Assembly: GCA_902774265.1 (NCBI GenBank)
Contig: CACYHR010000009.1
Coordinates: forward strand, 31,869 to 95,868
DNA length: 64,000 nucleotides
Direction: 5' to 3'
Origin: an uncultured Eubacteriales bacterium
GTDB lineage: Bacteria > Bacillota > Clostridia > Peptostreptococcales > Anaerovoracaceae
Below, one piece after another: positions 1 to 64,000 of the stretch (the first letter of the stretch is position 1; each line of letters opens with the position of its first letter). The translations under genes and the position numbers were made by a program. The notes below the pieces were generated by a model, which saw only the letters and a list, made by a program, of their open reading frames with translations, was not told the origin of the DNA and did not search any database.

Positions 1-1191
1 CGAGAAGAGCGGCGGTCTGGTGCCGATCTGCGTCCCGTAGTAGATCTTGAGTCTGCGGCCCTTGTCTGAAGGCGGCTGCCTCATCATCACAGCATCCTCT
101 ATGATGCTGTTGAGCTTTCCTGTGGTGATGCGCTGTGATCTCGCATCCTCGATGCGTGCAACTCTGTCGATTATTTCAAATATCCTCACCTTATTGAGTA
201 CGGATACGAAGAGGACAGGCGCATATGAAGCAAAGAGCAGTTCCCCCTTTATCCTGCGATCGTAGTCTCTCATGGTATTGGTCTCTTTTTCGATAAGATC
301 CCATTTATTGACCACGATCATCATGCCCTTGCCTGCCTCATGAGCGTAACCGGCTATCTTCTTATCCTGCTCTGTCAGTCCCTCGACTGCATCTATCATC
401 AGGATACATACATCGCATCGTTCAATCGCTGCTATCGCCCTTACGACACTGTATTTTTCGATTGTGTCACTGACCTTGCTTTTTTTGCGAAGTCCCGCTG
501 TGTCAATCAGAGTATATTCCCTGTCCTTATATGTGAACGGAGTGTCTATGGTATCTCTGGTCGTGCCTGCGATCGGTGAAACGATGACACGGTTCTGCTT
601 AGTCAGAGCGTTGACCAGCGATGACTTTCCGACATTAGGTTTGCCTATGATCGCAATATTTACGCTCTCATCATGCAGACCGTATTCATCATCCGGGAAA
701 CCCTCGACTATTCGGTCGAGCAGATCGCCTATATTCGTCATATTAGCCGAACTGATAGGTACCGGTTCGCCGAATCCCAGTTCGTAGAAATCGTAGACCA
801 GCTCGTACGCTTTTTTCGGCGAGTCAACCTTATTGACCACAAGTATGACCTCCTTGCCGGTCCTCCTCAGCATCTCTGCGACCTCGCTGTCGGCAGTTGT
901 CAGACCTTCTTTGCCGTCCACCATAAAGATGATGACATCAGCCATATCCATAGCCATAACAGCCTGATCCCTCATCTGGGATCTGATGGTGTCATCTGTC
1001 TTGACCTCTATGCCGCCGGTATCGATAACGGCAAATTCCTTGCCGTTCCATTCAGCCTCGGCATAGATCCTGTCTCTGGTAACTCCCGGCACGTCCTCAA
1101 CGATGGCGCGCCTCTCACCTATTATTCTGTTGAAAAAAGTCGATTTGCCTACATTCGGCCTGCCGACTATTGCCAGTATCGGCTTACTCAT
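1..1191 (-). CDS. der: Ribosome biogenesis GTPase Der (EngA), C-terminus cut by window edge
   Basis: Tandem-GTPase factor for 50S ribosomal subunit assembly. Translating the minus strand from the ATG at 1191 gives a first G domain with P-loop GRPNVGKS (residues 10-17), DTGG and NKVD, and a second G domain with GKPNVGKS near residue 182, DTAG and NKWD. The C-terminal KH-like domain has begun (residues ending GTQIGTRPPLFS) when the window stops, so 397 codons of a usual ~440 are visible. The start codon lies inside the end of ftsY (8-bp overlap), which suggests translational coupling and a shared transcript with ftsY and smc upstream. Family identity is certain; only the missing tail is unknown. 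Confidence 0.97.
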   Translation of the reverse strand, partial: MSKPILAIVGRPNVGKSTFFNRIIGERRAIVEDVPGVTRDRIYAEAEWNGKEFAVIDTGGIEVKTDDTIRSQMRDQAVMAMDMADVIIFMVDGKEGLTTADSEVAEMLRRTGKEVILVVNKVDSPKKAYELVYDFYELGFGEPVPISSANMTNIGDLLDRIVEGFPDDEYGLHDESVNIAIIGKPNVGKSSLVNALTKQNRVIVSPIAGTTRDTIDTPFTYKDREYTLIDTAGLRKKSKVSDTIEKYSVVRAIAAIERCDVCILMIDAVEGLTEQDKKIAGYAHEAGKGMMIVVNKWDLIEKETNTMRDYDRRIKGELLFASYAPVLFVSVLNKVRIFEIIDRVARIEDARSQRITTGKLNSIIEDAVMMRQPPSDKGRRLKIYYGTQIGTRPPLFS

Positions 1192-2080
1192 CGAATATTC
1201 CCTCCGCGAATTCGTGTGCATTGAACGGGATAAGATCATCCAGACCCTCACCCATTCCTATGAATTTGATCGGCATATCGAACTGATCTGTGATCGTGAT
1301 CGAAATACCACCTCTTGCCGTGCCGTCCATTTTGGTGAGTATGATACCTGTGATATCCGAAATTCCGGAGAATTCCTCAGCCTGACTGACAGCATTCTTG
1401 CCCGTCGTAGCATCCAGCACCAGAATATTTTCTCTTGCTGCTTCAGGATACTCTCTCGAAATGACCTTGCTCATCTTTTCGAGTTCCTTCATCAGATTGA
1501 CCTTGTTCTGCAGTCTTCCGGCCGTATCACAGATGAGAACATCTATATTATTGGCCTTGGCAGACTGTATGGCATCATAGATGACAGCTGTCGGATCAGT
1601 ACCCTCTTCATGCCTTATGACCCTGACGCCTACTCTGTCGCCCCAGGTCTGAAGCTGTTCTGCAGCAGCCGCACGGAAAGTGTCTGCAGCAGCCAGCATT
1701 ACGGATTTGCCCTGCTTCTTATACATATTGGCGAGCTTTGCGATCGAGGTCGTCTTGCCGCCTCCGTTTATGCCTATCATAAGGATTATCAGCGGATATT
1801 CCTTAGACATCTTGTTGCGCTCGCCCTTATCGATCATCTTTTCGATGATCTGCCTGAGCTCCTTCTTGATAGCATGAGCTCTCGTGATATGCTTGTTGTT
1901 GATCACAGTGTTGAGTTCGTCCATGATCCTGTCAGAAGTCTCTATCCCTATATCGGACATGACAAGACCTTCCTGAAGCTCCTCAAGGAACTCCGGTCCG
2001 AGCTCAGGATTATCGTAGACAGCCATGGTGATACTGTCTATGAATTTACGGAATGCGGATTTTTTTTCAAAAAGTGCCAT
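1184..2080 (-). CDS. ftsY: Signal recognition particle receptor FtsY
   Basis: SRP receptor GTPase that docks ribosome-SRP complexes at the membrane. The ATG at 2080 is chosen because an AGGAGGG box sits just upstream; a longer open frame to 2197 runs through repeat DNA and is not a credible start. The 298-residue product is almost only the NG domain: P-loop GINGGGKTTS (about 103-112), then a DTAGR and a TKMDGTARGG motif in the GTPase core. The acidic A domain of proteobacterial FtsY is absent, as is normal for Firmicutes. It follows smc with a 225-bp gap filled by palindromic elements and overlaps der by 8 bp. Confidence 0.97.
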   Translation of the reverse strand: MALFEKKSAFRKFIDSITMAVYDNPELGPEFLEELQEGLVMSDIGIETSDRIMDELNTVINNKHITRAHAIKKELRQIIEKMIDKGERNKMSKEYPLIILMIGINGGGKTTSIAKLANMYKKQGKSVMLAAADTFRAAAAEQLQTWGDRVGVRVIRHEEGTDPTAVIYDAIQSAKANNIDVLICDTAGRLQNKVNLMKELEKMSKVISREYPEAARENILVLDATTGKNAVSQAEEFSGISDITGIILTKMDGTARGGISITITDQFDMPIKFIGMGEGLDDLIPFNAHEFAEGIFDE

Positions 2081-2111
2081 GTGGCCCTCCTTCTCTGAAT
2101 ATATTAAACTG

Positions 2112-2220
2112 CATTGTTTCAGCATGCGCAGGCATTCGCGGCCGAGCCGATGCAGTGCACAAGCGAACGTCGATGCAATGCACGGCGAGTGTCGCATGAC
2201 TGCAAATGCTGAACAAATGC
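2112..2220. repeat. Palindromic intergenic element (REP-like), first copy
   Basis: About 109 bp bounded by an imperfect 15-bp inverted repeat (GCATTGTTTCAGCAT on the left, ATGCTGAACAAATGC on the right; 13 of 15 positions pair). It contains the core TTCAGCATGCGCAGGCATTC followed by GCGGCCG, which recurs at 2250, plus an internal near-palindromic ATTCGC/GCGAAC pair. It lies between the co-directional genes smc and ftsY. No reading frame. Origin and function are not known to me. Confidence 0.6.
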
Positions 2221-2249
2221 CTATTTTATTATCAAGTCAATCGCATAGC

Positions 2250-2306
2250 TTCAGCATGCGCAGGCATTCGCGGCCGGGCGAACGCCGATGCAGTGCATCT
2301 GCTGAT
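2250..2306. repeat. Palindromic intergenic element (REP-like), second partial copy next to the smc stop
   Basis: Shares with 2119-2145 the run TTCAGCATGCGCAGGCATTC plus the following GCGGCCG, and then CGATGCAGTGCA. The sequence folds on itself: TCAGCA pairs with TGCTGA at the ends and GGCATTCGC with GCGAACGCC in the middle (8 of 9). On the coding strand this hairpin starts directly at the smc stop codon. There is no T-run after it, so a simple rho-independent terminator is unlikely; mRNA-end protection or a REP-like repeat are alternatives. Confidence 0.55.
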
Positions 2307-5300
2307 TACTCGAGGCCCTCTGCGTCGAACTCGTCTCCGAGCTTGAGGGATAGCATGCGCGAGATGCCCTGCTCCGGCATCGTCACGCCGTAGAGTACGT
2401 CTGCGTGCTCCATAGTCGCCTTCTGGTGAGTTATCAGAGCGAACTGTATATCCTTGAAATTCGACAGATAACCCGAGAATCTCTCGATATTGACCTCGTC
2501 CAGCGCTGCCTCGACCTCGTCGAGTATTACGAAAGGCGTCGGTTTTGCCTTGAGTACGGCAAACATCAGCGCGATGGCAGTCAGCGTCTTCTCTCCGCCG
2601 GAAAGCAGGTTGATGTTCTTGAGCTTTTTACCCGGCGGCTGAGCCGTTATCTCTATACCCGATTCGAGTGGTCTGTTCTCATCCTCGAGTCTTAGCTCTG
2701 CGTATCCTCCTCCGAACAGTTCTTTGAAGGACTGTTCAAAATTGACAACGACCTTGTCGAAGTTCTCTTTGAATCTCGTCCTCATGGTCCTGTCCATATT
2801 GACAATGATCTCATCGAGTTCCTTCATTGCTCTTGTAATATCGGCTTCCTGGGCAGTCATGAATTCGTATCTCTTGCTGACTGCCTTGTACTCCTCGATA
2901 GCACCGACATTGACATCGCCGAGTTCTGCGAGTCTTAAGCGTATCGCTCTCGAATCCCTGTTACCTGCAGTGATGGCAAAATCAGGATCCCTCATATCCA
3001 GAGCCTCGGCATATGAAACCTCGAATTCGTCCCAGAGCTTATCCTTCTGTGTATCGAAGAGCGTCTCATTCCTTGCTGTCTTGACCTCGAGCTTGTACTT
3101 GTCGTCGCGCATTTTTTCAAGAGAATCGCGGGCAGTCTTCTGCTCTTTGAGAAGTCCCTCGTTACCGGTCCGGTTCTCTTCGATAGCCGCCGCAAGCTCT
3201 TTGATCCTGACTTCCAGTTTTTCCCTGCCTTCACGGAGCGATTTCTCTCTGTCGCTCGAATCTGCTCCGCTCTCGGTCAGCATCTGCTTTGTTTTTTCGA
3301 GTTCGGCTCTGGATTCATCGTAGTCTTCGATGGACGCCTCGAGCCCTGTCACGGTATCCCTTACCCTTTCAATGATCTCATTCCGGGCAAGTACCTTAGA
3401 TTCGTTCTCTCCGAGCCTTACCCTGAGCGCAACTATCCTTTCGTTGTCCTGCTCGATCACCGGTTTGAGAGATTCCGATTCGTCCATGAGATTCTCAGCT
3501 GTCTCTTCGGCTTCATTGTATTCCTTCACGGCAGCTTCGATCTTCTGACGGTAATCATCTATCATCTTATCCGCACGCTCTATATCGGCGGCGATGATAT
3601 CGATTTCTTTTTTGTACCTCTCAGCGGCTCCTATATCGTTGTTAACGGCTTCCTCGGCATGTTCTCTGTCCGTCCTGAGAACGTTGCAGGCGATCTCTAT
3701 ATCAGTTAGTATGCTGCGGACATCCTCGAGCTCGTCCTGCAGTGATTCCTGTCTTGAAAGCTCATCTTCTTTCTTCTGTACAAGTTCTTCGGCTTTTTTT
3801 GCGTATCCCTCGATGGTCTCCGTCAGAGTCGAGATTTCTTTTTTACGGTCAAGCAGATTTGCGGTCTTATTGGCAAAACGTCCGCCTGTGATGGCACCGA
3901 AGGCATTAACGACTTCACCCTCGAGTGTGACTATCCTGAATCCGCCTGTCTCCATCTTTGACATGGCTATGGCGTCCTCCATAGTCTCTGCTATGATGAC
4001 CCTGCAGAGCAGATAGTCGACTATATCGCGGTATCTGTCATCACAGTCTACCATATCTGATGCTATACCGCGGAATCCCTCAGAGCTTTTTACTCTGCTG
4101 CTGAGACTGATCCTGTCTGCTGTGACAGATGCAACAGGGAGGAAAGTAGCTCTTCCTGCTTTCGCGGATTTGAGCCAGTTGATGGCTGCTTTTGCGGCAT
4201 CGTCATCGTCGCAGACGATGTGCTGCAGAGAGCCGCCGAGAGCTGTCTCGACGGCGGTCTCGAGGCCGCCCGGGACCCGGATTATGTCTGAAACGGTCCC
4301 GGTGATGCCGCGCATCGATCTGCTCATAAGCAGCCTGACCGTGTTATTGTAACCCTCGTAATTTGCCTCCATCTCCTCGATAGTGCTGCGTCTTGCGATC
4401 GCTCTGTTCGAAAGAACGGAAAGCTGCTCGGATTCTTCGGCGATCTTTTTTATGTTTTCCGCTGCGGATAAGAGATTATCGTTTATCTCTTTCAGCCTGG
4501 ATTTTTCCTTCTCAAGCTCCGCCTCGCGCTCTTCTATCTCGCGGTTCAGTCTCTCAAGATTAGCTCTGTTCTCGGATCCGGCATTGCCCTGACCTTCGAA
4601 TTCTTCTTTAAGTGTTTCTCTCCTGTCATCAAGAGTCTGCTTATAATTGCTGAGCGTATTTATCTCGGCTTTTCTCGAAATATTCTGATTATTGATCTGT
4701 ATCATACGGTCACGCAGATTCTCGATATCCGCGCCGAGCTTTACAGATTTTTGGCTGTGCTCGTTGTATATTCCTATTGCCTCTTCAAGCTCCGCACGCA
4801 TGCTCTCTGTCTCTGAATTCAGAGCACGGTCATTTTCTTCAAGCTTTGCAAGCTCTGCTGATTCCTGACCGAGCTTTTCGCGTGCGGATTCGGTCTCAGC
4901 CGACAGCCTCTCAAGTTCACGCTCGATATTGGCAAGCTTTTCCAGATTGAGCCTTCCTCCGCTTTTTATAGTATTCAGTTCTTCCGATGTGCGCAGGAGT
5001 TCTGTGCTGGCATTGTTGTATTCCTCGCTCAGGTTCAGTTCATTGTCCCTGTGCTGCTGCAGTTCTTCATCTATCTGTTCCATTCTGAGTGAAGCATTGT
5101 CAATATCCTGCTGCAGAGAATCGAGAGATGACCTGCCTTCATTCACACTTCTCTCGAGGCTGTCGAGATTGTGAAGTATGATGTTGATGCTGAGCTTTCT
5201 GTATTTGTCTTTGAGGTCTAAATATTCGGCCGCTTTCTCCGAATCCTCTCTCAGTCCGTCTATACGGCCGTCGATCTCGGAAATTATGTCTCTGACTCTG

Positions 5301-5866
5301 TCGAGATCTATGGATGCTGCCTTCAGCTTACTCTCCGCTTCGCTCTTACGGCTTTTGTACAGAACAACACCGGCCGCTTCTTCGAATATCTGCCTGCGGT
5401 TTTCAGGTCTGGTACTGACTATGTCGGCTATCTTACCCTGACCGATGATCGAATACCCCTCTACTCCTATCCCCGTATCCATGAAGAGTTCGCGGATATC
5501 TCTGAGTCTGCACTGATTGCCGTTTATCAGGTATTCGCTCTCACCTGACCTGAACATCCTCCTGGTGACAGCCACTTCGCTGTATTCGAGAGGCAGTATG
5601 CCCGTGCTGTTATCGATGACCAGAGTAACCTCCGCCATTCCCTTAGGCCTTCTGGTAGCAGTACCTGCAAAAATAACATCCTGCATCCTGGAGCCTCTCA
5701 GCTGTCTGGAACTCTGTTCTCCGAGCACCCATCTGAGCGCATCCGAGATGTTGCTCTTGCCGCTGCCGTTCGGCCCTATTATACACGTGACTCCGTCATT
5801 CAGTTCTATATTTACAGGATCTGCAAAGGATTTGAAACCCTGCATTTCTATACGTTTAAAGTACAA
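2306..5866 (-). CDS. smc: Chromosome segregation protein SMC
   Basis: SMC ATPase of the bacterial condensin, which organises and segregates the chromosome with ScpA/ScpB. The product has 1186 residues, standard for the family: N-terminal Walker A GPNGSGKS (31-38), a long coiled coil, a hinge at roughly 515-655 (starting RGITGTVSDII), a second coiled coil, signature LSGGE near 1090 and Walker B VILDEVEAALDE near 1115. The start is a TTG at 5866: AAAGGAG lies about 9 bases upstream and the residues YFKRIEMQGFKSFAD match the usual SMC N-terminus. The nearby ATG is out of frame. The Shine-Dalgarno overlaps the rnc stop codon, so rnc-smc-ftsY-der are one transcription unit. Confidence 0.98.
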   Translation of the reverse strand: MYFKRIEMQGFKSFADPVNIELNDGVTCIIGPNGSGKSNISDALRWVLGEQSSRQLRGSRMQDVIFAGTATRRPKGMAEVTLVIDNSTGILPLEYSEVAVTRRMFRSGESEYLINGNQCRLRDIRELFMDTGIGVEGYSIIGQGKIADIVSTRPENRRQIFEEAAGVVLYKSRKSEAESKLKAASIDLDRVRDIISEIDGRIDGLREDSEKAAEYLDLKDKYRKLSINIILHNLDSLERSVNEGRSSLDSLQQDIDNASLRMEQIDEELQQHRDNELNLSEEYNNASTELLRTSEELNTIKSGGRLNLEKLANIERELERLSAETESAREKLGQESAELAKLEENDRALNSETESMRAELEEAIGIYNEHSQKSVKLGADIENLRDRMIQINNQNISRKAEINTLSNYKQTLDDRRETLKEEFEGQGNAGSENRANLERLNREIEEREAELEKEKSRLKEINDNLLSAAENIKKIAEESEQLSVLSNRAIARRSTIEEMEANYEGYNNTVRLLMSRSMRGITGTVSDIIRVPGGLETAVETALGGSLQHIVCDDDDAAKAAINWLKSAKAGRATFLPVASVTADRISLSSRVKSSEGFRGIASDMVDCDDRYRDIVDYLLCRVIIAETMEDAIAMSKMETGGFRIVTLEGEVVNAFGAITGGRFANKTANLLDRKKEISTLTETIEGYAKKAEELVQKKEDELSRQESLQDELEDVRSILTDIEIACNVLRTDREHAEEAVNNDIGAAERYKKEIDIIAADIERADKMIDDYRQKIEAAVKEYNEAEETAENLMDESESLKPVIEQDNERIVALRVRLGENESKVLARNEIIERVRDTVTGLEASIEDYDESRAELEKTKQMLTESGADSSDREKSLREGREKLEVRIKELAAAIEENRTGNEGLLKEQKTARDSLEKMRDDKYKLEVKTARNETLFDTQKDKLWDEFEVSYAEALDMRDPDFAITAGNRDSRAIRLRLAELGDVNVGAIEEYKAVSKRYEFMTAQEADITRAMKELDEIIVNMDRTMRTRFKENFDKVVVNFEQSFKELFGGGYAELRLEDENRPLESGIEITAQPPGKKLKNINLLSGGEKTLTAIALMFAVLKAKPTPFVILDEVEAALDEVNIERFSGYLSNFKDIQFALITHQKATMEHADVLYGVTMPEQGISRMLSLKLGDEFDAEGLE

Positions 5867-5879
5867 TTATCATACTCCT

Positions 5880-6572
5880 TTAAGTCAGGCCTTTCGAAAG
5901 AGCATCCTCTGCAGCAGCCTGTTCCGCTTTGGCTTTGCTGCGGCCTCTGCCGCTTCCGATGACCTTGTCATTTACTCTCAGTTCGACTGTAAATGTCTTG
6001 TTGTGATCCGGTCCTTCTTCTTTTACTATCGTATATTTTATCCTGGACCTGTGATCTGCCTCCTGGAGTTTTTCCTGCAGTCTGGTCTTGAAATCCTTGT
6101 CGAGCTTGCCCTTTACTGCAAGATCAATCTTCGCGTCAAGCATTTCAAGAATGACTTTTCTGCCGGCATCATAGCCTCCATCCAGTATTATAGCTCCCAT
6201 CAAAGCCTCAAAAGCATCGGCAAGAATGGAATCCTTGTCGCGTCCTCCGCTTGAATCCTCGCCTTTCCCCAGATAAATATAATCTCCAAGCCCGATTCTC
6301 CTGGCTGCCTCGGCAAGCGATTCCTCGCAGACCACATCGGCGCGGTTTCTGGACAGGATGCCCTCATGAGCTTTGCTCATTATTTCGAACAGCCTGGCAC
6401 CGACTACCGCGTCGACATAAGCATCACCTATGAATTCAAGTCTTTCGTTGTTGAATTCATATCCGAGTCTGTGTTCAGAAGCATATGAACTGTGAGTCAG
6501 TGCTATGGTCAGAAGATCCCTGTCTCTGAACTCATATCCGATAGTCTCGAGCAGTTTATTTATCTTCTTCAT
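5880..6572 (-). CDS. rnc: Ribonuclease III
   Basis: Double-strand-specific endoribonuclease for rRNA processing. 230 residues. The catalytic domain carries NERLEFIGDAY (about 42-52), with the Glu/Asp metal ligands, and a second acidic motif DAFEALMGAIILDGG. A double-stranded RNA binding domain follows from about residue 158 and ends in the usual GRSKAKAEQAAAEDAL helix. The start overlaps the end of plsX by 17 bp. In many Firmicutes acpP lies between plsX and rnc; here it is absent. Confidence 0.97.
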   Translation of the reverse strand: MKKINKLLETIGYEFRDRDLLTIALTHSSYASEHRLGYEFNNERLEFIGDAYVDAVVGARLFEIMSKAHEGILSRNRADVVCEESLAEAARRIGLGDYIYLGKGEDSSGGRDKDSILADAFEALMGAIILDGGYDAGRKVILEMLDAKIDLAVKGKLDKDFKTRLQEKLQEADHRSRIKYTIVKEEGPDHNKTFTVELRVNDKVIGSGRGRSKAKAEQAAAEDALSKGLT

Positions 6573-7599
6573 CCCCGCCTGTCTCCTTTTTTGCCGACAG
6601 CACGTTGTTGCGGCTGACTGCTTCGGCGATCATTCCCGTAACATCATTATTGACATAAGGGATCGCCTTCTTGATGGCATAATACACCTCTGTTTCCGTT
6701 GAATTGCCGTGCATCTTAAGCACAGCCCCCTTCAGTCCGAGTATAGGTGCAGCTCCGACATCCGAATAGTCGAAAACCTTTTTGATTTCTTTGATCTTAC
6801 TGTATGCAAGCATCGCACCGGCCTTGGCCACTACGCCTTCAGTCAGCTTTTTCTTAAACTGTCCCATTATAGCAAGCGACATGCCTTCACTGCTCTTGAG
6901 GAATATATTTCCTGAGAATCCGTCGGTAACTACGATATCGCAGCCGCCGAATATTACATCGCGGCCCTCTATATTGCCAACGAAATTGATATCCGCATCG
7001 CTCAGCATCCTGAACGCCTCTTTATGAAGCTCATCACCTTTTCCGGCCTCTGCTCCTATATTGAGCAGTTTTACAGACGGCTCCTCAATACCCTTGATCG
7101 CCCTGACAAAAATGCTTCCCATGATACCGTTCTGATAAACATATTCCGGCTTGGCCTCAACATTGGCTCCGCAGTCGAGCAGCAGTGTGCTTCCTCCCTC
7201 GGCCAGTGCAGGGAACCAGGCCGCGATAGCAGGTCTCTTTATCCCCTTGAGCCTTCCCAGCACAACAAGTCCCGCAGCGAGCAGAGCGCCCGTGCTTCCC
7301 CCTGAAATAAGCACGTCTCCTTCGCCGTTTTTGATCATGTTCATTCCCTTGACGATAGTGGAGTCCTTCTTTTTGCGGACTGACATTGCCGGAGTCTCAT
7401 CGTTGCTGATGACTTCGGTCGCATTCATGATTTCGATATTGCTGCCCTTCCACCTGCATACATCGAGCTGTTCGCGTATTAAATCCTCAGGTCCGAGTAT
7501 GACAATGATATCATCTATTTCAGCTGCAGCCTTTACCGCACCTTTTACGATCTCCTGCGGAGCATAATCTCCGCCCATTCCATCAATCAGAATTCTCAT
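6556..7599 (-). CDS. plsX: Phosphate acyltransferase PlsX
   Basis: Makes acyl-phosphate from acyl-ACP, the first step of the PlsX/PlsY route to phospholipids. The protein begins MRILIDGMGGDYAPQEIVKG, the PlsX signature, and has 347 residues, typical length. The ATG at 7599 is preferred over an open frame to 7641 because it overlaps the rlmN stop as ATGA and starts at the conserved N-terminus. The operon order rlmN-plsX-rnc-smc-ftsY-der resembles the Firmicutes fatty-acid/smc cluster, but without fapR, fabD, fabG or acpP. Confidence 0.96.
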   Translation of the reverse strand: MRILIDGMGGDYAPQEIVKGAVKAAAEIDDIIVILGPEDLIREQLDVCRWKGSNIEIMNATEVISNDETPAMSVRKKKDSTIVKGMNMIKNGEGDVLISGGSTGALLAAGLVVLGRLKGIKRPAIAAWFPALAEGGSTLLLDCGANVEAKPEYVYQNGIMGSIFVRAIKGIEEPSVKLLNIGAEAGKGDELHKEAFRMLSDADINFVGNIEGRDVIFGGCDIVVTDGFSGNIFLKSSEGMSLAIMGQFKKKLTEGVVAKAGAMLAYSKIKEIKKVFDYSDVGAAPILGLKGAVLKMHGNSTETEVYYAIKKAIPYVNNDVTGMIAEAVSRNNVLSAKKETGGDEEDK

Positions 7600-8627
7600 T
7601 TCAGTTTTTCTCCTGTCCTCCGCTGTCTGAGCTGTCCGCATGCAGCATCAATATCGCTTCCGAGAGTGCGCCTTACCGTAACGGCTATGCCGTTATTCTC
7701 AAGCACTCTCCTGAATGATCTGACATTCTCTTCCGTTACCGTTCTGTAGTCCCTCCCGTCAACCTCGTTCAGAGGAATGAGATTGACATGTGTAAGCCAT
7801 CCTCTGAGCCGTGACGAAAGTTCCTCCGCATCTCTTTTACTGTCGTTAACTCCTCTTATCAGAGCATATTCAAAGGTGATCCGCCTGTGTGTCTTCTCCG
7901 TATACTGCCTGCAGGCTTTCATAAGATCGTCATAGGCGTATGCCTTTGCCACCGGCATAGTCCTTCGCCGTATCTCATCATTCGGAGCGTGCAGAGATAC
8001 CGCAAGATTTACCTGCGGGAAATCCTCCGCAAAACGCCCTATGGCAGGGATTATGCCGCAGGTTGAAACCGTAATATTCCTGAGGCTGAGATTCACGCCT
8101 TTAGGCGAATTGATAAGTCTCAGGAAACCGGAAACCTGTTCGTAATTGTCAAACGGTTCACCCATCCCCATTATGACGACATGGTTTATGGATTCGCCCG
8201 TATGGTTTCTCATGGCCAGGACCTCGCCCAGCATCTCGCCGGCCGTCAGGTCCCTCTCTTTGCCGTCCATAGTAGATGCGCAGAAAGTGCAGCCCATACG
8301 GCACCCCACCTGCGACGATATGCAGATGGAATTGCCGTAGCTGTATTTCATGAAAACCGACTCGACTCTTGCTCCGTCGGCAAATTCAAAAAGACATTTT
8401 TCGGTGCCGTCAGACGATCTCTGTCCGGTAACGACCGCAGGCTGCCCGATATACCATTCCCGGGAAAGCTTTTCCCGGAGATCTGCCGGCACATTGCTCA
8501 TTTCGTCAAATGAAGTGATGCCCTTTGCCAGCCATCCGAATATCTGGCCCGCTCTGAATTTTTTCTCCCCGAACCCCGTGACGAGCTCTTCGAGCCCGCC
8601 GGGTTCAAGATCAAGTATGTTGTTCAT
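7596..8627 (-). CDS. rlmN: Dual-specificity 23S rRNA/tRNA adenine-C2 methyltransferase RlmN
   Basis: Radical SAM enzyme that methylates A2503 of 23S rRNA and A37 of some tRNAs. 343 residues. The radical SAM cysteines are in CRMGCTFC (109, 113, 116), and a C-terminal Cys in DIDAACGQL (about 332) matches the resolving/methyl-carrying Cys. No clear Shine-Dalgarno precedes the ATG at 8627; a TATAAT on the coding strand (8640-8645) lies so close that the mRNA could be nearly leaderless. The gene follows the 156-bp repeat at 8667-8822. Confidence 0.96.
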   Translation of the reverse strand: MNNILDLEPGGLEELVTGFGEKKFRAGQIFGWLAKGITSFDEMSNVPADLREKLSREWYIGQPAVVTGQRSSDGTEKCLFEFADGARVESVFMKYSYGNSICISSQVGCRMGCTFCASTMDGKERDLTAGEMLGEVLAMRNHTGESINHVVIMGMGEPFDNYEQVSGFLRLINSPKGVNLSLRNITVSTCGIIPAIGRFAEDFPQVNLAVSLHAPNDEIRRRTMPVAKAYAYDDLMKACRQYTEKTHRRITFEYALIRGVNDSKRDAEELSSRLRGWLTHVNLIPLNEVDGRDYRTVTEENVRSFRRVLENNGIAVTVRRTLGSDIDAACGQLRQRRTGEKLK

Positions 8628-8666
8628 TGTAAAAACACTATTATAACTATAATTATTACTATCTTA

Positions 8667-8822
8667 GGCTCAAAAGTACCTTTACGGGAGTACGGCTCGC
8701 GCCTCGCTGCGGCTTTACGCAGCGGTACTAAGCTCTGTCTACGCGGCTTTTTGACTGTAGTGCCGCTTGCCACTCACTAAGTACCGGCTGCCGCAGAGCC
8801 TCCCGCGCAGGCATTTTGAGCC
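8667..8822. repeat. 156-bp dispersed structured repeat, copy 1
   Basis: Matches 18697-18852 over the full 156 bp without gaps; I count 14 mismatches (about 91% identity). The ends are inverted: GGCTCAAAA at the left pairs with TTTTGAGCC at the right, followed inward by GGGAG/CTCCC and GGCTC/GAGCC, an internal hairpin CGCTGCG-CGCAGCG, GGTACT/AGTACC and GCGGC/GCCGC. The whole unit can fold as a branched hairpin. It sits between ileS and rlmN, both on the minus strand. There is no reading frame and no obvious target-site duplication. It is MITE- or structured-RNA-like; identity unknown. Confidence 0.85.
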
Positions 8823-8836
8823 TGCTTAATAGTTAT

Positions 8837-11800
8837 TTACTTATTAATACGCTCTACCGCGATGCCTGTCTTGTGACCATTGATGTCAAATTCGTTCAGG
8901 CCGTCTTTATAGATAATATCAGCGGCGATGGTCTCGTCCTTGATGAAGTCCTTAGCGTTCTCTATAGCGGCTTTGATCTCATCGTCCGCGCAGAGGTAGA
9001 TGCTGATCTCATCCATCATCTCGAAATCGGCCTGCTTACGCAGCTGCTGTATCTTGGAGATGACTTCTCTGACATAACCCTGTTCGATGAGTTCAGGTGT
9101 GAGCGTAGTGTCGAGTATGACGAAGACATTGTTGTCCATGCCGACTACGAATCCTTCCTTGGACTGTATCCTGACATCGAGCAGCTCTTCACCGATCTCG
9201 TATTTCTCTCCGCCGATCTCCATCTCTGCAGGACCGTTTGCGAGCTTAGCTATCATTTCCTTGGCGTCTGCCTGAGCGAGCATAGCGCCGAATGCCTTGA
9301 CGTTCTTTCCGAGTACAGGGCCGGCAGCTCTGAAATTAGGCTTGACCTGGAAATCCATGTATTTGTCGAGATCATCCTCGTACTGGACTTCTTTAACATT
9401 CAGTTCCTCAAGGATAAGATCCGAAAGATCTCCGATTATGTCTTTGTATCTTCCGTCTACGATTACCTTGCTGAGAGGCTGTCTTACCTTGAGTTTTTCG
9501 TGCTCTCTGGTGCTGCGTCCGAGGTTTACAAGGGTTTTGACAAGATCCATTCTCTCCTCGACCTTTTCGTCTATGAGATCTTCTCTGACCTCAGGATAGA
9601 ATGCTGTATGTACGGTCTTTTCTCCTGTCAGCTTGGTATAGATCTCGTCGGAAATGAACGGTGCTACAGGAGCCATCATCTTTGCAAGTCCGACAAGCAC
9701 TTCGTATGTAGTCGCATAAGCCGACTGCTTATCGAGAGACATTCCTTCTGTGAAGAATCTTCTTCTCGCTCTTCTGATATACCAGTTCGAGAGATCGCTG
9801 TCGATGAATTCTCCGATAGCTCTTACAGTCTTCATGTGGTCAAATGAATCCATGGATTCGATTGTCGACCTGATCAGCCTGTTGTATTTGGAGATGATCC
9901 ATCTGTCAAGCTCAGGTCTTTCAGCATAAGGCACATCCAGCTTGTCTGCCTCAACGTTGTCTATATTTGCATAGAGGCAGAAGAAATTGTATGTGTTTCT
10001 CAGTGTGCTGAATACCTTGCTGATAACTTCCTTGATACCGTCCTCGTCGAACTTGGTCGGCGTCCATGCAGGAGAACCGTATACGAGATACCATCTGACA
10101 GCATCTGCGCCGTATTTATCCATCATTTCAAACGGATTTACGGTATTTCCGACATGCTTGGACATCTTCTTGCCGTTCTTATCGAGTATCAGGTCATTTA
10201 CGAGAACGTTCCTGTAAGGAGCGCAGCCCTTAACGATGGTAGAAATAGCCATCAGTGAATAGAACCATCCTCTTGTCTGGTCGATTCCCTCGCAGATGAA
10301 ATCAGCCGGGAAGAGCTCGGTGTCGAATCTGTCAGTATTCTCGAACGGGTAATGCCACTGTGCGAAAGGCATAGCGCCCGAATCGAACCAGCAGTCCATT
10401 ACCTCAGGGATCCTGTGCATGCTCTTGCCGCATTCCGGACATTTGATGGTTACATCGTCAACATACGGTCTGTGCAGCTCGATAGTTTCATCGATATCCT
10501 GTTCTGCATCCTTTACAAGCTGAGCGCGTGAACCGACGCAGTGCAGATGTCCGCATTCGCACTTCCAGATAGGTATAGGTGTTCCCCAGTATCTCGATCT
10601 GGAGATAGCCCAGTCCTTGACATCCTCGAGCCAGTTTCCGAATCTCTTTTCTCCTACATAAGGAGGATACCAGTTTACCGTATTGTTGTTGGCAACGAGC
10701 TCATCTCTGAGCTTTGTCATCTCTATGTACCAGGATTTGTTTGCGTAGTAAACGAGCGGTGTGCCGCATCTCCAGCAGTGCGGATAAGCGTGCTCGAGTT
10801 TCTGCTTCGCATAGATTTTATCGTCCTGAGCCAGATATTTGATGATATCGACATCAAGACCGTCCTCCATAACGAATCTGCCCTTCCACGGAGTCTCCGT
10901 ATAGCAGCCTCTCTCGTCTACCGGCTGCAGCACTGCGAGATTATACTTGCGTCCGCAGTTGTAGTCGTCTTCACCGAAAGCAGGAGCAGTATGAACGATA
11001 CCCGTACCATCCTCTGTGCTGACATAATCCATGCATGTCACTATGAATGCCGCCTTGCCTTTTTCAGGCACGCAGAACGGCTCGATCTGCTCGTAAGTCC
11101 AGTATTCCATATCGGAGCCCTTGACTTTTTCGACCACCTCGTATTCATCCTTGCCGAATGTCTTTTCGGCGAGAGCCTCTGCGACCCACAGAAGGTTGCC
11201 ATCGTTTTCGCCTGATTTCATGAGACATTTTACATAATCCACATCTGGGCCTACTGTCAGAGCTATATTGGAAGCGAGTGTCCACGGTGTTGTCGTCCAT
11301 GCGAGGAAATACTCGTTGTCGTGATCTACGCCTGTACGTCTGAATTTGCATGTCAGGGTGTTGACCTTGATATCCTTGTAGCCCTGAGCTACCTCGTGTG
11401 AAGCGAGTCCTGTTCCGCAGCGCGGACAGTAAGGCAGGATCTTATATCCTTCATAAACGAGACCCTTTTCGAATGCATTGTTTATTATCCACCAACCGGT
11501 CTCGATATAGTCATTCTTATATGTGATGTAAGGATCTTCCATGTCTGCAAGATAAGCCATCTTGTCTGACATATCGGTCCACATCTGAGTATAGGTGAAT
11601 ACCGACTCACGGCACTTCTCATTAAACTCTTTGATACCGTATTTCTCGATATTCTGCTTGCCGCTGAAACCCAGCTGCTTCTCAACTTCGATCTCTACAG
11701 GCAGTCCGTGCGTATCCCAGCCGCCTTTTCTCTTGACCTGGAATCCCTTCATGGTCTTATACCTGTTGACCGAATCCTTCAGAGTCCTTGCCATCATGTG

Positions 11801-11968
11801 ATGGATGCCCGGCTTTCCGTTGGCTGTCGGAGGTCCCTCATAGAATACGAACGAAGGCGCACCCTCCCTCTCTCTGACACAAAGGTCGAGGAGGTCGATG
11901 TCTGCCCAGTGCTTTGCCTGTTCTCCCTGATACTCAGCAACCGGCTTGTCAGATAAATTTTCAAACAT
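8837..11968 (-). CDS. ileS: Isoleucyl-tRNA synthetase, type 2, with GxHH active-site motif
   Basis: Charges tRNA-Ile. 1043 residues, the length and order of the eukaryote-like type 2 IleRS. The class I HxGH signature, normally HIGH-like, reads G54-I55-H56-H57 within NGKPGIHHMMAR; KMSKHVGN is the KMSKS motif. An editing domain lies between, and an anticodon domain follows (RRRFF motif). Cys pairs CPRC and CPEC indicate zinc-ribbon elements. Type 2 enzymes tolerate mupirocin, and a swap of the first and third signature residues (GxHH) has been tied to very high tolerance. The start at 11968 has GGGAG seven bases upstream. No T-box leader is visible. Confidence 0.97.
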   Translation of the reverse strand: MFENLSDKPVAEYQGEQAKHWADIDLLDLCVREREGAPSFVFYEGPPTANGKPGIHHMMARTLKDSVNRYKTMKGFQVKRKGGWDTHGLPVEIEVEKQLGFSGKQNIEKYGIKEFNEKCRESVFTYTQMWTDMSDKMAYLADMEDPYITYKNDYIETGWWIINNAFEKGLVYEGYKILPYCPRCGTGLASHEVAQGYKDIKVNTLTCKFRRTGVDHDNEYFLAWTTTPWTLASNIALTVGPDVDYVKCLMKSGENDGNLLWVAEALAEKTFGKDEYEVVEKVKGSDMEYWTYEQIEPFCVPEKGKAAFIVTCMDYVSTEDGTGIVHTAPAFGEDDYNCGRKYNLAVLQPVDERGCYTETPWKGRFVMEDGLDVDIIKYLAQDDKIYAKQKLEHAYPHCWRCGTPLVYYANKSWYIEMTKLRDELVANNNTVNWYPPYVGEKRFGNWLEDVKDWAISRSRYWGTPIPIWKCECGHLHCVGSRAQLVKDAEQDIDETIELHRPYVDDVTIKCPECGKSMHRIPEVMDCWFDSGAMPFAQWHYPFENTDRFDTELFPADFICEGIDQTRGWFYSLMAISTIVKGCAPYRNVLVNDLILDKNGKKMSKHVGNTVNPFEMMDKYGADAVRWYLVYGSPAWTPTKFDEDGIKEVISKVFSTLRNTYNFFCLYANIDNVEADKLDVPYAERPELDRWIISKYNRLIRSTIESMDSFDHMKTVRAIGEFIDSDLSNWYIRRARRRFFTEGMSLDKQSAYATTYEVLVGLAKMMAPVAPFISDEIYTKLTGEKTVHTAFYPEVREDLIDEKVEERMDLVKTLVNLGRSTREHEKLKVRQPLSKVIVDGRYKDIIGDLSDLILEELNVKEVQYEDDLDKYMDFQVKPNFRAAGPVLGKNVKAFGAMLAQADAKEMIAKLANGPAEMEIGGEKYEIGEELLDVRIQSKEGFVVGMDNNVFVILDTTLTPELIEQGYVREVISKIQQLRKQADFEMMDEISIYLCADDEIKAAIENAKDFIKDETIAADIIYKDGLNEFDINGHKTGIAVERINK

Positions 11969-11995
11969 TGCTACTCTCCCTACTCTTTAATTTAT

Positions 11996-12025
11996 ATTAT
12001 GTTTGTCTTGCGACGTTTTTGTCAT
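11996..12025 (-). promoter_or_regulatory. Candidate ileS promoter
   Basis: On the minus strand ATGACA (12020-12025) and CATAAT (11996-12001) are separated by 18 bases. Position fits, but both boxes are imperfect. Confidence 0.35.
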
Positions 12026-12099
12026 AGTTCAGACTCAGACCCGTGAATTTTTTTTGCACGCAAAAAGCCTCTTTGACATATCAATGCATTTTACCACAA

Positions 12100-12123
12100 G
12101 TGCAAGGCGTTTGCACCTTTTTT
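12100..12123 (+). terminator. Small terminator-like hairpin, plus direction
   Basis: GTGCAA pairs with TTGCAC across a 5-base loop and is followed by C and six T. It would stop plus-strand transcripts before they reach the promoter at 12245; no gene upstream on this strand obviously needs it. Confidence 0.4.
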
Positions 12124-12155
12124 ATCCGAATTAAATTAATAGCTGTATTCCTGGG

Positions 12156-12204
12156 TTACAATTCAATAAACAGCCAGAACCATATAATCAAGGCTGAATT
12201 GTAA
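12156..12204. repeat. Inverted repeat TTACAATTCA...TGAATTGTAA
   Basis: Perfect 10-bp arms at 12156-12165 and 12195-12204 around a 29-bp spacer, upstream of the promoter at 12245. Almost the same arms occur at 31556-31597 beyond the tRNA terminator. It could be a binding site or a small repeated palindrome. Confidence 0.5.
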
Positions 12205-12244
12205 TCAGCAGCCGCTATTTCCTGCCCATTGACCTGATGAAATA

Positions 12245-12273
12245 TTGACTGGATGTTTTTATAAGTATACAAT
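12245..12273 (+). promoter_or_regulatory. Sigma-A promoter of the pseudouridine synthase operon
   Basis: TTGACT (12245-12250), 17-bp spacer, TACAAT (12268-12273), about 25 bp before the Shine-Dalgarno of the gene starting at 12304. Confidence 0.75.
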
Positions 12274-12303
12274 TGCCTTAAATCAAAACTTACTCAGAGG
12301 TGA

Positions 12304-13080
12304 ATGATGCGTCTGGATAAATTTCTGGCGGATATGGGATGCGGCACGCGTTCCGAGCTGAAAAAAGAAATACGCAAAGGCAACGCATGTGTCAACGGAA
12401 TTCCGGTGAATGATCCCGGTTCTCAGGTGTCCTCTTCAGACACTGTCACTTTTAAAGGATATCCTGTAGGATATGAGGAATTCGTATACTATATGCTCAA
12501 CAAACCGGCCGGCGTAATAAGTGCCTCTGAGGACTCAAGAGAGACTACTGTAGTTGATCTCATAACGGAGCAGAAACGCAGAGATCTCTTCCCTGTCGGC
12601 AGACTCGACCGCGATACGGAAGGGCTCCTCATCATCACAAACGACGGAGAAATGGCACACAGGCTGCTTTCGCCCAGGCACCATGTAGATAAGCTGTACA
12701 GAGCAGTCGTGAGCGGCAGGGTAAGTGATGCCGATGTCAGAGCATTTGCAGAAGGGCTCATACTCCCTGACGGACTCAAATGCCTCCCTGCCGATCTGAA
12801 GATACTGTCATCCGATAATCCGGCAGACAGTCTGCCGGATCTCCTCTCCGATGATGCAGATGACGCGCTCTGCGATACAGAGGGCGTTAGCTCTGCAGTA
12901 GAGATCATTATACGCGAAGGCAAATTTCATCAGATAAAAAGGATGTTCCGCGCAGTCGGAAAGGAAGTTCTGTATCTCGAACGTCTGAGCATGGGGCCAA
13001 TAAGACTCGATCCGGATCTCGCAAGAGGCGCGTACCGCAGGCTGAGCGATAAAGAGCTCCGGGTACTTAAGGAAATATAA
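12304..13080 (+). CDS. rRNA pseudouridine synthase, RsuA/RluB family
   Basis: Converts uridine to pseudouridine in rRNA. 258 residues: an N-terminal S4 RNA-binding domain (MRLDKFLADMGCGTRSELKK), then the catalytic core with GRLDRDTEGLLIITND, whose second Asp is the family nucleophile, and a C-terminal KFHQIKRMFRAVGKEVLYL motif. A Ser/Asp-rich insert (about 165-190) interrupts the core. It could be RluB, RsuA or RluF; motifs alone do not separate them. GAGG lies three bases before the first ATG (12304) and six before a second in-frame ATG (12307), so the latter may be used. One of only three plus-strand genes here. Confidence 0.93.
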   Translation: MMRLDKFLADMGCGTRSELKKEIRKGNACVNGIPVNDPGSQVSSSDTVTFKGYPVGYEEFVYYMLNKPAGVISASEDSRETTVVDLITEQKRRDLFPVGRLDRDTEGLLIITNDGEMAHRLLSPRHHVDKLYRAVVSGRVSDADVRAFAEGLILPDGLKCLPADLKILSSDNPADSLPDLLSDDADDALCDTEGVSSAVEIIIREGKFHQIKRMFRAVGKEVLYLERLSMGPIRLDPDLARGAYRRLSDKELRVLKEI

Positions 13081-13101
13081 AAGAAAAAAAGAGGTAGAAT
13101 C

Positions 13102-13362
13102 ATGCCACTTATAGTATTGGGACTGATACTTTTACTCGGTATCATAGTGTATTCGATAATAAAATACATGAACAGCGGAGAAACTGACACACGCACTGTC
13201 CGCGAGCGCTATCCGCACGCCTTCCCGCCTAAGAGAGGTAGCGGCGATGCCCGTAACGATTTCTCAGATGAAGCAAGCAATATAAAACATACGGAAGACG
13301 GCAATATAATCTTTCCGTCCGACAATGTTGAGAACGAAAAGCTCAAACGCAACATCCACTGA
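13102..13362 (+). CDS. Small single-pass membrane protein, unknown function
   Basis: 86 residues. A hydrophobic segment at the extreme N-terminus (about residues 2-22, PLIVLGLILLLGIIVYSII) is followed by a charged soluble tail with many Asp, Glu, Lys and Arg residues. AGAGG lies eight bases before the ATG. It begins 21 bp after the pseudouridine synthase stop on the same strand, so the two are probably co-transcribed. I do not recognise the family. An N-terminal anchor with an inside-facing basic stretch is the most that can be said. Confidence 0.7.
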   Translation: MPLIVLGLILLLGIIVYSIIKYMNSGETDTRTVRERYPHAFPPKRGSGDARNDFSDEASNIKHTEDGNIIFPSDNVENEKLKRNIH

Positions 13363-13375
13363 AGCGTAATATCGG

Positions 13376-13411
13376 ATTACTGTATGATTACTGTATGATT
13401 ACTGTATGATT
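13376..13411. repeat. Tandem 11-bp repeat, three units
   Basis: ATTACTGTATG occurs three times head to tail followed by ATT. It lies between two convergent genes and supplies the stop codon of the minus-strand gene at 13399. Unit number may vary between strains. Confidence 0.85.
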
Positions 13412-13881
13412 GAAAAAATGTCTTTTGTCCGCCCCATTTTCTTTTCTGACGGCGGCAGCTCCTTTGCAAAGCCGGTTCCGTCGATCATAAAACCTCTGAC
13501 ATTTCCTGCCAGAACCTCTTCATCTGCTTTTCTGCAGAATTCAATGAGACTGCTTCCCTCGTGGACCGGTCCGTCATCGGTATTAAGATAAGTACCTTGT
13601 TCATCATCATGCCTCATATCATAATACTTCAGGCTGTCCGGATCGGCGAATATATCTATGAGCCTGCCGTGAAAACTTATATCGAACCAGTCCGTACCGA
13701 AAGAGTAGGCACCGCCTGTGAGAGCCCCGTCTTTGAGTATGCACACCCTTGCATACAAAAGTTCCCCTGCTTCTGACTTTCCTATTTTGATATAACAGTT
13801 TTCCCTCGTGGTGAACCATGCCCCGCCTTCATTGATCGCATTTATCATTTCCGCTTTCAAAGCATCATTATCGCGTCCCAT
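13399..13881 (-). CDS. Hypothetical protein, 160 residues
   Basis: No family recognised. The product is soluble and acidic, with no signal peptide or membrane segment; notable stretches are EGGAWFTTRENCYIKIG near the start and FGTDWFDISFHGRLIDIF in the middle, the kind of mixed strand pattern seen in small single-domain proteins. The ATG at 13881 is preferred: AAAGGAG lies seven bases upstream, whereas the other ATG (13887) lies one base from that box. It is convergent with the small membrane protein gene. The last codons (FSIIQ) run into the 11-bp tandem repeat. Confidence 0.75.
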   Translation of the reverse strand: MGRDNDALKAEMINAINEGGAWFTTRENCYIKIGKSEAGELLYARVCILKDGALTGGAYSFGTDWFDISFHGRLIDIFADPDSLKYYDMRHDDEQGTYLNTDDGPVHEGSSLIEFCRKADEEVLAGNVRGFMIDGTGFAKELPPSEKKMGRTKDIFSIIQ

Positions 13882-13964
13882 AATCATTCTCCTTTCGATC
13901 CACCCGTCAGCAAAAAGAAACAGGTCAATACCTGCTGATACTGACCTGATTATTATATCATATT

Positions 13965-14867
13965 TTAATATTTCCTGCCTACTGCCGGAACCTCGATCGT
14001 TTTATCAAAGACCTCAGTCCTTAGCTGCTCCGGCAGAGATCTCAGCATAGCGTTATAGTACAGTACATCAAAAGCATAATCGTCGGCAACTCCGTACGCA
14101 TGATACCACTGAGGCATCCTGATATCTATATTTTCCATTCTGGACGGAAGCTTTGTAGTAACGGCAAAAGCATATGCGTAAGGCAGCACCTTGAAAAGGT
14201 AGTCTTCATCACTATTTGCAGCTTCTTCAAGCCTGTCTGTATCCGCATTCAGCAGAGTCTCTATAAAACCGTTTACCCTGCCGGTCATTTCAGCGATCGA
14301 TCTGTTTTTTCGAATATTGATCTGTTTGAAAGCACTGATCTTGACCTTAGGGATTATCTTTATCAGCCGGTCCGCAGCATCCGTAAGACGAACGCTGTGG
14401 CCTTCGCCGCCTGAAGCATGTCCATGCTGATGATCTATGTCAAATATCGCATAAAAGAGCATTTTGATCGCGTTGCTTTCGTTGCGGGGAAATTCTTTGA
14501 ATCCGAATTCGAAGCAGCCCCTCTCGTATTCGCTGATATCCATGTAACCCTTCTGGGCCATGTAGTAGAATGCGGCCGCGATACCTCTGTTACTGACAGA
14601 GCCATCGACTACACAGTCCGCCATGATCGGATCTATGCCGTCAGGCGGATAGAAAGACTCCACATTTTTTACAGTGGCTTCACGTCCTATTGTCAGCGAA
14701 AAACCGGAATAAGACAGAGCTGCTGCTATCATCAGAGCCAATATAAAAAACGGTCTTCCGTGCATACCGCGCCTGTAAAATACCAGATACATGACAGCGA
14801 TGGCAAACACGAAAGCAGCCATCATGATAACTATGACATGAGTTGTATTGTGTCTCTTCTTTAACAT
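13965..14867 (-). CDS. Short DUF2207-type membrane protein
   Basis: Two hydrophobic segments near the N-terminus (VIVIMMAAFVFAIAVMYLVF and PFFILALMIAAALSYSG) are followed by a cytosolic part. YPPDGIDPIMADCVVDG, FYYMAQKGYMDI and the later LPYAYAFAVTTKL ... MPQWYHAYG fit the C-terminal half of DUF2207 membrane proteins. Full DUF2207 proteins have about 550-650 residues with an exported N-terminal domain; this one has only about 300. The ATG at 14867 is chosen; a GTG at 14906 would extend into the inverted repeat at 14884-14951, and neither has a strong Shine-Dalgarno. Function of the family is unknown. Confidence 0.75.
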   Translation of the reverse strand: MLKKRHNTTHVIVIMMAAFVFAIAVMYLVFYRRGMHGRPFFILALMIAAALSYSGFSLTIGREATVKNVESFYPPDGIDPIMADCVVDGSVSNRGIAAAFYYMAQKGYMDISEYERGCFEFGFKEFPRNESNAIKMLFYAIFDIDHQHGHASGGEGHSVRLTDAADRLIKIIPKVKISAFKQINIRKNRSIAEMTGRVNGFIETLLNADTDRLEEAANSDEDYLFKVLPYAYAFAVTTKLPSRMENIDIRMPQWYHAYGVADDYAFDVLYYNAMLRSLPEQLRTEVFDKTIEVPAVGRKY

Positions 14868-14883
14868 TTCATCAAACACCAAA

Positions 14884-14951
14884 CGTCTTTCGTAATGACG
14901 CCGCACGGGGCTACATTAGCAGCTTTCCCCCGACATCATTATCGAAAGACG
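14884..14951. repeat. Long imperfect inverted repeat between pnp and the DUF2207 gene
   Basis: CGTCTTTCGTAATGA (14884-14898) faces TCATTATCGAAAGACG (14936-14951), pairing with one bulged base; inside, CGGGG pairs with CCCCG. On the minus strand it follows the pnp stop. The downstream bases are T-rich but not a clean T-run, so it may be a pnp terminator or an mRNA 3-prime stabiliser. Confidence 0.55.
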
Positions 14952-14995
14952 CTTCTAATCGATAATTTATTCTTTAGATTTCAGTTTCGGTATTA

Positions 14996-17113
14996 TCAGT
15001 CTCTGACCAGTTCTTTTCTGCTCAGGTTGATCCTGTTCTGATTATCGATCTCGGTAACAACAACAGTTACCTTATCCCCGATATTCATAACATCCTCAAC
15101 TCTTGCAACTCTGTGGTTGGCCATCTTGGAAATATGCAGCAGACCTTCCTTGCCCGGCAGTATCTCGATGAATGCACCGAATGCCATGACTCTCTTGACA
15201 ACACCTTCGTATGTCTTACCGACCTCGACATCTGCTGTGATAAGCTCGATCTCCCTCTTTGCAGCCTCAGCGCTCTCCTGATCAACTGCATAGATAGCGA
15301 TGAATCCGATATCATCATCAGAGATATCGATCTTGGCTCCGGTCTCCTCTACTATCCTGTTGACAGTCTTTCCTCCCGGTCCGATGACCAGTCTGATCTT
15401 GTCAGGATCTATCCTCATGCTGATAAATCTAGGAGCATACGGGCTCAGCTCTGCGCGAGGTTCCGCAATCTCTTCAAGCATGCTTTCGAGGATGTGCGCT
15501 CTGCCCACCTTTGCCTGATCAAGAGCCTGCTTGAGTATTTCTCTGTTCAGACCGTGGACCTTGATATCCATCTGAAGCGCTGTTACACCGTCAGGAGTAC
15601 CTGTGACCTTAAAGTCCATGTCTCCGAGGAAGTCCTCCATGCCCTGGATATCGGAGAGGATGGCAAATTTGCTTGATCCGTCCTCATTGAATCCTTCAAT
15701 AAGTCCCATAGCGATACCGCTTACAGGCTTTTTGATAGGTACACCGGCATCCATCAGAGCCAGTGTCGATCCGCATGTAGAAGCCATCGAAGAGGAACCG
15801 TTGGATGAAAGAACCTCGGATACGACTCTGATAGCATAAGGGAACTCCTCTTCAGAAGGAAGAACCGGGATAAGGGCTCTCTCTGCAAGAGCTCCGTGTC
15901 CGATCTCTCTTCTTCCAGGTGATCTGCTCGGTTTTGCCTCGCCTGTGCAGTATCCTGGGAAATTATACTGATGCATATATCTCTTGCGTGTCTGGTCTGC
16001 ATCTATACCGTCGAGGTACTGTGCCTCGCTGAGAGGTGCCAGTGTGCAGACAGACAGGACCTGAGTCTGTCCTCTCTTGAAGAGTCCGGATCCGTGTGTT
16101 CTCGGAAGCAGTCCGGTCTCGTTCCAGAGAGGTCTGATCTCTGTTACGGCTCTGTTGTCAGGACGTACGCCCTCTTCGAGGATGCGGCGTCTGATCTCTT
16201 CCTTCTTGATATTGTAGAGTACTTCGTCGACCTCTGACATTCTGCCTTCAAATTCCTCTGCAAAATGCTCTTTGGCATCTGCAGCTACAGCGTCCATATT
16301 TGCGATACGCTCAAGCTTGTCGACTGTGTAGATAGCGTCTACCATCTTCTGTGTAGCATATTCTCTGACAGCAGCATCAACATCCTCGCCTGCCTTGAAT
16401 ACTACATATTCCTGCTTTTCTTTTCCTACCTCTTTGACGATCTCCTTGAAAAATCTGCAGAGGTTCTTGATCTCTTCGTGTCCGAACAGTATAGCCTCGA
16501 GCATCTCGTCCTCAGGGACTTCCTTAGCTCCGGCCTCTACCATCATGATAGCTTCCTCTGTTCCGCAGACTGTCAGGTTGATATCCGAAACCTGTCTCTG
16601 CTCAAAATCAGGGTTGATGACGAATTCTCCGTCAACTCTTCCTACAACAACACCTGCTGTAGGGCCGTCCCATGGAATATCCGATGTAGCGATGGCTACC
16701 GATGTTCCAAGCAGTGCAGCGACCTCAGGCTGGCAGTCATAGTCTACCGACATTGCAGTTGCTGTAACGACTACGTCATTCCTGTATCCCTTCGGGAAAA
16801 GAGGTCTGAGCGGTCTGTCGATCAGTCTCGAAATAAGTGTGGCTTTGTCGCTCGGACGTCCCTCTCTCTTGATGTAACCGCCCGGGATCTTACCTACTGC
16901 ATACATTTTCTCTTCGAAATTGCATGTCAGAGGGAAGAAATCAACGTCCTGCTTTGGCTCTTTGCTTGCGCATACGGTGCAGTTTACGACTGTATCACCG
17001 TATCTGACCATGACCTGACCGTTAGCCTGTTCACAGACTTTACCGATCTCGAACTGCAGCAGTCTGCCGCCGAGAGCGGTCTTGAATGTTCTGTAATCTT
17101 CAAATCTACCCAT
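14996..17113 (-). CDS. pnp: Polyribonucleotide nucleotidyltransferase (PNPase)
   Basis: Phosphorolytic 3-prime to 5-prime exoribonuclease of the RNA degradosome. 705 residues. Two RNase PH cores, the second with [15 protein letters not shown] and [20 protein letters not shown], are followed by a KH domain ([11 protein letters not shown]) and an S1 domain ([18 protein letters not shown]). The start [10 protein letters not shown] at 17113 matches the family; GGAAGGAG lies 12 bases upstream, a long spacing. The open frame continues to 17203 but has no homology there. rpsO lies directly upstream, the classical rpsO-pnp order, although rpsO is frameshifted here. Confidence 0.97.
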
Positions 17114-17211
17114 TATTATTAACAACTCCTTCCTGTTAATTATTCTCACTTCACTTCTATGGGCATTAACATAGCGTGCGGACATAATGCAGAATGTATA
17201 CATCTGTCCGT

Positions 17212-17240
17212 ATTATACACAAAGCGGGGGACTGATGTCT
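17212..17240 (-). promoter_or_regulatory. Candidate pnp promoter
   Basis: TATAAT on the minus strand (17212-17217) with AGACAT 17 bases upstream (17235-17240). The -10 is perfect, the -35 poor, and the -35 lies inside the rpsO terminator stem. Confidence 0.4.
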
Positions 17241-17245
17241 CCCGC
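17221..17245 (-). terminator. Candidate rpsO terminator
   Basis: On the minus strand GCGGGAGA pairs with TCCCCCGC across a short loop 12 bases after the rpsO stop, followed by TTTGTG. The T-run is short, so termination may be partial. Confidence 0.5.
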
Positions 17246-17257
17246 TTCATTGTCAGA

Positions 17258-17529
17258 TTATTTTCTCAGGCCGAGACGAGCGATAAGACTTCTGTATCTC
17301 TCGATATCAGTCTCTCTCAGATACTTGAGGAGGCTTCTTCTCTGACCTACCATCTTGAGCAGACCTCTTCTTGAGTGGAAATCCTTGTGGTGCTCTTTGA
17401 GGTGCTCATTCAGATCGTTGATCCTGTAAGTGAGGATAGGATAGCAACCTGTACCTCAGGGGAACCTGTATCTCCCTCTTTGATAGCGTACTCTTTGATG
17501 ATCTCAGTCTTTTTTTCTTTTGTAAGCAT
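17258..17529 (-). pseudogene. rpsO: 30S ribosomal protein S15, frameshifted by a 5-bp duplication
   Basis: S15 binds 16S rRNA early in small-subunit assembly. From the ATG at 17529 (AGGAG upstream) the frame gives [19 protein letters not shown] and continues to EVQVAIL, then reads SSLTGSTI and stops. The correct C-terminal part is present in another frame: [38 protein letters not shown], ending ARLGLRK and a stop at 17258. The cause is GGATA repeated twice in tandem (17434-17438 and 17439-17443); removing one copy restores an 88-residue S15. No classical slippery heptamer is seen. Either a real lesion in a normally important gene or an error in the sequence. Confidence 0.9.
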
Positions 17530-17539
17530 TTCTGTTTCT

Positions 17540-17623
17540 CCTTTTCTTTTCATTCACCCCGGCTGCGGGATCGTCAGATGACTCTTCCGGCCATCCAGGA
17601 GTTATCGCGTCTCTGCGGCCAGG
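17540..17623 (-). promoter_or_regulatory. Possible structured rpsO leader
   Basis: About 85 bases between the candidate promoter and the rpsO start are GC-rich and self-complementary on the minus strand (CTGGCCGC and GATGGCCGG segments, CCGCAGCCGG near the start codon). S15 autoregulates its mRNA in several bacterial groups by binding such leaders. Inferred from position and pairing only. Confidence 0.3.
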
Positions 17624-17629
17624 GTACGA

Positions 17630-17657
17630 TTAATATTTTCAGCAGTTTTTACTGCAA
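17630..17657 (-). promoter_or_regulatory. Candidate rpsO promoter
   Basis: TTGCAG (17652-17657) and TATTAA (17630-17635) on the minus strand, 16 bases apart, about 100 bases upstream of the rpsO start. Confidence 0.45.
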
Positions 17658-17700
17658 CATTCATATATTAACACGAAAATCATTTCATGTCTATCGGTTT

Positions 17701-18675
17701 TCAATCTTTTTCTGTGTTTTCTCTGTAATACTGCCGCGCGTTTTCGCAGTCGCAGTTTATCTGCGCAAAAAGCTCATCTCTGTCTGCAAATTTCCTCTCA
17801 CCTCTCGAGAAATGATCGAAATATACAGTGACATCACTGCCGTATATATCGCTGTCAAAATCGAAAATATTTGTCTCTATTCTTTTCTCCGGAATCATGC
17901 CGGAACATGCCGCATGATTTACGGTCGGGTTGACGCCTATATTCGATACGCTGCTGTATATCCTGTCTGCTATTTTTATGCGGCTGAAATATACTCCGTT
18001 CGGCGGCAGCATCTGCCGTGCGGGAGCATCTATGTTCGCGGTCGGAATGCCCATCTTTGATCCGAGCCTGCGGCCGTGTGATACAGTACCTTCAAAGGAA
18101 TACGGTCTGCCGAGATATCTCGCGGTCATTTCCATATTGCCCTCTGCTATCATTTTTCGTATAAGAGTCGAACTTACTGTCACGCCGTCAATGCTGACCT
18201 CATCGTGTATGCATAGGCCTATACCTGCAGTCTCGCATTGCTTTGTGAGAAGAGACGGCCTGCCTTCGGCTCTGGCACCGTAGGTATAATTGAATCCCAC
18301 GCTGACATATCCGGCATTCAGTCTGCCTTTGATGATATCTTCAAAGAAAGCATCCGCTCTCATAGTCATTACCGTCTCATCGAAAGGCACATTGACAAGG
18401 ATATCGAATCCCATATCCTCCACCATCTGCACTTTTTCAGTCTCGGTGCAGATCAGCTTTACGGCATCCGGATCGTCATCTGTCCTCTGCAGTATGAAAT
18501 TGAACGGGTGGTTGGAAAAAGTAAAACACAGTGAATTGTAACCCTTTTCCTTTGCTGTCCTTACCGCATCATCCATAACGACACGGTGCCCGATATGCAG
18601 TCCGTCAAAATTGCCCAGTGCAACTGCGGTTTTTTCTTTAAGCTCAAGTTGTTCGAGCGAAGTATATATTTTCAT
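17701..18675 (-). CDS. ribF: Bifunctional riboflavin kinase / FAD synthetase RibF
   Basis: Makes FMN and then FAD from riboflavin. 324 residues. The N-terminal FAD synthetase part has the nucleotidyltransferase motif LGNFDGLHIGHRVV (about 20-33) and later SSTLIRKMIAEGNM; the C-terminal riboflavin kinase part has GSKMGIPTANI and GVYFSRI. The ATG at 18675 has no clear Shine-Dalgarno. The 156-bp repeat lies 21 bp upstream and truB beyond it, in the usual Firmicutes order truB-ribF-rpsO. Confidence 0.96.
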   Translation of the reverse strand: MKIYTSLEQLELKEKTAVALGNFDGLHIGHRVVMDDAVRTAKEKGYNSLCFTFSNHPFNFILQRTDDDPDAVKLICTETEKVQMVEDMGFDILVNVPFDETVMTMRADAFFEDIIKGRLNAGYVSVGFNYTYGARAEGRPSLLTKQCETAGIGLCIHDEVSIDGVTVSSTLIRKMIAEGNMEMTARYLGRPYSFEGTVSHGRRLGSKMGIPTANIDAPARQMLPPNGVYFSRIKIADRIYSSVSNIGVNPTVNHAACSGMIPEKRIETNIFDFDSDIYGSDVTVYFDHFSRGERKFADRDELFAQINCDCENARQYYRENTEKD

Positions 18676-18696
18676 AATCTGTATTTATATTGCAAC

Positions 18697-18852
18697 GGCT
18701 CATAATTGCCTTTGCGGGAGTACGGCTCTCGCCTCGCTGCGGCTTAACGCAGCGGTACTAAGCTCTGTCTTCGCGGCTTTTTGACTGTAATGCCGCTCGC
18801 CAGTCGCTAAGTGCCGGCTACCGCAGAGCCTCCCGCGCAGGCATTGTGAGCC
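18697..18852. repeat. 156-bp dispersed structured repeat, copy 2
   Basis: Gapless partner of 8667-8822 (142 of 156 identical by my count). Ends GGCTCATAAT and ATTGTGAGCC are inverted, with a T-G wobble where copy 1 has A-T; GGGAG/CTCCC, GGCTC/GAGCC and the CGCTGCG-CGCAGCG hairpin are unchanged. It lies between truB and ribF in the same orientation relative to flanking genes as copy 1 has to ileS and rlmN. The next gene again lacks a good Shine-Dalgarno. Confidence 0.85.
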
Positions 18853-18879
18853 GTTTTGTGATTTCATATATATAAATCT

Positions 18880-19860
18880 TTAGACAATTACTTTCTGCGG
18901 AGTGAGCGTATTATCGGCAGCCTTTCCTATCCCGAGAAATGATCCGCTGCCGCGTTCATACACACGGTAGAGATCGTCAAACTCTGTCTGCTGCTTTACC
19001 CTCCAGCTCCACGCATCAGAGGAATTACCGTTTCTGAAAGCCTTTGTCCTGCGGCTGTCGAGTTCTATACATCCCAGCTTTTCAAGAGTCACATCCATGG
19101 GGATAATGAGCGCTTCGATCTCATCATCTGTCATCTCAATCAGTTCCATAAGATCTGCGGCATCTTCTATCCTGAAAAAACCGCTGCCGGTCCTCTCAAG
19201 AGCAGTCATTACAGCACCGCAGCCAAGTGATCTGCCTATGTCATCGCAGATAGTCCGGATATATGTACCCTTGGAACAGACCACATCGAATTCAACGACG
19301 CCGTACTCTGTGTCTATACTGCTGACGACATTCGAAGGAATCATCACCTTCCTCGCCTTCAGTTCAAAATCCCTGCCGTCTCTGGCAAGATCATAAGCCC
19401 TCCTGCCGTTGACCATGAGCGCCGAATATCTGGGAGGTATCTGTGATATCTCACCGGTATAGTTTTCAAAAGCTTTTTTTATATCTTCCGTTGAAAAGGA
19501 AACGAGCTCAGCGTCATCCGCATCAATGTCAGGAGCAGAGTTTTTGTCTTCACAGGATGAATCCGCATCAGTTATTCTGAAAGCAGTACGGCTCAGCACA
19601 TCACCCGTACTGTCCAATGTATCAGTCGTCAGCCCGAGCTTCATCGCAGCATGATAGGATTTCATATCCTTATCATAATACTCGATTATCCGGGTCGCTT
19701 TTCCTATACATACAGGCAAAACGCCCGTAGCCATAGGGTCGAGCGTTCCTGTGTGTCCTGTTTTTTTGATATGAAGCCTGCTTCTGAGCTTTGCGCATAC
19801 ATCCTGGGATGTCCATCCTGCAGGCTTATTTATGTTCAGTATTCCGTCAATAGTTTTCAT
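18880..19860 (-). CDS. truB: tRNA pseudouridine-55 synthase TruB
   Basis: Makes pseudouridine 55 in the T loop of tRNAs. The product begins MKTIDGILNINKPAGWTSQD and carries GHTGTLDPMATGVLPVCIG, with the catalytic Asp, then the conserved YSALMVNGRRAYDLAR segment. 326 residues with a C-terminal PUA-like tail. ATG at 19860 is used; the preceding TTG is not needed. No strong Shine-Dalgarno: the start lies ten bases after the nrnA stop and may be reached by translational coupling. A Ser/Asp/Glu-rich insert around residues 98-118 is not part of the usual core. Confidence 0.96.
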   Translation of the reverse strand: MKTIDGILNINKPAGWTSQDVCAKLRSRLHIKKTGHTGTLDPMATGVLPVCIGKATRIIEYYDKDMKSYHAAMKLGLTTDTLDSTGDVLSRTAFRITDADSSCEDKNSAPDIDADDAELVSFSTEDIKKAFENYTGEISQIPPRYSALMVNGRRAYDLARDGRDFELKARKVMIPSNVVSSIDTEYGVVEFDVVCSKGTYIRTICDDIGRSLGCGAVMTALERTGSGFFRIEDAADLMELIEMTDDEIEALIIPMDVTLEKLGCIELDSRRTKAFRNGNSSDAWSWRVKQQTEFDDLYRVYERGSGSFLGIGKAADNTLTPQKVIV

Positions 19861-19870
19861 CAAGCTTTTT

Positions 19871-20842
19871 TTATTTCTCAGTGGCCTTTATAAGTAGCGG
19901 CAGAATCATCTGCTCGGCCTCATCCACAGATACATCAAAGGTGCATCCGGATGCCAGCATATGTCCGCCTCCGCCAAACGATTTTGCAACCTGTTCAACA
20001 TTAGCATAAGTCCTGCCTCTGAGGCTGGTTCTCACATTGTCCTTTGTTTCCTTGAAGAGGCATCCTGCCTCAACTCCATCGATGCTCATTATCCTCTGGA
20101 CAATGCCATCGGCTTCATCCATCGTACAGCCGCATTCGCTGAGAAGCTGCTGCGTGACTTTGCCGACAGCGACCTTACCGTCAGCATAGAACGAAAGGTT
20201 CGAAAGGACATGGCTCTCAAGATGCATAGCTTCCTTGGACTTTCTGTCATATATAAGTGATGAGATCGCCTTGGAATTGAATCCTTCGACCTTATAAAGA
20301 TGTCCCACTATCTCATGTGATCTGCTTGTGGTATTTGTATGCTGGAAATTCCCGGTGTCTGTGGTAATAGCTGCAAAAATAGCATTCGCTATATCCAGCG
20401 TGATCTCCGCGCCGAGATCCTTGATCAGCCTGTATACTATCTCTGCAGTAGCAGCTGATTTAGGTTCGATCCTCGAAAAATCAAAGCGTATATCCTTGGA
20501 TTTTGTCGCATGATGATCTATACAGCCCTTAAGACGTCCTCTTTCCCATGCCTTTTCCCTGCCCGGGATCCTGTTGTAACCACTGCAGTCAAGCATAAGC
20601 GAAAGCTGTACATCTTCAAGAATGCTGTCATCTTCTATCGTGCATCCGCATTCCAGAAAATCCAGATTCTTCGGAACCGGTTCACTTCTCATTATATATG
20701 CCTTTTTGCCGAGAGATCTCAGAGCCAGGCAAAGAGCGGTAGCCGATCCCAGCGCATCACCGTCCATATTGATGTGCGGAAAAAGGAGTATCCCGTCCAG
20801 ATCGCTCATTATTGTAGCTATGCTTCTGATGGTGTCATTCAA
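19871..20842 (-). CDS. nrnA: DHH-family bifunctional oligoribonuclease / PAP phosphatase NrnA
   Basis: Degrades nanoRNAs and dephosphorylates pAp. DHH domain with HINMDGDALGSA, LDCSG and IDHHATK; C-terminal DHHA1 domain with FGGGGHMLASGCTF. I place the start at a TTG (20842) because AAGGGG lies seven bases upstream and the distance to the first Asp motif then matches the family. An ATG at 20881 would add 13 residues and overlap rbfA by 26 bp; it is the alternative. The order rbfA-nrnA-truB is the standard Firmicutes one. Confidence 0.93.
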   Translation of the reverse strand: MNDTIRSIATIMSDLDGILLFPHINMDGDALGSATALCLALRSLGKKAYIMRSEPVPKNLDFLECGCTIEDDSILEDVQLSLMLDCSGYNRIPGREKAWERGRLKGCIDHHATKSKDIRFDFSRIEPKSAATAEIVYRLIKDLGAEITLDIANAIFAAITTDTGNFQHTNTTSRSHEIVGHLYKVEGFNSKAISSLIYDRKSKEAMHLESHVLSNLSFYADGKVAVGKVTQQLLSECGCTMDEADGIVQRIMSIDGVEAGCLFKETKDNVRTSLRGRTYANVEQVAKSFGGGGHMLASGCTFDVSVDEAEQMILPLLIKATEK

Positions 20843-20855
20843 TTTATATGTCCCC

Positions 20856-21251
20856 TTACTGTTCCTGTCCGTCTTCTTCATCCATGTCTCTTATATCCAG
20901 AGTCTCAAGAATGGAATCGATATGCCTGCCGTAATCCATTGATGAATCCAGTTTGAAGATGAGTTCAGGCGTATATCTGAGCTTTATATCCTTCGCTACC
21001 TTTGATCTGAGCGCCCCCTTTGCCCTCTCAAAACCTTCCAGCACCTGGGCATAAACCTCCTGCCTGTCCTCATCCGACAGACATACAGGCGAAACATATA
21101 CGGTAGCATAACTGCCGTCTCTGGTTACATCGACACCTGTGATGCTTATTATTCTCGATGTAAGTCTTGGATCCTTGGCCCCGTTGATGAGAAATGAGCT
21201 TATGCTCTTTTTGATTTCTTCACCGAGCCTGCCCTGTCTGTGTTTAGCCAT
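20856..21251 (-). CDS. rbfA: 30S ribosome-binding factor RbfA
   Basis: Late 30S assembly factor with a KH-like fold. 131 residues starting MAKHRQGRLGEEIKKSISSF, with the typical DPRLTSRIISITGVDVTRDG and LRYTPELIFKLDSSMDYG motifs and an acidic tail. GAGGG lies five bases before the ATG. It starts 21 bp after infB within the rimP operon. Confidence 0.96.
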   Translation of the reverse strand: MAKHRQGRLGEEIKKSISSFLINGAKDPRLTSRIISITGVDVTRDGSYATVYVSPVCLSDEDRQEVYAQVLEGFERAKGALRSKVAKDIKLRYTPELIFKLDSSMDYGRHIDSILETLDIRDMDEEDGQEQ

Positions 21252-21272
21252 AATAACCCTCTGTAAATCAGT

Positions 21273-24188
21273 TTAACGTTTGATCTCGACCATGTTGAAG
21301 CACTCGATCACATCATCAGGCTTGATGTCATTGTATTTCTCGATACCGAGACCGCACTCGTAACCCTGTGCGACCTCTCTGACATCATCCTTGAATCTTC
21401 TGAGCGATGAAATAACTCCCTCATGGATAACGATACCGTCTCTTACGAGTCTGATCTGTGCATTTCTCTTGACTATGCCCTCTGTGATATAACATCCGGC
21501 AACGATACCGAGGTTCGGAACCTTGAATGTATCTCTTACCTCTGCCTTTCCGAGTACTTCCTCCTTGAATTCCGGATCAAGCATACCCTTCATGGCATCC
21601 TGTATCTCGTCGATTATATCGTAGATGACTCTGTAAAGTCTGATCTCGACATCCGCAGCAGCTGCCTGGTTAGTAACTGCTGTAGTAGGTCTTACATTGA
21701 AGCCTATGATGATGGCATTGGATGTTTCCGCCAGCATTACATCGGATTCATTGATTGTACCTACGCCGGAGTGTATAACATTGATCTTGACTTCCGGTGT
21801 TTCGAGTTTTTCGAGCGATGAAATGATCGCTCCGACAGATCCCTGTACATCGGCCTTGACGATAAGGTTGAGTTCCTTCGCCTCGCCTTCCTGTATCTGT
21901 GAGAAGAGCTTGTCAAGAGTCATGCTGGCATTCTTTGCCAGTACTTCCTCTCTCATCTTTTCTTTACGGTTGTTTGCTATCTCTCTTGCCGTCTTATCAT
22001 CTCTTACAGCGTTGAAAACGTCACCGGCAGCAGGGACATCCGACAGACCCAGAATCTCAACTGCGGTAGCAGGTCCGGCCTTGCGGATCGGCTTGCCCTT
22101 ATAATCTGTCATTACTCTGATCTTGCCTGATGTGGTTCCGGCTACGACGCTCTGTCCTGTCTTCAGAGTTCCGTTGTTTACGAGCAGTGTAGCGACAGGG
22201 CCCTTGGCCTTGTCGAGTCTTGCCTCGATGACTGTACCCATGGCCAGTCTGTCAGGATTGGCTCTGAGTTCAAGCACTTCCGCCTGCAGGAGTATCATTT
22301 CGAGCAGGTCTGTGATGCCTTCGCCCTTCTTTGCCGAAACAGGTACGGATATAACATCGCCGCCCCAGTCCTCGACAAGAATGCCGTGCTCGGTGAGTTC
22401 CTGTTTTACTCTGTCAGGATTAGCGCCCGCCTTATCCATCTTGTTTATCGCAACGATGATAGGAACGCCGGCTGCCTTTGCGTGACTTATCGATTCGATA
22501 GTCTGCGGCATTACGCCGTCGTCAGCAGCTACGACCAGCACAGCGATATCCGTTACCTGCGCACCTCTCGCACGCATAGTGGTAAACGCTTCGTGTCCCG
22601 GTGTATCGAGGAATACGATCTTCTTTCCGTTGATCTCGACCTCGGATGCACCGATGTGCTGTGTGATTCCGCCGGACTCGCCTGCAGTAACATTAGTGTT
22701 TCTGATAGCATCCAGCAGTGATGTCTTACCATGGTCTACGTGACCCATAACAGTGATGATAGGAGGACGAGGTTTTAGTTCGCTCTCGGCATCCTCATGT
22801 GTATCAATGCCCGGCTCCTCAGCCTCCGCAGTTTCCTCTGTGACAATTATCTGCAGTCCGAGATCCTCTGCAAGCATCTCCACCGCATCCTTGTCGAGAG
22901 ACTGATTGATAGTAGCCATAACACCCATCTGCATCATGGACATGATGATCTTGCTGACGCTGATCTCAGCCTGTTCGCTGAGTCCGGCAACAGTGATAGG
23001 TACCGTAACAGCGATAGTGCCTTCCGGCAGCATTTCCTCAACTGTAGGTTCCTCGACCTGCTTTGTCTTGTATTTCTTCTTATGACGTTCCTGCTTTTCG
23101 AGAGCTCTCTCATCATAAATATTGTTATTGTTGTTGCGGCGTCCGCCAGGACCGTCTTCTCTTCTGTCGAATCTGGACTGTCTGTCCTTATCCTTATTAT
23201 CAAAGAATTTCTTGCTCTTGCCCTTGCCCTTCGCAGGTGCAGCAGCTGCAGACGGTGCAGGCTGACCGCCCTGGGACCTTCTCTGATTCTGCCCCCTGTC
23301 GTCAGACCTTCCGGCAGATCTTCCGTCTCTGCGGTTGTCTCTGCGTTCATCTCTGCCTTTGCCCTGCTTTTTATCCCTTGATTCGCTCTGAGCCTTGGCT
23401 CTTCTCTCCTGCTGGCGCTTTTTGAGTTCCTCAGCCTTTTTCTTTTCGGTAGCGGCGTCAGAAATCTTCTTGAACCTCATAGGCTTATTAGGAGCATTGA
23501 CATATTCCTCTTCTTCCTTTTCAGGTTCAGCCTTTGATTCAGACTTTGTATCAGCCGTTGCGTCAGCTTTTGTTTCGGTCTTTCCGCTCTTTGCCGCAGG
23601 TTTTTCAGATTCTGCAGCAGTCTTTTCTTCCTTTGCGGCAGTTTTTTCTTTTTTATCCGCATCGGAAGCTGCAGCTTCTGCTTTTACGGCAGCAGCTTTA
23701 TCCTTTTTCCCGGCTTTTTCAGCCTTTTCCTTCTTTTCGGATTTCTCAGCTTTTTCTTCCGGCTTGACTGTCCCGGCAGCTGTCTTCGCCTCTGCCTTTA
23801 CATCGCATTTTGTATCAGCCTTTGTTTCAGGCGCTTCATCTGCAGGCGCAGCAGCTTTTTCTTCCGGCTTTGATGGAGCATCAGGCTCAGCTTCTTCTTT
23901 GTCGTCTGCCTTCTTTGGAATGACCGGCTTTCCGACAGGTGGTTTAGCCTTGGCTTTGTCCTTAGGCATAACCGGTACTGCCTTGATCTTAGGCTTATTT
24001 CCGCCTGATTTTCCGCTGCCGGCATCGCCCCTGAGCATGCTGATCGATCTCACCAGTCTTTCTGCAGCGACATCATCTACGCTCGAACCCGCATCGTTGA
24101 TCTCTATGCTCATCTTTGCAGCATAATCCATGAGTTCCTGTAATGTTATGTCAAGCTCTTTTGTCAGTTCACTAACTTTCTTTGACAT
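21273..24188 (-). CDS. infB: Translation initiation factor IF-2
   Basis: GTPase that brings initiator tRNA to the ribosome. 971 residues from the ATG at 24188, which has AAGGAGG just upstream; the open frame to 24323 is ignored because it overlaps rnpM. An IF2-N domain ([19 protein letters not shown]) leads into a linker of about 330 residues that is extremely rich in Lys, Ala and Glu, then Arg/Gly/Gln. The G domain has [21 protein letters not shown] and NKMDKAGA, followed by domains II-IV. Linker composition is low-complexity and may vary among strains. Confidence 0.97.
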
Positions 24189-24199
24189 CCATATCCTCC

Positions 24200-24472
24200 T
24201 TAGTTGGAATTGAGAGCTTCTTCCGCTACTCTCATGATCTTTTCTGTATCGACCGCCGACCTCAGTATCCTGTTGAAAGCCTTGCCTTTTATCGCTTTCT
24301 CCAGGCAGCTGCGGTCCCTGCACAGATAGAAGCCTCGTCCGTCATTTCTCTGATCTCTGTCGGCGATTATTTCACCGTCTCTGAGTGTAAATCTCATCAG
24401 TGTATCCTGAGGCAGTGACTGTCTGCATCCAATACATCTGCGCATCGGTCTTTCTGTCAGTTTTCTTCTCAA
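24200..24472 (-). CDS. rnpM: YlxR/RnpM family RNA-binding protein
   Basis: 90-residue member of the YlxR (DUF448) family, proposed to bind and modulate RNase P RNA in Bacillus. Family motif MRRCIGCRQSLPQDTLMRF near the N-terminus, then DGRGFYLCRDRSCLEKAI with the second Cys group. The start is a TTG at 24472 with GAGG seven bases upstream, at the end of nusA (2-bp gap). The ylxQ (L7Ae-like) gene often found between ylxR and infB is missing here. Confidence 0.9.
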   Translation of the reverse strand: MRRKLTERPMRRCIGCRQSLPQDTLMRFTLRDGEIIADRDQRNDGRGFYLCRDRSCLEKAIKGKAFNRILRSAVDTEKIMRVAEEALNSN

Positions 24473-24474
24473 TT

Positions 24475-25716
24475 TCAGGCCTCTTCTGCGGTTTCCGGTG
24501 TTTCACCGGCTGCTTCTGCGGAAATATCCGCGCTTTCATCTGAAGCATTCTCAACGGCCGGAGCATCTGCTGCAGCCTCTGAAATCTCTGCATCTGCACT
24601 GACCGAGGTATCTGATGTTGCTGCTGTTTCGGATGCTGCAGCCTCATCCTCCGAATCCTCGTATTCGTCAAAAGCAAATCCCATTTCCTTAAGCTGATCA
24701 TTGCTCTTGATATCTATCTTCCATCCGGATACCCTTGCTGCAAGCCTGACATTCTGGCCCTCTCTGCCTATTGCGAGTGAGAGCTGCTGTTCAGGTACCA
24801 CTGCAGTTGCGGATTTATCCTCTTCGTTTATATAAACGCCTTCTACGATGGCCGGTCTGAGAACATTGCTGATAAGTACTGCAGGATCCTCATCCCATAC
24901 GATGATATCTATCTTTTCACCGAAGAGTTCATCAGCTATATTCTGTACTCTTGTACCTCTGTTTCCTACGCAGGCTCCGACCGGATCGACATTCTCATCG
25001 TGAGAATAAACTGCGATCTTGGTTCTCGATCCTGCCTCTCTGGCAATACCCTTTACCTCGACGGTTCCGTCTGCGATTTCAGGGATCTCCAGCTCGAACA
25101 GACCTCTGACCAGTCCCGGATGTGATCTTGAGAGCAGGACCTGCGGACCTTTGTTCTCTTTTTTGACATCCATTACATAGACCTTGATCCTGTCGCCCGG
25201 TTTGAAGGATTCCGATCTTACCTGCTCTGAAGTAGGTACGCGTCCCTCCGTCCTTCCGAGAGAAATAAGCATCGTGCCGTTATTGATTCTCTCAACCTTG
25301 CCTGTAACGATCTGGCCTTTCTTTTCAATAAATTCATTATATGAATTGTTTCTTTCAGCCTCTCTGTTCTTCTGTACAAATACCTGTTTTGCTCCCTGTG
25401 CAGCGATTCTGTTGAAATCCTTCGGATCGATCTGATATTCAACTATATCGCCGACCTCATAGCCTTCATATATCTCTTTCGCTTCCTCGAGCGAGATCTG
25501 AGTGAGATCATCCTCGACTTCCTCGACGACCTCCATCTCCATCATTACGGAGACCTCACCGATCTCCATATCGACCTCAACCCTTACATTGGATGCGCCG
25601 TAATTCTTCTTGTATGCATTCTCAATCGAATCCTTGATAGCGCCGATTATCTCCTCCTGTGAGAGATTCTTCTCTTTCTTGAGATCCGCGAACGCATCCA
25701 GAAAATCCTTATTCAT
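24475..25716 (-). CDS. nusA: Transcription termination/antitermination factor NusA
   Basis: Binds RNA polymerase and RNA to modulate pausing, termination and antitermination. 413 residues: N-terminal domain (MNKDFLDAFADLKKEKNLSQ), an S1 domain (about 130-200), and two KH domains including ENVDPVGACVGNRGTRVQNI and LAIGREGQNVRLAARVSGW. A tail of about 65 residues is almost only Ala, Glu, Asp, Ser and Thr. The acidic tail replaces the C-terminal repeats of E. coli NusA and is common in Firmicutes. Second gene of the rimP operon. Confidence 0.97.
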   Translation of the reverse strand: MNKDFLDAFADLKKEKNLSQEEIIGAIKDSIENAYKKNYGASNVRVEVDMEIGEVSVMMEMEVVEEVEDDLTQISLEEAKEIYEGYEVGDIVEYQIDPKDFNRIAAQGAKQVFVQKNREAERNNSYNEFIEKKGQIVTGKVERINNGTMLISLGRTEGRVPTSEQVRSESFKPGDRIKVYVMDVKKENKGPQVLLSRSHPGLVRGLFELEIPEIADGTVEVKGIAREAGSRTKIAVYSHDENVDPVGACVGNRGTRVQNIADELFGEKIDIIVWDEDPAVLISNVLRPAIVEGVYINEEDKSATAVVPEQQLSLAIGREGQNVRLAARVSGWKIDIKSNDQLKEMGFAFDEYEDSEDEAAASETAATSDTSVSADAEISEAAADAPAVENASDESADISAEAAGETPETAEEA

Positions 25717-25726
25717 CTTTTCCTCC

Positions 25727-26203
25727 TTAGAAAACTACTGCTAAATTTATCTTGGATATTTTGTCCTCGGGAATCTCCAGTCTGCCGGCCGCTGTGTCTA
25801 CAGATACGACACCATCAGCCTTTCCTGCCAGGATTCCCTCAAAATACTTGCTCCCGTTTATCTGTCCGTAAGTCTTTATCTCGACTTCTCTGCCTGCGAA
25901 TCTGGTAAAATCAGATTCGTGTATGAGTTCTCTGTCGAGTCCCGGAGAACTGACCTCGAGATTATATGCCCTGTCTATCAGATCGGTCTCATCCAGTCTG
26001 TCACTGAGATATCTAGTAGTCTCTTCGCATTCGTCTATACTGACATATTCAGTCTCAGCATCGGCAGGCTTGTCAAGGATCACTCTCAGCACCCAGCCTG
26101 ATCCTTCTTTTTTATAAGTTACCCTGTACAGCTCGAGACCGTGCTGCTCAAGATATTCAGACAGCAGTTCACCGACGCCCGCAGCGATATCCGCTTTTGC
26201 CAT
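25727..26203 (-). CDS. rimP: Ribosome maturation factor RimP
   Basis: 30S assembly factor. 158 residues from the ATG at 26203; GGAGG sits directly upstream, which excludes the TTG at 26218 that would place the Shine-Dalgarno inside the gene. Conserved features are VSIDECEETTRYLSDRLDE and YNLEVSSPGLDREL, the RimP signature. First gene of the rimP-nusA-rnpM-infB-rbfA-nrnA-truB-ribF series, with a good promoter at 26285-26313 and a strong hairpin in its leader. Confidence 0.96.
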   Translation of the reverse strand: MAKADIAAGVGELLSEYLEQHGLELYRVTYKKEGSGWVLRVILDKPADAETEYVSIDECEETTRYLSDRLDETDLIDRAYNLEVSSPGLDRELIHESDFTRFAGREVEIKTYGQINGSKYFEGILAGKADGVVSVDTAAGRLEIPEDKISKINLAVVF

Positions 26204-26237
26204 TTCTCCTCCGTACAAAAAAATTCTCTACATAAGT

Positions 26238-26263
26238 GAAAGAGTGGGGTGACCCACTCTTTC
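26238..26263. other. Perfect hairpin in the rimP leader
   Basis: GAAAGAGTGGG and CCCACTCTTTC, 11 paired bases with a 4-base loop, between the rimP promoter and start codon. On the minus strand no T-run follows directly, so it looks more like a leader structure or RNase III-type site than a terminator. Confidence 0.6.
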
Positions 26264-26284
26264 GCAGTTACAACTTACCAATAA

Positions 26285-26313
26285 TTTATACCATTAAAGT
26301 ATTGCGATTGCAA
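26285..26313 (-). promoter_or_regulatory. Sigma-A promoter of the rimP-nusA-infB operon
   Basis: TTGCAA (26308-26313), 17-base spacer, TATAAA (26285-26290) on the minus strand, directly after the end of the PBP gene. Confidence 0.75.
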
Positions 26314-26325
26314 GGATTTTTTATA

Positions 26326-29007
26326 TCAGTCCTTCTTATCTCCGGACTTATCCGATTTGCTGTCGGATTTTTTGCCGCCCTTCTTCTTTTTTTCCTTTTC
26401 GACTTTTATCTCCGGAGGAGCAGTACCATCCGTGAAATATTCGCCGTTTCTGATAGTGATGTTCCAAGGCATGGATCTGTAATATCCTTCCCTTGCCCTG
26501 TCCATCCTGCCGACTATACGGCTCCACATCGAAGATGCCGCTTCGGAGCCGGCTGTCATCTGGACATTATCATCTGTACCGATCCACAGAGAAGCAGAAT
26601 ACGAAGGTGTGAATCCGTCGAACCAGATATCATATCTGTCATCGGTAGTACCTGTTTTACCTCCTACCCTTACTCCGTAGATCTGAGCCGGATAAGCAAT
26701 ACCATTTGAAACGACACTCTGCAGAACATTCGTCATGATCCAGGCAACGCCTTCATCCATGACTCTCTTTTCTTTACTCTTGCCCTTGAGTATAACGTTT
26801 CCTTCGCTGTCCTCTACTTTGGTGTAACAGATAGGTGTATTTCGTACTCCTCCGTTAGGGAATGCAGCATATGCACACGACATTTCGAGCGGAGTGACGC
26901 CCTCCGACATAGCACCGAGGCCGAGTGCAGCGTAGTTCAGGTCATTAACCGGCTCGTCACTGTCGTCAATCGCAGTTGTGATACCGAAATCCTTGAGCAT
27001 GTCCATCGAATACTGCACGCCTACCTGTACAAGGATCTTTACAGCGCAGGTGTTTATGGACTTCTGAAGAGCAGTCCTGAATGTATTGTAGCCTGAATAA
27101 CTGCGGGTGACATTTTGCGGCCATACCTGACCGTCGACTGTCATTCTTTCATCGATTACCTTTGATGCTACCGTCAGATAGTCGCCCCATCCGCTGGCTC
27201 CCTGGCTGTCATATCCCTTGTTTATGAACGGAAATCTCATGCCGTTCTTCTGGCATTCATAGCTTTTCTGCAGTGCTGCAGAATAAACGCTGAGCGGTTT
27301 GATCGAGGATCCGGGCTGTCTCGGATTTGTCGCTCTGTTAAACAGCATCTGTCCCTTGGCGCTTCTTGTCCCGGCCATTGCCTTTATCTTTCCTGTGCCG
27401 ATCTCGGTGACAACCATTGCCGCCTCAACACTTGAGCCCTCTTTGACCGCAGACGGGAATCCCTCTTTCTTTTTGAATTCTTCTGTAATGACTTTCTGAG
27501 CCTGCCGGTCCATAGTCGAATAAATGTTAAGACCCTTTGTATATACGATGTTGGCAGCTGTCTCTTCGCTTATATCGTATTTTTTCATCAGATCCTTTGT
27601 AACGGTCAGAATAAGGTAGTCCTTGAACGCGGACTGAGTCTTGTTTCCCGTCGAACCTGGATCGATGAAATCCTCTATTGGCTTCTTCGCTTTTTTTGCC
27701 TGCTTTGCAGTAATGTAACCCTGTTCCTCCATAAGGTCGAGTACAAGATATCTTCTTTCCTGCGAAGCATCATTGGCGTAGACACCTTTTTTGACTTTTT
27801 TGGTATTTTCGCCCTTCTCGCTCACTAGCAGAGCATATGATCCCGGAGCCTGAGGCAGGGCTGCAAGCGCAGCGCTTTCTTTAAGATTCAGTTCATCAAC
27901 ATCTTTTGAAAAATAGACTTTGGCGGCCGTATCCACGCCATAACAGCCGTAGCCGAGATAAATAGTATTGAGATATGCCGTAAGTATCTCTTTCTTGCTC
28001 AGTACCTGCTCTATCTCATACGCATAATACATTTCTATGATCTTACGCTTGACAGACCTGATGCTCTTTTCATCAGGCAGGAATATATTCCTGGCGAGCT
28101 GCTGCGTTATAGTACTGGTACCGCTGATTCTTTCACCCTTGAATGATTCCACGATTGCACCGAATATCCTCCTGAAATTGAATCCCTTATGTGTCCAGAA
28201 CGTCTTGTCTTCAATCGCGATAAAAGCATTCTTAAGATTGTCCGGGAGCTGTTCATATGTTGTGATCTCACGATTCTCTGCATAGTATATCTCATCAACC
28301 AGCTTACCCTTATCATCGTAGATATGTGTACTTACATCCAGCATTTCATATATCCTGTCAGGATGAATAACAGGCGCTTCGCTTATTGTCTTCGCAATAT
28401 ATGCGGAAATACCTATGCCGCCGAATATCACGACGATTATGAGCAGTCTGAATAAGCCCCTCAGACAGCCGACTCTCTTTTTAGGAGCGGCGGGATCCGC
28501 TGATTTTTTCTTCTTTTTGCCGGCAGCCATCTTGTTCACAGGCACCGCTTTGGAGGATGCTGTTTTTTGATCTGCTTCGGCCGGTTTCTTCGCCGGCGGC
28601 GCAGGCTTTTGCTGTGATCCGGCCGGTCTCTTTGCTGACGGCGCAGGTTTCTGCTGTGACCCGGCCGGTCTCTTCGCTGACGGCGCAGGTTTCTGCTGTG
28701 CTTCGGCAGACCTTTTCGGTGCAGAAGCAGGCTTTTTCAGAGGCTGTGACTTTGCAGAACCGGCCGTTTTGCTGTCAATGAGCTGCTGCAATTCAGCAGA
28801 GTCGATTTCAGACCATGTAAAAGTACCAGCATGCTGATGCTGGCTGCCTGCTTTTCCGTTAACGATAAATTCCATGCCGTTATCTGAAACCGTCTTGTTT
28901 CCCAGCGCGGCATCCTCGTTTCTGGTATCGGCCGTTATTATCCTTGGAAGCGCATCACGCGATGCAGGATCTTTAGAATTATTGCTCTTGTCCGACAAAT
29001 CTGTCAC
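26326..29007 (-). CDS. Class A penicillin-binding protein (transglycosylase/transpeptidase)
   Basis: Polymerises and cross-links peptidoglycan. 893 residues. A cytosolic N-terminus contains tandem Ala/Pro/Lys-rich units (repeated QQKPAPSAKRPAGS, about 105-150), then one membrane anchor (about 185-210). The GT51 domain has IEDKTFWTHKGFN near 265 and GTSTITQQLARN; the transpeptidase has SIKP (about 567), SINT, and GKTGTTDD near 784. A Lys/Ser/Asp tail ends it. The GTG at 29007 opens the frame only 8 bp after pduL; a TTG three codons later is better spaced from AAAGG and may be the real start. Confidence 0.95.
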   Translation of the reverse strand: MTDLSDKSNNSKDPASRDALPRIITADTRNEDAALGNKTVSDNGMEFIVNGKAGSQHQHAGTFTWSEIDSAELQQLIDSKTAGSAKSQPLKKPASAPKRSAEAQQKPAPSAKRPAGSQQKPAPSAKRPAGSQQKPAPPAKKPAEADQKTASSKAVPVNKMAAGKKKKKSADPAAPKKRVGCLRGLFRLLIIVVIFGGIGISAYIAKTISEAPVIHPDRIYEMLDVSTHIYDDKGKLVDEIYYAENREITTYEQLPDNLKNAFIAIEDKTFWTHKGFNFRRIFGAIVESFKGERISGTSTITQQLARNIFLPDEKSIRSVKRKIIEMYYAYEIEQVLSKKEILTAYLNTIYLGYGCYGVDTAAKVYFSKDVDELNLKESAALAALPQAPGSYALLVSEKGENTKKVKKGVYANDASQERRYLVLDLMEEQGYITAKQAKKAKKPIEDFIDPGSTGNKTQSAFKDYLILTVTKDLMKKYDISEETAANIVYTKGLNIYSTMDRQAQKVITEEFKKKEGFPSAVKEGSSVEAAMVVTEIGTGKIKAMAGTRSAKGQMLFNRATNPRQPGSSIKPLSVYSAALQKSYECQKNGMRFPFINKGYDSQGASGWGDYLTVASKVIDERMTVDGQVWPQNVTRSYSGYNTFRTALQKSINTCAVKILVQVGVQYSMDMLKDFGITTAIDDSDEPVNDLNYAALGLGAMSEGVTPLEMSCAYAAFPNGGVRNTPICYTKVEDSEGNVILKGKSKEKRVMDEGVAWIMTNVLQSVVSNGIAYPAQIYGVRVGGKTGTTDDRYDIWFDGFTPSYSASLWIGTDDNVQMTAGSEAASSMWSRIVGRMDRAREGYYRSMPWNITIRNGEYFTDGTAPPEIKVEKEKKKKGGKKSDSKSDKSGDKKD

Positions 29008-29015
29008 CCTTTTAT

Positions 29016-29591
29016 TTATTCATAGATTGCGGCCACGGTAGTTCCCGTCATGCCCGCGGCATTCCCTTCATCAGTATCGATGTGCATGATAGTATCGGAA
29101 TCCTCGGGATTAGTTCTGACGATAACGTCATCGAATATAAGTGAACGTTCTTCAGTCTCTATCCTGACCTTTACGACGTCATCTCTTTTTACTCCCCATT
29201 CCGCTGCGGTCTTCTCGCATATATGTATGTGCCTTTTTGCTATAATTGCACCTTCTTCCGCCTCATGCTCACCGCAGTCTCCGATGATCTTTATAGGTGC
29301 ACTGCCGGAGGTATCCCCCGATATCCTTACCGGCGCCTCTACTCCCAGCTTGCGGGCATCAGTCATCGAAAGTTCCACCTGAAGAGGTCTGTATGGTCCA
29401 AGTATAGCTACCTTTTTCATTTGTCCTCTCGGTCCCTCGAGTACTACCCTTCTCGAATCGACAAAAGCACCGCCGCCTGTAAGATCCTTGACCGAAGTCA
29501 TTTCAGCATCTTCGCCGAAAAGTTTTTTGTACACATCCTGCGGCAGATGCACATGTCTTGCCGAAATCTCCACGCTGAGTTTCTTTTCCAT
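29016..29591 (-). CDS. pduL: Phosphate propanoyltransferase PduL
   Basis: Zinc-dependent acyl-CoA phosphotransferase that converts acetyl- or propionyl-CoA to the acyl phosphate. 191 residues with the duplicated beta-barrel and its metal-binding histidines: SARHVHL (H13, H15), KRHIHI (H121, H123) and TIMHIDTDEGN (H170). No N-terminal encapsulation peptide and no microcompartment genes nearby, so it probably acts as a free phosphotransacetylase with an acetate kinase encoded elsewhere. AGGAAG lies about ten bases before the ATG. It is followed closely by the PBP gene. Confidence 0.93.
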   Translation of the reverse strand: MEKKLSVEISARHVHLPQDVYKKLFGEDAEMTSVKDLTGGGAFVDSRRVVLEGPRGQMKKVAILGPYRPLQVELSMTDARKLGVEAPVRISGDTSGSAPIKIIGDCGEHEAEEGAIIAKRHIHICEKTAAEWGVKRDDVVKVRIETEERSLIFDDVIVRTNPEDSDTIMHIDTDEGNAAGMTGTTVAAIYE

Positions 29592-29630
29592 TTAATTCAA
29601 CTTCCTTTCATGAAACAATAAACACTTTAT

Positions 29631-31412
29631 CTACAGGCTTGTAGAAGCCGGCATATCCTTGTAGACAGGAATAATAAAGGTCAGTGCCTCCTTTGTTATA
29701 CCATATGCTTTATATGCTGTTTTTGTAGAAGTCGCCTCGAAGAAAGGCGCCCTTATATTTGTCATATATACATGAGTACCGACCTTCGAAATGCCGTGTG
29801 TAACATCGAAACGCTGGAAGTATATGGTATTCTGTCCGTTATTTATATATCCGCTTGATATGAATTTTGCTCCTCCGTTAACGGATTTTTGCGGTGTCGT
29901 CCATCCCTTGTTCCGGGCATATGTTATTCCCTGAGTCACCGAACTGTACGCACCGATATTGAACGGATTGTATACTCCCTTTGAACCGTTGATCGCTATG
30001 CTGCCTCCGCCGGTCTCCTGTCTGGCACGCGACGCCAGATGTACAGGACTGACATCATATTTCTTTCCGGCATTGACAAATACCTTAGCCGTAAATCCGT
30101 ATCCCGGAAGCTTTGTCGGCTCAAGTATCTTTCCGACTGCACTTTTTGTCTGATAATCCGGATCATATGAAAGATCCTCAAACATATATATTCTGTTTTC
30201 TGTAAGGAAATTACGCGGATCCATAAAGAATGCTGCGGTATTACTGCTTGCCTTTACCCAGCTTTCTGCCTGTGCCGATCCTATAATAATAAGACCGGAT
30301 CCGCTCATCCATGCATTCTCGGCATCCGCCGAATTACTGTAAGCGGAAGAAAATTCTCTGTAATACTCTTCAACATCCTTCGCGGTCCCCTGTTCGATCT
30401 CTCCGGATGCAGTCTCATATATTATTGCTTCCGAATCACCATCATCCGGCCATAGAGACGATGTATATGAACCGCTGTTCATGCTTGCGCCTGACTCTAT
30501 CTGTGCGCTTCCTGCTATCTTCGAAACAGCTTCCTTCCACTTGATTCCCGTATTAAAAGCACGGAATCTCCAGTTCGGATGCTTTTTGTGAAGAGCTTTA
30601 AGTTTGCTTCTGTAAGCTTTTGGAAATCCCTGTTCCTTAAGATACGAATCAAACTCCTTATCAGTCATCGAAACAAAAGGATTGTCATCTTTTTTATTTC
30701 CCGCAGCTTTCTTTGATTCTGCAGATTTATCAGCGGAACTGTCTTTTTTCGGAGCTTCGGATATCGAATTGTCTTCAAGATCAGCTCTTCTGCCTGTTTC
30801 AATTTCTCCCGCTGACACATAATAGTATTCAGAACCGAGTTTTATCCTGTACCATTTCGGACTGCTTCCTGCAGTTGATTTAACAGGCTTGGCAAGAAGG
30901 CAAATACTGACATCAGTACCCTTTTTAAGAGTACCCGCTTTGCTCATAGCCGTACCTGCACCTTTTCTGTATGCAGTATTTTGGGTTACAACTCCCTTAT
31001 CACAGTCATATGATGTTATTTTGACAAGATCGGATCTGATATAGCCTTTTGAACCATTCACCGAAACATAATACCATCTGTCCGTTCTTTTGGTACTTGT
31101 TCTGCTCCTGAAGACTTCTTTATTGATGATGACACTTGTTCCTTTATCAAGTCTCGCAAGTTCTTTTGAATCAACCGTTGATGACTTGCGAAGAGCCGCA
31201 TAATCTCCGGCAGTGATCTTTCCCGCAGCAGAAGCCGTGTAAGCAAATGTTTCCGCTTGCAGAATAACAAAAGAACAAAGCAAAATAAGAACAGTGACGA
31301 TGAAAATCACCGGCACTCTCCTGAATGCATCTGTATTTACCGCTGTATTATCGTTTACAGCCTGTCTGCAATATCTGTCAGTTCTGAGCTGTCTGATAAA
31401 ATCCGTTTTCAT
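29631..31412 (-). CDS. Secreted SH3-domain N-acetylglucosaminidase
   Basis: Predicted peptidoglycan hydrolase. 593 residues: a short basic cytosolic stretch, one hydrophobic export/anchor segment (about 33-55), two bacterial SH3-like domains (WYYVSVNGSKGYIRSD and KWYRIKLGSEYYYVSAGEI), a Lys/Ser/Asp linker, then a glucosaminidase-type domain with NTGIKWKEAVSKI, YMFEDLSYDP, HLASRARQETGGGS and NPFNIGA. The QETGG motif holds the probable catalytic Glu of the GH73-like fold. No LPXTG or cell-wall repeats beyond SH3. Its role is likely cell separation or wall turnover. Confidence 0.88.
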   Translation of the reverse strand: MKTDFIRQLRTDRYCRQAVNDNTAVNTDAFRRVPVIFIVTVLILLCSFVILQAETFAYTASAAGKITAGDYAALRKSSTVDSKELARLDKGTSVIINKEVFRSRTSTKRTDRWYYVSVNGSKGYIRSDLVKITSYDCDKGVVTQNTAYRKGAGTAMSKAGTLKKGTDVSICLLAKPVKSTAGSSPKWYRIKLGSEYYYVSAGEIETGRRADLEDNSISEAPKKDSSADKSAESKKAAGNKKDDNPFVSMTDKEFDSYLKEQGFPKAYRSKLKALHKKHPNWRFRAFNTGIKWKEAVSKIAGSAQIESGASMNSGSYTSSLWPDDGDSEAIIYETASGEIEQGTAKDVEEYYREFSSAYSNSADAENAWMSGSGLIIIGSAQAESWVKASSNTAAFFMDPRNFLTENRIYMFEDLSYDPDYQTKSAVGKILEPTKLPGYGFTAKVFVNAGKKYDVSPVHLASRARQETGGGSIAINGSKGVYNPFNIGAYSSVTQGITYARNKGWTTPQKSVNGGAKFISSGYINNGQNTIYFQRFDVTHGISKVGTHVYMTNIRAPFFEATSTKTAYKAYGITKEALTFIIPVYKDMPASTSL

Positions 31413-31555
31413 AAATATATCTTTGAATATCTGTATCTCAGCAAAAATTAGATATCCGTCGCCGGCGAACCGGTACGATCAGCCGGAGCAATATCATTCT
31501 AACACCATATATATTGATGTCAAGCGGCCGGCTCATAACGGTATATGATAATATG

Positions 31556-31597
31556 TTACAATTCATCATCATGGAACCGGCCTCAGGTTGAATTGTA
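31556..31597. repeat. Inverted repeat TTACAATTCA...TGAATTGTA
   Basis: Same arms as at 12156-12204 (10 and 9 bases), 23-bp spacer, with an inner ACCGG/CCTCAGGT partial pairing. It lies between the tRNA terminator and the glucosaminidase gene. Confidence 0.5.
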
Positions 31598-31613
31598 GCA
31601 ATAATATTGCATA

Positions 31614-31650
31614 TTAAGAAAAGAAGCCTTGAGTCTGTTCTCAAGGCTTC
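31614..31650 (-). terminator. Rho-independent terminator of the tRNA operon
   Basis: GAAGCCTTGAG and CTCAAGGCTTC form a perfect 11-bp stem with a 6-base loop, followed on the minus strand by TTTTCTTAAT, three bases after the last tRNA. Confidence 0.92.
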
Positions 31651-31653
31651 GTG

Positions 31654-31729
31654 TGGTGCCCAGACTCGGAATTGAACCAAGGACACGGAGATTTTCAGTC
31701 TCCTGCTCTACCAACTGAGCTATCTGGGC
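31654..31729 (-). tRNA. tRNA-Phe(GAA)
   Basis: Cloverleaf on the minus strand with anticodon loop CTGAAAA, acceptor GCCCAGA/TCTGGGC and encoded CCA; 76 bases. Last gene of the array. Confidence 0.97.
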
Positions 31730-31733
31730 AAGA

Positions 31734-31809
31734 TGGTGGGCCATCTTGGGGTCGAACCAAGGACCGACCGGTTATGAGCCGGTTGCTCTAACCTCTGAGC
31801 TAATGGCCC
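31734..31809 (-). tRNA. tRNA with CAT anticodon (Met elongator or Ile2)
   Basis: Anticodon loop CTCATAA, acceptor GGGCCAT/ATGGCCC, encoded CCA, 76 bases. CTCATAA with a following CGGTC variable loop resembles Firmicutes tRNA-Ile2 (lysidine-modified) as much as elongator Met; sequence alone does not settle it. It is not the initiator. Confidence 0.93.
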
Positions 31810-31852
31810 ATCTTATATCTACTATTGATTAATATACTATCTTATCAAGGGT

Positions 31853-31929
31853 TGGTCGGGGTGGCAGGATTTGAACCCGCGGCCCACTGGTCCCAAACCA
31901 GTTGCGCTACCAAACTGCGCTACACCCCG
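31853..31929 (-). tRNA. tRNA-Pro(TGG), copy 1
   Basis: Anticodon loop TTTGGGA, acceptor CGGGGTG/CACCCCG, encoded CCA, 77 bases. Identical to the neighbour at 31958. Confidence 0.97.
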
Positions 31930-31957
31930 ATCGTTTTATCTATAATTCCCCTGATAG

Positions 31958-32034
31958 TGGTCGGGGTGGCAGGATTTGAACCCGCGGCCCACTGGTCCCA
32001 AACCAGTTGCGCTACCAAACTGCGCTACACCCCG
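31958..32034 (-). tRNA. tRNA-Pro(TGG), copy 2
   Basis: Same 77 bases as the copy at 31853; the 28-bp spacer between them is not repeated, so only the gene was duplicated. Confidence 0.97.
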
Positions 32035-32057
32035 TAGTATATAAATAATGATCTAAT

Positions 32058-32133
32058 TGGCAGGGGCAGTAGGACTTGAACCCACGGCACGCGGTTTTGG
32101 AGACCGCTGCTCTACCAACTGAGCTATACCCCT
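32058..32133 (-). tRNA. tRNA-Trp(CCA)
   Basis: Anticodon loop CTCCAAA, acceptor AGGGGTA/TGCCCCT, encoded CCA, 76 bases. Confidence 0.97.
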
Positions 32134-32365
<232 letters not shown>

Positions 32366-32381
32366 TTACAATAATCCGTCT

Positions 32382-32470
<89 letters not shown>

Positions 32471-32494
32471 AGATATTGCCGGGACAAGGTGTAT

Positions 32495-32570
32495 TGGTGA
32501 CCCATCGGAGATTCGAACTCCGGACACCTTGATTAAAAGTCAAGTGCTCTACCGCCTGAGCTAATGGGTC
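32495..32570 (-). tRNA. tRNA-Lys(TTT)
   Basis: Anticodon loop CTTTTAA, acceptor GACCCAT/ATGGGTC, encoded CCA, 76 bases. Confidence 0.97.
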
Positions 32571-32576
32571 GTAATA

Positions 32577-32651
32577 TGGCTGGGGTAGCAGGACTCGAAC
32601 CTACGAATGACAGAGTCAAAGTCTGTTGCCTTACCGCTTGGCTATACCCCA
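32577..32651 (-). tRNA. tRNA-Gln(TTG)
   Basis: Anticodon loop CTTTGAC, acceptor TGGGGTA/TACCCCA, encoded CCA, 75 bases. Confidence 0.97.
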
Positions 32652-32686
32652 GTAACAGCTACAGGGCAAACCGTGAAAAAAAGTAT

Positions 32687-32763
32687 TGGTGAGCCCACAG
32701 GGATTCGAACCCCGGACACACGGCTTAGAAGGCCGTTGCTCTATCCAACTGAGCTATGGACCC
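32687..32763 (-). tRNA. tRNA-Arg(TCT)
   Basis: Anticodon loop CTTCTAA, acceptor GGGTCCA/TGGGCTC with two G-T pairs, encoded CCA, 77 bases. Confidence 0.96.
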
Positions 32764-32794
32764 ACGATGCCCAACTTTTGTCTTAAAAAAAGAA

Positions 32795-32868
32795 TGGAGC
32801 GGATGATGAGAATCGAACTCACGCTATCAGCTTGGAAGGCTGAAGTTCTACCATTGAACTACATCCGC
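32795..32868 (-). tRNA. tRNA-Gly(TCC)
   Basis: Anticodon loop CTTCCAA, acceptor GCGGATG/CATCCGC, encoded CCA, 74 bases. Confidence 0.97.
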
Positions 32869-32874
32869 AAAAGA

Positions 32875-32949
32875 TGGAGCGGAAGACGAGATTCGAACTC
32901 GCGACCCTCGCCTTGGCAAGGCGATGCTCTACCCCTGAGCCACTTCCGC
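32875..32949 (-). tRNA. tRNA-Gly(GCC)
   Basis: Anticodon loop TTGCCAA, acceptor GCGGAAG/CTTCCGC, encoded CCA, 75 bases. Confidence 0.97.
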
Positions 32950-32954
32950 ACACT

Positions 32955-33039
32955 TGGTCGAGGGAGATGGATTCGAACCATCGAAAGCTGAGCTAACGGA
33001 TTTACAGTCCGCCCCCTTTGGCCACTCGGGAATCCCTCG
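32955..33039 (-). tRNA. tRNA-Tyr(GTA)
   Basis: Class II tRNA; anticodon loop CTGTAAA, acceptor CGAGGGA/TCCCTCG, encoded CCA, 85 bases. Own promoter at 33069-33096. Confidence 0.97.
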
Positions 33040-33068
33040 ACATCCAGGTTTAAATTTCGTTCCCGTCT

Positions 33069-33096
33069 ATTATAGCACAGTTTTCAGAAATGTCCA
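33069..33096 (-). promoter_or_regulatory. Internal tRNA promoter before tRNA-Tyr
   Basis: TGGACA (33091-33096), 16-base spacer, perfect TATAAT (33069-33074) on the minus strand, in a 76-bp AT-rich spacer. Confidence 0.8.
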
Positions 33097-33115
33097 CCTG
33101 TTTTTTTATTTAATT

Positions 33116-33190
33116 TGGAGCTGATGGAGGGAATCGAACCCCCAACCTGCTGATTACAAATCAGCTGCTCTACCGTTGAGCCACATCAGC
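33116..33190 (-). tRNA. tRNA-Thr(TGT)
   Basis: Anticodon loop TTTGTAA, acceptor GCTGATG/CATCAGC, encoded CCA, 75 bases. Confidence 0.97.
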
Positions 33191-33194
33191 GAAA

Positions 33195-33271
33195 TGGCGA
33201 CCGGGAACGGGCTCGAACCGTCGACCTCCAGCGTGACAGGCTGGCATTCTAACCAGCTGAACTACCCGGCC
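33195..33271 (-). tRNA. tRNA-Asp(GTC)
   Basis: Anticodon loop CTGTCAC, acceptor GGCCGGG/CCCGGTC, encoded CCA, 77 bases. Own promoter upstream. Confidence 0.97.
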
Positions 33272-33315
33272 ATTTAACTCGTTGATTTTGACAGCTGCGT
33301 TGTTGCCGCTCAACT

Positions 33316-33344
33316 ATGATACAACAGTTTGCTGTCTTTGTCAA
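33316..33344 (-). promoter_or_regulatory. Internal tRNA promoter before tRNA-Asp
   Basis: Perfect TTGACA (33339-33344), 17-base spacer, TATCAT (33316-33321) on the minus strand. Confidence 0.8.
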
Positions 33345-33361
33345 CCCCTTTTTTAAAAGGT

Positions 33362-33437
33362 TGGTGGGCGCAATAGGGCTCGAACCTATGACCCCCTGCT
33401 TGTAAGGCAGGTGCTCTCCCAGCTGAGCTATGCGCCC
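33362..33437 (-). tRNA. tRNA-Val(TAC)
   Basis: Anticodon loop CTTACAA, acceptor GGGCGCA/TGCGCCC, encoded CCA, 76 bases. First gene of the array. Confidence 0.97.
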
Positions 33438-33457
33438 GTCGTTTTTGACGCTCCGTT

Positions 33458-33486
33458 ATATTAGCACGGCTTTGGAGGTCTGTCAA
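33458..33486 (-). promoter_or_regulatory. First tRNA array promoter
   Basis: Perfect TTGACA (33481-33486), 17-base spacer, TAATAT (33458-33463). The -35 box overlaps the stop codon of yigZ. Confidence 0.85.
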
Positions 33487-34118
33487 CGACTTTTTTTAAT
33501 TTTTCTCAAATCTTTTCTTTCTTCAATAAGCACAGCCTGTCCGTTTGTAAGATTGTTCATCAGTCCGATGATCTCATCGGCGTCCTCTTCAAAACACTTC
33601 AGTCCGGCTTTGACGGCGTCCGAATACTCGGGGTCGCTTATCTCAAAGCGACCCTCTCCTGCCAGATTCTGCAGTTTGGTAAGATATGAATAATCAAAGC
33701 GATATACAAGGAGTCTGCTTTCCATTACTTCGCATATCCCCGCCGCTTCTATGCCGAGTCTGGCAGCTGCCGTATAAGCGCGCGCCAGTCCGCCGGTACC
33801 CAGTTTTATCCCGCCGAAATAACGTGTTACGACCACCGCCAGATTCGTAAGTCCTTCAGAAGCAATAAGCTTTAAAACAGGCATGCCCGACGTGCCTGAC
33901 GGCTCTCCGTCATCACTCGCCCACTGGTATTCCTGGCCCGGCCCGCAGACTATCGCGGGTACATTATGCGTGGCATCCCTGTATTCGGCCTTTATTTCGG
34001 CTGTAAACGCCTTTGCTTCATCAAAAGAACTCACGGGCATGGCATGTGCAATAAACCGCGATTTTTCCACGATATACTCTGCCTCGCCGTATTCAAAAAT
34101 CGTGTCATATAAGCGCAT
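33483..34118 (-). CDS. YigZ/IMPACT family protein
   Basis: 211 residues of the UPF0029 (YigZ, Impact) family, whose biochemical role is unsettled. Signatures are KSRFIAHAMPVSS near the N-terminus, WASDDGEPSGTSGMPVL, and VVVTRYFGGIKLGTGGLARAY, followed by a small ferredoxin-like C-terminal domain. It starts 8 bp after hslU on the same strand with only a weak ribosome-binding site, so it probably belongs to the topA-hslVU transcript. Its stop codon lies within the -35 box of the tRNA promoter. Confidence 0.93.
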   Translation of the reverse strand: MRLYDTIFEYGEAEYIVEKSRFIAHAMPVSSFDEAKAFTAEIKAEYRDATHNVPAIVCGPGQEYQWASDDGEPSGTSGMPVLKLIASEGLTNLAVVVTRYFGGIKLGTGGLARAYTAAARLGIEAAGICEVMESRLLVYRFDYSYLTKLQNLAGEGRFEISDPEYSDAVKAGLKCFEEDADEIIGLMNNLTNGQAVLIEERKDLRKIKKSR

Positions 34119-34126
34119 AATCGTCT

Positions 34127-35554
34127 TTACAGAATATACTTGTCCACATCAACTTCTCTGACCTTTTCATGCAGCTTTTCGAGCACGTACTGTCTGTCTA
34201 TGACTACGTCAGATGCATCCGGGTCAGGCAGGCTGAACGAGATATCCTCAAGGAGTATCTCGATTATGGTATGCAGCCTTCTCGCACCGATATTCTCTGT
34301 CTGCTCGTTCATGAGATATGCAAGGTTCGCGATCTCATCTATGGCATCATCGCTGAAATCGATTTTTACGCCCTCTGTCTCGAGCAGGGCTTTCTGCTGC
34401 TTGATAACCGCATTCTGAGGCACTGTAAGGATCTTTTTGAAATCCTCTTTGTCAAGATTCTTCAGTTCAACGTTTATAGGGAATCTGCCCTGCAGCTCAG
34501 GAATCAGATCCGAAGGTTTTGATACATGAAAAGCTCCTGCTCCGATGAACAGCATATGATCCGTCTTGACCGGACCGTATTTGGTATTTACGACGCTGCC
34601 CTCGACTATAGGCAGGATATCTCTCTGGACTCCCTCTCTGGAAACATCCGCGCCCGACCTCATGCTGTTTCCCGATGCGATTTTGTCTATCTCATCGATA
34701 AATATGATGCCGTTCTGCTCGGCATTCTCCAGAGCCTCATCGGTCACCTGATCCATATCGATCATCTTCTGGGCTTCCTGCTCCCTCAGTATCCTCCTGG
34801 CATCGCTGACCTTACATTTCTTGTGCTTTGTCTTCTTAGGCATCATATTCTCAAAAATATTGCCTATGGCAATCATGCCGTCGTTGAGGTCAAGCTGGTT
34901 CGCCTTTGGCACGTCATCAACCTCGATCTCGATGATCTGATCCTCGAGCTTGCCTGCCCTGAGCTGTTCCCTCACCTGATCTCTGGCCATCTTGATATCC
35001 GAATACTCCTGGCTCGATTCATACTCTTTCTGACGGTTTTCCTCGTATTCCTGTCTCTGCGACTTATATCCGAGATTTCCGAAGATATTGCCCAGCTGAA
35101 CTCCTCCGGTCTGCTTTGTTTCAGTCTCGCCCGGAATGATAGCTTTGACGATTATGTCCTCTGCGATCTTATCAGCCATTTCGATGTTTTCGTCCATCCT
35201 CTTCTGCTTGCTCAGCCTCATAGAAGCCTCTACAAGATCCCTGATCATGGAATCAACGTCTCTTCCGACATAGCCCACCTCGGTGAACTTGGTCGCCTCG
35301 ACCTTGACAAACGGCGCATCCATAAGCTTTGCCAGTCTGCGCGCGATCTCTGTCTTACCTACACCTGTTGGCCCCATCATCAGGATATTTTTCGGAGAAA
35401 CCTCCTCTCTCATCTGCTCGCTCAGCTGACTGCGTCTGTAACGGTTTCTGAGAGCGATAGCGACATATTTCTTCGCCTCGTCCTGCCCTATAATGTATTT
35501 ATCAAGCTCCGCAACTATCTGTTTAGGAGTCATATTCTTGATATTATCTGCCAT
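34127..35554 (-). CDS. hslU: HslU, ATPase subunit of the HslUV protease
   Basis: AAA+ unfoldase that feeds substrates to HslV. 475 residues: N-terminal TPKQIVAELDKYIIGQDEAK, Walker A GPTGVGKT (61-68), then a charged intermediate domain (about 150-250, rich in Glu, Gln, Arg), Walker B IIFIDEIDKIAS near 285, sensor regions and the conserved GARRLHTI. The C-terminus ends VREVDVDKYIL, the tail that docks into HslV. AGGAGG lies seven bases before the ATG. Directly downstream of hslV. Confidence 0.97.
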   Translation of the reverse strand: MADNIKNMTPKQIVAELDKYIIGQDEAKKYVAIALRNRYRRSQLSEQMREEVSPKNILMMGPTGVGKTEIARRLAKLMDAPFVKVEATKFTEVGYVGRDVDSMIRDLVEASMRLSKQKRMDENIEMADKIAEDIIVKAIIPGETETKQTGGVQLGNIFGNLGYKSQRQEYEENRQKEYESSQEYSDIKMARDQVREQLRAGKLEDQIIEIEVDDVPKANQLDLNDGMIAIGNIFENMMPKKTKHKKCKVSDARRILREQEAQKMIDMDQVTDEALENAEQNGIIFIDEIDKIASGNSMRSGADVSREGVQRDILPIVEGSVVNTKYGPVKTDHMLFIGAGAFHVSKPSDLIPELQGRFPINVELKNLDKEDFKKILTVPQNAVIKQQKALLETEGVKIDFSDDAIDEIANLAYLMNEQTENIGARRLHTIIEILLEDISFSLPDPDASDVVIDRQYVLEKLHEKVREVDVDKYIL

Positions 35555-35565
35555 ATCCCTGCCTC

Positions 35566-36105
35566 CTATAATGTCTCTACTGTAATGTGATCATTCGTAT
35601 AAACGCAGATGTTCGATGCTATCTCAAGCGATTTGCGAACTATTGTCGCCGCATCGAGATCGGTATTCTCATAAAGAGCAACCGCAGCGGAATACGCATA
35701 GTTTCCGCCGGATCCGATAGCAACAACATCCTTGTCAGGCACGATGACCTCTCCGTTTCCGGATATAACGAGCAGATCCTCTTCATCCGCTACGATCATA
35801 AGCGCCTCGAGATTTCTCATGGCCTTATCGCTTCTCCAGTACTGGGCGAGATCGACGGCCGCTCTTTTTAAATTGCCCGCATGTTCGCCCAGCTTGTTTT
35901 CGAATTTTTCCGTAAGCGAAAAAGCATCAGCCACCGATCCGGCAAAACCTGTGAGCACTTTGTCCTTATAGATTTTTTTGACTTTTTTGGCGCCGTTTTT
36001 CATTATCGTGGTTTCACCCATCGTAACCTGGCCGTCACCACCGATAGCGATGTCGCCATTCGGTCTTCTTACCGCGCAAATAGTAGTTGCATGGAATTTT
36101 ATCAT
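35566..36105 (-). CDS. hslV: HslV (CodW-like) peptidase subunit of the HslUV protease
   Basis: Proteasome-like N-terminal nucleophile peptidase. 179 residues. The sequence starts [14 protein letters not shown] and continues with [16 protein letters not shown] and the [14 protein letters not shown] motif. In E. coli HslV the nucleophile Thr follows the initiator Met directly; here five residues (IKFHA) precede TTICAV, as in Bacillus CodW, which keeps a short N-terminal extension. So either processing exposes a Thr or the extension is retained; the second residue is Ile, not the Ser of CodW. The ATG overlaps the topA stop as ATGA. Confidence 0.96.
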
Positions 36106-38303
36106 TTCCCGTTCTCCTTCTTCTCTTTATATCTGCACTCCGGATTGGAGCACTTTGCCGCAATGGTCTTACCCTTCGATTCCACAAGCATGGATCCGCA
36201 GTCCGGACACATGCGTCCTGTCGGCTTATCCCAGTAAGAGATATCGCATTCAGGGTATCCGCTGCAGCCATAGAATACTTTTCCTGTCTTTCTGCTGCGC
36301 TTCTCCACAATATCCCTGCCGCATTTCGGGCATTTTACGCCTGTCGATATGACGATAGGCTTCGTGTTTTTACACTCCGGATATCCGGTGCATGCAAGGA
36401 AGCTGCCGAACCTGCCTTCTTTTATTGCCATAGGCCTGCCGCACAGCTCGCACACTTCATTCGAAAGCACGACTTCCTTTTCGATACGCTCGACTTCGCG
36501 GTCGGCGATCTTCAGTTCCTCGCTGAAGCCTTTATAGAAATCAGCGATAACTTTTTTCCATTCCTTTTCTCCCAGTTCGACGCCGTCAAGATTATCCTCC
36601 ATCTCTCCGGTGAACGCCACATCGACTATATCCGCAAAATAATCCTGCAGTATCCCGATCACGTCAAAACCCAGTTTCGTCGGCTCGAGAGTTTTCTTGA
36701 CGCGCTTTATATAGCGTCTGTTCACCAGCACAGCGATAATAGCAGCATAGGTACTCGGTCTTCCGATGTTTTTCTCCTCCATCTCTTTGACCAGACCAGC
36801 CTCAGTATATCTTGCCGGCGGCTGTGTGAATTTCTGCTCTGTTATAAGTTTTGATAATTCAAGCATCTGCCCTTCAGCAAGAGCAGGGATATTAACTTCA
36901 TTGTCCTCTGAGGATGCCTTGTAGACCTTGCGCCAGCCGTCAAATACCATTCTCGAACCGCTTGCTCTGAATTCATACTTTCCGTTTTCAATTCCAACTG
37001 CCAGCGTATCGTATTTTGCTGCAGCCATCTGCGAAGCGGTGAATCTCTTCCAGATTAGCTCATAGAGTTTGAACTGGTCAGGCGTGAGCGAGTCTCTGAT
37101 CAGATCAGGTTCAAGATTGATATCCGAAGGTCTGATCGCTTCGTGAGCATCCTGCATTGCCTTGTTTTTGTTGGCAAACACATTGTTTCCGCAGTATTCT
37201 CTGCCGAATTTCTCCTCAATATACGAAGCAGCGGCAGCTCTTGCCTGTGAAGAGACCCTGACTGAATCCGTTCTGATATATGTTACAAGACCTCTTGCAC
37301 CTATGCCCTTGAGATTGACTCCCTCGTACAGCTGCTGGGCAACCTGCATAGTCCTGCTCGTCTGGAACCCCAGCTTGATGGAAGCATCCTGCTGCATGCT
37401 CGAAGTAGTGAAAGGCGCATAAGGCTTAGTATTTCTTTTGCCTTCCTTTATCGATTTAACCAGATAACTGCCCTGTCCGAGTTCTTCTTTTATTCCTTCC
37501 GTCTGTTCCCGGGATTTTACCTGAGCTTTTTTGCCGGATATCTTACTTAGCTCCGCTATGAATCCGTCTCCGAAATCTGCGGCTATGCGCCAGTATTCCT
37601 CCGGTATGAACGCCTTTATCTCATTCTCCCTGTCACATATCAGCTTAAGAGCCGCAGACTGGACTCTGCCTGCCGAGAGACCTCTCGAAACTTTTTTCCA
37701 TAGAAGCGGGCTGATCTGATATCCTACCAGCCTGTCGAGAACTCTTCTTGCCTGCTGTGCGTCAACCAGATCCTTATTGATCGGCTTAGGCTCTTTTATG
37801 GCATCCTGAACGGTCTGCTTGTTGATCTCGTTAAACATGACCCTGCAGTCAGTATCGGGATCGATGCCAAGCAGATATGCCAGATGCCACGAAATAGCCT
37901 CTCCCTCACGGTCAGGGTCGGTAGCCAGCATGACCTTTGAAGCAGCGGAGGCTTCACTCTTAAGCTCCTTGATAGTATCTCCCTTGCCCCTGATATTTAT
38001 GTATTCAGGTTCAAAATTATTCTCAATATCGACACCCAGTCTGCTCTTAGGCAGATCTCTGACATGTCCGACCGAAGCGACCACCCTGTATTTTGACCCG
38101 AGGTATTTACCTATGATCTTAGCCTTCGAAGGCGACTCCACTACAAGCAGAGTCTTTCCCGCCGCCGGCTTTTTAGCAGTTTTCCTTGTGGTCTTTTTTG
38201 CCGCATTCCCGGTCTTTTTTGCTGTTGCTGAGGTCTTCTTTGCCGCAGCTCCTGTTTTAACAGTTCCTGTAGTCTTAGTTTTCGTTGCAGTATTAACAGC
38301 CAT
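36102..38303 (-). CDS. topA: DNA topoisomerase I with basic N-terminal extension
   Basis: Relaxes negative supercoils. 733 residues. The Toprim domain begins at about residue 50 ([19 protein letters not shown]), preceded by about 48 residues made nearly only of Ala, Lys and Thr; most TopA proteins start directly at Toprim. [14 protein letters not shown] carries metal ligands and [14 protein letters not shown] the catalytic Tyr. Three C-terminal zinc ribbons follow, with CELC, CPKC and CPDC pairs. AGGAAG lies eight bases before the ATG. The upstream neighbour is dprA, as in many Firmicutes. Confidence 0.97.
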
Positions 38304-38361
38304 AAATTCTTCCTGTTGGATCAGATATATCTTACGAAAATGTAATTTACTCTACTCTTCT

Positions 38362-39231
38362 TCATTTTGCAAGATAAATTTTGCCGCCGTACGATTGCAA
38401 TACGCCTTTTATCTCCATTACGGTTATGATCGCATTGACTTTTGCAGCCGTCATTCCGCATTCCAGGCACAGTTTATCTGCACTTATCCCGTTGTACGCC
38501 GCAACTGAATCGTACACTTTCCGCTCATCAGCATCCAGGTTTTCCGCCACCTCTCTCTGAGGTTCGTATTCAATACCGAGATCCCGTATTATATCATCTA
38601 TTATTATAAGCGGATATGCTCCGTCTCTTATCAGGAGATTGCTGCCTATGCTGAACTGGCTGTTTATATTTCCCGGTACAGCGTAGACAGACCGTCCCTG
38701 CTCGGCTGCAAACTGAGCTGTTATGAGAGAGCCGCTGCTCACTCTCGCTTCTACCACAGCGACAGACTGCGCAAGTCCGCTTATTATCCTGTTCCTCTGC
38801 GGAAACTGATGTGGTGCAGCCGGCATGTCCGGTTCGTACTCACTCACGACCAGACCTCCCGCCGCGAGGCCTTTCATCATCAGATCATAGTTGCATCTCG
38901 GTCCCATATGCAGTATTCCGCCTCCGAGAACGCCTATGACTTTTCCCGGCACCTCAAGAGCTCCTTTATGTGCAAATGCGTCGATTCCTATGGCAAGTCC
39001 GGACACAACTGTGACGCCGCACTCTGCGAGCCTCCTGCCTATCATCATAGCTACCGTCCTGCCGTACATAGTGAATTTGCGCGAACCGACCACCGCAACC
39101 GATCTGTCGTGAAGCAGGGAAATATCGCCGCTGCAGTAAAGCTGCGCCGGCGGATCCTTTATTTCCCTGAGCTGCGGAGGATATTCCGCCGAATCCTTGT
39201 CTATCCTTACAATATCGAGTGATATGCCCAT
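38362..39231 (-). CDS. dprA: DNA processing protein DprA
   Basis: Single-stranded DNA binding RecA loader of natural transformation. 289 residues: a Rossmann core with SVAVVGSRKFTMYG, SGLAIGIDAFAHKGAL, GVLGGGILHMGP, EYEPDMPAAPHQFPQRNRII and SGSLITAQFAAEQGRSVYAVPG, then a winged-helix DprA-WH domain (about 225-285). The usual N-terminal HhH/SAM region of about 70 residues is missing, so the protein is shorter than the common 350-370. GGAGG lies upstream of the ATG. With comM and yraN it forms a typical competence-related cluster. Confidence 0.95.
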   Translation of the reverse strand: MGISLDIVRIDKDSAEYPPQLREIKDPPAQLYCSGDISLLHDRSVAVVGSRKFTMYGRTVAMMIGRRLAECGVTVVSGLAIGIDAFAHKGALEVPGKVIGVLGGGILHMGPRCNYDLMMKGLAAGGLVVSEYEPDMPAAPHQFPQRNRIISGLAQSVAVVEARVSSGSLITAQFAAEQGRSVYAVPGNINSQFSIGSNLLIRDGAYPLIIIDDIIRDLGIEYEPQREVAENLDADERKVYDSVAAYNGISADKLCLECGMTAAKVNAIITVMEIKGVLQSYGGKIYLAK

Positions 39232-39256
39232 TCTGCCGACCTCCGTTCATGCCCTT

Positions 39257-40807
39257 TCATTCGTTTATCCGTTCAAGCGTCCTGTAACTGAGAGCTTCCG
39301 CAAGATGCTGCTCGTGTATATCTTCGCTCTTATCCATATCAGCTATGGTCCGCGCCACCTTCAGCGTCTTTTTGTAAGACCTCGGAGACATTCCCAAAGC
39401 TTCATACGCCTGTTTCATAAAGCGCTTTTCACCCGGACCCAGCCGGCATATCTTCTCGATATCATGGTCATTCAGAAGAGCATTGTATTTGCTTCGTCCG
39501 CACTCTTTCGCAAAATCAAGAGCCGCCAGCACGCTCGCTCTCATCTCCGCCGATGAAATACTGCTTCCTTCCTCATGGTTCTGCAGCTCGTCAAACTTCA
39601 CTTTTTCCATGCTTATTCGCATATCCACTCTGTCGATGATAGGCCCGCTCAGCTTGCGTCTGTAGTATTCGAGCTGAGTCTGCGAGCATTTGCATTCGTG
39701 GTCGGGATCCCCGTAAAATCCGCACGGACAGGGATTGGCCGCCATCACCAGCTGAAAATCGCAAGGAAATCTGTATGCTTCGCCTTTGCGGAAATGCGTT
39801 ATGCTGTGTTCTTCCATTGGTATTCTCAAAGTCTCTATGATCGCTTTGTCGAACTCACATATCTCATCAAGAAACAATACTCCGTTATGTGCCAGTGTTA
39901 TCTCGCCCGGAACAGGTATATTGCCTCCGCCTACGAGTCCTGCACGACCTATGGTGTGATGAGGATTCCTAAAAGGTCTCATGATGAGAGGCCTTCCGTC
40001 CCGGTCCTTCGAAAAATCCTTGCCGGTCACAGACAGCACCATGGCCGTTTCCAGTATCTCATTGCGGTCCATAGGAGGCATCACGGTCGGTATCCTGCTT
40101 GCAAGCATGCTTTTGCCGCAGCCCGGGCTTCCGAGCATCAGCAGCCCGTGTCTCCCGGCTGCCGCAATGCTTATGGCTCTTTTTGCATTTTCCTGTCCGG
40201 CTATATCGCTGAAATCAACTGCGGGTCCTCCGCTGCATGGAGCGTCTCCAAAAGCATCTGCGCTTCGCACGGAGTACACTGCGCCGGGTTCGGCCATTTT
40301 TCCGTTGAGCAGATCTATACATGCAGCCAGATCACTCACAGGGTAGATCTTAACTCCGTTAACGAGGCAGGCTTCATCAGCATTTGCAGCGGGTACGATA
40401 AGCTCGGTTGATCCGATTTCTTTCAGTTTCATCATCATCGGCAGTATGCCGTTTACCCTGAGCAGCCTTCCGTCCAGAGCAAGCTCACCGATGATTCCCG
40501 GTTTCTGTGCGGTAGCAGAATCTATTTCCATTCCCGCAGCCAGTATGCCGACCGCGATCGGCAGATCAAGACAGCTGCCGCTCTTACGCAGACTTGCCGG
40601 AGTCAGGTTGACCGTTATCCTTCCATGCGGGAAATCGCGTCCTGTATTGACTATTGCGCTCTTTATGCGGTCTCTCGATTCCATTATCATAGTTGAAGCC
40701 ATGCCGACTATGCTTACACCCGGCAGCCCGCGTGCAATGTCAGTTTCAACGAACACCTCCCGACCCTCCATCCCCGAACAGACCGCTGATCTTATCCTGC
40801 TGAACAT
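39257..40807 (-). CDS. comM: YifB/ComM family Mg-chelatase-like ATPase
   Basis: AAA+ helicase of the ComM/YifB family, which promotes branch migration during integration of transforming DNA. 516 residues: N-terminal Lon-like domain (FSRIRSAVCSGMEGREVFVE ...), Walker A LGSPGCGKSMLA, Walker B LFLDEICEFD, a CPCG...C zinc-type segment (ANPCPCGFYGD), and a C-terminal Mg-chelatase domain (DHDIEKICRLGPGEKRFMKQ). AGGAGG is well placed. Placed between yraN and dprA. Confidence 0.95.
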   Translation of the reverse strand: MFSRIRSAVCSGMEGREVFVETDIARGLPGVSIVGMASTMIMESRDRIKSAIVNTGRDFPHGRITVNLTPASLRKSGSCLDLPIAVGILAAGMEIDSATAQKPGIIGELALDGRLLRVNGILPMMMKLKEIGSTELIVPAANADEACLVNGVKIYPVSDLAACIDLLNGKMAEPGAVYSVRSADAFGDAPCSGGPAVDFSDIAGQENAKRAISIAAAGRHGLLMLGSPGCGKSMLASRIPTVMPPMDRNEILETAMVLSVTGKDFSKDRDGRPLIMRPFRNPHHTIGRAGLVGGGNIPVPGEITLAHNGVLFLDEICEFDKAIIETLRIPMEEHSITHFRKGEAYRFPCDFQLVMAANPCPCGFYGDPDHECKCSQTQLEYYRRKLSGPIIDRVDMRISMEKVKFDELQNHEEGSSISSAEMRASVLAALDFAKECGRSKYNALLNDHDIEKICRLGPGEKRFMKQAYEALGMSPRSYKKTLKVARTIADMDKSEDIHEQHLAEALSYRTLERINE

Positions 40808-40827
40808 ATTTACCTCCTGTCAGTCCG

Positions 40828-41160
40828 TCATATGCAGTTATCTATAAGATTCGCCGTGATCTCAAATACATCAAAAGATACATTTCTCCAGAACAGCCTC
40901 CTGCCCTGAATATACTGTTCTGCAGCTCTCTTCATTCTCTGCTGCTTGATCCTTGTGACAGACTCAGACGGAGATCCGTACTCATCGCTTGTCCTTGTCT
41001 TGACCTCAATGAAATGAAGCACCCCGTCTCTCAGAGCGATGATATCTATTTCTCCCCTCTTGGTCATGTAATTGCGTCCGATAATCTCATATCCGCAATT
41101 AGTCAGCATCTCTGCAGCAAACTGTTCGCCTATGTTTCCCACATTCTTCAAATATCTCAT
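40828..41160 (-). CDS. YraN family (UPF0102) nuclease-fold protein
   Basis: 110 residues of the UPF0102 family, a PD-(D/E)XK nuclease fold without firm function. GEQFAAEMLTNCGYEIIGRN and the catalytic-type motif RGEIDIIA...HFIEVKTRTS are intact. The ATG at 41160 is used because GGAGG lies just before it and would be coding if the ATG at 41175 were used. First gene of the yraN-comM-dprA-topA-hslVU-yigZ series. Confidence 0.93.
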   Translation of the reverse strand: MRYLKNVGNIGEQFAAEMLTNCGYEIIGRNYMTKRGEIDIIALRDGVLHFIEVKTRTSDEYGSPSESVTRIKQQRMKRAAEQYIQGRRLFWRNVSFDVFEITANLIDNCI

Positions 41161-41331
41161 GTCATTTCCTCCCATCCGCCTGCTTTTAACCAGCTTTTCA
41201 CAGATCAGCAGGCACTGCCACGCCTGTATTCATACAGAAATGCTAGCACTGTTTGCTTCTGCAGTCGAACAATCGGTGAATGAAATCCTGCAATCCGTCC
41301 ACTTTTGTCAGAAAAAACAAAGAAATACAAT

Positions 41332-41352
41332 AAAAAAAGGGCCGAAAGCCCG
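41332..41352 (-). terminator. Terminator after the HAD hydrolase gene
   Basis: Short GC stem GGGC/GCCC followed by seven T on the minus strand, about 30 bases after the HAD stop codon. It separates the MurT/GatD/HAD unit from yraN. Confidence 0.65.
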
Positions 41353-41383
41353 TTATTAAAGTTAATATTATTTAAGATGCGGC

Positions 41384-42241
41384 TCATAATTGCCTGTCAG
41401 CAAGCACGAATTTTTCGATAGCCTGCGCTACGCCGTCCTCGTCATTGGTGCCGGTGATGTAATCCGCGTGTTCCTTTGTTCCGCCCCAGGCGTTGCCTAC
41501 TGCAACGCCGAGTCCGGCATATTCTATCATTTCTATATCGTTTGGCGCATCGCCGCAGCACATAAGCTGCTCGCGGCGGAGACCGAGCATTCCGAGCAGT
41601 CTCGCCAGAGCTTTCTTTTTACTGGTATCAGGTCCTCCCACCTCAAGATTATTGATAAAGGACGAAGTGACCGTTGATTCCGGAATGGCCATAACTGCCG
41701 CTTTGTTCCGCTCAAGTTCATCCAGGCTCTTAAAGCAGAAATTTACATTTTCTATCCTGTCACTGTTGCTGAGTAAAAGATCGAGTATATCTTTAACCGG
41801 TTTCCGGCTCCACAGTACATATTCCGCACTGCGGTATTCCAGTCCGTGCTCCTTTATCTGATTGTAATAATCCTCTGCGATGAATGCCCTGCCATCAAAA
41901 AACACCTCGATCTCCGCGTCGAGTTCCCTGTACAGCCTTGCAACTTCCTTAACGGCCGCTTCAGACAGGTAGTCGTCGTAAATACTCCTTCCTGTCGCTA
42001 TCTCATTGATATGCGCTCCGTTGGATGTAACGGCATATTCTATGGCATCCACATTCTTCACGTCATCAGGAAGCGCAGTAAAAACGCGCCCTGTAGAAAC
42101 AACTACATGCACACCTTTTTCCCTGCATCCGGCAAAAGCCCTTTTCGTTCTTTCGCTGATCCTCCGCTCGCTGTTCAGCGTGGTGCCGTCTAGATCGAGG
42201 GCTACCATCCGTATATCGTATTGCTTGATGTTGTTTTCCAT
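41384..42241 (-). CDS. Cof-type HAD-IIB family phosphatase
   Basis: Haloacid-dehalogenase phosphatase of unknown substrate; relatives act on sugar phosphates or FMN. Motif I VALDLDGTTLNS, motif II VVVSTGR, motif IV GDAPNDIEMIEYAGLGVAVG are intact, with a type IIB cap between. 285 residues from the ATG at 42241, which leaves the usual short lead to motif I; a GTG at 42313 overlapping the previous stop as GTGA would add 24 residues and is the alternative. It follows the GatD-like gene and probably shares its transcript. Confidence 0.9.
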   Translation of the reverse strand: MENNIKQYDIRMVALDLDGTTLNSERRISERTKRAFAGCREKGVHVVVSTGRVFTALPDDVKNVDAIEYAVTSNGAHINEIATGRSIYDDYLSEAAVKEVARLYRELDAEIEVFFDGRAFIAEDYYNQIKEHGLEYRSAEYVLWSRKPVKDILDLLLSNSDRIENVNFCFKSLDELERNKAAVMAIPESTVTSSFINNLEVGGPDTSKKKALARLLGMLGLRREQLMCCGDAPNDIEMIEYAGLGVAVGNAWGGTKEHADYITGTNDEDGVAQAIEKFVLADRQL

Positions 42242-42309
42242 GTTGATCAACTCAGATCCGATTAACGGATCCGCCTGTTTGCTCAATAAATCATTTTCAC
42301 TGAGACTTA

Positions 42310-43074
42310 TCACTTAGCCTTATCTTCTATAAAGGCTTTTTTGAGTTCTAAAGATTTCATTTCCAGTGAATGATCAGGTTCGGCTCCGCTTATCTCCTTC
42401 CCCGATGCCGCTGCAGCGCATTTTATCATTTCCGCAGTAAGCCACGGGTTACCGACAAGCAGAGGTCCTGTCAGGTTCGTAAATACCGAATTGCGGTAAA
42501 CCAACCCCTCCAGGCCGTCAGATCCGTTGTTTCCATGTCCGTATCTGACCTTCCCGAGGCTGCTGAATCCGTCCTGCCTGTCCGTAAATACATCCATCAT
42601 CTGTATCTGATTTCCGAGCAGTTCCATTTCCCTGCCGTTATATACGGCATCCACAAGCTCATCATCGCCGTATACATACTCTCTTTCAAGCGCTTCTGCC
42701 GGTATGATGCCGAGCCCTTTTACGCTGCAGCTCCCATCAGCTGCCCGTCCGTCGCCGAACAGGCCGATCGATCTGCAGAACAGCCCGAAGGATGAGCCGA
42801 CCGCAAGCAGTACCCTGCCCGAATCCATGAATTCTCTGAGTCTTTCACGATAAGCAGATATCTCCGATATGACAGTCTCAAACGAAGGCAGTTCCCCCGG
42901 CCCGAAGAATATGATGTCATAATCCATCGGATCAAAGTATCCCGAACCGAGATCTATACGGTCCGTTTCCGCTTCGATGCCCATCGCTGCAGCCGTCCTC
43001 TCAAGAGCCATGACAGTACCCCTCTCGCCGTGCAGATAAAGGGTGTCAGGATACATCCATGCTATTCTGATCAT
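42310..43074 (-). CDS. GatD-like glutamine amidotransferase lacking the catalytic Cys and His
   Basis: 254 residues, aligned over its whole length with GatD, the glutaminase half of the lipid II isoglutaminyl synthase. Fold features are present: FFGPGELPSFE, GLGIIPAEALE, YGHGNNGSDGLEG, TGPLLVGNPWL. The nucleophile motif ICGGYQ of S. aureus GatD reads VGSSFG here (residues 92-97), so Cys is Gly; the LHGP motif reads LTGP (201-204), so His is Thr; the NHGGRT loop is also changed (GNQIQMM). Glutaminase activity is therefore unlikely. ATG overlaps the murT-like stop as ATGA; GGGAGG precedes it. Confidence 0.85.
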   Translation of the reverse strand: MIRIAWMYPDTLYLHGERGTVMALERTAAAMGIEAETDRIDLGSGYFDPMDYDIIFFGPGELPSFETVISEISAYRERLREFMDSGRVLLAVGSSFGLFCRSIGLFGDGRAADGSCSVKGLGIIPAEALEREYVYGDDELVDAVYNGREMELLGNQIQMMDVFTDRQDGFSSLGKVRYGHGNNGSDGLEGLVYRNSVFTNLTGPLLVGNPWLTAEMIKCAAAASGKEISGAEPDHSLEMKSLELKKAFIEDKAK

Positions 43075-44426
43075 AGTGCACCTCCCTTTTCGGCAAATGC
43101 CTTCATGCGTTCGAATCTGTGAAGCTCTATGGTGAGATACACATTGTCACATCCTGTCGATGTGATAGCCTTCAATATCTCCTCCTCATCGCTCGTAGGC
43201 AGTATCTCGACCTTTTCAGGATCGACGCCGCCGTAAATAAAGCTGTTCGCTGCATCATATGCTATAGTATCCGTAACAAAGATGTATTTCGATACATTCG
43301 AACCGATCAGACCGGAATAGTCGCAGTCAAATGCATAGAAAGAATTTATATAGTGCGGATCGAAATCGTTCACCGTACCAAATCCTATCACGACAACTTT
43401 TTCCTTCGGATCGTCCGCTATCATGTTGATGAAATTCTGCAGCGTTTCAGGGTTTTCCTGCTTAAATCTCATGTAATTGATATGCTGGCCGTTGTAATCT
43501 ATCGAATCGACTCTGCCGCCGACGTTTCTGAAATCACGGAGAGCTTCAGCGCATTCCTCTTCGCTCATGCCGGCGAGTTCCTTTGCAACAGCAACAGCCG
43601 ATGCGTAGTTGTACAGCATGTACGGCAATCTGTGATGCATACTGAAATCAGCATCTCCGATGCTGAATGTACCATTGTCGAAATCGACATTGCTGACCTT
43701 ATAATCAGGCTCAGAAGTCGCGTATCCGCAGTTGTCGCAGTGATAGCTTCCCAGTCCGTCATTATTATAGTAGTCGAAAACTATCCTGTGATGGCATTTC
43801 GGACACGGCATGGTCAGAAATGATTCATCTTTTGTGAAAGAAAGACTGTTTTTTTCGACACCGTAAAGCACGGTTTCACGTCCAAACGATGCAAACGACG
43901 CGGATCTTGGCTCGTCTGCATTCAGAAAGAGCCTGAAACCGAAATCTTTTATGACTTTTGAAATCTTTCTTGAGATATAGCTCGGATCGCCGTTTCTCTG
44001 CACCTGATCCTTTTGCAGATTGGTTATCAGCATGTTTGCAGCAGGCAGCTGCTCTCTTATCCTGTACAGATATCTCTCATCAGTCTCAAAAACGTAAAAA
44101 TCAGCATCCACCCGGCCTGCAGGTGTTGACGCCTTGATAAGTGCTGTAGCAATACCCGTTATAAGATTGGCACCCTCGATATTGGATACAACCTTATAGC
44201 CTTTGCTCCTCAGCAGATGATTGATCATATTATTGGTAGTGGATTTGCCGTTCGTCCCCGTTATAAACAGAACCTTTTCAGGATCTATGCCGCTGAAATG
44301 GCTGAGCATCTGAGGATCTATCTTCATCGCGGCTGCTCCCGCAAGATTCGTGCCTCTGCTCTTATCGATCAATCCGGCTGCAAATCCGGCAGCCTTTCCG
44401 GTTATCAATGCAGGTAAAAATCTCAT
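43071..44426 (-). CDS. MurT-like Mur ligase family protein
   Basis: ATP-dependent Mur ligase homologue; in S. aureus MurT with GatD amidates Glu of lipid II. 451 residues from the ATG at 44426 (AGG six bases upstream). MRFLPALITGKAAGFAAGL resembles the MurT membrane-near N-terminus; VLFITGTNGKSTTNNMI is the P-loop; a Cys4 zinc ribbon CPKC...CDNCGY sits at about 207-233; YNYASAVAVAKEL and RNVGGRVDSIDYNG are in the central domain. The usual DGRDxSWxWDxDF stretch reads YINSFYAFDCDY. So the ligase core is kept but the region facing the glutaminase is divergent. Confidence 0.87.
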   Translation of the reverse strand: MRFLPALITGKAAGFAAGLIDKSRGTNLAGAAAMKIDPQMLSHFSGIDPEKVLFITGTNGKSTTNNMINHLLRSKGYKVVSNIEGANLITGIATALIKASTPAGRVDADFYVFETDERYLYRIREQLPAANMLITNLQKDQVQRNGDPSYISRKISKVIKDFGFRLFLNADEPRSASFASFGRETVLYGVEKNSLSFTKDESFLTMPCPKCHHRIVFDYYNNDGLGSYHCDNCGYATSEPDYKVSNVDFDNGTFSIGDADFSMHHRLPYMLYNYASAVAVAKELAGMSEEECAEALRDFRNVGGRVDSIDYNGQHINYMRFKQENPETLQNFINMIADDPKEKVVVIGFGTVNDFDPHYINSFYAFDCDYSGLIGSNVSKYIFVTDTIAYDAANSFIYGGVDPEKVEILPTSDEEEILKAITSTGCDNVYLTIELHRFERMKAFAEKGGAL

Positions 44427-44448
44427 AATAATCCTTACTAAAGCGTAC

Positions 44449-44480
44449 AAAGACCGAGTTCGGTAAGAACCCGGTCTTTT
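44449..44480 (-). terminator. Terminator after ispH-rpsA
   Basis: AAAGACCG-GTTC and GAAC-CGGTCTTT pair with a mismatch across a 5-base loop, followed by TTTG on the minus strand and TTTTG on the plus. It separates ispH-rpsA from the MurT unit. Confidence 0.75.
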
Positions 44481-44505
44481 GTTGATATGGATAATCAGTA
44501 TATGA

Positions 44506-46518
44506 TTATTCTTCGTCCTTTGCCTCTTCCTCAGCAACAGGAGCCTCTTCTGCAGGTGCTTCTTCAGCAGGTGCAGGAGCAGCTTCTTCTTCAGGGAGAG
44601 TAGCCTTGATGCTCAGGCTGATCCTTCTCTTGTCCGGATCGATCTCCATGATCTTGACATTGACAGTCTCGCCAACCTTGAGTTCATCAAATACATTCTC
44701 AACTCTCTTGTTAGCGATCTCTGAAATATGAACGAGTCCGTCGAGTCCTGCTTCGAGCTCAACAAATGCGCCGTATTCCTTGATCTGTACTACTTTACCC
44801 TCAAGAACATCTCCTACCTGATACTTCTCACCTACGAGTGACCATGGTTCAGGCTGAGTCTGCTTGAGACCGAGTGAGATCTTGCCCTTCTCCTCATTGA
44901 GTGAAAGGATCTTGACGTTGATGATATCTCCGATATTGAGAACTTCCTGCGGGTGTTTGAGCTTGCCCCAGGAAATCTCCGAGATATGAAGAAGTCCGTC
45001 TACTCCGCCGATATCTACGAATGCGCCGTAGTCGGTGAATCTCATGACCTTACCTTCAACAACGTCGCCTACATTCAGGTTGCTCCAGATCTCGGAAACA
45101 GCTTTGCGCTTTTCTTCGACCATAACAGCCTTTCTGGAGAATACAGCTCTGTTACGCTTGGTATCAACTCTGATTACTCTTACATCGACTGTCTGTCCGA
45201 GGAACTCATCAGCGTTATCGACATATCTGTCAGACAGCTGGGACATAGGTACGAAGCCTGTGATCTCTTTATATGCTGCGATAACTCCGCCGTTAACGGC
45301 TCTTACCAGTTTAACAGTGATAACTTCCTTGTTCTCCATTGCCTCTTCGAGCTCTGTATAGTTCTCAACAGCAACGAGTCTCTTCTTGGAGAGGAGGATA
45401 CCACCCTCACCCTCATCAGACTTGATGACCTTAGCCTGGATATCATCGCCTACCTTGAAAAGATCTGTAAGCTTCTGTCCTTCTTCGAGGACCACTTCAT
45501 CTGCTCTCAGGATGCCGTCTTTTTTGCATCCCATGTTGACGATAACTGCATCATCCATTACCTGATCGATCTTTCCGTCAATAATATCTCCCGGCTTAGG
45601 TAAACGTAAAGATTTCTCAATGTCATCCATGAAATCCATCATTGGATTCTGTTCCATATTTGTAGTGACATTTTCGCTCATGCTAGAAATAACCTCCTTA
45701 ATAATCCACTCGGGCGTGGACGCGCCCGCTATGCATCCTATTGTATTATATTTTGACGCTTCATTCAACAATAAATTGTATGCATTCTCAATAAAAATTG
45801 AATTATTGCAGATTTTTTTGGCTATTTCGTAAAGTTTGCACGAATTTGAACTATGTTTGTCACCTATAACCACCATCATATCGACTTTTGAGGCCAGTTC
45901 GGCACAGCTTTCCTGGCGAAGCCGCGTCGCATTGCATATGGTGTTATGTATATCATATTTTACGCCTTTATCATCAAATACATCCAATATTGACTGAAGC
46001 AGTCCGGCCTTTATCGTAGTCTGGCAGACTATAAGAGGCCTGAAATCTTTCAGTTCCTCAGCCGCCTCTGCGGCTTCTTCCGAACTACCGATTACAATCG
46101 CTTCATAACCGCACCATCCGTTTGTCGCTCTGACCTCCTGATGGTTTCTGTCGCCTATAAGCACGACTTTCTGTGATTTCCCGTGAGCCTCGGCTACAAG
46201 CTCATGTATCTTTTTTACGAAAACACATGTAGTATCGATCAGCCTGATACCTCTCCTCTGCGCCTCGTCATAGAATTCCTTTGGCTCGCCATGAGATCTC
46301 ACTATCACCGTATCGCCCGGCTGTGCCTCGTTCAGTGACTCTATCATTCCGACGCCTTTTTCCGCCAGTCTGTCCACAACAGCACTGTTATGGATCAGAT
46401 GACCGCAGGTATACAGTTTACCGACGCGGTCCTCCCTGTCCGCCTCCGAAAACGCCAGATTGATAGCTCTGTCTACACCGAAACAAAAACCGGAATGCTT
46501 AGCCCTGATTATTTCCAC
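44506..46518 (-). CDS. ispH-rpsA: IspH-S1 fusion: HMBPP reductase joined to ribosomal protein S1
   Basis: 670 residues. Residues 1-279 are IspH, the [4Fe-4S] enzyme ending the MEP isoprenoid pathway, with cluster cysteines C12 (SGFCFGV), C98 (DTTC) and C195 (NTICNAT). From 280 on come four S1 RNA-binding domains (for example VVEGKVMRFTDYGAFVDIGG) and an Ala/Glu/Pro-rich tail. The fusion is known in Clostridia. Unusually, a full AAGGAGG (45693-45699) lies 11 bases before the in-frame ATG at 45681 (MSENV), so S1 may also be made alone as 391 residues. A Fe-S scaffold-like gene pair lies directly upstream. Confidence 0.96.
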   Translation of the reverse strand: MEIIRAKHSGFCFGVDRAINLAFSEADREDRVGKLYTCGHLIHNSAVVDRLAEKGVGMIESLNEAQPGDTVIVRSHGEPKEFYDEAQRRGIRLIDTTCVFVKKIHELVAEAHGKSQKVVLIGDRNHQEVRATNGWCGYEAIVIGSSEEAAEAAEELKDFRPLIVCQTTIKAGLLQSILDVFDDKGVKYDIHNTICNATRLRQESCAELASKVDMMVVIGDKHSSNSCKLYEIAKKICNNSIFIENAYNLLLNEASKYNTIGCIAGASTPEWIIKEVISSMSENVTTNMEQNPMMDFMDDIEKSLRLPKPGDIIDGKIDQVMDDAVIVNMGCKKDGILRADEVVLEEGQKLTDLFKVGDDIQAKVIKSDEGEGGILLSKKRLVAVENYTELEEAMENKEVITVKLVRAVNGGVIAAYKEITGFVPMSQLSDRYVDNADEFLGQTVDVRVIRVDTKRNRAVFSRKAVMVEEKRKAVSEIWSNLNVGDVVEGKVMRFTDYGAFVDIGGVDGLLHISEISWGKLKHPQEVLNIGDIINVKILSLNEEKGKISLGLKQTQPEPWSLVGEKYQVGDVLEGKVVQIKEYGAFVELEAGLDGLVHISEIANKRVENVFDELKVGETVNVKIMEIDPDKRRISLSIKATLPEEEAAPAPAEEAPAEEAPVAEEEAKDEE
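45681..45699 (-). promoter_or_regulatory. Internal ribosome-binding site at the IspH/S1 junction
   Basis: AAGGAGG (45693-45699) ahead of the in-frame ATG at 45679-45681, spacing 11, exactly at the domain boundary. The box encodes Lys-Glu-Val, so chance is possible. Confidence 0.55.
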
Positions 46519-46538
46519 GGGAAATCTCCTTCATAATT

Positions 46539-46563
46539 CGGCCGGCGGGATCGCCGCCGGCCG
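46539..46563. other. GC-rich perfect hairpin upstream of ispH-rpsA
   Basis: CGGCCGGCGG pairs with CCGCCGGCCG around GATCG, about 21 bp before the ispH start and 53 bp after the GGGtGRT stop. No T-run follows on either strand, so it looks like an mRNA processing or stabilising structure between the two genes. Confidence 0.65.
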
Positions 46564-46615
46564 CTTTGCTCAGATACGATCAGTATTTGTGATCGTTAAG
46601 TACTGTCTGTTATAC

Positions 46616-47635
46616 TTAGAACTTACCTGCAGTCGCTGCTTCCTCAACGGAAACCGCTACGGATACAGTCATTCCCACCATAGGGTTGTTGCCTGCTCCG
46701 ATGAGACCCATCATCTCTACGTGTGCAGGTACCGAGGACGAACCGGCGAACTGAGCATCAGAGTGCATACGTCCCATAGTATCTGTCATGCCATAGGATG
46801 CAGGACCTGCAGCCATATTGTCCGGATGCAGTGTACGTCCTGTACCGCCGCCGGAAGCTACCGAGAAGTACTTCTTGCCTGCTTCAAGTCTCTCTTTCTT
46901 GTATGTTCCCGCTACCGGATGCTGGAATCTTGTAGGGTTGGTCGAGTTACCTGTGATGGATACATCGACATTCTCTTTCCACAGTATCGCTACGCCTTCC
47001 TGTACATCATTGGCGCCGTAGCAGTTTACCTTGGCTCTTGGGCTCTCAGGATCCTTGGAGTAGCACTTTCTGAATACCTCCTTGAGCTCGCCGGTGAAGT
47101 AATCATACTCCGTCTCAACATATGTGAATCCGTTGATTCTGGAGATGATCTGAGCTGCGTCTTTACCGAGACCGTTCAGGATAACTCTGAGCGGTTTCTG
47201 GCGTACCTTGTTAGCCTTGGAAGCGATACCTATAGCTCCCTCAGCAGCAGCGAACGACTCATGTCCCGCGAGGAACGCGAAGCACTCAGTGTCCTCTTCA
47301 AGAAGCATCTTGCCGAGGTTGCCGTGTCCGAGGCCTACCTTACGGCGGTCAGCTACGGAACCCGGGATGCAGAACGCCTGAAGGCCTTCGCCGATGGCAG
47401 CAGCTGCGTCAGCAGCCTTGCGGCAGTTTTTCTTAATGGCGATAGCAGCGCCTACTGTATATGCCCACTTTGCGTTTTCGAAGCAGATCGGCTGGATGTT
47501 CTCGATCATGTGATAAACGTCGAGTCCTGCATCCTTTGTGATCTGTTCCGCTTCTTCGATAGATCCGATACCATACTCAGCCAGCTTGGAAAGGATCTGT
47601 TTTTCTCTTCTGTCGTAAGATTCAAATGTAATCAT
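46616..47635 (-). CDS. GGGtGRT family protein
   Basis: 339 residues belonging to the uncharacterised GGGtGRT family, named for its motif, found here as SGGGTGRTLHPDN (262-268 for GGGTGRT). The protein is soluble, rich in Gly and Ala, with IGLG-type turns, GHGNLGKMLLEEDTECFAFLAGHESFAAAEGAIGI in the middle and a final AGNNPMVGMTVSVAVS. It starts 18 bp after the NifU-like gene with a GGGAGG box. The two are a conserved pair in anaerobes as far as I know; the product might act on, or carry, an Fe-S unit made on its partner. No reaction is known. Confidence 0.92.
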   Translation of the reverse strand: MITFESYDRREKQILSKLAEYGIGSIEEAEQITKDAGLDVYHMIENIQPICFENAKWAYTVGAAIAIKKNCRKAADAAAAIGEGLQAFCIPGSVADRRKVGLGHGNLGKMLLEEDTECFAFLAGHESFAAAEGAIGIASKANKVRQKPLRVILNGLGKDAAQIISRINGFTYVETEYDYFTGELKEVFRKCYSKDPESPRAKVNCYGANDVQEGVAILWKENVDVSITGNSTNPTRFQHPVAGTYKKERLEAGKKYFSVASGGGTGRTLHPDNMAAGPASYGMTDTMGRMHSDAQFAGSSSVPAHVEMMGLIGAGNNPMVGMTVSVAVSVEEAATAGKF

Positions 47636-47653
47636 TTCGCTTCCCTCCCTGTA

Positions 47654-48346
47654 CTATTCTTTGCGCGGATCAATAAGTTTTGCAGCATCAGCTACACGGC
47701 CGTACTGACCGGATGCTTTCTCGATAGCCTTGACCGGGTCATCGCCTGCCTTGATGAAATCCATCATCTTGCCGAAGTTAAGATACTTGTAGCCGATGAT
47801 CTCATCATCTTCGTCAAGAGCAAGCTGTGTGATATAGCCTTCTGTGAGGTCGAGATATCTTGGTCCCTTATCGAGAGTTCCGTAAGTTGTGCCGACCATG
47901 GATCTTGTTCCCTTGCCGAGGTCTTCAAGGCCTGCTCCGATCTGGAGGCCTCCTTCTGAGAAAGCGCTCTGAGAACGTCCGTAAACGATCTGCAGGAATA
48001 TCTCTCTCATTGCCGTGTTGATAGCATCACATACAAGGTCCGTATTGAGGGCTTCAAGTATAGTCAGTCCCGGAAGGATCTCTGCTGCCATAGCTGCGGA
48101 ATGTGTCATTCCGGAGCAGCCGATAGTCTCTACCAGAGCTTCCTGGATGATGCCGTCCTTAACGTTGAGTGAAAGCTTGCAGGCTCCCTGCTGAGGTGCA
48201 CACCAGCCTATGCCGTGGGTGTATCCTGAAATATCGGATATCTGCTGAGGCTTTACCCATTTCCCTTCTTCAGGGATCGGAGCTGAGCCATGGTGTACTC
48301 CCTGATGGACAGGGCACATGCCTTTCACTTCTGCTGAATAAATCAT
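47654..48346 (-). CDS. NifU/IscU-like Fe-S cluster assembly scaffold protein
   Basis: 230 residues. Cys11 (MCPVHQG), Cys49 and Cys56 (WCAPQQGAC) and Cys77 (GCSGMTHSAAMAAE) fit a diverged NifU N-terminal scaffold, in which GCSGM is the most NifU-like part; spacing differs from true IscU. A longer open frame to 48394 is rejected: AGGAGG lies eight bases before the ATG at 48346. It is first in a unit with the GGGtGRT gene and has its own promoter with an overlapping palindrome. No cysteine desulfurase is nearby. Confidence 0.88.
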   Translation of the reverse strand: MIYSAEVKGMCPVHQGVHHGSAPIPEEGKWVKPQQISDISGYTHGIGWCAPQQGACKLSLNVKDGIIQEALVETIGCSGMTHSAAMAAEILPGLTILEALNTDLVCDAINTAMREIFLQIVYGRSQSAFSEGGLQIGAGLEDLGKGTRSMVGTTYGTLDKGPRYLDLTEGYITQLALDEDDEIIGYKYLNFGKMMDFIKAGDDPVKAIEKASGQYGRVADAAKLIDPRKE

Positions 48347-48398
48347 AATAGTAACCTCCTGATATTCAGTGAACTTGAATTCTAGCTTATACACATCT

Positions 48399-48427
48399 AT
48401 TGTATCTCATACACAAAAATACAACAA
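48399..48427 (-). promoter_or_regulatory. Promoter of the NifU-like/GGGtGRT operon with palindromic operator
   Basis: TTGTTG (48422-48427), 17-base spacer, TACAAT (48399-48404) on the minus strand. The palindrome TGTATctcATACA (48401-48413) covers the -10 box, and ACACATCT/AGATGT arms flank it, so a repressor or Fe-S-sensing regulator is plausible. Confidence 0.55.
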
Positions 48428-48467
48428 GATGTATTATCTGAATGTTGTGTGATTCCTGTTAAAGCTG

Positions 48468-48755
48468 TTAAACCTCAAAATCGCAGGCTACCGAGCCGCT
48501 GCGGACCTCATGCATGCGCTTTTTGACCGGCATATGTACCGGATGTGTCTGGTATGCATCAAATGCTTCTCTGTTCTCGAACAGTGTGACCAGCGCCAGA
48601 TCATAGGATCTTTCGCTGTGCAGTATGTCTGCTCCTGCCTCAAGCTCAAGCATTCCCTCTATCCTTCCCTTCATACCGTAGAAATTCTCTACGAGCTGAG
48701 GTATCTCATCCTTGTACTCATTCTTTATCCTGAACATTACGATATGTCTTATCAT
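48468..48755 (-). CDS. Dabb family protein (stress-responsive alpha/beta barrel)
   Basis: 95 residues of the dimeric ferredoxin-like Dabb family. It starts MIRHIVMFRIKNEYKDEI and has the conserved SYDLALVTLFENREAFDAYQ and HPVHMPVKKRMHE stretch that ends the domain. GGGAGG is well placed. It stands alone between the pilus operon and the NifU-like promoter; its substrate is unknown. Confidence 0.9.
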   Translation of the reverse strand: MIRHIVMFRIKNEYKDEIPQLVENFYGMKGRIEGMLELEAGADILHSERSYDLALVTLFENREAFDAYQTHPVHMPVKKRMHEVRSGSVACDFEV

Positions 48756-48796
48756 GGATCAGACCTCCCTTTTCAAACCGCAATAACGCCTGACTA

Positions 48797-48826
48797 ATTA
48801 TAGATTGTACGGGTCAGTGTTTGCAA
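48797..48826 (-). promoter_or_regulatory. Promoter of the Dabb gene
   Basis: TTGCAA (48821-48826), 18-base spacer, perfect TATAAT (48797-48802) on the minus strand, 40-70 bp upstream of the start. Confidence 0.7.
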
Positions 48827-48839
48827 TAAAATGCATCTC

Positions 48840-49364
48840 CTATGCCGCGCTGCGGTTTTCTATTCTCTGTATGTTCTTGTCAAGAAAGAGTTTGAGCCTG
48901 TTTATATCACCGTTTTCTCCTGCAGCTCTGAACTGCTCAAACAGTTCCCTTTCCGCCCTGTTGTTCACATCACAGATACGCTCTGCAAAGAGCAGCAGTT
49001 TATATCTGAGCTCCAGTTTTTTTGCATCGGGATAGAACATCATTTTTATGCTGTCCGATGACACTCTTCCGCCTGCAATATATATGAGTTCAGGTTCGAT
49101 CAGATAAGTCTCAGGCCTTATCATATATTCCCTGGCCGTCTCTGCAAGTGTTATCACCGACCTTATCAGAACAAGTTTTTCGTATGTGTTCAGCGATGAT
49201 TTATCCAGCTTCCGGTATTGATCCGGTCTGTAATTAAACAAATACGCCTCGTTTTCTCTGACCATGCTCATCCTCATGAAATACGGGCAGTAGTTTCCCG
49301 TAAGTATCTCCTCCATGTATTCGGGTATCCTGTAACCCGACATGCCCTGTTTTATCCTCTCCAT
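48840..49364 (-). CDS. DUF6382-like protein of the Tad locus
   Basis: 174 residues. The region YLFNYRPDQYRKLDKSSL, then LIRSVITLAETAREYMI and EPELIYIAGGRVSSD, resembles the DUF6382 domain that occurs beside Tad genes in Clostridia, often fused to FHA; here no FHA part follows. The C-terminal half is helical and charged. Last gene of the pilus operon, 21 bp after the TadE-like gene. It may link pilus assembly to a cytosolic signal, but this is inference. Confidence 0.65.
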   Translation of the reverse strand: MERIKQGMSGYRIPEYMEEILTGNYCPYFMRMSMVRENEAYLFNYRPDQYRKLDKSSLNTYEKLVLIRSVITLAETAREYMIRPETYLIEPELIYIAGGRVSSDSIKMMFYPDAKKLELRYKLLLFAERICDVNNRAERELFEQFRAAGENGDINRLKLFLDKNIQRIENRSAA

Positions 49365-49385
49365 CTCTCCGTCCTCTCTGTCCTC

Positions 49386-50228
49386 CTATCCTCCGCATTT
49401 TGCGCAGGCGGTATAGCCTCTCTCCTTTGCAACCTGCCTGTCTATCTCTATATAGTTCCTCTGAAGAGCCTGGCATCCGGCCAGATGGTAGTCTTCGCCT
49501 GCCGCAGGGAAATAGTAAATCTTCGTCCCGTCTGCTGCAGTTATGCTGCCGCAAATAGGACACGGCTTGTATTTTTTCCTTATGGCAGCGTTCAGAGTTC
49601 CTGATTCCGATGCCGCCTTCAGAAAGCCGCAGCCCTTTGAATGATATTTTTCACCTCTTTTCGGAAAAATAAATACGGGGTCTCCTCCGCCGGCCATTTC
49701 CTCATCGGACATAGCTTTCATATTTCTGATTTTTCCCACATATGCCCTGGTGACCATAGGAAGATCGTACTTCACTTTATTGTCAAGGCCGAGCGGCTTC
49801 CCTGTCTCAAAATACAGTCTCATATTCATGATGATGAGCTCATCCTGCCCCCATCTCGATGTCCTGTATCCGAAATCCGTGACTCTCATGTCATCTATAC
49901 TTCCGCTTCCGGCCATGGAGTCCCTCTTGATGCGGTAAGGCATGTTCAGCGATGCGGCTGCGCCGACAGCAGTGCCCGCTCCGCCGGATCCGGCAAGATC
50001 AGCGCCTATAGCCTCATAAGCACAGCGCCGCATCTCATTGGCCGTAATAAAACTGCTATTTTCTATTCCCGCATACATCAGTATGATTCCGCTCAATATT
50101 ATTACAGTCAGCATGAATATCGGCAGAGTGATCGCCGCATCCACCAGATATGTGCCTTTTTTATTTGCGGCGATCCTTATTTTGAAATTTCTAATTATAC
50201 GCGTCTTCAAAAGCATAGTCCCTACCAT
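49386..50228 (-). CDS. TadE-like pseudopilin with two C-terminal Cys/His motifs
   Basis: 280 residues. KKGTYLVDAAITLPIFMLTVIILSG (about 23-47) is a TadE-type membrane segment with the family Glu replaced by Asp. The C-terminal third holds two copies of a Cys/His unit: YH (195-196), C200, C223, C226 and YH (247-248), C252, C275, C278, each ending PCPIC or ACAKC. Such YHxxxC...CxxC units can bind metal. The ATG at 50228 overlaps the upstream gene by 38 bp; another at 50216 is possible. Confidence 0.8.
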   Translation of the reverse strand: MVGTMLLKTRIIRNFKIRIAANKKGTYLVDAAITLPIFMLTVIILSGIILMYAGIENSSFITANEMRRCAYEAIGADLAGSGGAGTAVGAAASLNMPYRIKRDSMAGSGSIDDMRVTDFGYRTSRWGQDELIIMNMRLYFETGKPLGLDNKVKYDLPMVTRAYVGKIRNMKAMSDEEMAGGGDPVFIFPKRGEKYHSKGCGFLKAASESGTLNAAIRKKYKPCPICGSITAADGTKIYYFPAAGEDYHLAGCQALQRNYIEIDRQVAKERGYTACAKCGG

Positions 50229-51570
50229 TTACTTCCATCACATATCTGACGCCCGTGTAATACTCCATCATATTGAAGTCTTTGTAATATCTCGACTTCA
50301 TATTGATCTGGACCAGGTCCATCATCCTGAGCGTCCTTTCGTTTTCGCTCATCATAACCATAAAATAGAGTAAATATTCATCATAATTCAGCCCGTCCTT
50401 GAAAGGTATGTTTATATCGGCTGCCGGATGGCTGCCGCCTGCAGCTTCCTGCATTTCCTCGCTGTTTTCCTCTACGGCTTCTTTTTCTTCTTTGCTCATT
50501 TTGCTTCCGGCTTCTTTTTTGAATTTATCGCTTTTGAGCACAGCTCCGAGATCAGTCTTCCACTGTTTATCTGTCTTGACTACAGGTACTCTTTTGCCCT
50601 TATACAGATCTCTCATGTCAAAAGCTGTCTCCAGTCCGGCCCATGCAACAGGAAGCAATATGAGCATTACCGGTGCCGCGAGGTTGGACACTTCCGCTAC
50701 GGTTTGTATCAGCTCGACTTTTTCCTTGTCCAGCAGCAGCGATATCAGATTCAGCCCCTCTCTCAGCACTATAAGATTTATCCTGCATTCGATAAAATTT
50801 CTCTTATCACTCGGATGCCCGCAGATGATATATTCCCATTCGTTTTCCAGATATCCCGCTTTTCCTTTTGCCTTTGTCACATGGTTGCTGAAATACTGTT
50901 CTATAAATACGAATTCGGCTCCCGATTCCGTTATCACAGACCTGACAGCATCGGCACAGCCCAGATTTCTTATCCTGTCAGACATCCTTTTAATATCTTC
51001 TTCACCGTAATAGCTTTCTCTGCCTCTCGAAGGAAGAGTATCGAGAACGACACGGTTGCCTATTATTCTGTCTTTTTTATTCCCGTCATTTTCTTCATCA
51101 GCATCATCTTCTGATGCATCGCTTCGTATATCCCTGCCTGAAGCCAGCTGTGCCGTCATTTCAGCGGCTTCATACGGCAGATTTTTTATTATGGCTTCCC
51201 TGAAATTTTCAGGATTACCAAGCTCATATCCCGCCAGCTCTGATTGCGATCCCCCGAGCCTGGCTGTCATCTTACCCTTGAGTGAATAATTCATATAGGA
51301 ATCTATCTTTTTCTTTACATCTGATTCTCCGCCGAAATATGCCATTATGCCGTAATCCTCCATCAGATGCACATCGTACTCCGACAGCACGGCTCTTGCC
51401 CATACACGGCCGTAAGACTCGCACTCACTTCTGACGACGATCGACCTGCAGACCCATATGGCCGTCACCAGGCTGACCGAAAAAGCTACAAGGCAGATCG
51501 CCAGAAAGACTGACGAATAGCCCTTCTTATTGATAAAATGATTAATTACTGAAATCTTTAAATTTTTCAC
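50191..51570 (-). CDS. DUF5702 domain protein of the Tad locus
   Basis: 459 residues, typical of the DUF5702 family found with clostridial Tad genes. One hydrophobic segment near the N-terminus (KGYSSVFLAICLVAFSVSLV) anchors it; the rest is extracytoplasmic and rich in charged residues, with a second hydrophobic helix near residues 295-310 (APVMLILLPVAWAGL). Starts at a GTG (51570) with GAGG four bases before it and overlaps tadE by 29 bp. The role is unknown; it may be a large minor pseudopilin. Confidence 0.82.
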   Translation of the reverse strand: MKNLKISVINHFINKKGYSSVFLAICLVAFSVSLVTAIWVCRSIVVRSECESYGRVWARAVLSEYDVHLMEDYGIMAYFGGESDVKKKIDSYMNYSLKGKMTARLGGSQSELAGYELGNPENFREAIIKNLPYEAAEMTAQLASGRDIRSDASEDDADEENDGNKKDRIIGNRVVLDTLPSRGRESYYGEEDIKRMSDRIRNLGCADAVRSVITESGAEFVFIEQYFSNHVTKAKGKAGYLENEWEYIICGHPSDKRNFIECRINLIVLREGLNLISLLLDKEKVELIQTVAEVSNLAAPVMLILLPVAWAGLETAFDMRDLYKGKRVPVVKTDKQWKTDLGAVLKSDKFKKEAGSKMSKEEKEAVEENSEEMQEAAGGSHPAADINIPFKDGLNYDEYLLYFMVMMSENERTLRMMDLVQINMKSRYYKDFNMMEYYTGVRYVMEVNGRDYAFEDAYN

Positions 51571-51901
51571 TGAGCCTCACCGCCGCGTCTTCATTTATCA
51601 GATATTGCTTTATCTTTATCTCTTTGCTGAGGTCGAATTTCAGCAAACCGCCCCTCAGCATCATAATTTCCGCACTGTCATTGTATGTATTAAAAGATAT
51701 CCTTCCCTTGTATCTGTCATTGCTCCGCAGGACAGATATGTGTTCGCAGACGCTGGTATCGATTATGTTCAGGTAAAAAACAAACAGCCTGATCAGCAGC
51801 ATCACTGCCAGTATCACGAGCGGAAGTGATATTGCGCCTTCCACCGTCTGCGAACCCTTTTTGCACGATAAACGTCTTTTGCACAATATCAGTTTCTGCA
51901 T
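51542..51901 (-). CDS. TadE family pseudopilin
   Basis: 119 residues. A positively charged leader (QKLILCKRRLSCKK) precedes GSQTVEGAISLPLVILAVML, the TadE-type segment with Glu at position 5 after the Gly that is typical for TadV/CpaA cleavage. The rest is a short extracytoplasmic domain. AGAGG lies nine bases before the ATG at 51901. Confidence 0.83.
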   Translation of the reverse strand: MQKLILCKRRLSCKKGSQTVEGAISLPLVILAVMLLIRLFVFYLNIIDTSVCEHISVLRSNDRYKGRISFNTYNDSAEIMMLRGGLLKFDLSKEIKIKQYLINEDAAVRLSEKFKDFSN

Positions 51902-51920
51902 CACTCATTTCCTCTCATAA

Positions 51921-52118
51921 TCAGAAGTTCGTAGTCAGTCCATCGAATATGCTGTTGACATAATTTTTGGCCAGACCGCTGAATAACAATCCAATTGCCA
52001 CCGCTATAGCAACCAGTATCGCAACCTGAACCAGCTCCATGCCCTGTTTGCTGTACATGGTTCTGAACATCGCATATCTGATCCTGTCAGCTGCTTTTGA
52101 TTTCTTTAACATCTTCAT
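51921..52118 (-). CDS. Flp-type major pilin
   Basis: 65 residues. A basic leader with MYSKQG precedes a 20-residue hydrophobic helix (VAILVAIAVAIGLLFSGL) and a short polar tail, the build of Flp pilins. The Gly and the Glu two residues later differ from the usual Glu at position 5, so the cleavage site is not certain. GGAGG is eight bases before the ATG. It lies in the middle of the operon rather than first. Confidence 0.8.
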   Translation of the reverse strand: MKMLKKSKAADRIRYAMFRTMYSKQGMELVQVAILVAIAVAIGLLFSGLAKNYVNSIFDGLTTNF

Positions 52119-52173
52119 CTCTCTTACCTCCCTTTTCTTTCTGACGGTATCCTTTCCGGATCACGATCCGGTT

Positions 52174-53187
52174 TTACATACCGAGCAGCACCGGTGAAAC
52201 GGTTATTATTATCAATAAAATGAGCAGCATGCTCAGGGGATACGTCATCTTTGTATCTATCAGTTTTCCGCCTTCTCTCGCCCTTATCTTCCTGTTATCC
52301 CAGAGATATTTGCTCTCCCTGCTGAGATTCTCGACAATACCGCTGCCTCTTTTCTCATTTTCAGTCAGTATTGCAGCTATTCTTACAAATTCCTTTACAT
52401 TGTGTTTTTCGGCGAAACTGCTCAGCAGAGCGGCTGTACTGATGCGATGATCCCTGTTTTCATCGCAAATGCTCACAAGTTCTCTTTCAAATACCGACAA
52501 GTCTTCTTCTCCGAATGCTTTATAGCTGCCGCATATCATCTCGAATGAGTCACTCAGTATCATTCCGGCATTCATCATCAGGAAAAGCTGATTGCAGAAT
52601 CTCGGCAAACCTCTCAATATCTCCTTCTGCATAAGCTGTTCGTCCTTTTCCTCATCGCCCATACCGGATCTGACGATCAGTACGATAAGCAGAATATATA
52701 CAAACGGTATTATGATCAGCTTAGACCGGTTTCCGCTTTTCCCCCTTGACCATTTTACAGCTGTGCCGTTTTCAAGTTTTTCAGGCAGTCTGATCTTCTT
52801 TTTATCCGAGTACTCAATATCATTCAGCATTTTATCTATTTCATAATCCAGTTCAGCCTTTCTTTCTTCTTCATCGGTTTTTTCCGTTCCGGCTTTAGCG
52901 TCCGATGATTTCACTGCCTGCAGAGTCAGTGATACATCCCTTTCTATTGCCTCACCGCCTTCTTCAATGCTGAGCTTAAGATTATAAATCTCTGACCGGG
53001 ATACCGATTTTCTCACTATTCCTTTGACACTGCCATCATCCGAAACCATCAGCTTGCCCTTTTGTTCAGGTCCTGCCACTGTCAGCACCAGCACTAACAG
53101 TGTTGCGGCAAGAGTCACAAAATACAGTTTTTTTGTGACTGACCGGTCCGATAATGCGCACTTTAATCTTTCTGCAAATCTCTCCAT
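52174..53187 (-). CDS. TadC-like type II secretion F-domain protein
   Basis: 337 residues. An N-terminal membrane segment (LYFVTLAATLLVLVLTVAG) is followed by about 100 soluble residues, then a second segment (LIIIPFVYILLIVLIV), a cytosolic F domain with LPRFCNQLFLMMNAGMILSD and a C-terminal segment (PLSMLLILLIIITVSPVLL). This matches TadC/GspF platform proteins. The soluble insert is longer than in common TadC. Confidence 0.82.
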   Translation of the reverse strand: MERFAERLKCALSDRSVTKKLYFVTLAATLLVLVLTVAGPEQKGKLMVSDDGSVKGIVRKSVSRSEIYNLKLSIEEGGEAIERDVSLTLQAVKSSDAKAGTEKTDEEERKAELDYEIDKMLNDIEYSDKKKIRLPEKLENGTAVKWSRGKSGNRSKLIIIPFVYILLIVLIVRSGMGDEEKDEQLMQKEILRGLPRFCNQLFLMMNAGMILSDSFEMICGSYKAFGEEDLSVFERELVSICDENRDHRISTAALLSSFAEKHNVKEFVRIAAILTENEKRGSGIVENLSRESKYLWDNRKIRAREGGKLIDTKMTYPLSMLLILLIIITVSPVLLGM

Positions 53188-53201
53188 ATCCTTCCCCCGT
53201 C

Positions 53202-53951
53202 TCAGATCTCGACTTTAGTTATTTTCTGTATGATCGAATATATGACGATTACCGATACAGCCACGAAAGTCATTATTATCCTTCCCGCAAGTGTCTCATA
53301 CAACGGAGCAATATAATCAGGAGCAACTATATTCAGAAACAGTATGATCAGCACCGGCATAACAAAAATTACCATACCTTCGCTTTTTTTACGTTTCACA
53401 AGCTCATCTATCTCTCTTTCTATGGTCATTTTGTCCATGATCACATTTGCCGCCTTGTTAAGAGCATTAACAAGACTCGCCCCCGTAGCTTTGCATATTG
53501 TGTATATGGTCACAAAATCATATACATCCTCAAGACCGCTTGCCACCGCAAGATCCGCAAGCACTCTTACGTCGTTTTCTCTGCCTACCTCCATTCGTTC
53601 ATAAGCCTTTGTCAATTCACCTGCAAGAATAGATGAACCGCCGTATATAGATTTCAGAGATGGTATGGACTCCCTTATCGCATCCTTCATCGATCTCCCT
53701 GCGCCTATAGCCGTAGAAGCCATAAACAGGAAATCCTTGAATTCGGAAACATACTTTCTGCGGCGTCTGTCTATCATCGCATCTCTTACGAATTCTCTGA
53801 GCTTTGGAGTGAACGGTATGATAACAACAGCAAATAACAAATTGCGGTATATGAGATACGAAACTGCCAGTCCTGTCAGCGCTGCACCAATATAAAAGAG
53901 TATGTTTTCCTTTCTGCTGAATCTGTATTCACGAAGATCAGTCATGTACAT
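53202..53951 (-). CDS. TadB-like type II secretion F-domain protein
   Basis: 249 residues: N-terminal membrane segments (NILFYIGAALTGLAVSYL and LLFAVVIIPF), F domain (EFKDFLFMASTAIGAGRSM ... TGASLVNALNKAANVIMDKM) and a C-terminal pair (VMPVLIILFLNIVAP, IIMTFVAVSVIVIYSII). The start is the second of GTG-ATG (53951) with AGAGG five bases before; overlap with tadA 14 bp. Works with TadC as the membrane platform. Confidence 0.85.
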   Translation of the reverse strand: MYMTDLREYRFSRKENILFYIGAALTGLAVSYLIYRNLLFAVVIIPFTPKLREFVRDAMIDRRRRKYVSEFKDFLFMASTAIGAGRSMKDAIRESIPSLKSIYGGSSILAGELTKAYERMEVGRENDVRVLADLAVASGLEDVYDFVTIYTICKATGASLVNALNKAANVIMDKMTIEREIDELVKRKKSEGMVIFVMPVLIILFLNIVAPDYIAPLYETLAGRIIMTFVAVSVIVIYSIIQKITKVEI

Positions 53952-55209
53952 CACGTCCTCTCAATACAGCCCGGTATCCGGCCCTTATGAGCCTCTCCCG
54001 GTCTATCAGTCCGTTGCCTGTCGGCTGCAGAATTCTGTTGCTGTCTGCTTTATACAGATAATTGATACTGTAATTCTCGCCATCATATGAAACCAGCTCA
54101 GCTACTTCTTCAACGCCTCTTCTGCCGTTCGCATCACGCTTCAGATGTACGAAAATATCTATTGCATTCGCGATCTGATTTCTCACTGAATCCACCGAAG
54201 CCTGCGCATCCATCAGATACATGGTCTCAAGTCTGTTCAGCATTCCTTTTATGGAGTTACCGTGTCCCGTAGACATGCTGCCGTCATGTCCCGTATTCAT
54301 TGCCTGTATCATGTCAACGACTTCCTTACCTCTGACCTCGCCGACTATGATCCTGTCAGGCCTCATTCTTAAACTGGTTCGTATAAGGCGTTCCATCGTT
54401 ACCTCTCCTTTTCCTATGGAATTGGCAGCTCTGCACTCCATCTGCACCTTGTTATCGAGATGTGTGATCATTAATTCAGCCGAATCTTCTATGATTATCA
54501 CCCTCTCATCGGAACCTATATATGCTGTCAGTGCGTTGAGAAATGTCGTTTTTCCTGAGGAAGTGCCTCCGCTTATAAAAATATTGTATCCGCTTCTGAC
54601 CAGAGCCGAGAGATCATCCGCACACTGTCCGGAAAGGCTGCCCGTCTCTACCAGCTCCTCCATACTTATTTCTTTTTCCCTGAACTTTCTGATAGTAAGT
54701 ATCGGTCCGTTCAAAGCCACAGTCTTAAGAACGCCGTTAACTCTGAATCCGCTCGGCAGCCTCGCATCGACTATGGGATTTGCTTCGTTGATTTCTCTGT
54801 GCACATCCGAGGCAAACATCCTTATTACTTCTTCGAGCTCAGTATCCGAAATGAACGCATCATCCACTCTCACCAGCTCTCTGTTCTGCTCGACAAATAT
54901 CGTCTGAGGTCCGTTGACCATTATCTCGTTTATTGATCCGTCTTCGAGCAATCTGCTGAGTATCCCGTATTTGCTGCTGACCCTGTCATAAATGCTGTCG
55001 ATTATTATCCTGACATCGCGCACATCCATTTCAGGCGGCACCTCAGCTTTAAAAAACTCATCCTCTACACGCTCTCTTATACCGTCTGCATCAGGTGTTT
55101 CATCCTGCTCCGTTATCCACCGCCTTACACGTACAGACAGAGTCTCAATAGTATCAGCATACTTTTTTACTGTATCGGATCTCGGTATTTTCTTCGTTCT
55201 TGATTCCAT
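53938..55209 (-). CDS. tadA: CpaF/TadA pilus assembly ATPase
   Basis: 423 residues, motor ATPase of the Tad machine. Walker A SGGTSSGKTTFLNAL, Asp box VIIIEDSAEL, Walker B-like RPDRIIVGEVRG and His box GHDGSMSTGHGNS are intact, preceded by an N-terminal helical domain (SINEIMVNGP). AGGG is placed seven bases before the ATG although the start lies 56 bp inside tadZ, so the overlap looks genuine. Confidence 0.95.
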   Translation of the reverse strand: MESRTKKIPRSDTVKKYADTIETLSVRVRRWITEQDETPDADGIRERVEDEFFKAEVPPEMDVRDVRIIIDSIYDRVSSKYGILSRLLEDGSINEIMVNGPQTIFVEQNRELVRVDDAFISDTELEEVIRMFASDVHREINEANPIVDARLPSGFRVNGVLKTVALNGPILTIRKFREKEISMEELVETGSLSGQCADDLSALVRSGYNIFISGGTSSGKTTFLNALTAYIGSDERVIIIEDSAELMITHLDNKVQMECRAANSIGKGEVTMERLIRTSLRMRPDRIIVGEVRGKEVVDMIQAMNTGHDGSMSTGHGNSIKGMLNRLETMYLMDAQASVDSVRNQIANAIDIFVHLKRDANGRRGVEEVAELVSYDGENYSINYLYKADSNRILQPTGNGLIDRERLIRAGYRAVLRGRDVHD

Positions 55210-56140
55210 ATATATCCCTCACAAAATCATCTATCCTGAGATTTTCATCATCTGCACCGCTGATCCTGATCCCTGTACAAATGCATCTGCTGTCCTTTCC
55301 CAGCAGACTCTCAATATCTATCAGTTTCCGCGCTGTCTCAAAGCACAGTACATTGTCAGCATCTCTCATAACCTGAAGGTTTTCATTCCTGAATCCCGTT
55401 CCTATATCCATAACCAGAGTGTCAAATTTAGCTGCAAGACTCCTGATCAGCATCGCCAGATCCTCCGCATCCAGATAAGCTACAGGGTTTCGCCCGGAAG
55501 GCATCATCAGGTAGCTGATACCATAACTGTCAGTATTTGTAAATGCATCCGGCGGAAAATCCCTCTTTGCATCCAGCATGTACATGAGTCTTGCGAAATA
55601 ATTGCAGTCCGATCCGTCACCATGATCGTATGCATTGATAAAGCCAAGTGGAAGTACGAGGACCGAACCTCCTCTCCTGTAAATGATCTGCCTGGCAAGT
55701 GAAAGACATCGCTCGCTGCAGTCCGATCCGGATCCGGAACACACTGCTATTGTCCGGGTCAGGATGCTGCTTCCTCCGCTGTCTCCCGTCCAGCTGCAGT
55801 AGACCATGGAGAGTTCCGACATAATGCTGCTGATCCTGCTGTATTTGAACACCCTGTGAATTGAAAAAATATCATCATTTTCATAATTGCTTTCGTTATC
55901 AGCGTATTTGGAGGGAACCATGTCTTTTTTTGCACAGGATATAAATACAGTACGGTCTCTGAGACGCTTAAGTGCATCGCTCTTTATCTCCTCCGGGCGG
56001 ACGTCTGTCAGAATGACACAGTTTTTTCCCATGCCCTGCTCGCCCGCGATCTCCACGAAGATCTCCTTGTCAAATTCGGATATCATTTCGATGAGTGCGT
56101 CTCTGTATTCAACATCTCTTATCAGCAGTCCGATCCTCAT
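55154..56140 (-). CDS. TadZ/CpaE-like protein with degenerate P-loop
   Basis: 328 residues. N-terminal receiver-like part (MRIGLLIRDVEYRDALIEMI) followed by a MinD/ParA-like part: IDIESLL and VMDIGTGF fit the Walker B/Switch. The P-loop position reads VCSGSGSDCSERCLSLAR, without the KGGxGKT lysines, so ATP hydrolysis is doubtful, as in other atypical TadZ. GGAGG precedes the ATG. First gene of the operon; it may mark the pole for the pilus. Confidence 0.78.
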   Translation of the reverse strand: MRIGLLIRDVEYRDALIEMISEFDKEIFVEIAGEQGMGKNCVILTDVRPEEIKSDALKRLRDRTVFISCAKKDMVPSKYADNESNYENDDIFSIHRVFKYSRISSIMSELSMVYCSWTGDSGGSSILTRTIAVCSGSGSDCSERCLSLARQIIYRRGGSVLVLPLGFINAYDHGDGSDCNYFARLMYMLDAKRDFPPDAFTNTDSYGISYLMMPSGRNPVAYLDAEDLAMLIRSLAAKFDTLVMDIGTGFRNENLQVMRDADNVLCFETARKLIDIESLLGKDSRCICTGIRISGADDENLRIDDFVRDIYGIKNEENTEIRYSKKVC

Positions 56141-56206
56141 ATTCTTCCTCCTCGTAACAAAACTATACGAAAAATAAAAACCGAATTCAGTACACTTTTT
56201 GGCATC

Positions 56207-56239
56207 AAAAAAATGACGGAATTCATGCGAATTCCGTCA
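56207..56239 (-). terminator. Strong terminator just upstream of tadZ
   Basis: TGACGGAATTC and GAATTCCGTCA, 11 bp perfect, 4-base loop, then seven T on the minus strand. Confidence 0.9.
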
Positions 56240-56334
56240 GATATCATGTTTCACTGCGAAAAATGCGAAAAAACAGCCTGTTTTGTATACGATTTTCGAG
56301 CATATATTTTAATGAAAAACTGACTCACATAACA

Positions 56335-56365
56335 ACTGCCGGAAGACTGTTTATCTTCCGGCAGT
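56335..56365 (-). terminator. Hairpin after the secreted protein gene
   Basis: ACTGCCGGAAGA and TCTTCCGGCAGT pair over 12 bp about 20 bp after the stop, followed by TGTTATG. A weak T-run; termination is probably completed at 56207-56239. Confidence 0.6.
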
Positions 56366-56386
56366 TACTGATCTTATTCTTTCTGC

Positions 56387-57784
56387 TTATTTCCTGAAAA
56401 TACCTTTTATTATATTCGTCAGCGTGTCACGCACATTACTGATCTGTTCTCTGAACAGTCCTGCTTTCCCGGAATCCGGTCTGGTATCGGTAGTGCCCGG
56501 GTTTTCGGCCTTCTGTTCCTCCGTTTCTTCAACGGCTTCCTTATCCTTTATCGACGCTTTTTTATCTTTTTTCTTTAGAAGGGATTTAGTAACACAACCG
56601 ATCTTACGTGCAGATTTGTTAAGCTTTACAATTACACATTCCGGTTCTGTATCCAGATGGAACTCATTCGCTTTGACCTTATACCAGACATAATAGGTCC
56701 CGGCTTTTTTACCTGTAGGGATGAGCCTGCTCCAGCCGTCTGCAGGAGCGGTATACTTATCATTTCCGAGCGCATACATCATCGTGCCGCCGACAGCCTT
56801 ACCATTCTTCACCAGCTTCTGAGTCTTGCCGTTTGCAGTCATCTTTTTTGCAGCAGGTACAGGCACCTTTGTAACTGTCGCCGATGCTTTGAATGAGAAC
56901 GGAACAACTTTTCCTCCGCTTACGATCCAGAAATTTTTGCCAGTTTCTCTATCCTTCAACACCTCTCTCAATTGATCAGGCGTCATATCTCCTATCGGAT
57001 TGCCCTGGACTTCGCCGTATGGTGTTTTATAGTAGCAATTATATATAGTAACATTGCCTTCATATTTAGGAACAATACGCGAAAAAGTTCCGCATCCGTG
57101 TGTGGATGTTTCAAATGTTCCGTTATTTAAGCAGTTTCTGAATTCAACGCTCCCATGCACCGGCCAGCCCACGAAGCCGCCGCAGTTGGCTGTCGTACTC
57201 CCTGAAATGACCCCGTCAAACAGTGAGTCCTTAATGGTGACTTTCCCCTTTCCTTCTAAATGTGCAATAAATCCTCCATGTGTGCCGTCATATTCGCCAG
57301 AGTCTCCCATTCTACTGTTAATGTTGACATGACTGTAACAGCAGTCAATTACTGTATTTCCAGCCGACCTTGCTATAAAGCCTCCTGCAAACTGTTTTGA
57401 AGTATTGATATTACCGCTTACCTTCAAATCGTAAAATCCTGCGCCATCGACAAATCTGAATGGAGCAACATGTTCTTCATCAACTGTATAATCAACGGTA
57501 ATCGTATGGCCGTTTCCTTCAAAAGTACCACTGAATTTAGCACCTTCAGTTCCGATCATCATCTCGGTAACGGTGATGTCATCCAAAAGCACAACCTTTT
57601 GATCCTTGTAATTATATCCGCCGTTAACCGCATTGCCGAACTCGTTCCAGTCCGCTTCGCTTGCTATCTCTGTAATATGATTATTCTCTGCATTTGCTGC
57701 TGTACCCATCATCGGGATGAACGACAGCACCAGTGCGATGCATAACATCAGATGCAGTACTTTTGTATATAACCTGTGTTCCAT
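56387..57784 (-). CDS. Secreted protein with GLUG-like repeats
   Basis: 465 residues from the ATG at 57784 (AAGGAGG eight bases upstream; the longer frame to 57898 is rejected). A signal peptide (about 1-32, ends GTAANA) is followed by beta-helix-like repeats with GGFIA and GGFVGW and Cys/Gly-rich strands (about 80-280), a domain with GGTMMYALGNDKYTAPADGW and TYYVWYKVKA, then a Lys/Glu linker and an amphipathic end. No LPXTG motif. A surface or adhesin-like role is likely; no catalytic signature. Confidence 0.75.
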   Translation of the reverse strand: MEHRLYTKVLHLMLCIALVLSFIPMMGTAANAENNHITEIASEADWNEFGNAVNGGYNYKDQKVVLLDDITVTEMMIGTEGAKFSGTFEGNGHTITVDYTVDEEHVAPFRFVDGAGFYDLKVSGNINTSKQFAGGFIARSAGNTVIDCCYSHVNINSRMGDSGEYDGTHGGFIAHLEGKGKVTIKDSLFDGVISGSTTANCGGFVGWPVHGSVEFRNCLNNGTFETSTHGCGTFSRIVPKYEGNVTIYNCYYKTPYGEVQGNPIGDMTPDQLREVLKDRETGKNFWIVSGGKVVPFSFKASATVTKVPVPAAKKMTANGKTQKLVKNGKAVGGTMMYALGNDKYTAPADGWSRLIPTGKKAGTYYVWYKVKANEFHLDTEPECVIVKLNKSARKIGCVTKSLLKKKDKKASIKDKEAVEETEEQKAENPGTTDTRPDSGKAGLFREQISNVRDTLTNIIKGIFRK

Positions 57785-57809
57785 GAATCGTACCTCCTTA
57801 GTCTTTTTT

Positions 57810-57838
57810 AATATAACACAAGTTATATCTTTTGTCGA
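57810..57838 (-). promoter_or_regulatory. Promoter of the secreted protein gene
   Basis: TCGACA (57833-57838), 17-base spacer, TATATT (57810-57815) on the minus strand. The spacer contains the palindrome ATATAACACAAGTTATAT (57811-57828). Confidence 0.55.
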
Positions 57839-57849
57839 TTTTAAGCAGC

Positions 57850-57907
57850 AAAAACGCACATCCTGATGCACCGGGTATCTTAGGATACGCGGGTGCACGG
57901 ATGTGCG
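57850..57907 (-). terminator. Terminator of hppA
   Basis: A long hairpin starting CGCACATCC and ending GGATGTGCG, with few mismatches, 33 bases after the hppA stop and followed by five T on the minus strand. Confidence 0.88.
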
Positions 57908-57939
57908 CTGACAATCCTATGCGGATAATAATTCGACGT

Positions 57940-60057
57940 TTAGAGGAGACTTGCCGAAGCAATCAATCCCGCAAATACGATCGAAACCATGGAAACCAGC
58001 TTGATCAGAATGTTGATCGAAGGTCCGGATGTATCCTTGAACGGGTCGCCGATAGTGTCGCCGACGACAGCAGCCTTGTGATTCTCGCTGCCCTTGCCGC
58101 CGAAGTGACCTGCCTCGATATATTTCTTGGCGTTATCCCAGGCACCGCCGGAGTTGGCCATGAATATAGCCATGATGAATCCGGATACTGTTGCACCGCA
58201 GAGCATTCCGACTACTCCGAGTCCGCCGAGAATGAGACCGGTGATGATCGGAGCTGCGATACCTACGCATGCAGGAAGTACCATTTCCTTGAGTGAAGCC
58301 TTTGAGCAGAGGTCTACGCATCTTGCGTAATCCGCTTCTGCCTTTCCTTCCATGAGGCCAGGGATCTCTTTGAACTGACGTCTTACTTCGAGCACTACGC
58401 TCTGAGCGGCTCTGTTTACAGCGCCCATTGTCAGAGCTGAGAAGATGAACGGCAGGCATGCTCCGATGAAGAGTCCTACCAGTACCTTAGGATCGAGCAG
58501 ATTGAGTGTCAGATCCTGTCCATCAGGTGTATAAATGAGCAGCTTTTCTCTGAAGTTAGCGATAAGAGCGAGGGCTGTCATTCCTGCGGAACCGATAGCG
58601 AAGCCCTTTCCTGTAGCTGCTGTTGTGTTGCCGAGGGAGTCGAGAGCGTCTGTTCTCTCACGTACTTCAGGAGGAAGTCCTGCCATCTCAGCAATACCGC
58701 CGGCATTGTCGGCTACAGGGCCGTATGCGTCTGTAGCAAGTGTGATACCGAGCGTCGAAAGCATTCCGACAGCTGCGAGCGAGATGCCGTAGAGTCCGAT
58801 ACCGGATGCCGAAGCATCTACAGGGCAGAGTCCCGAGCAGTAGTACGCGATCAGGATAGCTGCGCCGACGATCAGGATAGGAAGACCTGTCGAGAACATT
58901 CCCGTTCCGAGACCGCTGATGATCAGAGTAGCGGTACCTGTCTCTGACGATGCGGCTATCTTCTGTGTAGGTTTATATGTATCTGATGTGAAATACTCTG
59001 TGCAGAGTCCGATCAGAACGCCTGCAGCGAGACCCGCGATGATAGCGAGATAGAGTCCGTAGAACTCCATACCGAAGAGCCACCATACGAGAATGAATGA
59101 GAATACTGCAGTTGCGATAGCCGAGAAATTGGTTCCGCGGCGGAGCGCTGCGAGCAGGTTTTTCTGGCTCGCGCCTTCCTTAGTCTGTACAAAGAAAGAT
59201 CCTATTACGGAGAATACAACTCCGACAGCTGCCATCAGCAGTGGCAGAGCAACGGATTTTACTCCAAGTCCGGATTGGAGGAACGCGATAGCTCCGAGAG
59301 CGCATGTCGATACCATTGAGCCTACATACGACTCGTAGAGGTCAGCTCCCATTCCGGCTACGTCACCAACGTTGTCGCCTACGTTATCAGCGATAACAGC
59401 CGGATTACGAGGGTCGTCCTCAGGAATGCCGGCTTCGACCTTACCTACCAGGTCAGCGCCGACGTCTGCAGCCTTTGTAAAGATACCGCCGCCTACACGG
59501 GCGAAGAGAGCCATCGAAGAAGCACCCATTCCGAATGTTACCATTGCGGCAGTGATGTTCTCGAGACTTTCATGGAATACCAGGTCAAGCAGAGCATACC
59601 ATAGAGAAATGTCGAGCAGTCCGAGACCTACTACAGTAAATCCCATTACGGAACCTGCCGAGAAAGCTACACGCAGTCCGCTGTTCAGACTCTTCTGAGC
59701 AGCACATGCTGTACGGTTATTCGCTCTTGTAGCGATGCTCATTCCGATGTAACCGGAAAGTCCGGAGAAGAAGCCTCCCGTGATGAACGCGAAAGGTACA
59801 TACCATGTCAGCTTGTGAGCTGCTGCCATTCCGCAGAGCACACAGAACATCACGGCAAAGAATATGATTACGGTGCGGTACTGGCGTTTAAGAAAAGCGC
59901 TGGCTCCGGTACGAACGAAGCGGGAAATCTGCTTCATCCTGTCTGTTCCCTCATCGGAATTCAGGACCTTTTTTGCCTGAAAATAAGCGAACAGCAGAGC
60001 AATTATCGAAGCTATCAGGCTTATCCAGTACAGATGCGATAACAAATAGTCTTGCAT
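57940..60057 (-). CDS. hppA: K+-stimulated membrane-bound pyrophosphatase (ion pump)
   Basis: Uses PPi hydrolysis to pump Na+ or H+. 705 residues, about 16 membrane helices. PPi/Mg sites: GGGIFTKAADVGADLVGKVE, DNVGDNVGD and VVGDTIGDPFKDTSGPS. GNTTAATGKGF has Ala where K+-independent enzymes have Lys, so the enzyme is of the K+-dependent class, often a Na+ pump. AAGGAGG lies ten bases before the ATG, and a promoter and an inverted repeat lie further upstream. The ppdK gene nearby also makes or uses PPi. Confidence 0.96.
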   Translation of the reverse strand: MQDYLLSHLYWISLIASIIALLFAYFQAKKVLNSDEGTDRMKQISRFVRTGASAFLKRQYRTVIIFFAVMFCVLCGMAAAHKLTWYVPFAFITGGFFSGLSGYIGMSIATRANNRTACAAQKSLNSGLRVAFSAGSVMGFTVVGLGLLDISLWYALLDLVFHESLENITAAMVTFGMGASSMALFARVGGGIFTKAADVGADLVGKVEAGIPEDDPRNPAVIADNVGDNVGDVAGMGADLYESYVGSMVSTCALGAIAFLQSGLGVKSVALPLLMAAVGVVFSVIGSFFVQTKEGASQKNLLAALRRGTNFSAIATAVFSFILVWWLFGMEFYGLYLAIIAGLAAGVLIGLCTEYFTSDTYKPTQKIAASSETGTATLIISGLGTGMFSTGLPILIVGAAILIAYYCSGLCPVDASASGIGLYGISLAAVGMLSTLGITLATDAYGPVADNAGGIAEMAGLPPEVRERTDALDSLGNTTAATGKGFAIGSAGMTALALIANFREKLLIYTPDGQDLTLNLLDPKVLVGLFIGACLPFIFSALTMGAVNRAAQSVVLEVRRQFKEIPGLMEGKAEADYARCVDLCSKASLKEMVLPACVGIAAPIITGLILGGLGVVGMLCGATVSGFIMAIFMANSGGAWDNAKKYIEAGHFGGKGSENHKAAVVGDTIGDPFKDTSGPSINILIKLVSMVSIVFAGLIASASLL

Positions 60058-60089
60058 AATACGATTGCCTCCTTACAATTACATCTCCG

Positions 60090-60122
60090 AAATGTATTAT
60101 GTGTTTAACGTATAATACATTT
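60090..60122. repeat. Perfect inverted repeat in the hppA leader
   Basis: AAATGTATTAT (60090-60100) and ATAATACATTT (60112-60122) with an 11-bp spacer, about 30 bases before the hppA start. In the transcript it forms a stable stem; as DNA it could bind a dimeric regulator. Confidence 0.7.
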
Positions 60123-60152
60123 GCGTAACAACAATTTTCCCTATACATAAAA

Positions 60153-60181
60153 ATTATAGACATAAATGCTATAACTGACAA
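60153..60181 (-). promoter_or_regulatory. Promoter of hppA
   Basis: TTGTCA (60176-60181), 17-base spacer, perfect TATAAT (60153-60158) on the minus strand, about 95 bases before the start codon. Confidence 0.8.
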
Positions 60182-60301
60182 TATAAATAACAAAAGTATT
60201 TCAACTTTCAATAAAACGGGAAATTATTCGTACAAATATAAGAAGTTGCAATCCAGTGAACAGCCAGGCATACATAAACGAAATACTCTGCTTATCATCA
60301 T

Positions 60302-60337
60302 GGCCGCGCTTAGTATACACTGAACAGCCGCGCGGCC
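60302..60337. repeat. GC inverted repeat upstream of the DHH gene
   Basis: GGCCGCGC (60302-60309) and GCGCGGCC (60330-60337), 20-bp spacer, followed by an AT-rich TTATTATTAAGG stretch. Confidence 0.5.
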
Positions 60338-60367
60338 TTATTATTAAGGATTTTTGAACAGCAGAAC

Positions 60368-60396
60368 TTGATTATAGGCCGAACATTTACTAAAAT
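60368..60396 (+). promoter_or_regulatory. Promoter of the DHH phosphoesterase gene
   Basis: TTGATT (60368-60373), 17-base spacer, TAAAAT (60391-60396). Transcription would start near 60403, which makes the ATG at 60405 almost leaderless and supports the start at 60435. Confidence 0.6.
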
Positions 60397-60434
60397 AACT
60401 CTGTATGAATCAGAACAATTCACAGGAGACTACT

Positions 60435-61364
60435 ATGGAACAGAAAAAAAGATTAGTTACACGAAGCGACTTTGACGGACTGGTTTGCGCCATGCTCCTC
60501 AAGGAACTCGATCTTATTGATGATATCAAATTTGTACACCCTAAGGATGTACAGGACGGCAAGGTAGACATCACTGAAAATGACATCACCACCAACCTTC
60601 CTTTTGATCCGCGTGTAGGTCTTGCATTCGACCACCACGAATCCGAGCTGATCAGAAACAATCCCGAGCAGACAAAGGGAAAGTATTACATCGATCCGGA
60701 TGCAAGATCAGCAGCACGAGTTGTATATGACTATTACGGCGGAGCAGATACCTTCCACCGCATCAGCGAAGAGATCATGACAGCAGTCGATAAGGGCGAC
60801 AGTGCTGATTTCACTCTCGAGGAAATACTGAATCCTGAAGGCTGGGTGCTACTCAACTACCTTATGGACCCTCGTACAGGTCTCGGCCGTTTCAGACAGT
60901 TCCGAATTTCAAACTACGATCTTATGATGGAGCTGATCGATTACTGCATGAACCACAGCATCGATGAGATACTCGAACTTCCTGATGTCAAGGAAAGAGT
61001 TGATCTGTATTTCGATCAGGCCGAGCAGTTCAAGCAGCAGCTGCAGCGCATAGCGAAGGTCTATGACAAGGTTGTAGTTCTGGATCTTCGCGATGAGGAA
61101 GTCATCCATGCCGGCAACAGATTCATGATCTATGCACTCTATCCTGAGACAGAGATATCAGTTCATGTTGCATGGGGCTTCAGGAAGCAGAATACAGCTG
61201 TAATGATAGGAAAATCTATCGTAAACAGAGCATCCAATGTTGATATCGGCGCTATCTGTCTCAGCTACGGCGGCGGCGGTCACCGCAATGCAGGTACCTG
61301 CCAGCTCGAAAACGACGCAGTTGATAATGAGCTTCCGAACATCATAGCCAAGCTCAACGCGTAA
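60435..61364 (+). CDS. DHH family phosphoesterase (exopolyphosphatase-like)
   Basis: 309 residues from the ATG at 60435, which has AGGAG six to seven bases upstream; an ATG at 60405 lacks such a box. Motifs SDFDGLVCAML, GLAFDHHESE, AVDKGDSAD and GGGGHRNAGTCQ are those of DHH/DHHA1 phosphoesterases. Relatives are often named exopolyphosphatase, but the substrate here is not proven. It is divergent from hppA, so both may be linked to phosphate metabolism. A terminator follows at 61382-61410. Confidence 0.9.
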   Translation: MEQKKRLVTRSDFDGLVCAMLLKELDLIDDIKFVHPKDVQDGKVDITENDITTNLPFDPRVGLAFDHHESELIRNNPEQTKGKYYIDPDARSAARVVYDYYGGADTFHRISEEIMTAVDKGDSADFTLEEILNPEGWVLLNYLMDPRTGLGRFRQFRISNYDLMMELIDYCMNHSIDEILELPDVKERVDLYFDQAEQFKQQLQRIAKVYDKVVVLDLRDEEVIHAGNRFMIYALYPETEISVHVAWGFRKQNTAVMIGKSIVNRASNVDIGAICLSYGGGGHRNAGTCQLENDAVDNELPNIIAKLNA

Positions 61365-61381
61365 CACCATTAAATACTTCA

Positions 61382-61410
61382 GGCGGGACACAGCGTCCCG
61401 CCCTTTTTTT
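61382..61410 (+). terminator. Terminator of the DHH gene
   Basis: GGCGGGAC and GTCCCGCC, 8 bp perfect with a 5-base loop, followed by C and seven T. Confidence 0.93.
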
Positions 61411-61586
61411 ATTCTTCTCTGCTGTTTTTTATCGCCGGCAGTAACAGTTTGTTGACAGACAAATCATAATCTTTGATTTCCGTTACATCGGACATGCGCT
61501 TTCAGCGCCCTGATAATTCATCATAAATATAACAGACACCGCTGCACGCAGATATACAGCACGCGCCGTTATGCGGGCACACAGAA

Positions 61587-61623
61587 AGAGACCGTCACAC
61601 CGGTTTACAGTGTAACGGCCTCT
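61587..61623. terminator. Bidirectional terminator-like hairpin after ppdK
   Basis: AGAG-CCGT-ACAC pairs with GTGT-ACGG-CTCT with three mismatched positions. The plus side is followed by ATTTTTATTT, the minus side (after the ppdK stop) by TTTCTG. Confidence 0.65.
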
Positions 61624-61657
61624 ATTTTTATTTATGCGGCTCTACGCGATTCTGCTG

Positions 61658-64000
61658 TTATGCGTTCTTCTCTGCGATTGCAGCCTGTGCAGCAGCAAGT
61701 CTTGCGATAGGAACTCTGAATGGTGAGCAGGATACATAGTTGAGTCCTACTGCGTGGCAGAAATGTACGGTTGTAGGATCTCCGCCGTGCTCTCCGCAGA
61801 TTCCCAGCTTGATGTTAGGTCTGGTCTTTCTGCCGCCTTCTACAGCGATCTTGACGAGCTTGCCGATTCCTGCCTGGTCAAGTGACTGGAACGGATCTGC
61901 CTCGAGGATTCCCTTGTTGACGTATTCCTTGATGATAGCGCCTGTGTCATCTCTGGAGAATCCGAATCCCATCTGTGTCAGGTCGTTTGTACCGAATGAG
62001 AAGAATTCAGCCTCTTCTGCGATCTCATCAGCTGTAAGTGCAGCTCTTGGGATCTCGATCATTGTACCAACCATGTACTTCATGTCGGAGCCTGCTTCAG
62101 CGATCAGTCTGTCAGCTACCTCAACGATAGTCTTCTTGACGAACTTGAGCTCGTTTACATGTCCTACCAGCGGAACCATGATCTCAGGAACGATGTCAAG
62201 TCCATCTTCCTTGCTTACCTCGAGAGCAGCCGAGATGATAGCTTCTGTCTGCATCTCTGCGATCTCAGGATATGTGACAGCAAGTCTGCAGCCACGGTGA
62301 CCCAGCATAGGGTTGAACTCGTGGAGCTCGAGAGTCTTGTTTACGATCTGCTCATATGGGATGCCGAACTGCTCGGATACCTGCTTGATGTCCTCATCTG
62401 TCTTAGGCAGGAACTCGTGCAGAGGCGGGTCAAGGAGTCTGATTGTAACAGGTCTCTCGCCCATTGTCTTGTAAATGCCCTTGAAGTCTTCCTTCTGATA
62501 TGGCAGGAGGCCTGCAAGTGCTTCTCTTCTCTCCTCTTCTGTATCAGCGAGGATCATTCTTCTGATCTTAGGGATTCTCTCATCCTCGAAGAACATGTGC
62601 TCTGTTCTGCAGAGTCCGATACCTTCAGCGCCGAATTCAACAGCCTGCTTAGCATCTCTTGGGTTATCAGCGTTTGTTCTTACCTTGAGTGTTCTTGCCT
62701 CATCTGCCCACTCCATGATCTGACCGAAATCTCCGGAGAGCTCAGGTGCGAGTGTCTTGATAGCTTCAACATAAACGTTTCCGTCTGTACCGTTGAGGGA
62801 GATGCTGTCTCCTTCGTGATATACCTTGCCGCCTACTGTCATAGTCTTGGCAGCTTCGTCAACTGTGATTTCCTTGCAGCCTGCTACGCAGCACTTGCCC
62901 ATTCCTCTTGCTACTACAGCAGCGTGGGATGTCATTCCGCCGCGGGCTGTCAGGATACCCTGTGCAGCTACCATACCTGCGAGGTCCTCAGGGCTTGTCT
63001 CTTCTCTTACGAGGATTACCTTCTTGCCTTCTTCAGCGAATGCAGCAGCATCGTCAGCTGAGAATGCGATCTGTCCTGTAGCAGCACCAGGTGATGCAGG
63101 GAGTCCCTTAGCTACAGGTGTAGCCTTTGCGAGTTCATCTGCGTCGAATACAGGGTGGAGCAGCTGATTGATCTGATCAGGCTCAACTCTCATTACAGCA
63201 GTTTCCTTGTCGATAAGACCTTCCTTAACGAGGTCTACGGCTACCTTTACAGCAGCTGCTGCTGTTCTCTTACCGTTACGTGTCTGCAGCATGAAGAGTT
63301 TACGGTCTTCTACTGTGAACTCCATGTCCTGCATGTCTTTGTAGTGGTTCTCGAGTGTGTCAGCGATCTTCTCGAACTGAGCGTATACTTCAGGGAAAGC
63401 ATCTGCCATCTCGGAGATAGGCTGAGGTGTTCTGATACCTGCTACTACGTCCTCACCCTGAGCGTTTACGAGGAACTCACCGAAGAGCTTGTTCTCGCCG
63501 TTAGCCGGGTTACGTGTGAAGGCAACACCTGTACCGGAATTATTTCCGCTGTTTCCGAATACCATGGACTGTACGTTTACAGCTGTTCCGAGTGAATCAG
63601 GAATGTCGTACATCTTTCTGTACAGGATAGCTCTGTCATTGTTCCATGATCTGAATACAGCCTTGATAGCCTCAAGGAGCTGATCCTTTGGTTCCTGAGG
63701 GAATTCTCTTCCGAGTTCTCTCTTAACAACTTCCTTGTAGCCTGCGATGACTTCCTTGAGATCATCTGTTGTGAGCTCTACGTCAAACTCAACGCCGGCT
63801 TTTTTCTTCTGTCCTTCGAACACTTCGTCGAAATTGGATTTTTTGATTTCCATTACGACATCACCGAACATCTGGATGAATCTTCTGTAGCTGTCGTAAG
63901 CAAATCTCTCATTGCTTGTCTTCTTTGCAAGACCTTCAACTGCAACATCATTGAGACCGAGGTTGAGGATGGTGTCCATCATACCAGGCATCGAGATAGG
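61658..64000 (-). CDS. ppdK: Pyruvate phosphate dikinase, N-terminus cut by window edge
   Basis: Interconverts pyruvate + ATP + Pi and PEP + AMP + PPi. The visible 780 residues start inside the ATP-grasp domain (PISMPGMMDTILNLGLND), continue with TRNPANGEN and LFMLQTRNGKRTAAA, the phosphohistidine domain with GILTARGGMTSHAAVVARGMGK (His is the carrier) and the TIM-barrel with GLCRTEHMFFEDERI, EIPRAAL and LGICGEHGGDP. About 95-100 N-terminal residues lie beyond 64000. In anaerobes it saves energy by using PPi, which fits hppA nearby. Confidence 0.96.
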   Translation of the reverse strand, partial: PISMPGMMDTILNLGLNDVAVEGLAKKTSNERFAYDSYRRFIQMFGDVVMEIKKSNFDEVFEGQKKKAGVEFDVELTTDDLKEVIAGYKEVVKRELGREFPQEPKDQLLEAIKAVFRSWNNDRAILYRKMYDIPDSLGTAVNVQSMVFGNSGNNSGTGVAFTRNPANGENKLFGEFLVNAQGEDVVAGIRTPQPISEMADAFPEVYAQFEKIADTLENHYKDMQDMEFTVEDRKLFMLQTRNGKRTAAAAVKVAVDLVKEGLIDKETAVMRVEPDQINQLLHPVFDADELAKATPVAKGLPASPGAATGQIAFSADDAAAFAEEGKKVILVREETSPEDLAGMVAAQGILTARGGMTSHAAVVARGMGKCCVAGCKEITVDEAAKTMTVGGKVYHEGDSISLNGTDGNVYVEAIKTLAPELSGDFGQIMEWADEARTLKVRTNADNPRDAKQAVEFGAEGIGLCRTEHMFFEDERIPKIRRMILADTEEERREALAGLLPYQKEDFKGIYKTMGERPVTIRLLDPPLHEFLPKTDEDIKQVSEQFGIPYEQIVNKTLELHEFNPMLGHRGCRLAVTYPEIAEMQTEAIISAALEVSKEDGLDIVPEIMVPLVGHVNELKFVKKTIVEVADRLIAEAGSDMKYMVGTMIEIPRAALTADEIAEEAEFFSFGTNDLTQMGFGFSRDDTGAIIKEYVNKGILEADPFQSLDQAGIGKLVKIAVEGGRKTRPNIKLGICGEHGGDPTTVHFCHAVGLNYVSCSPFRVPIARLAAAQAAIAEKNA

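Follow-up and report, generated by a model that had tools for sequence, protein, structure and literature searches.

A conserved MurT/GatD-type gene pair of Clostridia without glutaminase residues, possibly an amino-acid ligase of the cell wall

Results

A murT-gatD pair with intact ligase motifs and a remade glutaminase

The window, the whole 64,000-nucleotide stretch of DNA analysed here, contains a murT-like gene (43071..44426, minus strand; 451 amino acids) directly followed by a gatD-like gene (42310..43074, minus strand; 254 amino acids), the two open reading frames overlapping by 4 bases. The MurT-like protein combines Mur_ligase_M, a zinc ribbon and MurT_C, scores above the Pfam cut-offs for PF08245 (39.3 bits) and PF08353 (37.5 bits), and matches S. 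aureus MurT with an E-value of 7e-43; a UDP-binding N-terminal Mur domain was not found in it with Pfam. The GatD-like protein stays under the Pfam cut-off for GATase_3 (21.1 of 27 bits) and matches solved GatD chains (phmmer E 4e-15 to 1e-10), and its predicted model has the GatD fold (mean pLDDT 93; TM 0.86 against S. aureus GatD 6gs2_A). Both proteins far miss the NCBIfam equivalog cut-offs NF045635/NF045636 (130.1 of 800 bits for the MurT-like protein, 74.6 of 400 for the GatD-like protein), which alone says little because the GatD cut-off was reached by none of the 291 genomes of a class-wide sample. A search of the window's own genome (90.8% complete) for a second, catalytic pair returned no further MurT_C match, and the sole other GatD-family match there is a 512-amino-acid protein with CbiA and GATase_3 domains, and therefore CobQ-like.

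The gatD-like product, a pseudo-GatD of subfamily A, has the GATase fold without its catalytic residues. In the alignment with S. aureus GatD, the nucleophile elbow of class I glutamine amidotransferases lacks its Cys and reads VGSSF where the canonical form is ICGGY: Gly93 (codon 42796..42798, minus strand) replaces catalytic Cys94 (S. aureus numbering) as ICGGYQ becomes VGSSFG. Likewise, Thr202 (42469..42471, minus strand) replaces catalytic His189 as LHGP becomes LTGP, so that the absence of both residues, claimed in the original prediction, is borne out as C94G and H189T. Val134 (42673..42675, minus strand) stands in place of the glutamine-binding Arg128, His15 (43030..43032, minus strand) in place of the active-site capping Tyr17, and a GNQIQM motif (42598..42615, minus strand; column identities 0.61-1.0 in 31 A/A' proteins) in place of the canonical GFENHxG. 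No substitute Cys or His for the site was found among these 31 proteins, in which Cys100, Cys116 and Cys219 are not conserved; His15 is retained in 27 of them, yet without a Cys partner. The same residue changes are seen again in independent genomes, which excludes a sequencing error.

On the MurT side, the P-loop GTNGKST (44238..44258, minus strand) and the Cys4 zinc ribbon CPKC ... CDNC (43728..43805, minus strand) are retained and the DGRDxSW region is altered, as had been predicted. DGRDTSW reads HYINSFY, with Asn361 (43344..43346, minus strand) at the position of Asp349 (D349N), which PMC6113224 proposes as the third triad residue, supplied by MurT to GatD; the column is Asn in 34 and Val in 2 of the 36 A/A' rows. 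Loop 135-143, canonically RDQxDRxGE, aligns with QKDQVQRNGD (43986..44015, minus strand), and in the S. pneumoniae complex described in PMC6085368 this loop faces GatD. Arg118 (44073..44075, minus strand) gives DER where canonical proteins have DEA, DEG or DEL. The residues for ATP and Mg2+ (G57, T58, G60, K61, E114, D116, E117, R305 and N325) are invariant in the 31-row subfamily-A/A' alignment, and subfamily A MurT keeps the acceptor-binding Gly-Ala-Asn motif together with an acidic pair that is presumed to take part in binding Mg2+ and the acceptor.

One clade has lost the split catalytic triad

The alignment comprised 96 rows, 95 pairs and the S. aureus reference, and its sampling favoured odd pairs. 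Six of 101 pairs were left out of the tree and residue counts: L020 and L030 (which duplicate L069 and L077), L024 (GatD cut by a contig end), and L053, L055 and L099 (MurT shorter than 400 amino acids; GatD Cys/His positions reading G/L, G/I and S/H). Also left out were GatD genes lacking a MurT upstream in the fetched stretch, namely the Cys-less L015, L070 and second copy of L050, then L076, L116 and L120 (Cys and His present), the CobQ-like L080, and an edge-cut fragment in L037 (GATase_3, Cys and His present), which its C-terminal extension suggests is CobQ-like. L001, L002, L004 and L005 were removed as duplicates from the alignment of catalytic positions with S. aureus.

Cys is absent from 79 of the 96 rows, which is no natural frequency because the 40 class-wide stretches were picked by score, low scores preferred, out of 175 matching genomes. 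In a tree built without the catalytic-motif columns, 75 of these 79 fall on one side of a single branch (SH-aLRT 98), and the Cys state requires at least three changes; by this topology the pair is placed in one old Cys-less clade. The losses extend across both proteins. The 17 Cys94-bearing rows, S. aureus included, all keep MurT Asp349, and 15 keep His189, whereas among the 79 Cys-less rows His is missing in 78 and Asp349 in 66. Co-loss is complete in subfamily A/A' only, since L098, a Cys-less tree row, keeps His and 13 of the 79 Cys-less rows keep Asp at the 349 column; in all 36 A/A' rows Cys, His, Asp349 and Arg128 are missing and the new DER Arg is present. The glutamine-binding Arg or Lys is mostly retained in subfamilies B and C. 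On sequence grounds, glutamine-dependent amidation cannot hold in many Clostridia, where the annotated glutaminase lacks its catalytic residues.

The remade residues are under constraint. dN/dS lies at 0.04-0.17 in nine of ten comparisons, the tenth being saturated, and at 0.04-0.07 for MurT, which points to purifying selection acting on the pair and away from decay. The columns of the former glutaminase pocket in subfamily A are more conserved than the rest of the protein (0.76 versus 0.49; 0 of 20000 random block sets were as high), and the residue patterns indicate that this pocket and the MurT loop facing it have been remodelled in coordination. This supports, and at more than one locus, the original prediction that a conserved pair lacks the glutaminase residues and differs from the isoglutaminyl synthase.

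Distribution among Clostridia

Subfamily A, with remade motifs in both proteins, was found in five families of Clostridia, and its carriers include Emergencia timonensis, Eubacterium pyruvativorans and four f64 genomes, one of which is very probably Acetobacterium woodii. Genome searches detected no canonical GatD in subfamily-A genomes. Five genomes carry tandem A and A' pairs, and two different Cys-less pairs are present in some genomes. Genus g134 of family f53 contains both kinds, Cys-less pairs at L085-L087 and catalytic pairs at L088 and L089. Within the window's genus, MurT_C is found in 26 of 47 genomes (10 of 18 among the more complete ones). The peptidoglycan of Acetobacterium is of group B; group B walls, or glycine on D-Glu, also occur in Microbacteriaceae, Erysipelothrix and Micrococcus. 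Eubacterium wall types in a review table include B2alpha and also A types (PMC11382707). For the remaining carriers of subfamily A, no wall type turned up in the literature searched. Two wall-type markers were dropped as their results were mixed: no DAP epimerase (DapF) was detected in G234 or the window genome, though other A genomes have one, and the MurE motif is DNPA in G234 and DNPR in G198; the MurE copy examined in the window genome shows none of the usual motifs.

Gene neighbourhood

Within a 300-base limit, two rows with fewer than 700 bases downstream being left out, an Orr-like racemase, ATP-grasp or FemAB gene adjoins 25 of 77 Cys-less pairs versus 0 of 14 canonical pairs, which is no independent test because the four neighbour families were chosen, after looking, for recurring. 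The racemase lies directly downstream of 3 of 31 A pairs, an ATP-grasp protein downstream of all five tandem A' pairs, ATPgrasp_ST beside 13 of 22 C pairs, and FemAB downstream of 3 of 4 pairs of a separate Cys-less lineage; 28 of the 31 A loci have none of the four families. Farther out than this, FemAB is found 341 bases away from the Cys-bearing pair L096, and the canonical pair L075 has the racemase at a distance of 1333 bases.

At the level of genomes, 26 of the 27 A genomes have an Orr-like gene. Beyond the window's own family it is present in 7/7 A genomes (four families) against 0/14 genomes taken as canonical, and class-wide, by hand count, in 8/8 known A genomes against 4/110 genomes with a GatD match above 158 bits. 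In the survey that gave the 26 of 27 and the 7/7 counts, score was the sole ground for classing four of the 18 'canonical' genomes (G150, G152, G155 and G171), and A-type genomes known only from named loci (L035-L040) or fragments (G001, G039) were left out. The gene occurs almost throughout the window's family, including all seven genomes tested there that gave no MurT match, and in some high-scoring canonical genomes elsewhere (G240, G264, G320 and G350). Shared ancestry therefore accounts for part of the racemase link and other metabolism for another part, and ornithine racemase was rejected as a stand-alone proof. Its own neighbours, probably lysS and greA, or leuS, do not point to the cell wall.

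Two further candidates were set aside after a search of 34 other subfamily-A loci, two of which are the same place and many of which have only about 1.5 kb of flank. The HAD phosphatase, suggested earlier as a possible member of the system, adjoins the pair in the window and in its closest relative L034 only, that is, in 1 of the 34. The upstream IspH-S1 gene was taken as local synteny because it was found in L034 and L041-L045 only.

Discussion

We propose, with a probability of about one half, that the pair works as an ATP-dependent ligase and attaches an amino acid, possibly D-ornithine or D-lysine, to D-Glu at its alpha-carboxyl, the linkage found in group B peptidoglycan. The ligase half of this MurT/GatD-type heterodimer would be intact, and the glutaminase half would have turned into a non-hydrolysing partner. 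MurT would still convert the alpha-carboxyl of D-iso-glutamate, within a lipid-linked precursor of the wall, into an acyl phosphate. The nucleophile attacking it would be a whole amino acid and not ammonia, and this amino acid would sit either in the remade pocket of GatD or against the loop and new Arg of MurT. In subfamily A the most probable choice would be D-ornithine or D-lysine, both D-diamino acids, yielding the alpha-linked residue that starts the group B cross-bridge; other subfamilies would ligate other amino acids. More tentatively, and with some doubt, we suggest that subfamily A is the enzyme that builds the alpha-linked group B (B2) cross-bridge, its ex-glutaminase docking the D-diamino acid, and that B and C act likewise with other amino acids. 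In favour of the amino-acid ligase are the co-loss of residues, the single old clade, the conserved pocket, the low dN/dS, the amino-acid enzymes beside Cys-less pairs, the distribution of the Orr-like gene, the probable A. woodii carrier and the lack of a detected canonical GatD in A genomes; against it stand the glutamine-binding Arg or Lys of most B and C pairs and the mixed wall markers. The patchy presence of MurT_C in the window's genus is odd for a cross-link-defining enzyme and argues against an essential part in cross-linking. Schleifer and Kandler reportedly described the chemistry of group B and further alpha-substituted peptidoglycans in 1972. In the literature searched, we found no named alpha-carboxyl ligase for these walls, and that on the wall or wall genes of Acetobacterium and type B organisms yielded nothing on such an enzyme.

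The original prediction had offered three options, free ammonia, no amidation or another ligation, and the last is now favoured over decay. The first, an isoglutaminyl synthase that still amidates D-Glu with free ammonia and retains GatD as a structural partner, is the main rival and in our judgement unlikely, though its ligase motifs are intact and gut and rumen are ammonia-rich habitats. When S. aureus MurT is paired with GatD carrying C94G, which matches the change seen here, glutamine-dependent activity is lost and NH3-dependent amidation at pH 8.5 persists (PMC3266927), with GatD still needed for it (PMC3266927; PMC6085368). A missing Cys is therefore not by itself a sign of a new nucleophile. 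The same assay gave no activity on NH3 or NH4Cl at pH 7.5 (PMC3266927). Moreover, a disused pocket should relax, and this one is instead conserved above the rest of the protein and bears new fixed motifs; the tandem A and A' pairs suggest two different jobs, and free ammonia leaves the neighbouring amino-acid enzymes unexplained. We regard as rather improbable a ligase that acts on an acceptor other than D-Glu, for instance a different carboxyl group on the wall precursor or some other molecule linked to lipid: the MurT changes (DER and loop 135-143) are as fixed as those of GatD and some genomes hold two different Cys-less pairs, but the Gly-Ala-Asn motif and the putative Mg2+/acceptor acidic pair are kept. 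A catalytically idle pair that serves precursor synthesis through structure or regulation, as the loss of every glutaminase residue and the patchy presence in the genus might suggest, is very improbable given the invariant ATP and Mg2+ residues and the low dN/dS of MurT. Purifying selection and the conserved remade pocket speak against the option that the pair amidates nothing.

The proposed amino-acid ligase shares with the MurT/GatD lipid II isoglutaminyl synthase (S. aureus 6gs2/6h5e, S. pneumoniae 6fqb, S. pyogenes 9sq9) the murT-gatD order, the GatD fold, the MurT middle and C-terminal domains, P-loop, zinc ribbon, GAN acceptor motif and KNP loop, and differs in the replaced GatD residues Cys94, His189, Arg128 and Tyr17, in MurT Asp349, loop 135-143 and the residue after Asp-Glu, and in the NCBIfam scores. 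As in the CPS I-like ammonia-dependent relatives, a glutaminase domain has been kept after Cys loss; unlike in CPS I, novel motifs have become fixed in the pocket here, and the synthetase partner has altered with it. The amino-acid-adding Mur ligases MurC-F and the pseudomurein ligase pMurC have the acyl-phosphate ligase core in common with MurT. They are weaker sequence and fold matches to the MurT-like protein, which differs from them in its GatD-type partner, its zinc ribbon and the lack of a Pfam match to the UDP-binding N-terminal Mur domain. PMC11915815 describes MurT-like proteins without GatD in pseudomurein archaea, MurT relatives that likewise work, if at all, without a glutaminase; unlike there, a GatD-type partner has been kept and remade here.

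As an antibacterial target MurT/GatD has been studied, and finding it in a genome easily leads to the conclusion that D-Glu is amidated. The pair described here offers a clean natural case in which a catalytic triad split across two proteins was lost and rebuilt jointly. If the clade ligates amino acids, it would make group B peptidoglycans, and others that are alpha-substituted, accessible to genetics, and an ammonia-channelling amidotransferase would have been converted into an amino-acid ligase.

Results

The MurT-like gene (451 aa; 43071-44426, minus strand) and the GatD-like gene (254 aa; 42310-43074, minus strand) are open reading frames that overlap by 4 bases. In Pfam, Mur_ligase_M and MurT_C score above their cut-offs in the pair and GATase_3 below its own, and the top PDB sequence matches are solved GatD and MurT chains. 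AlphaFold2 models were built from 31-row alignments. The GatD-like model (mean pLDDT 93) matches S. aureus GatD with a TM of 0.86, and the 13 best PDB matches of the MurT-like model (mean pLDDT 87) are all solved MurT chains, at a TM of 0.50-0.59 (by query length) and an rmsd of 6.5-9.6, values that probably reflect differing domain placement. Upstream of murT lies a gene (44506-46518; NCBIfam PRK00087 above cut-off) that joins IspH to S1 domains of the ribosomal protein type, a known fusion that adjoins the pair in close relatives too.

With catalytic positions taken from the S. aureus and S. pneumoniae structures, alignment to S. aureus bore out the predicted absence of the catalytic Cys and His from the GatD-like protein (Cys94 to Gly, His189 to Thr); the glutamine-binding Arg128 is replaced by Val, the capping Tyr17 by His, and Asp349 of MurT by Asn. 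Asp349 is the third triad residue proposed in the S. aureus structure paper (PMC6113224); the S. pneumoniae paper assigns that role to an acidic residue of GatD itself (PMC6085368), and at this position the window keeps Glu (LHGERG). Published single mutants fit these losses: glutamine-dependent amidation was abolished in GatD C94G (PMC3266927), R128A, C94A and H189A are given as showing no glutamine deamidation (PMC5871853), and the authors who made C94S and D349N considered both residues likely relevant to activity (PMC6113224). In the alignment the ligase side of MurT is intact: it keeps the motifs GTNGKST, GAN and E-x-DE, the TN-motif Asn, a loop of the KNP type and the Cys4 zinc ribbon.

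We searched 148 relatives and 291 class-wide genomes and read the fetched loci, obtaining 95 non-duplicate pairs with a full MurT; adding the S. aureus reference gives 96 rows. Of these, 17 (reference included) have Cys94 and 79 lack it, counts that do not reflect natural frequency because fetching preferred low-scoring loci. Among the 79, the position holds Gly (72), Ser (6) or Ala (1), with His189 missing from 78 and Asp349 from 66; the 17 rows with Cys keep Asp349 throughout and His189 in 15. In a maximum-likelihood tree (quick search, SH-aLRT as the sole branch support, catalytic-motif columns removed, rooted on S. aureus), 75 Cys-less pairs form one clade (SH-aLRT 98), comprising A with A' (31 and 5 rows; 100), B (16; 97) and C (23; 100). 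The window's pair falls inside A, beside L034 (Mogibacterium sp. RGIG2443), and A also includes Emergencia, Hornefia and Eubacterium pyruvativorans. With so many rows lacking Cys94, most of them in a single clade, the sequencing error raised against the original prediction is excluded; the loss of Cys and His is not decay either. Cys was lost independently twice more, in family f55 and at L098. Loci L090-L092 have independently lost Cys and His, their MurT and FENH motif are still canonical and a FemAB gene overlaps downstream; they may show this change at an early stage.

By its sequence, the subfamily A pocket looks remade rather than relaxed. Across 31 A/A' proteins, the 38 columns of the former glutaminase site, some of which are also conserved in canonical GatD (e.g. 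the GP after His189), have a mean identity of 0.76 versus 0.49 elsewhere, and none of 20000 random block sets was as conserved. Motifs new to A, each with some exceptions, occur in GatD (G-[NS]-QIQM, E-x3-V-[YH]-G-[DN] and a changed FTN-x-x-GP) and in MurT ([HY]Y-x-N-[ST]-FY, QKDQ-x-QRNG-[DE] and DER). Pairwise dN/dS is 0.04-0.07 for MurT (five of five comparisons) and 0.07-0.17 for GatD (four of five; the fifth is saturated).

Within 300 bases on either side, Cys-less pairs have recurrent neighbours, from families whose members produce, ligate or transfer amino acids. An ornithine-racemase-like (Orr-like) protein (PF01168; NCBIfam racem_Orr 315-411 bits, cut-off 480) lies directly downstream of 3 of 31 A pairs (L023, L074, L107), and an ATP-grasp protein follows all five tandem A' pairs. 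ATPgrasp_ST (PF14397, sugar-transfer-associated ATP-grasp; assigned by scanning one representative, L077) adjoins 13 of 22 C pairs (on the opposite strand in two of them) and one B pair out of 15 (L046, L047, L050-L052, L056, L057, L059, L061, L066-L068, L077, L115); it is a candidate to act second in the same wall modification. FemAB (PF02388), whose members build wall cross-bridges, is downstream of three of the four pairs that lack Cys but retain FENH. Pooled, these families adjoin 25 of 77 Cys-less and 0 of 14 canonical pairs (Fisher p 0.009, relatedness ignored), a suggestive comparison that is not independent because recurrence beside the pairs was how these families were chosen. Slightly past the limit, L096, which has Cys but Asp in place of His, is 341 bases away from a FemAB gene, and canonical L075 is 1333 bases away from the Orr-like racemase. 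In all five genomes of L041-L045, murT-gatD (A) and murT'-gatD' (A'), both Cys-less, stand in tandem and are followed by two genes, the ATP-grasp ligase-like one and a member of a Na+/H+ antiporter family.

Genome-wide, an Orr-like gene occurs in 26 of the 27 A genomes (G038, the exception, is 76% complete), 3/18 canonical, 2/10 B, 8/8 C and 7/7 genomes without a MurT match; the last two groups all belong to the window's family, inside which the gene is therefore uninformative. Outside that family it is present in 7/7 A genomes (families f29, f64, f81, f85), and in 0/14 genomes outside families f1 and f2 that were classed as canonical. The class-wide sample has it in 44 of 291 genomes, including all eight known A genomes and 4 of the 110 with a GatD match above 158 bits (G240, G264, G320, G350), the 110 being a hand count from the list classed by score rather than residue reading.

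Discussion

We favour the reading that the pair is an ATP-dependent amino-acid ligase, which would join an amino acid to the D-Glu alpha-carboxyl at the cost of ATP. Residue loss, intact ligase motifs, joint remodelling and gene neighbours are its observed basis; the nucleophile and acceptor we infer. The leading alternative would have the pair amidate with free ammonia: according to Table 2 of PMC3266927, MurT with GatD C94G still amidated with ammonia at pH 8.5, but not at pH 7.5. Further points against this alternative are the conserved new pocket of subfamily A, the A and A' pairs standing in tandem, and the neighbouring amino-acid enzymes.

A second, catalytic murT-gatD, which the original prediction proposed looking for, was not seen in the window's genome, which has one MurT_C match and a CobQ-like protein as its other GatD-family match. 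Across A genomes, many of them drafts (the least complete 76%), no GatD-family match above 98 bits was seen among those listed (class-wide, down to about 53 bits); every fetched pair that has both Cys94 and His189 scored at least 143 bits. The pair is optional in the window's genus, as MurT_C occurs in only 26 of 47 genomes (10 of the 18 more complete ones), and this patchiness speaks against an essential cross-link enzyme.

Subfamily A is carried by G234, very probably Acetobacterium woodii. Kandler and Schoberth in 1979 and Schleifer and Kandler in 1972 reportedly placed the walls of Acetobacterium and Eubacterium limosum in group B, the D-Glu alpha-carboxyl bearing a D-diamino acid. In a 2024 review (PMC11382707), which also refers to 2-4 cross-linking, B2alpha is listed for Eubacterium together with A types. 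For the other carriers the literature searched yielded no wall type, and DapF and MurE wall-type markers were mixed. The window's genome has two MurE-like ligases, L142 and L147 (G000:C60 and C20); at the motif linked to third-residue specificity, L142 carries EEDYGEED in place of the usual DNPR or DNPA.

Among the matches listed by full-text searches of open-licence papers, we found no report of a Cys-less MurT/GatD clade; archaeal MurT-like proteins without GatD appear in a pangenomic study (PMC11915815), and MurT of Erysipelotrichales is covered in a paper on a Bulleidia genome (PMC12786226). In the single genus g134 (family f53), three of the genomes read have B pairs without Cys (L085-L087) and two have catalytic pairs (L088-L089), a contrast suited as a natural test of wall chemistry.
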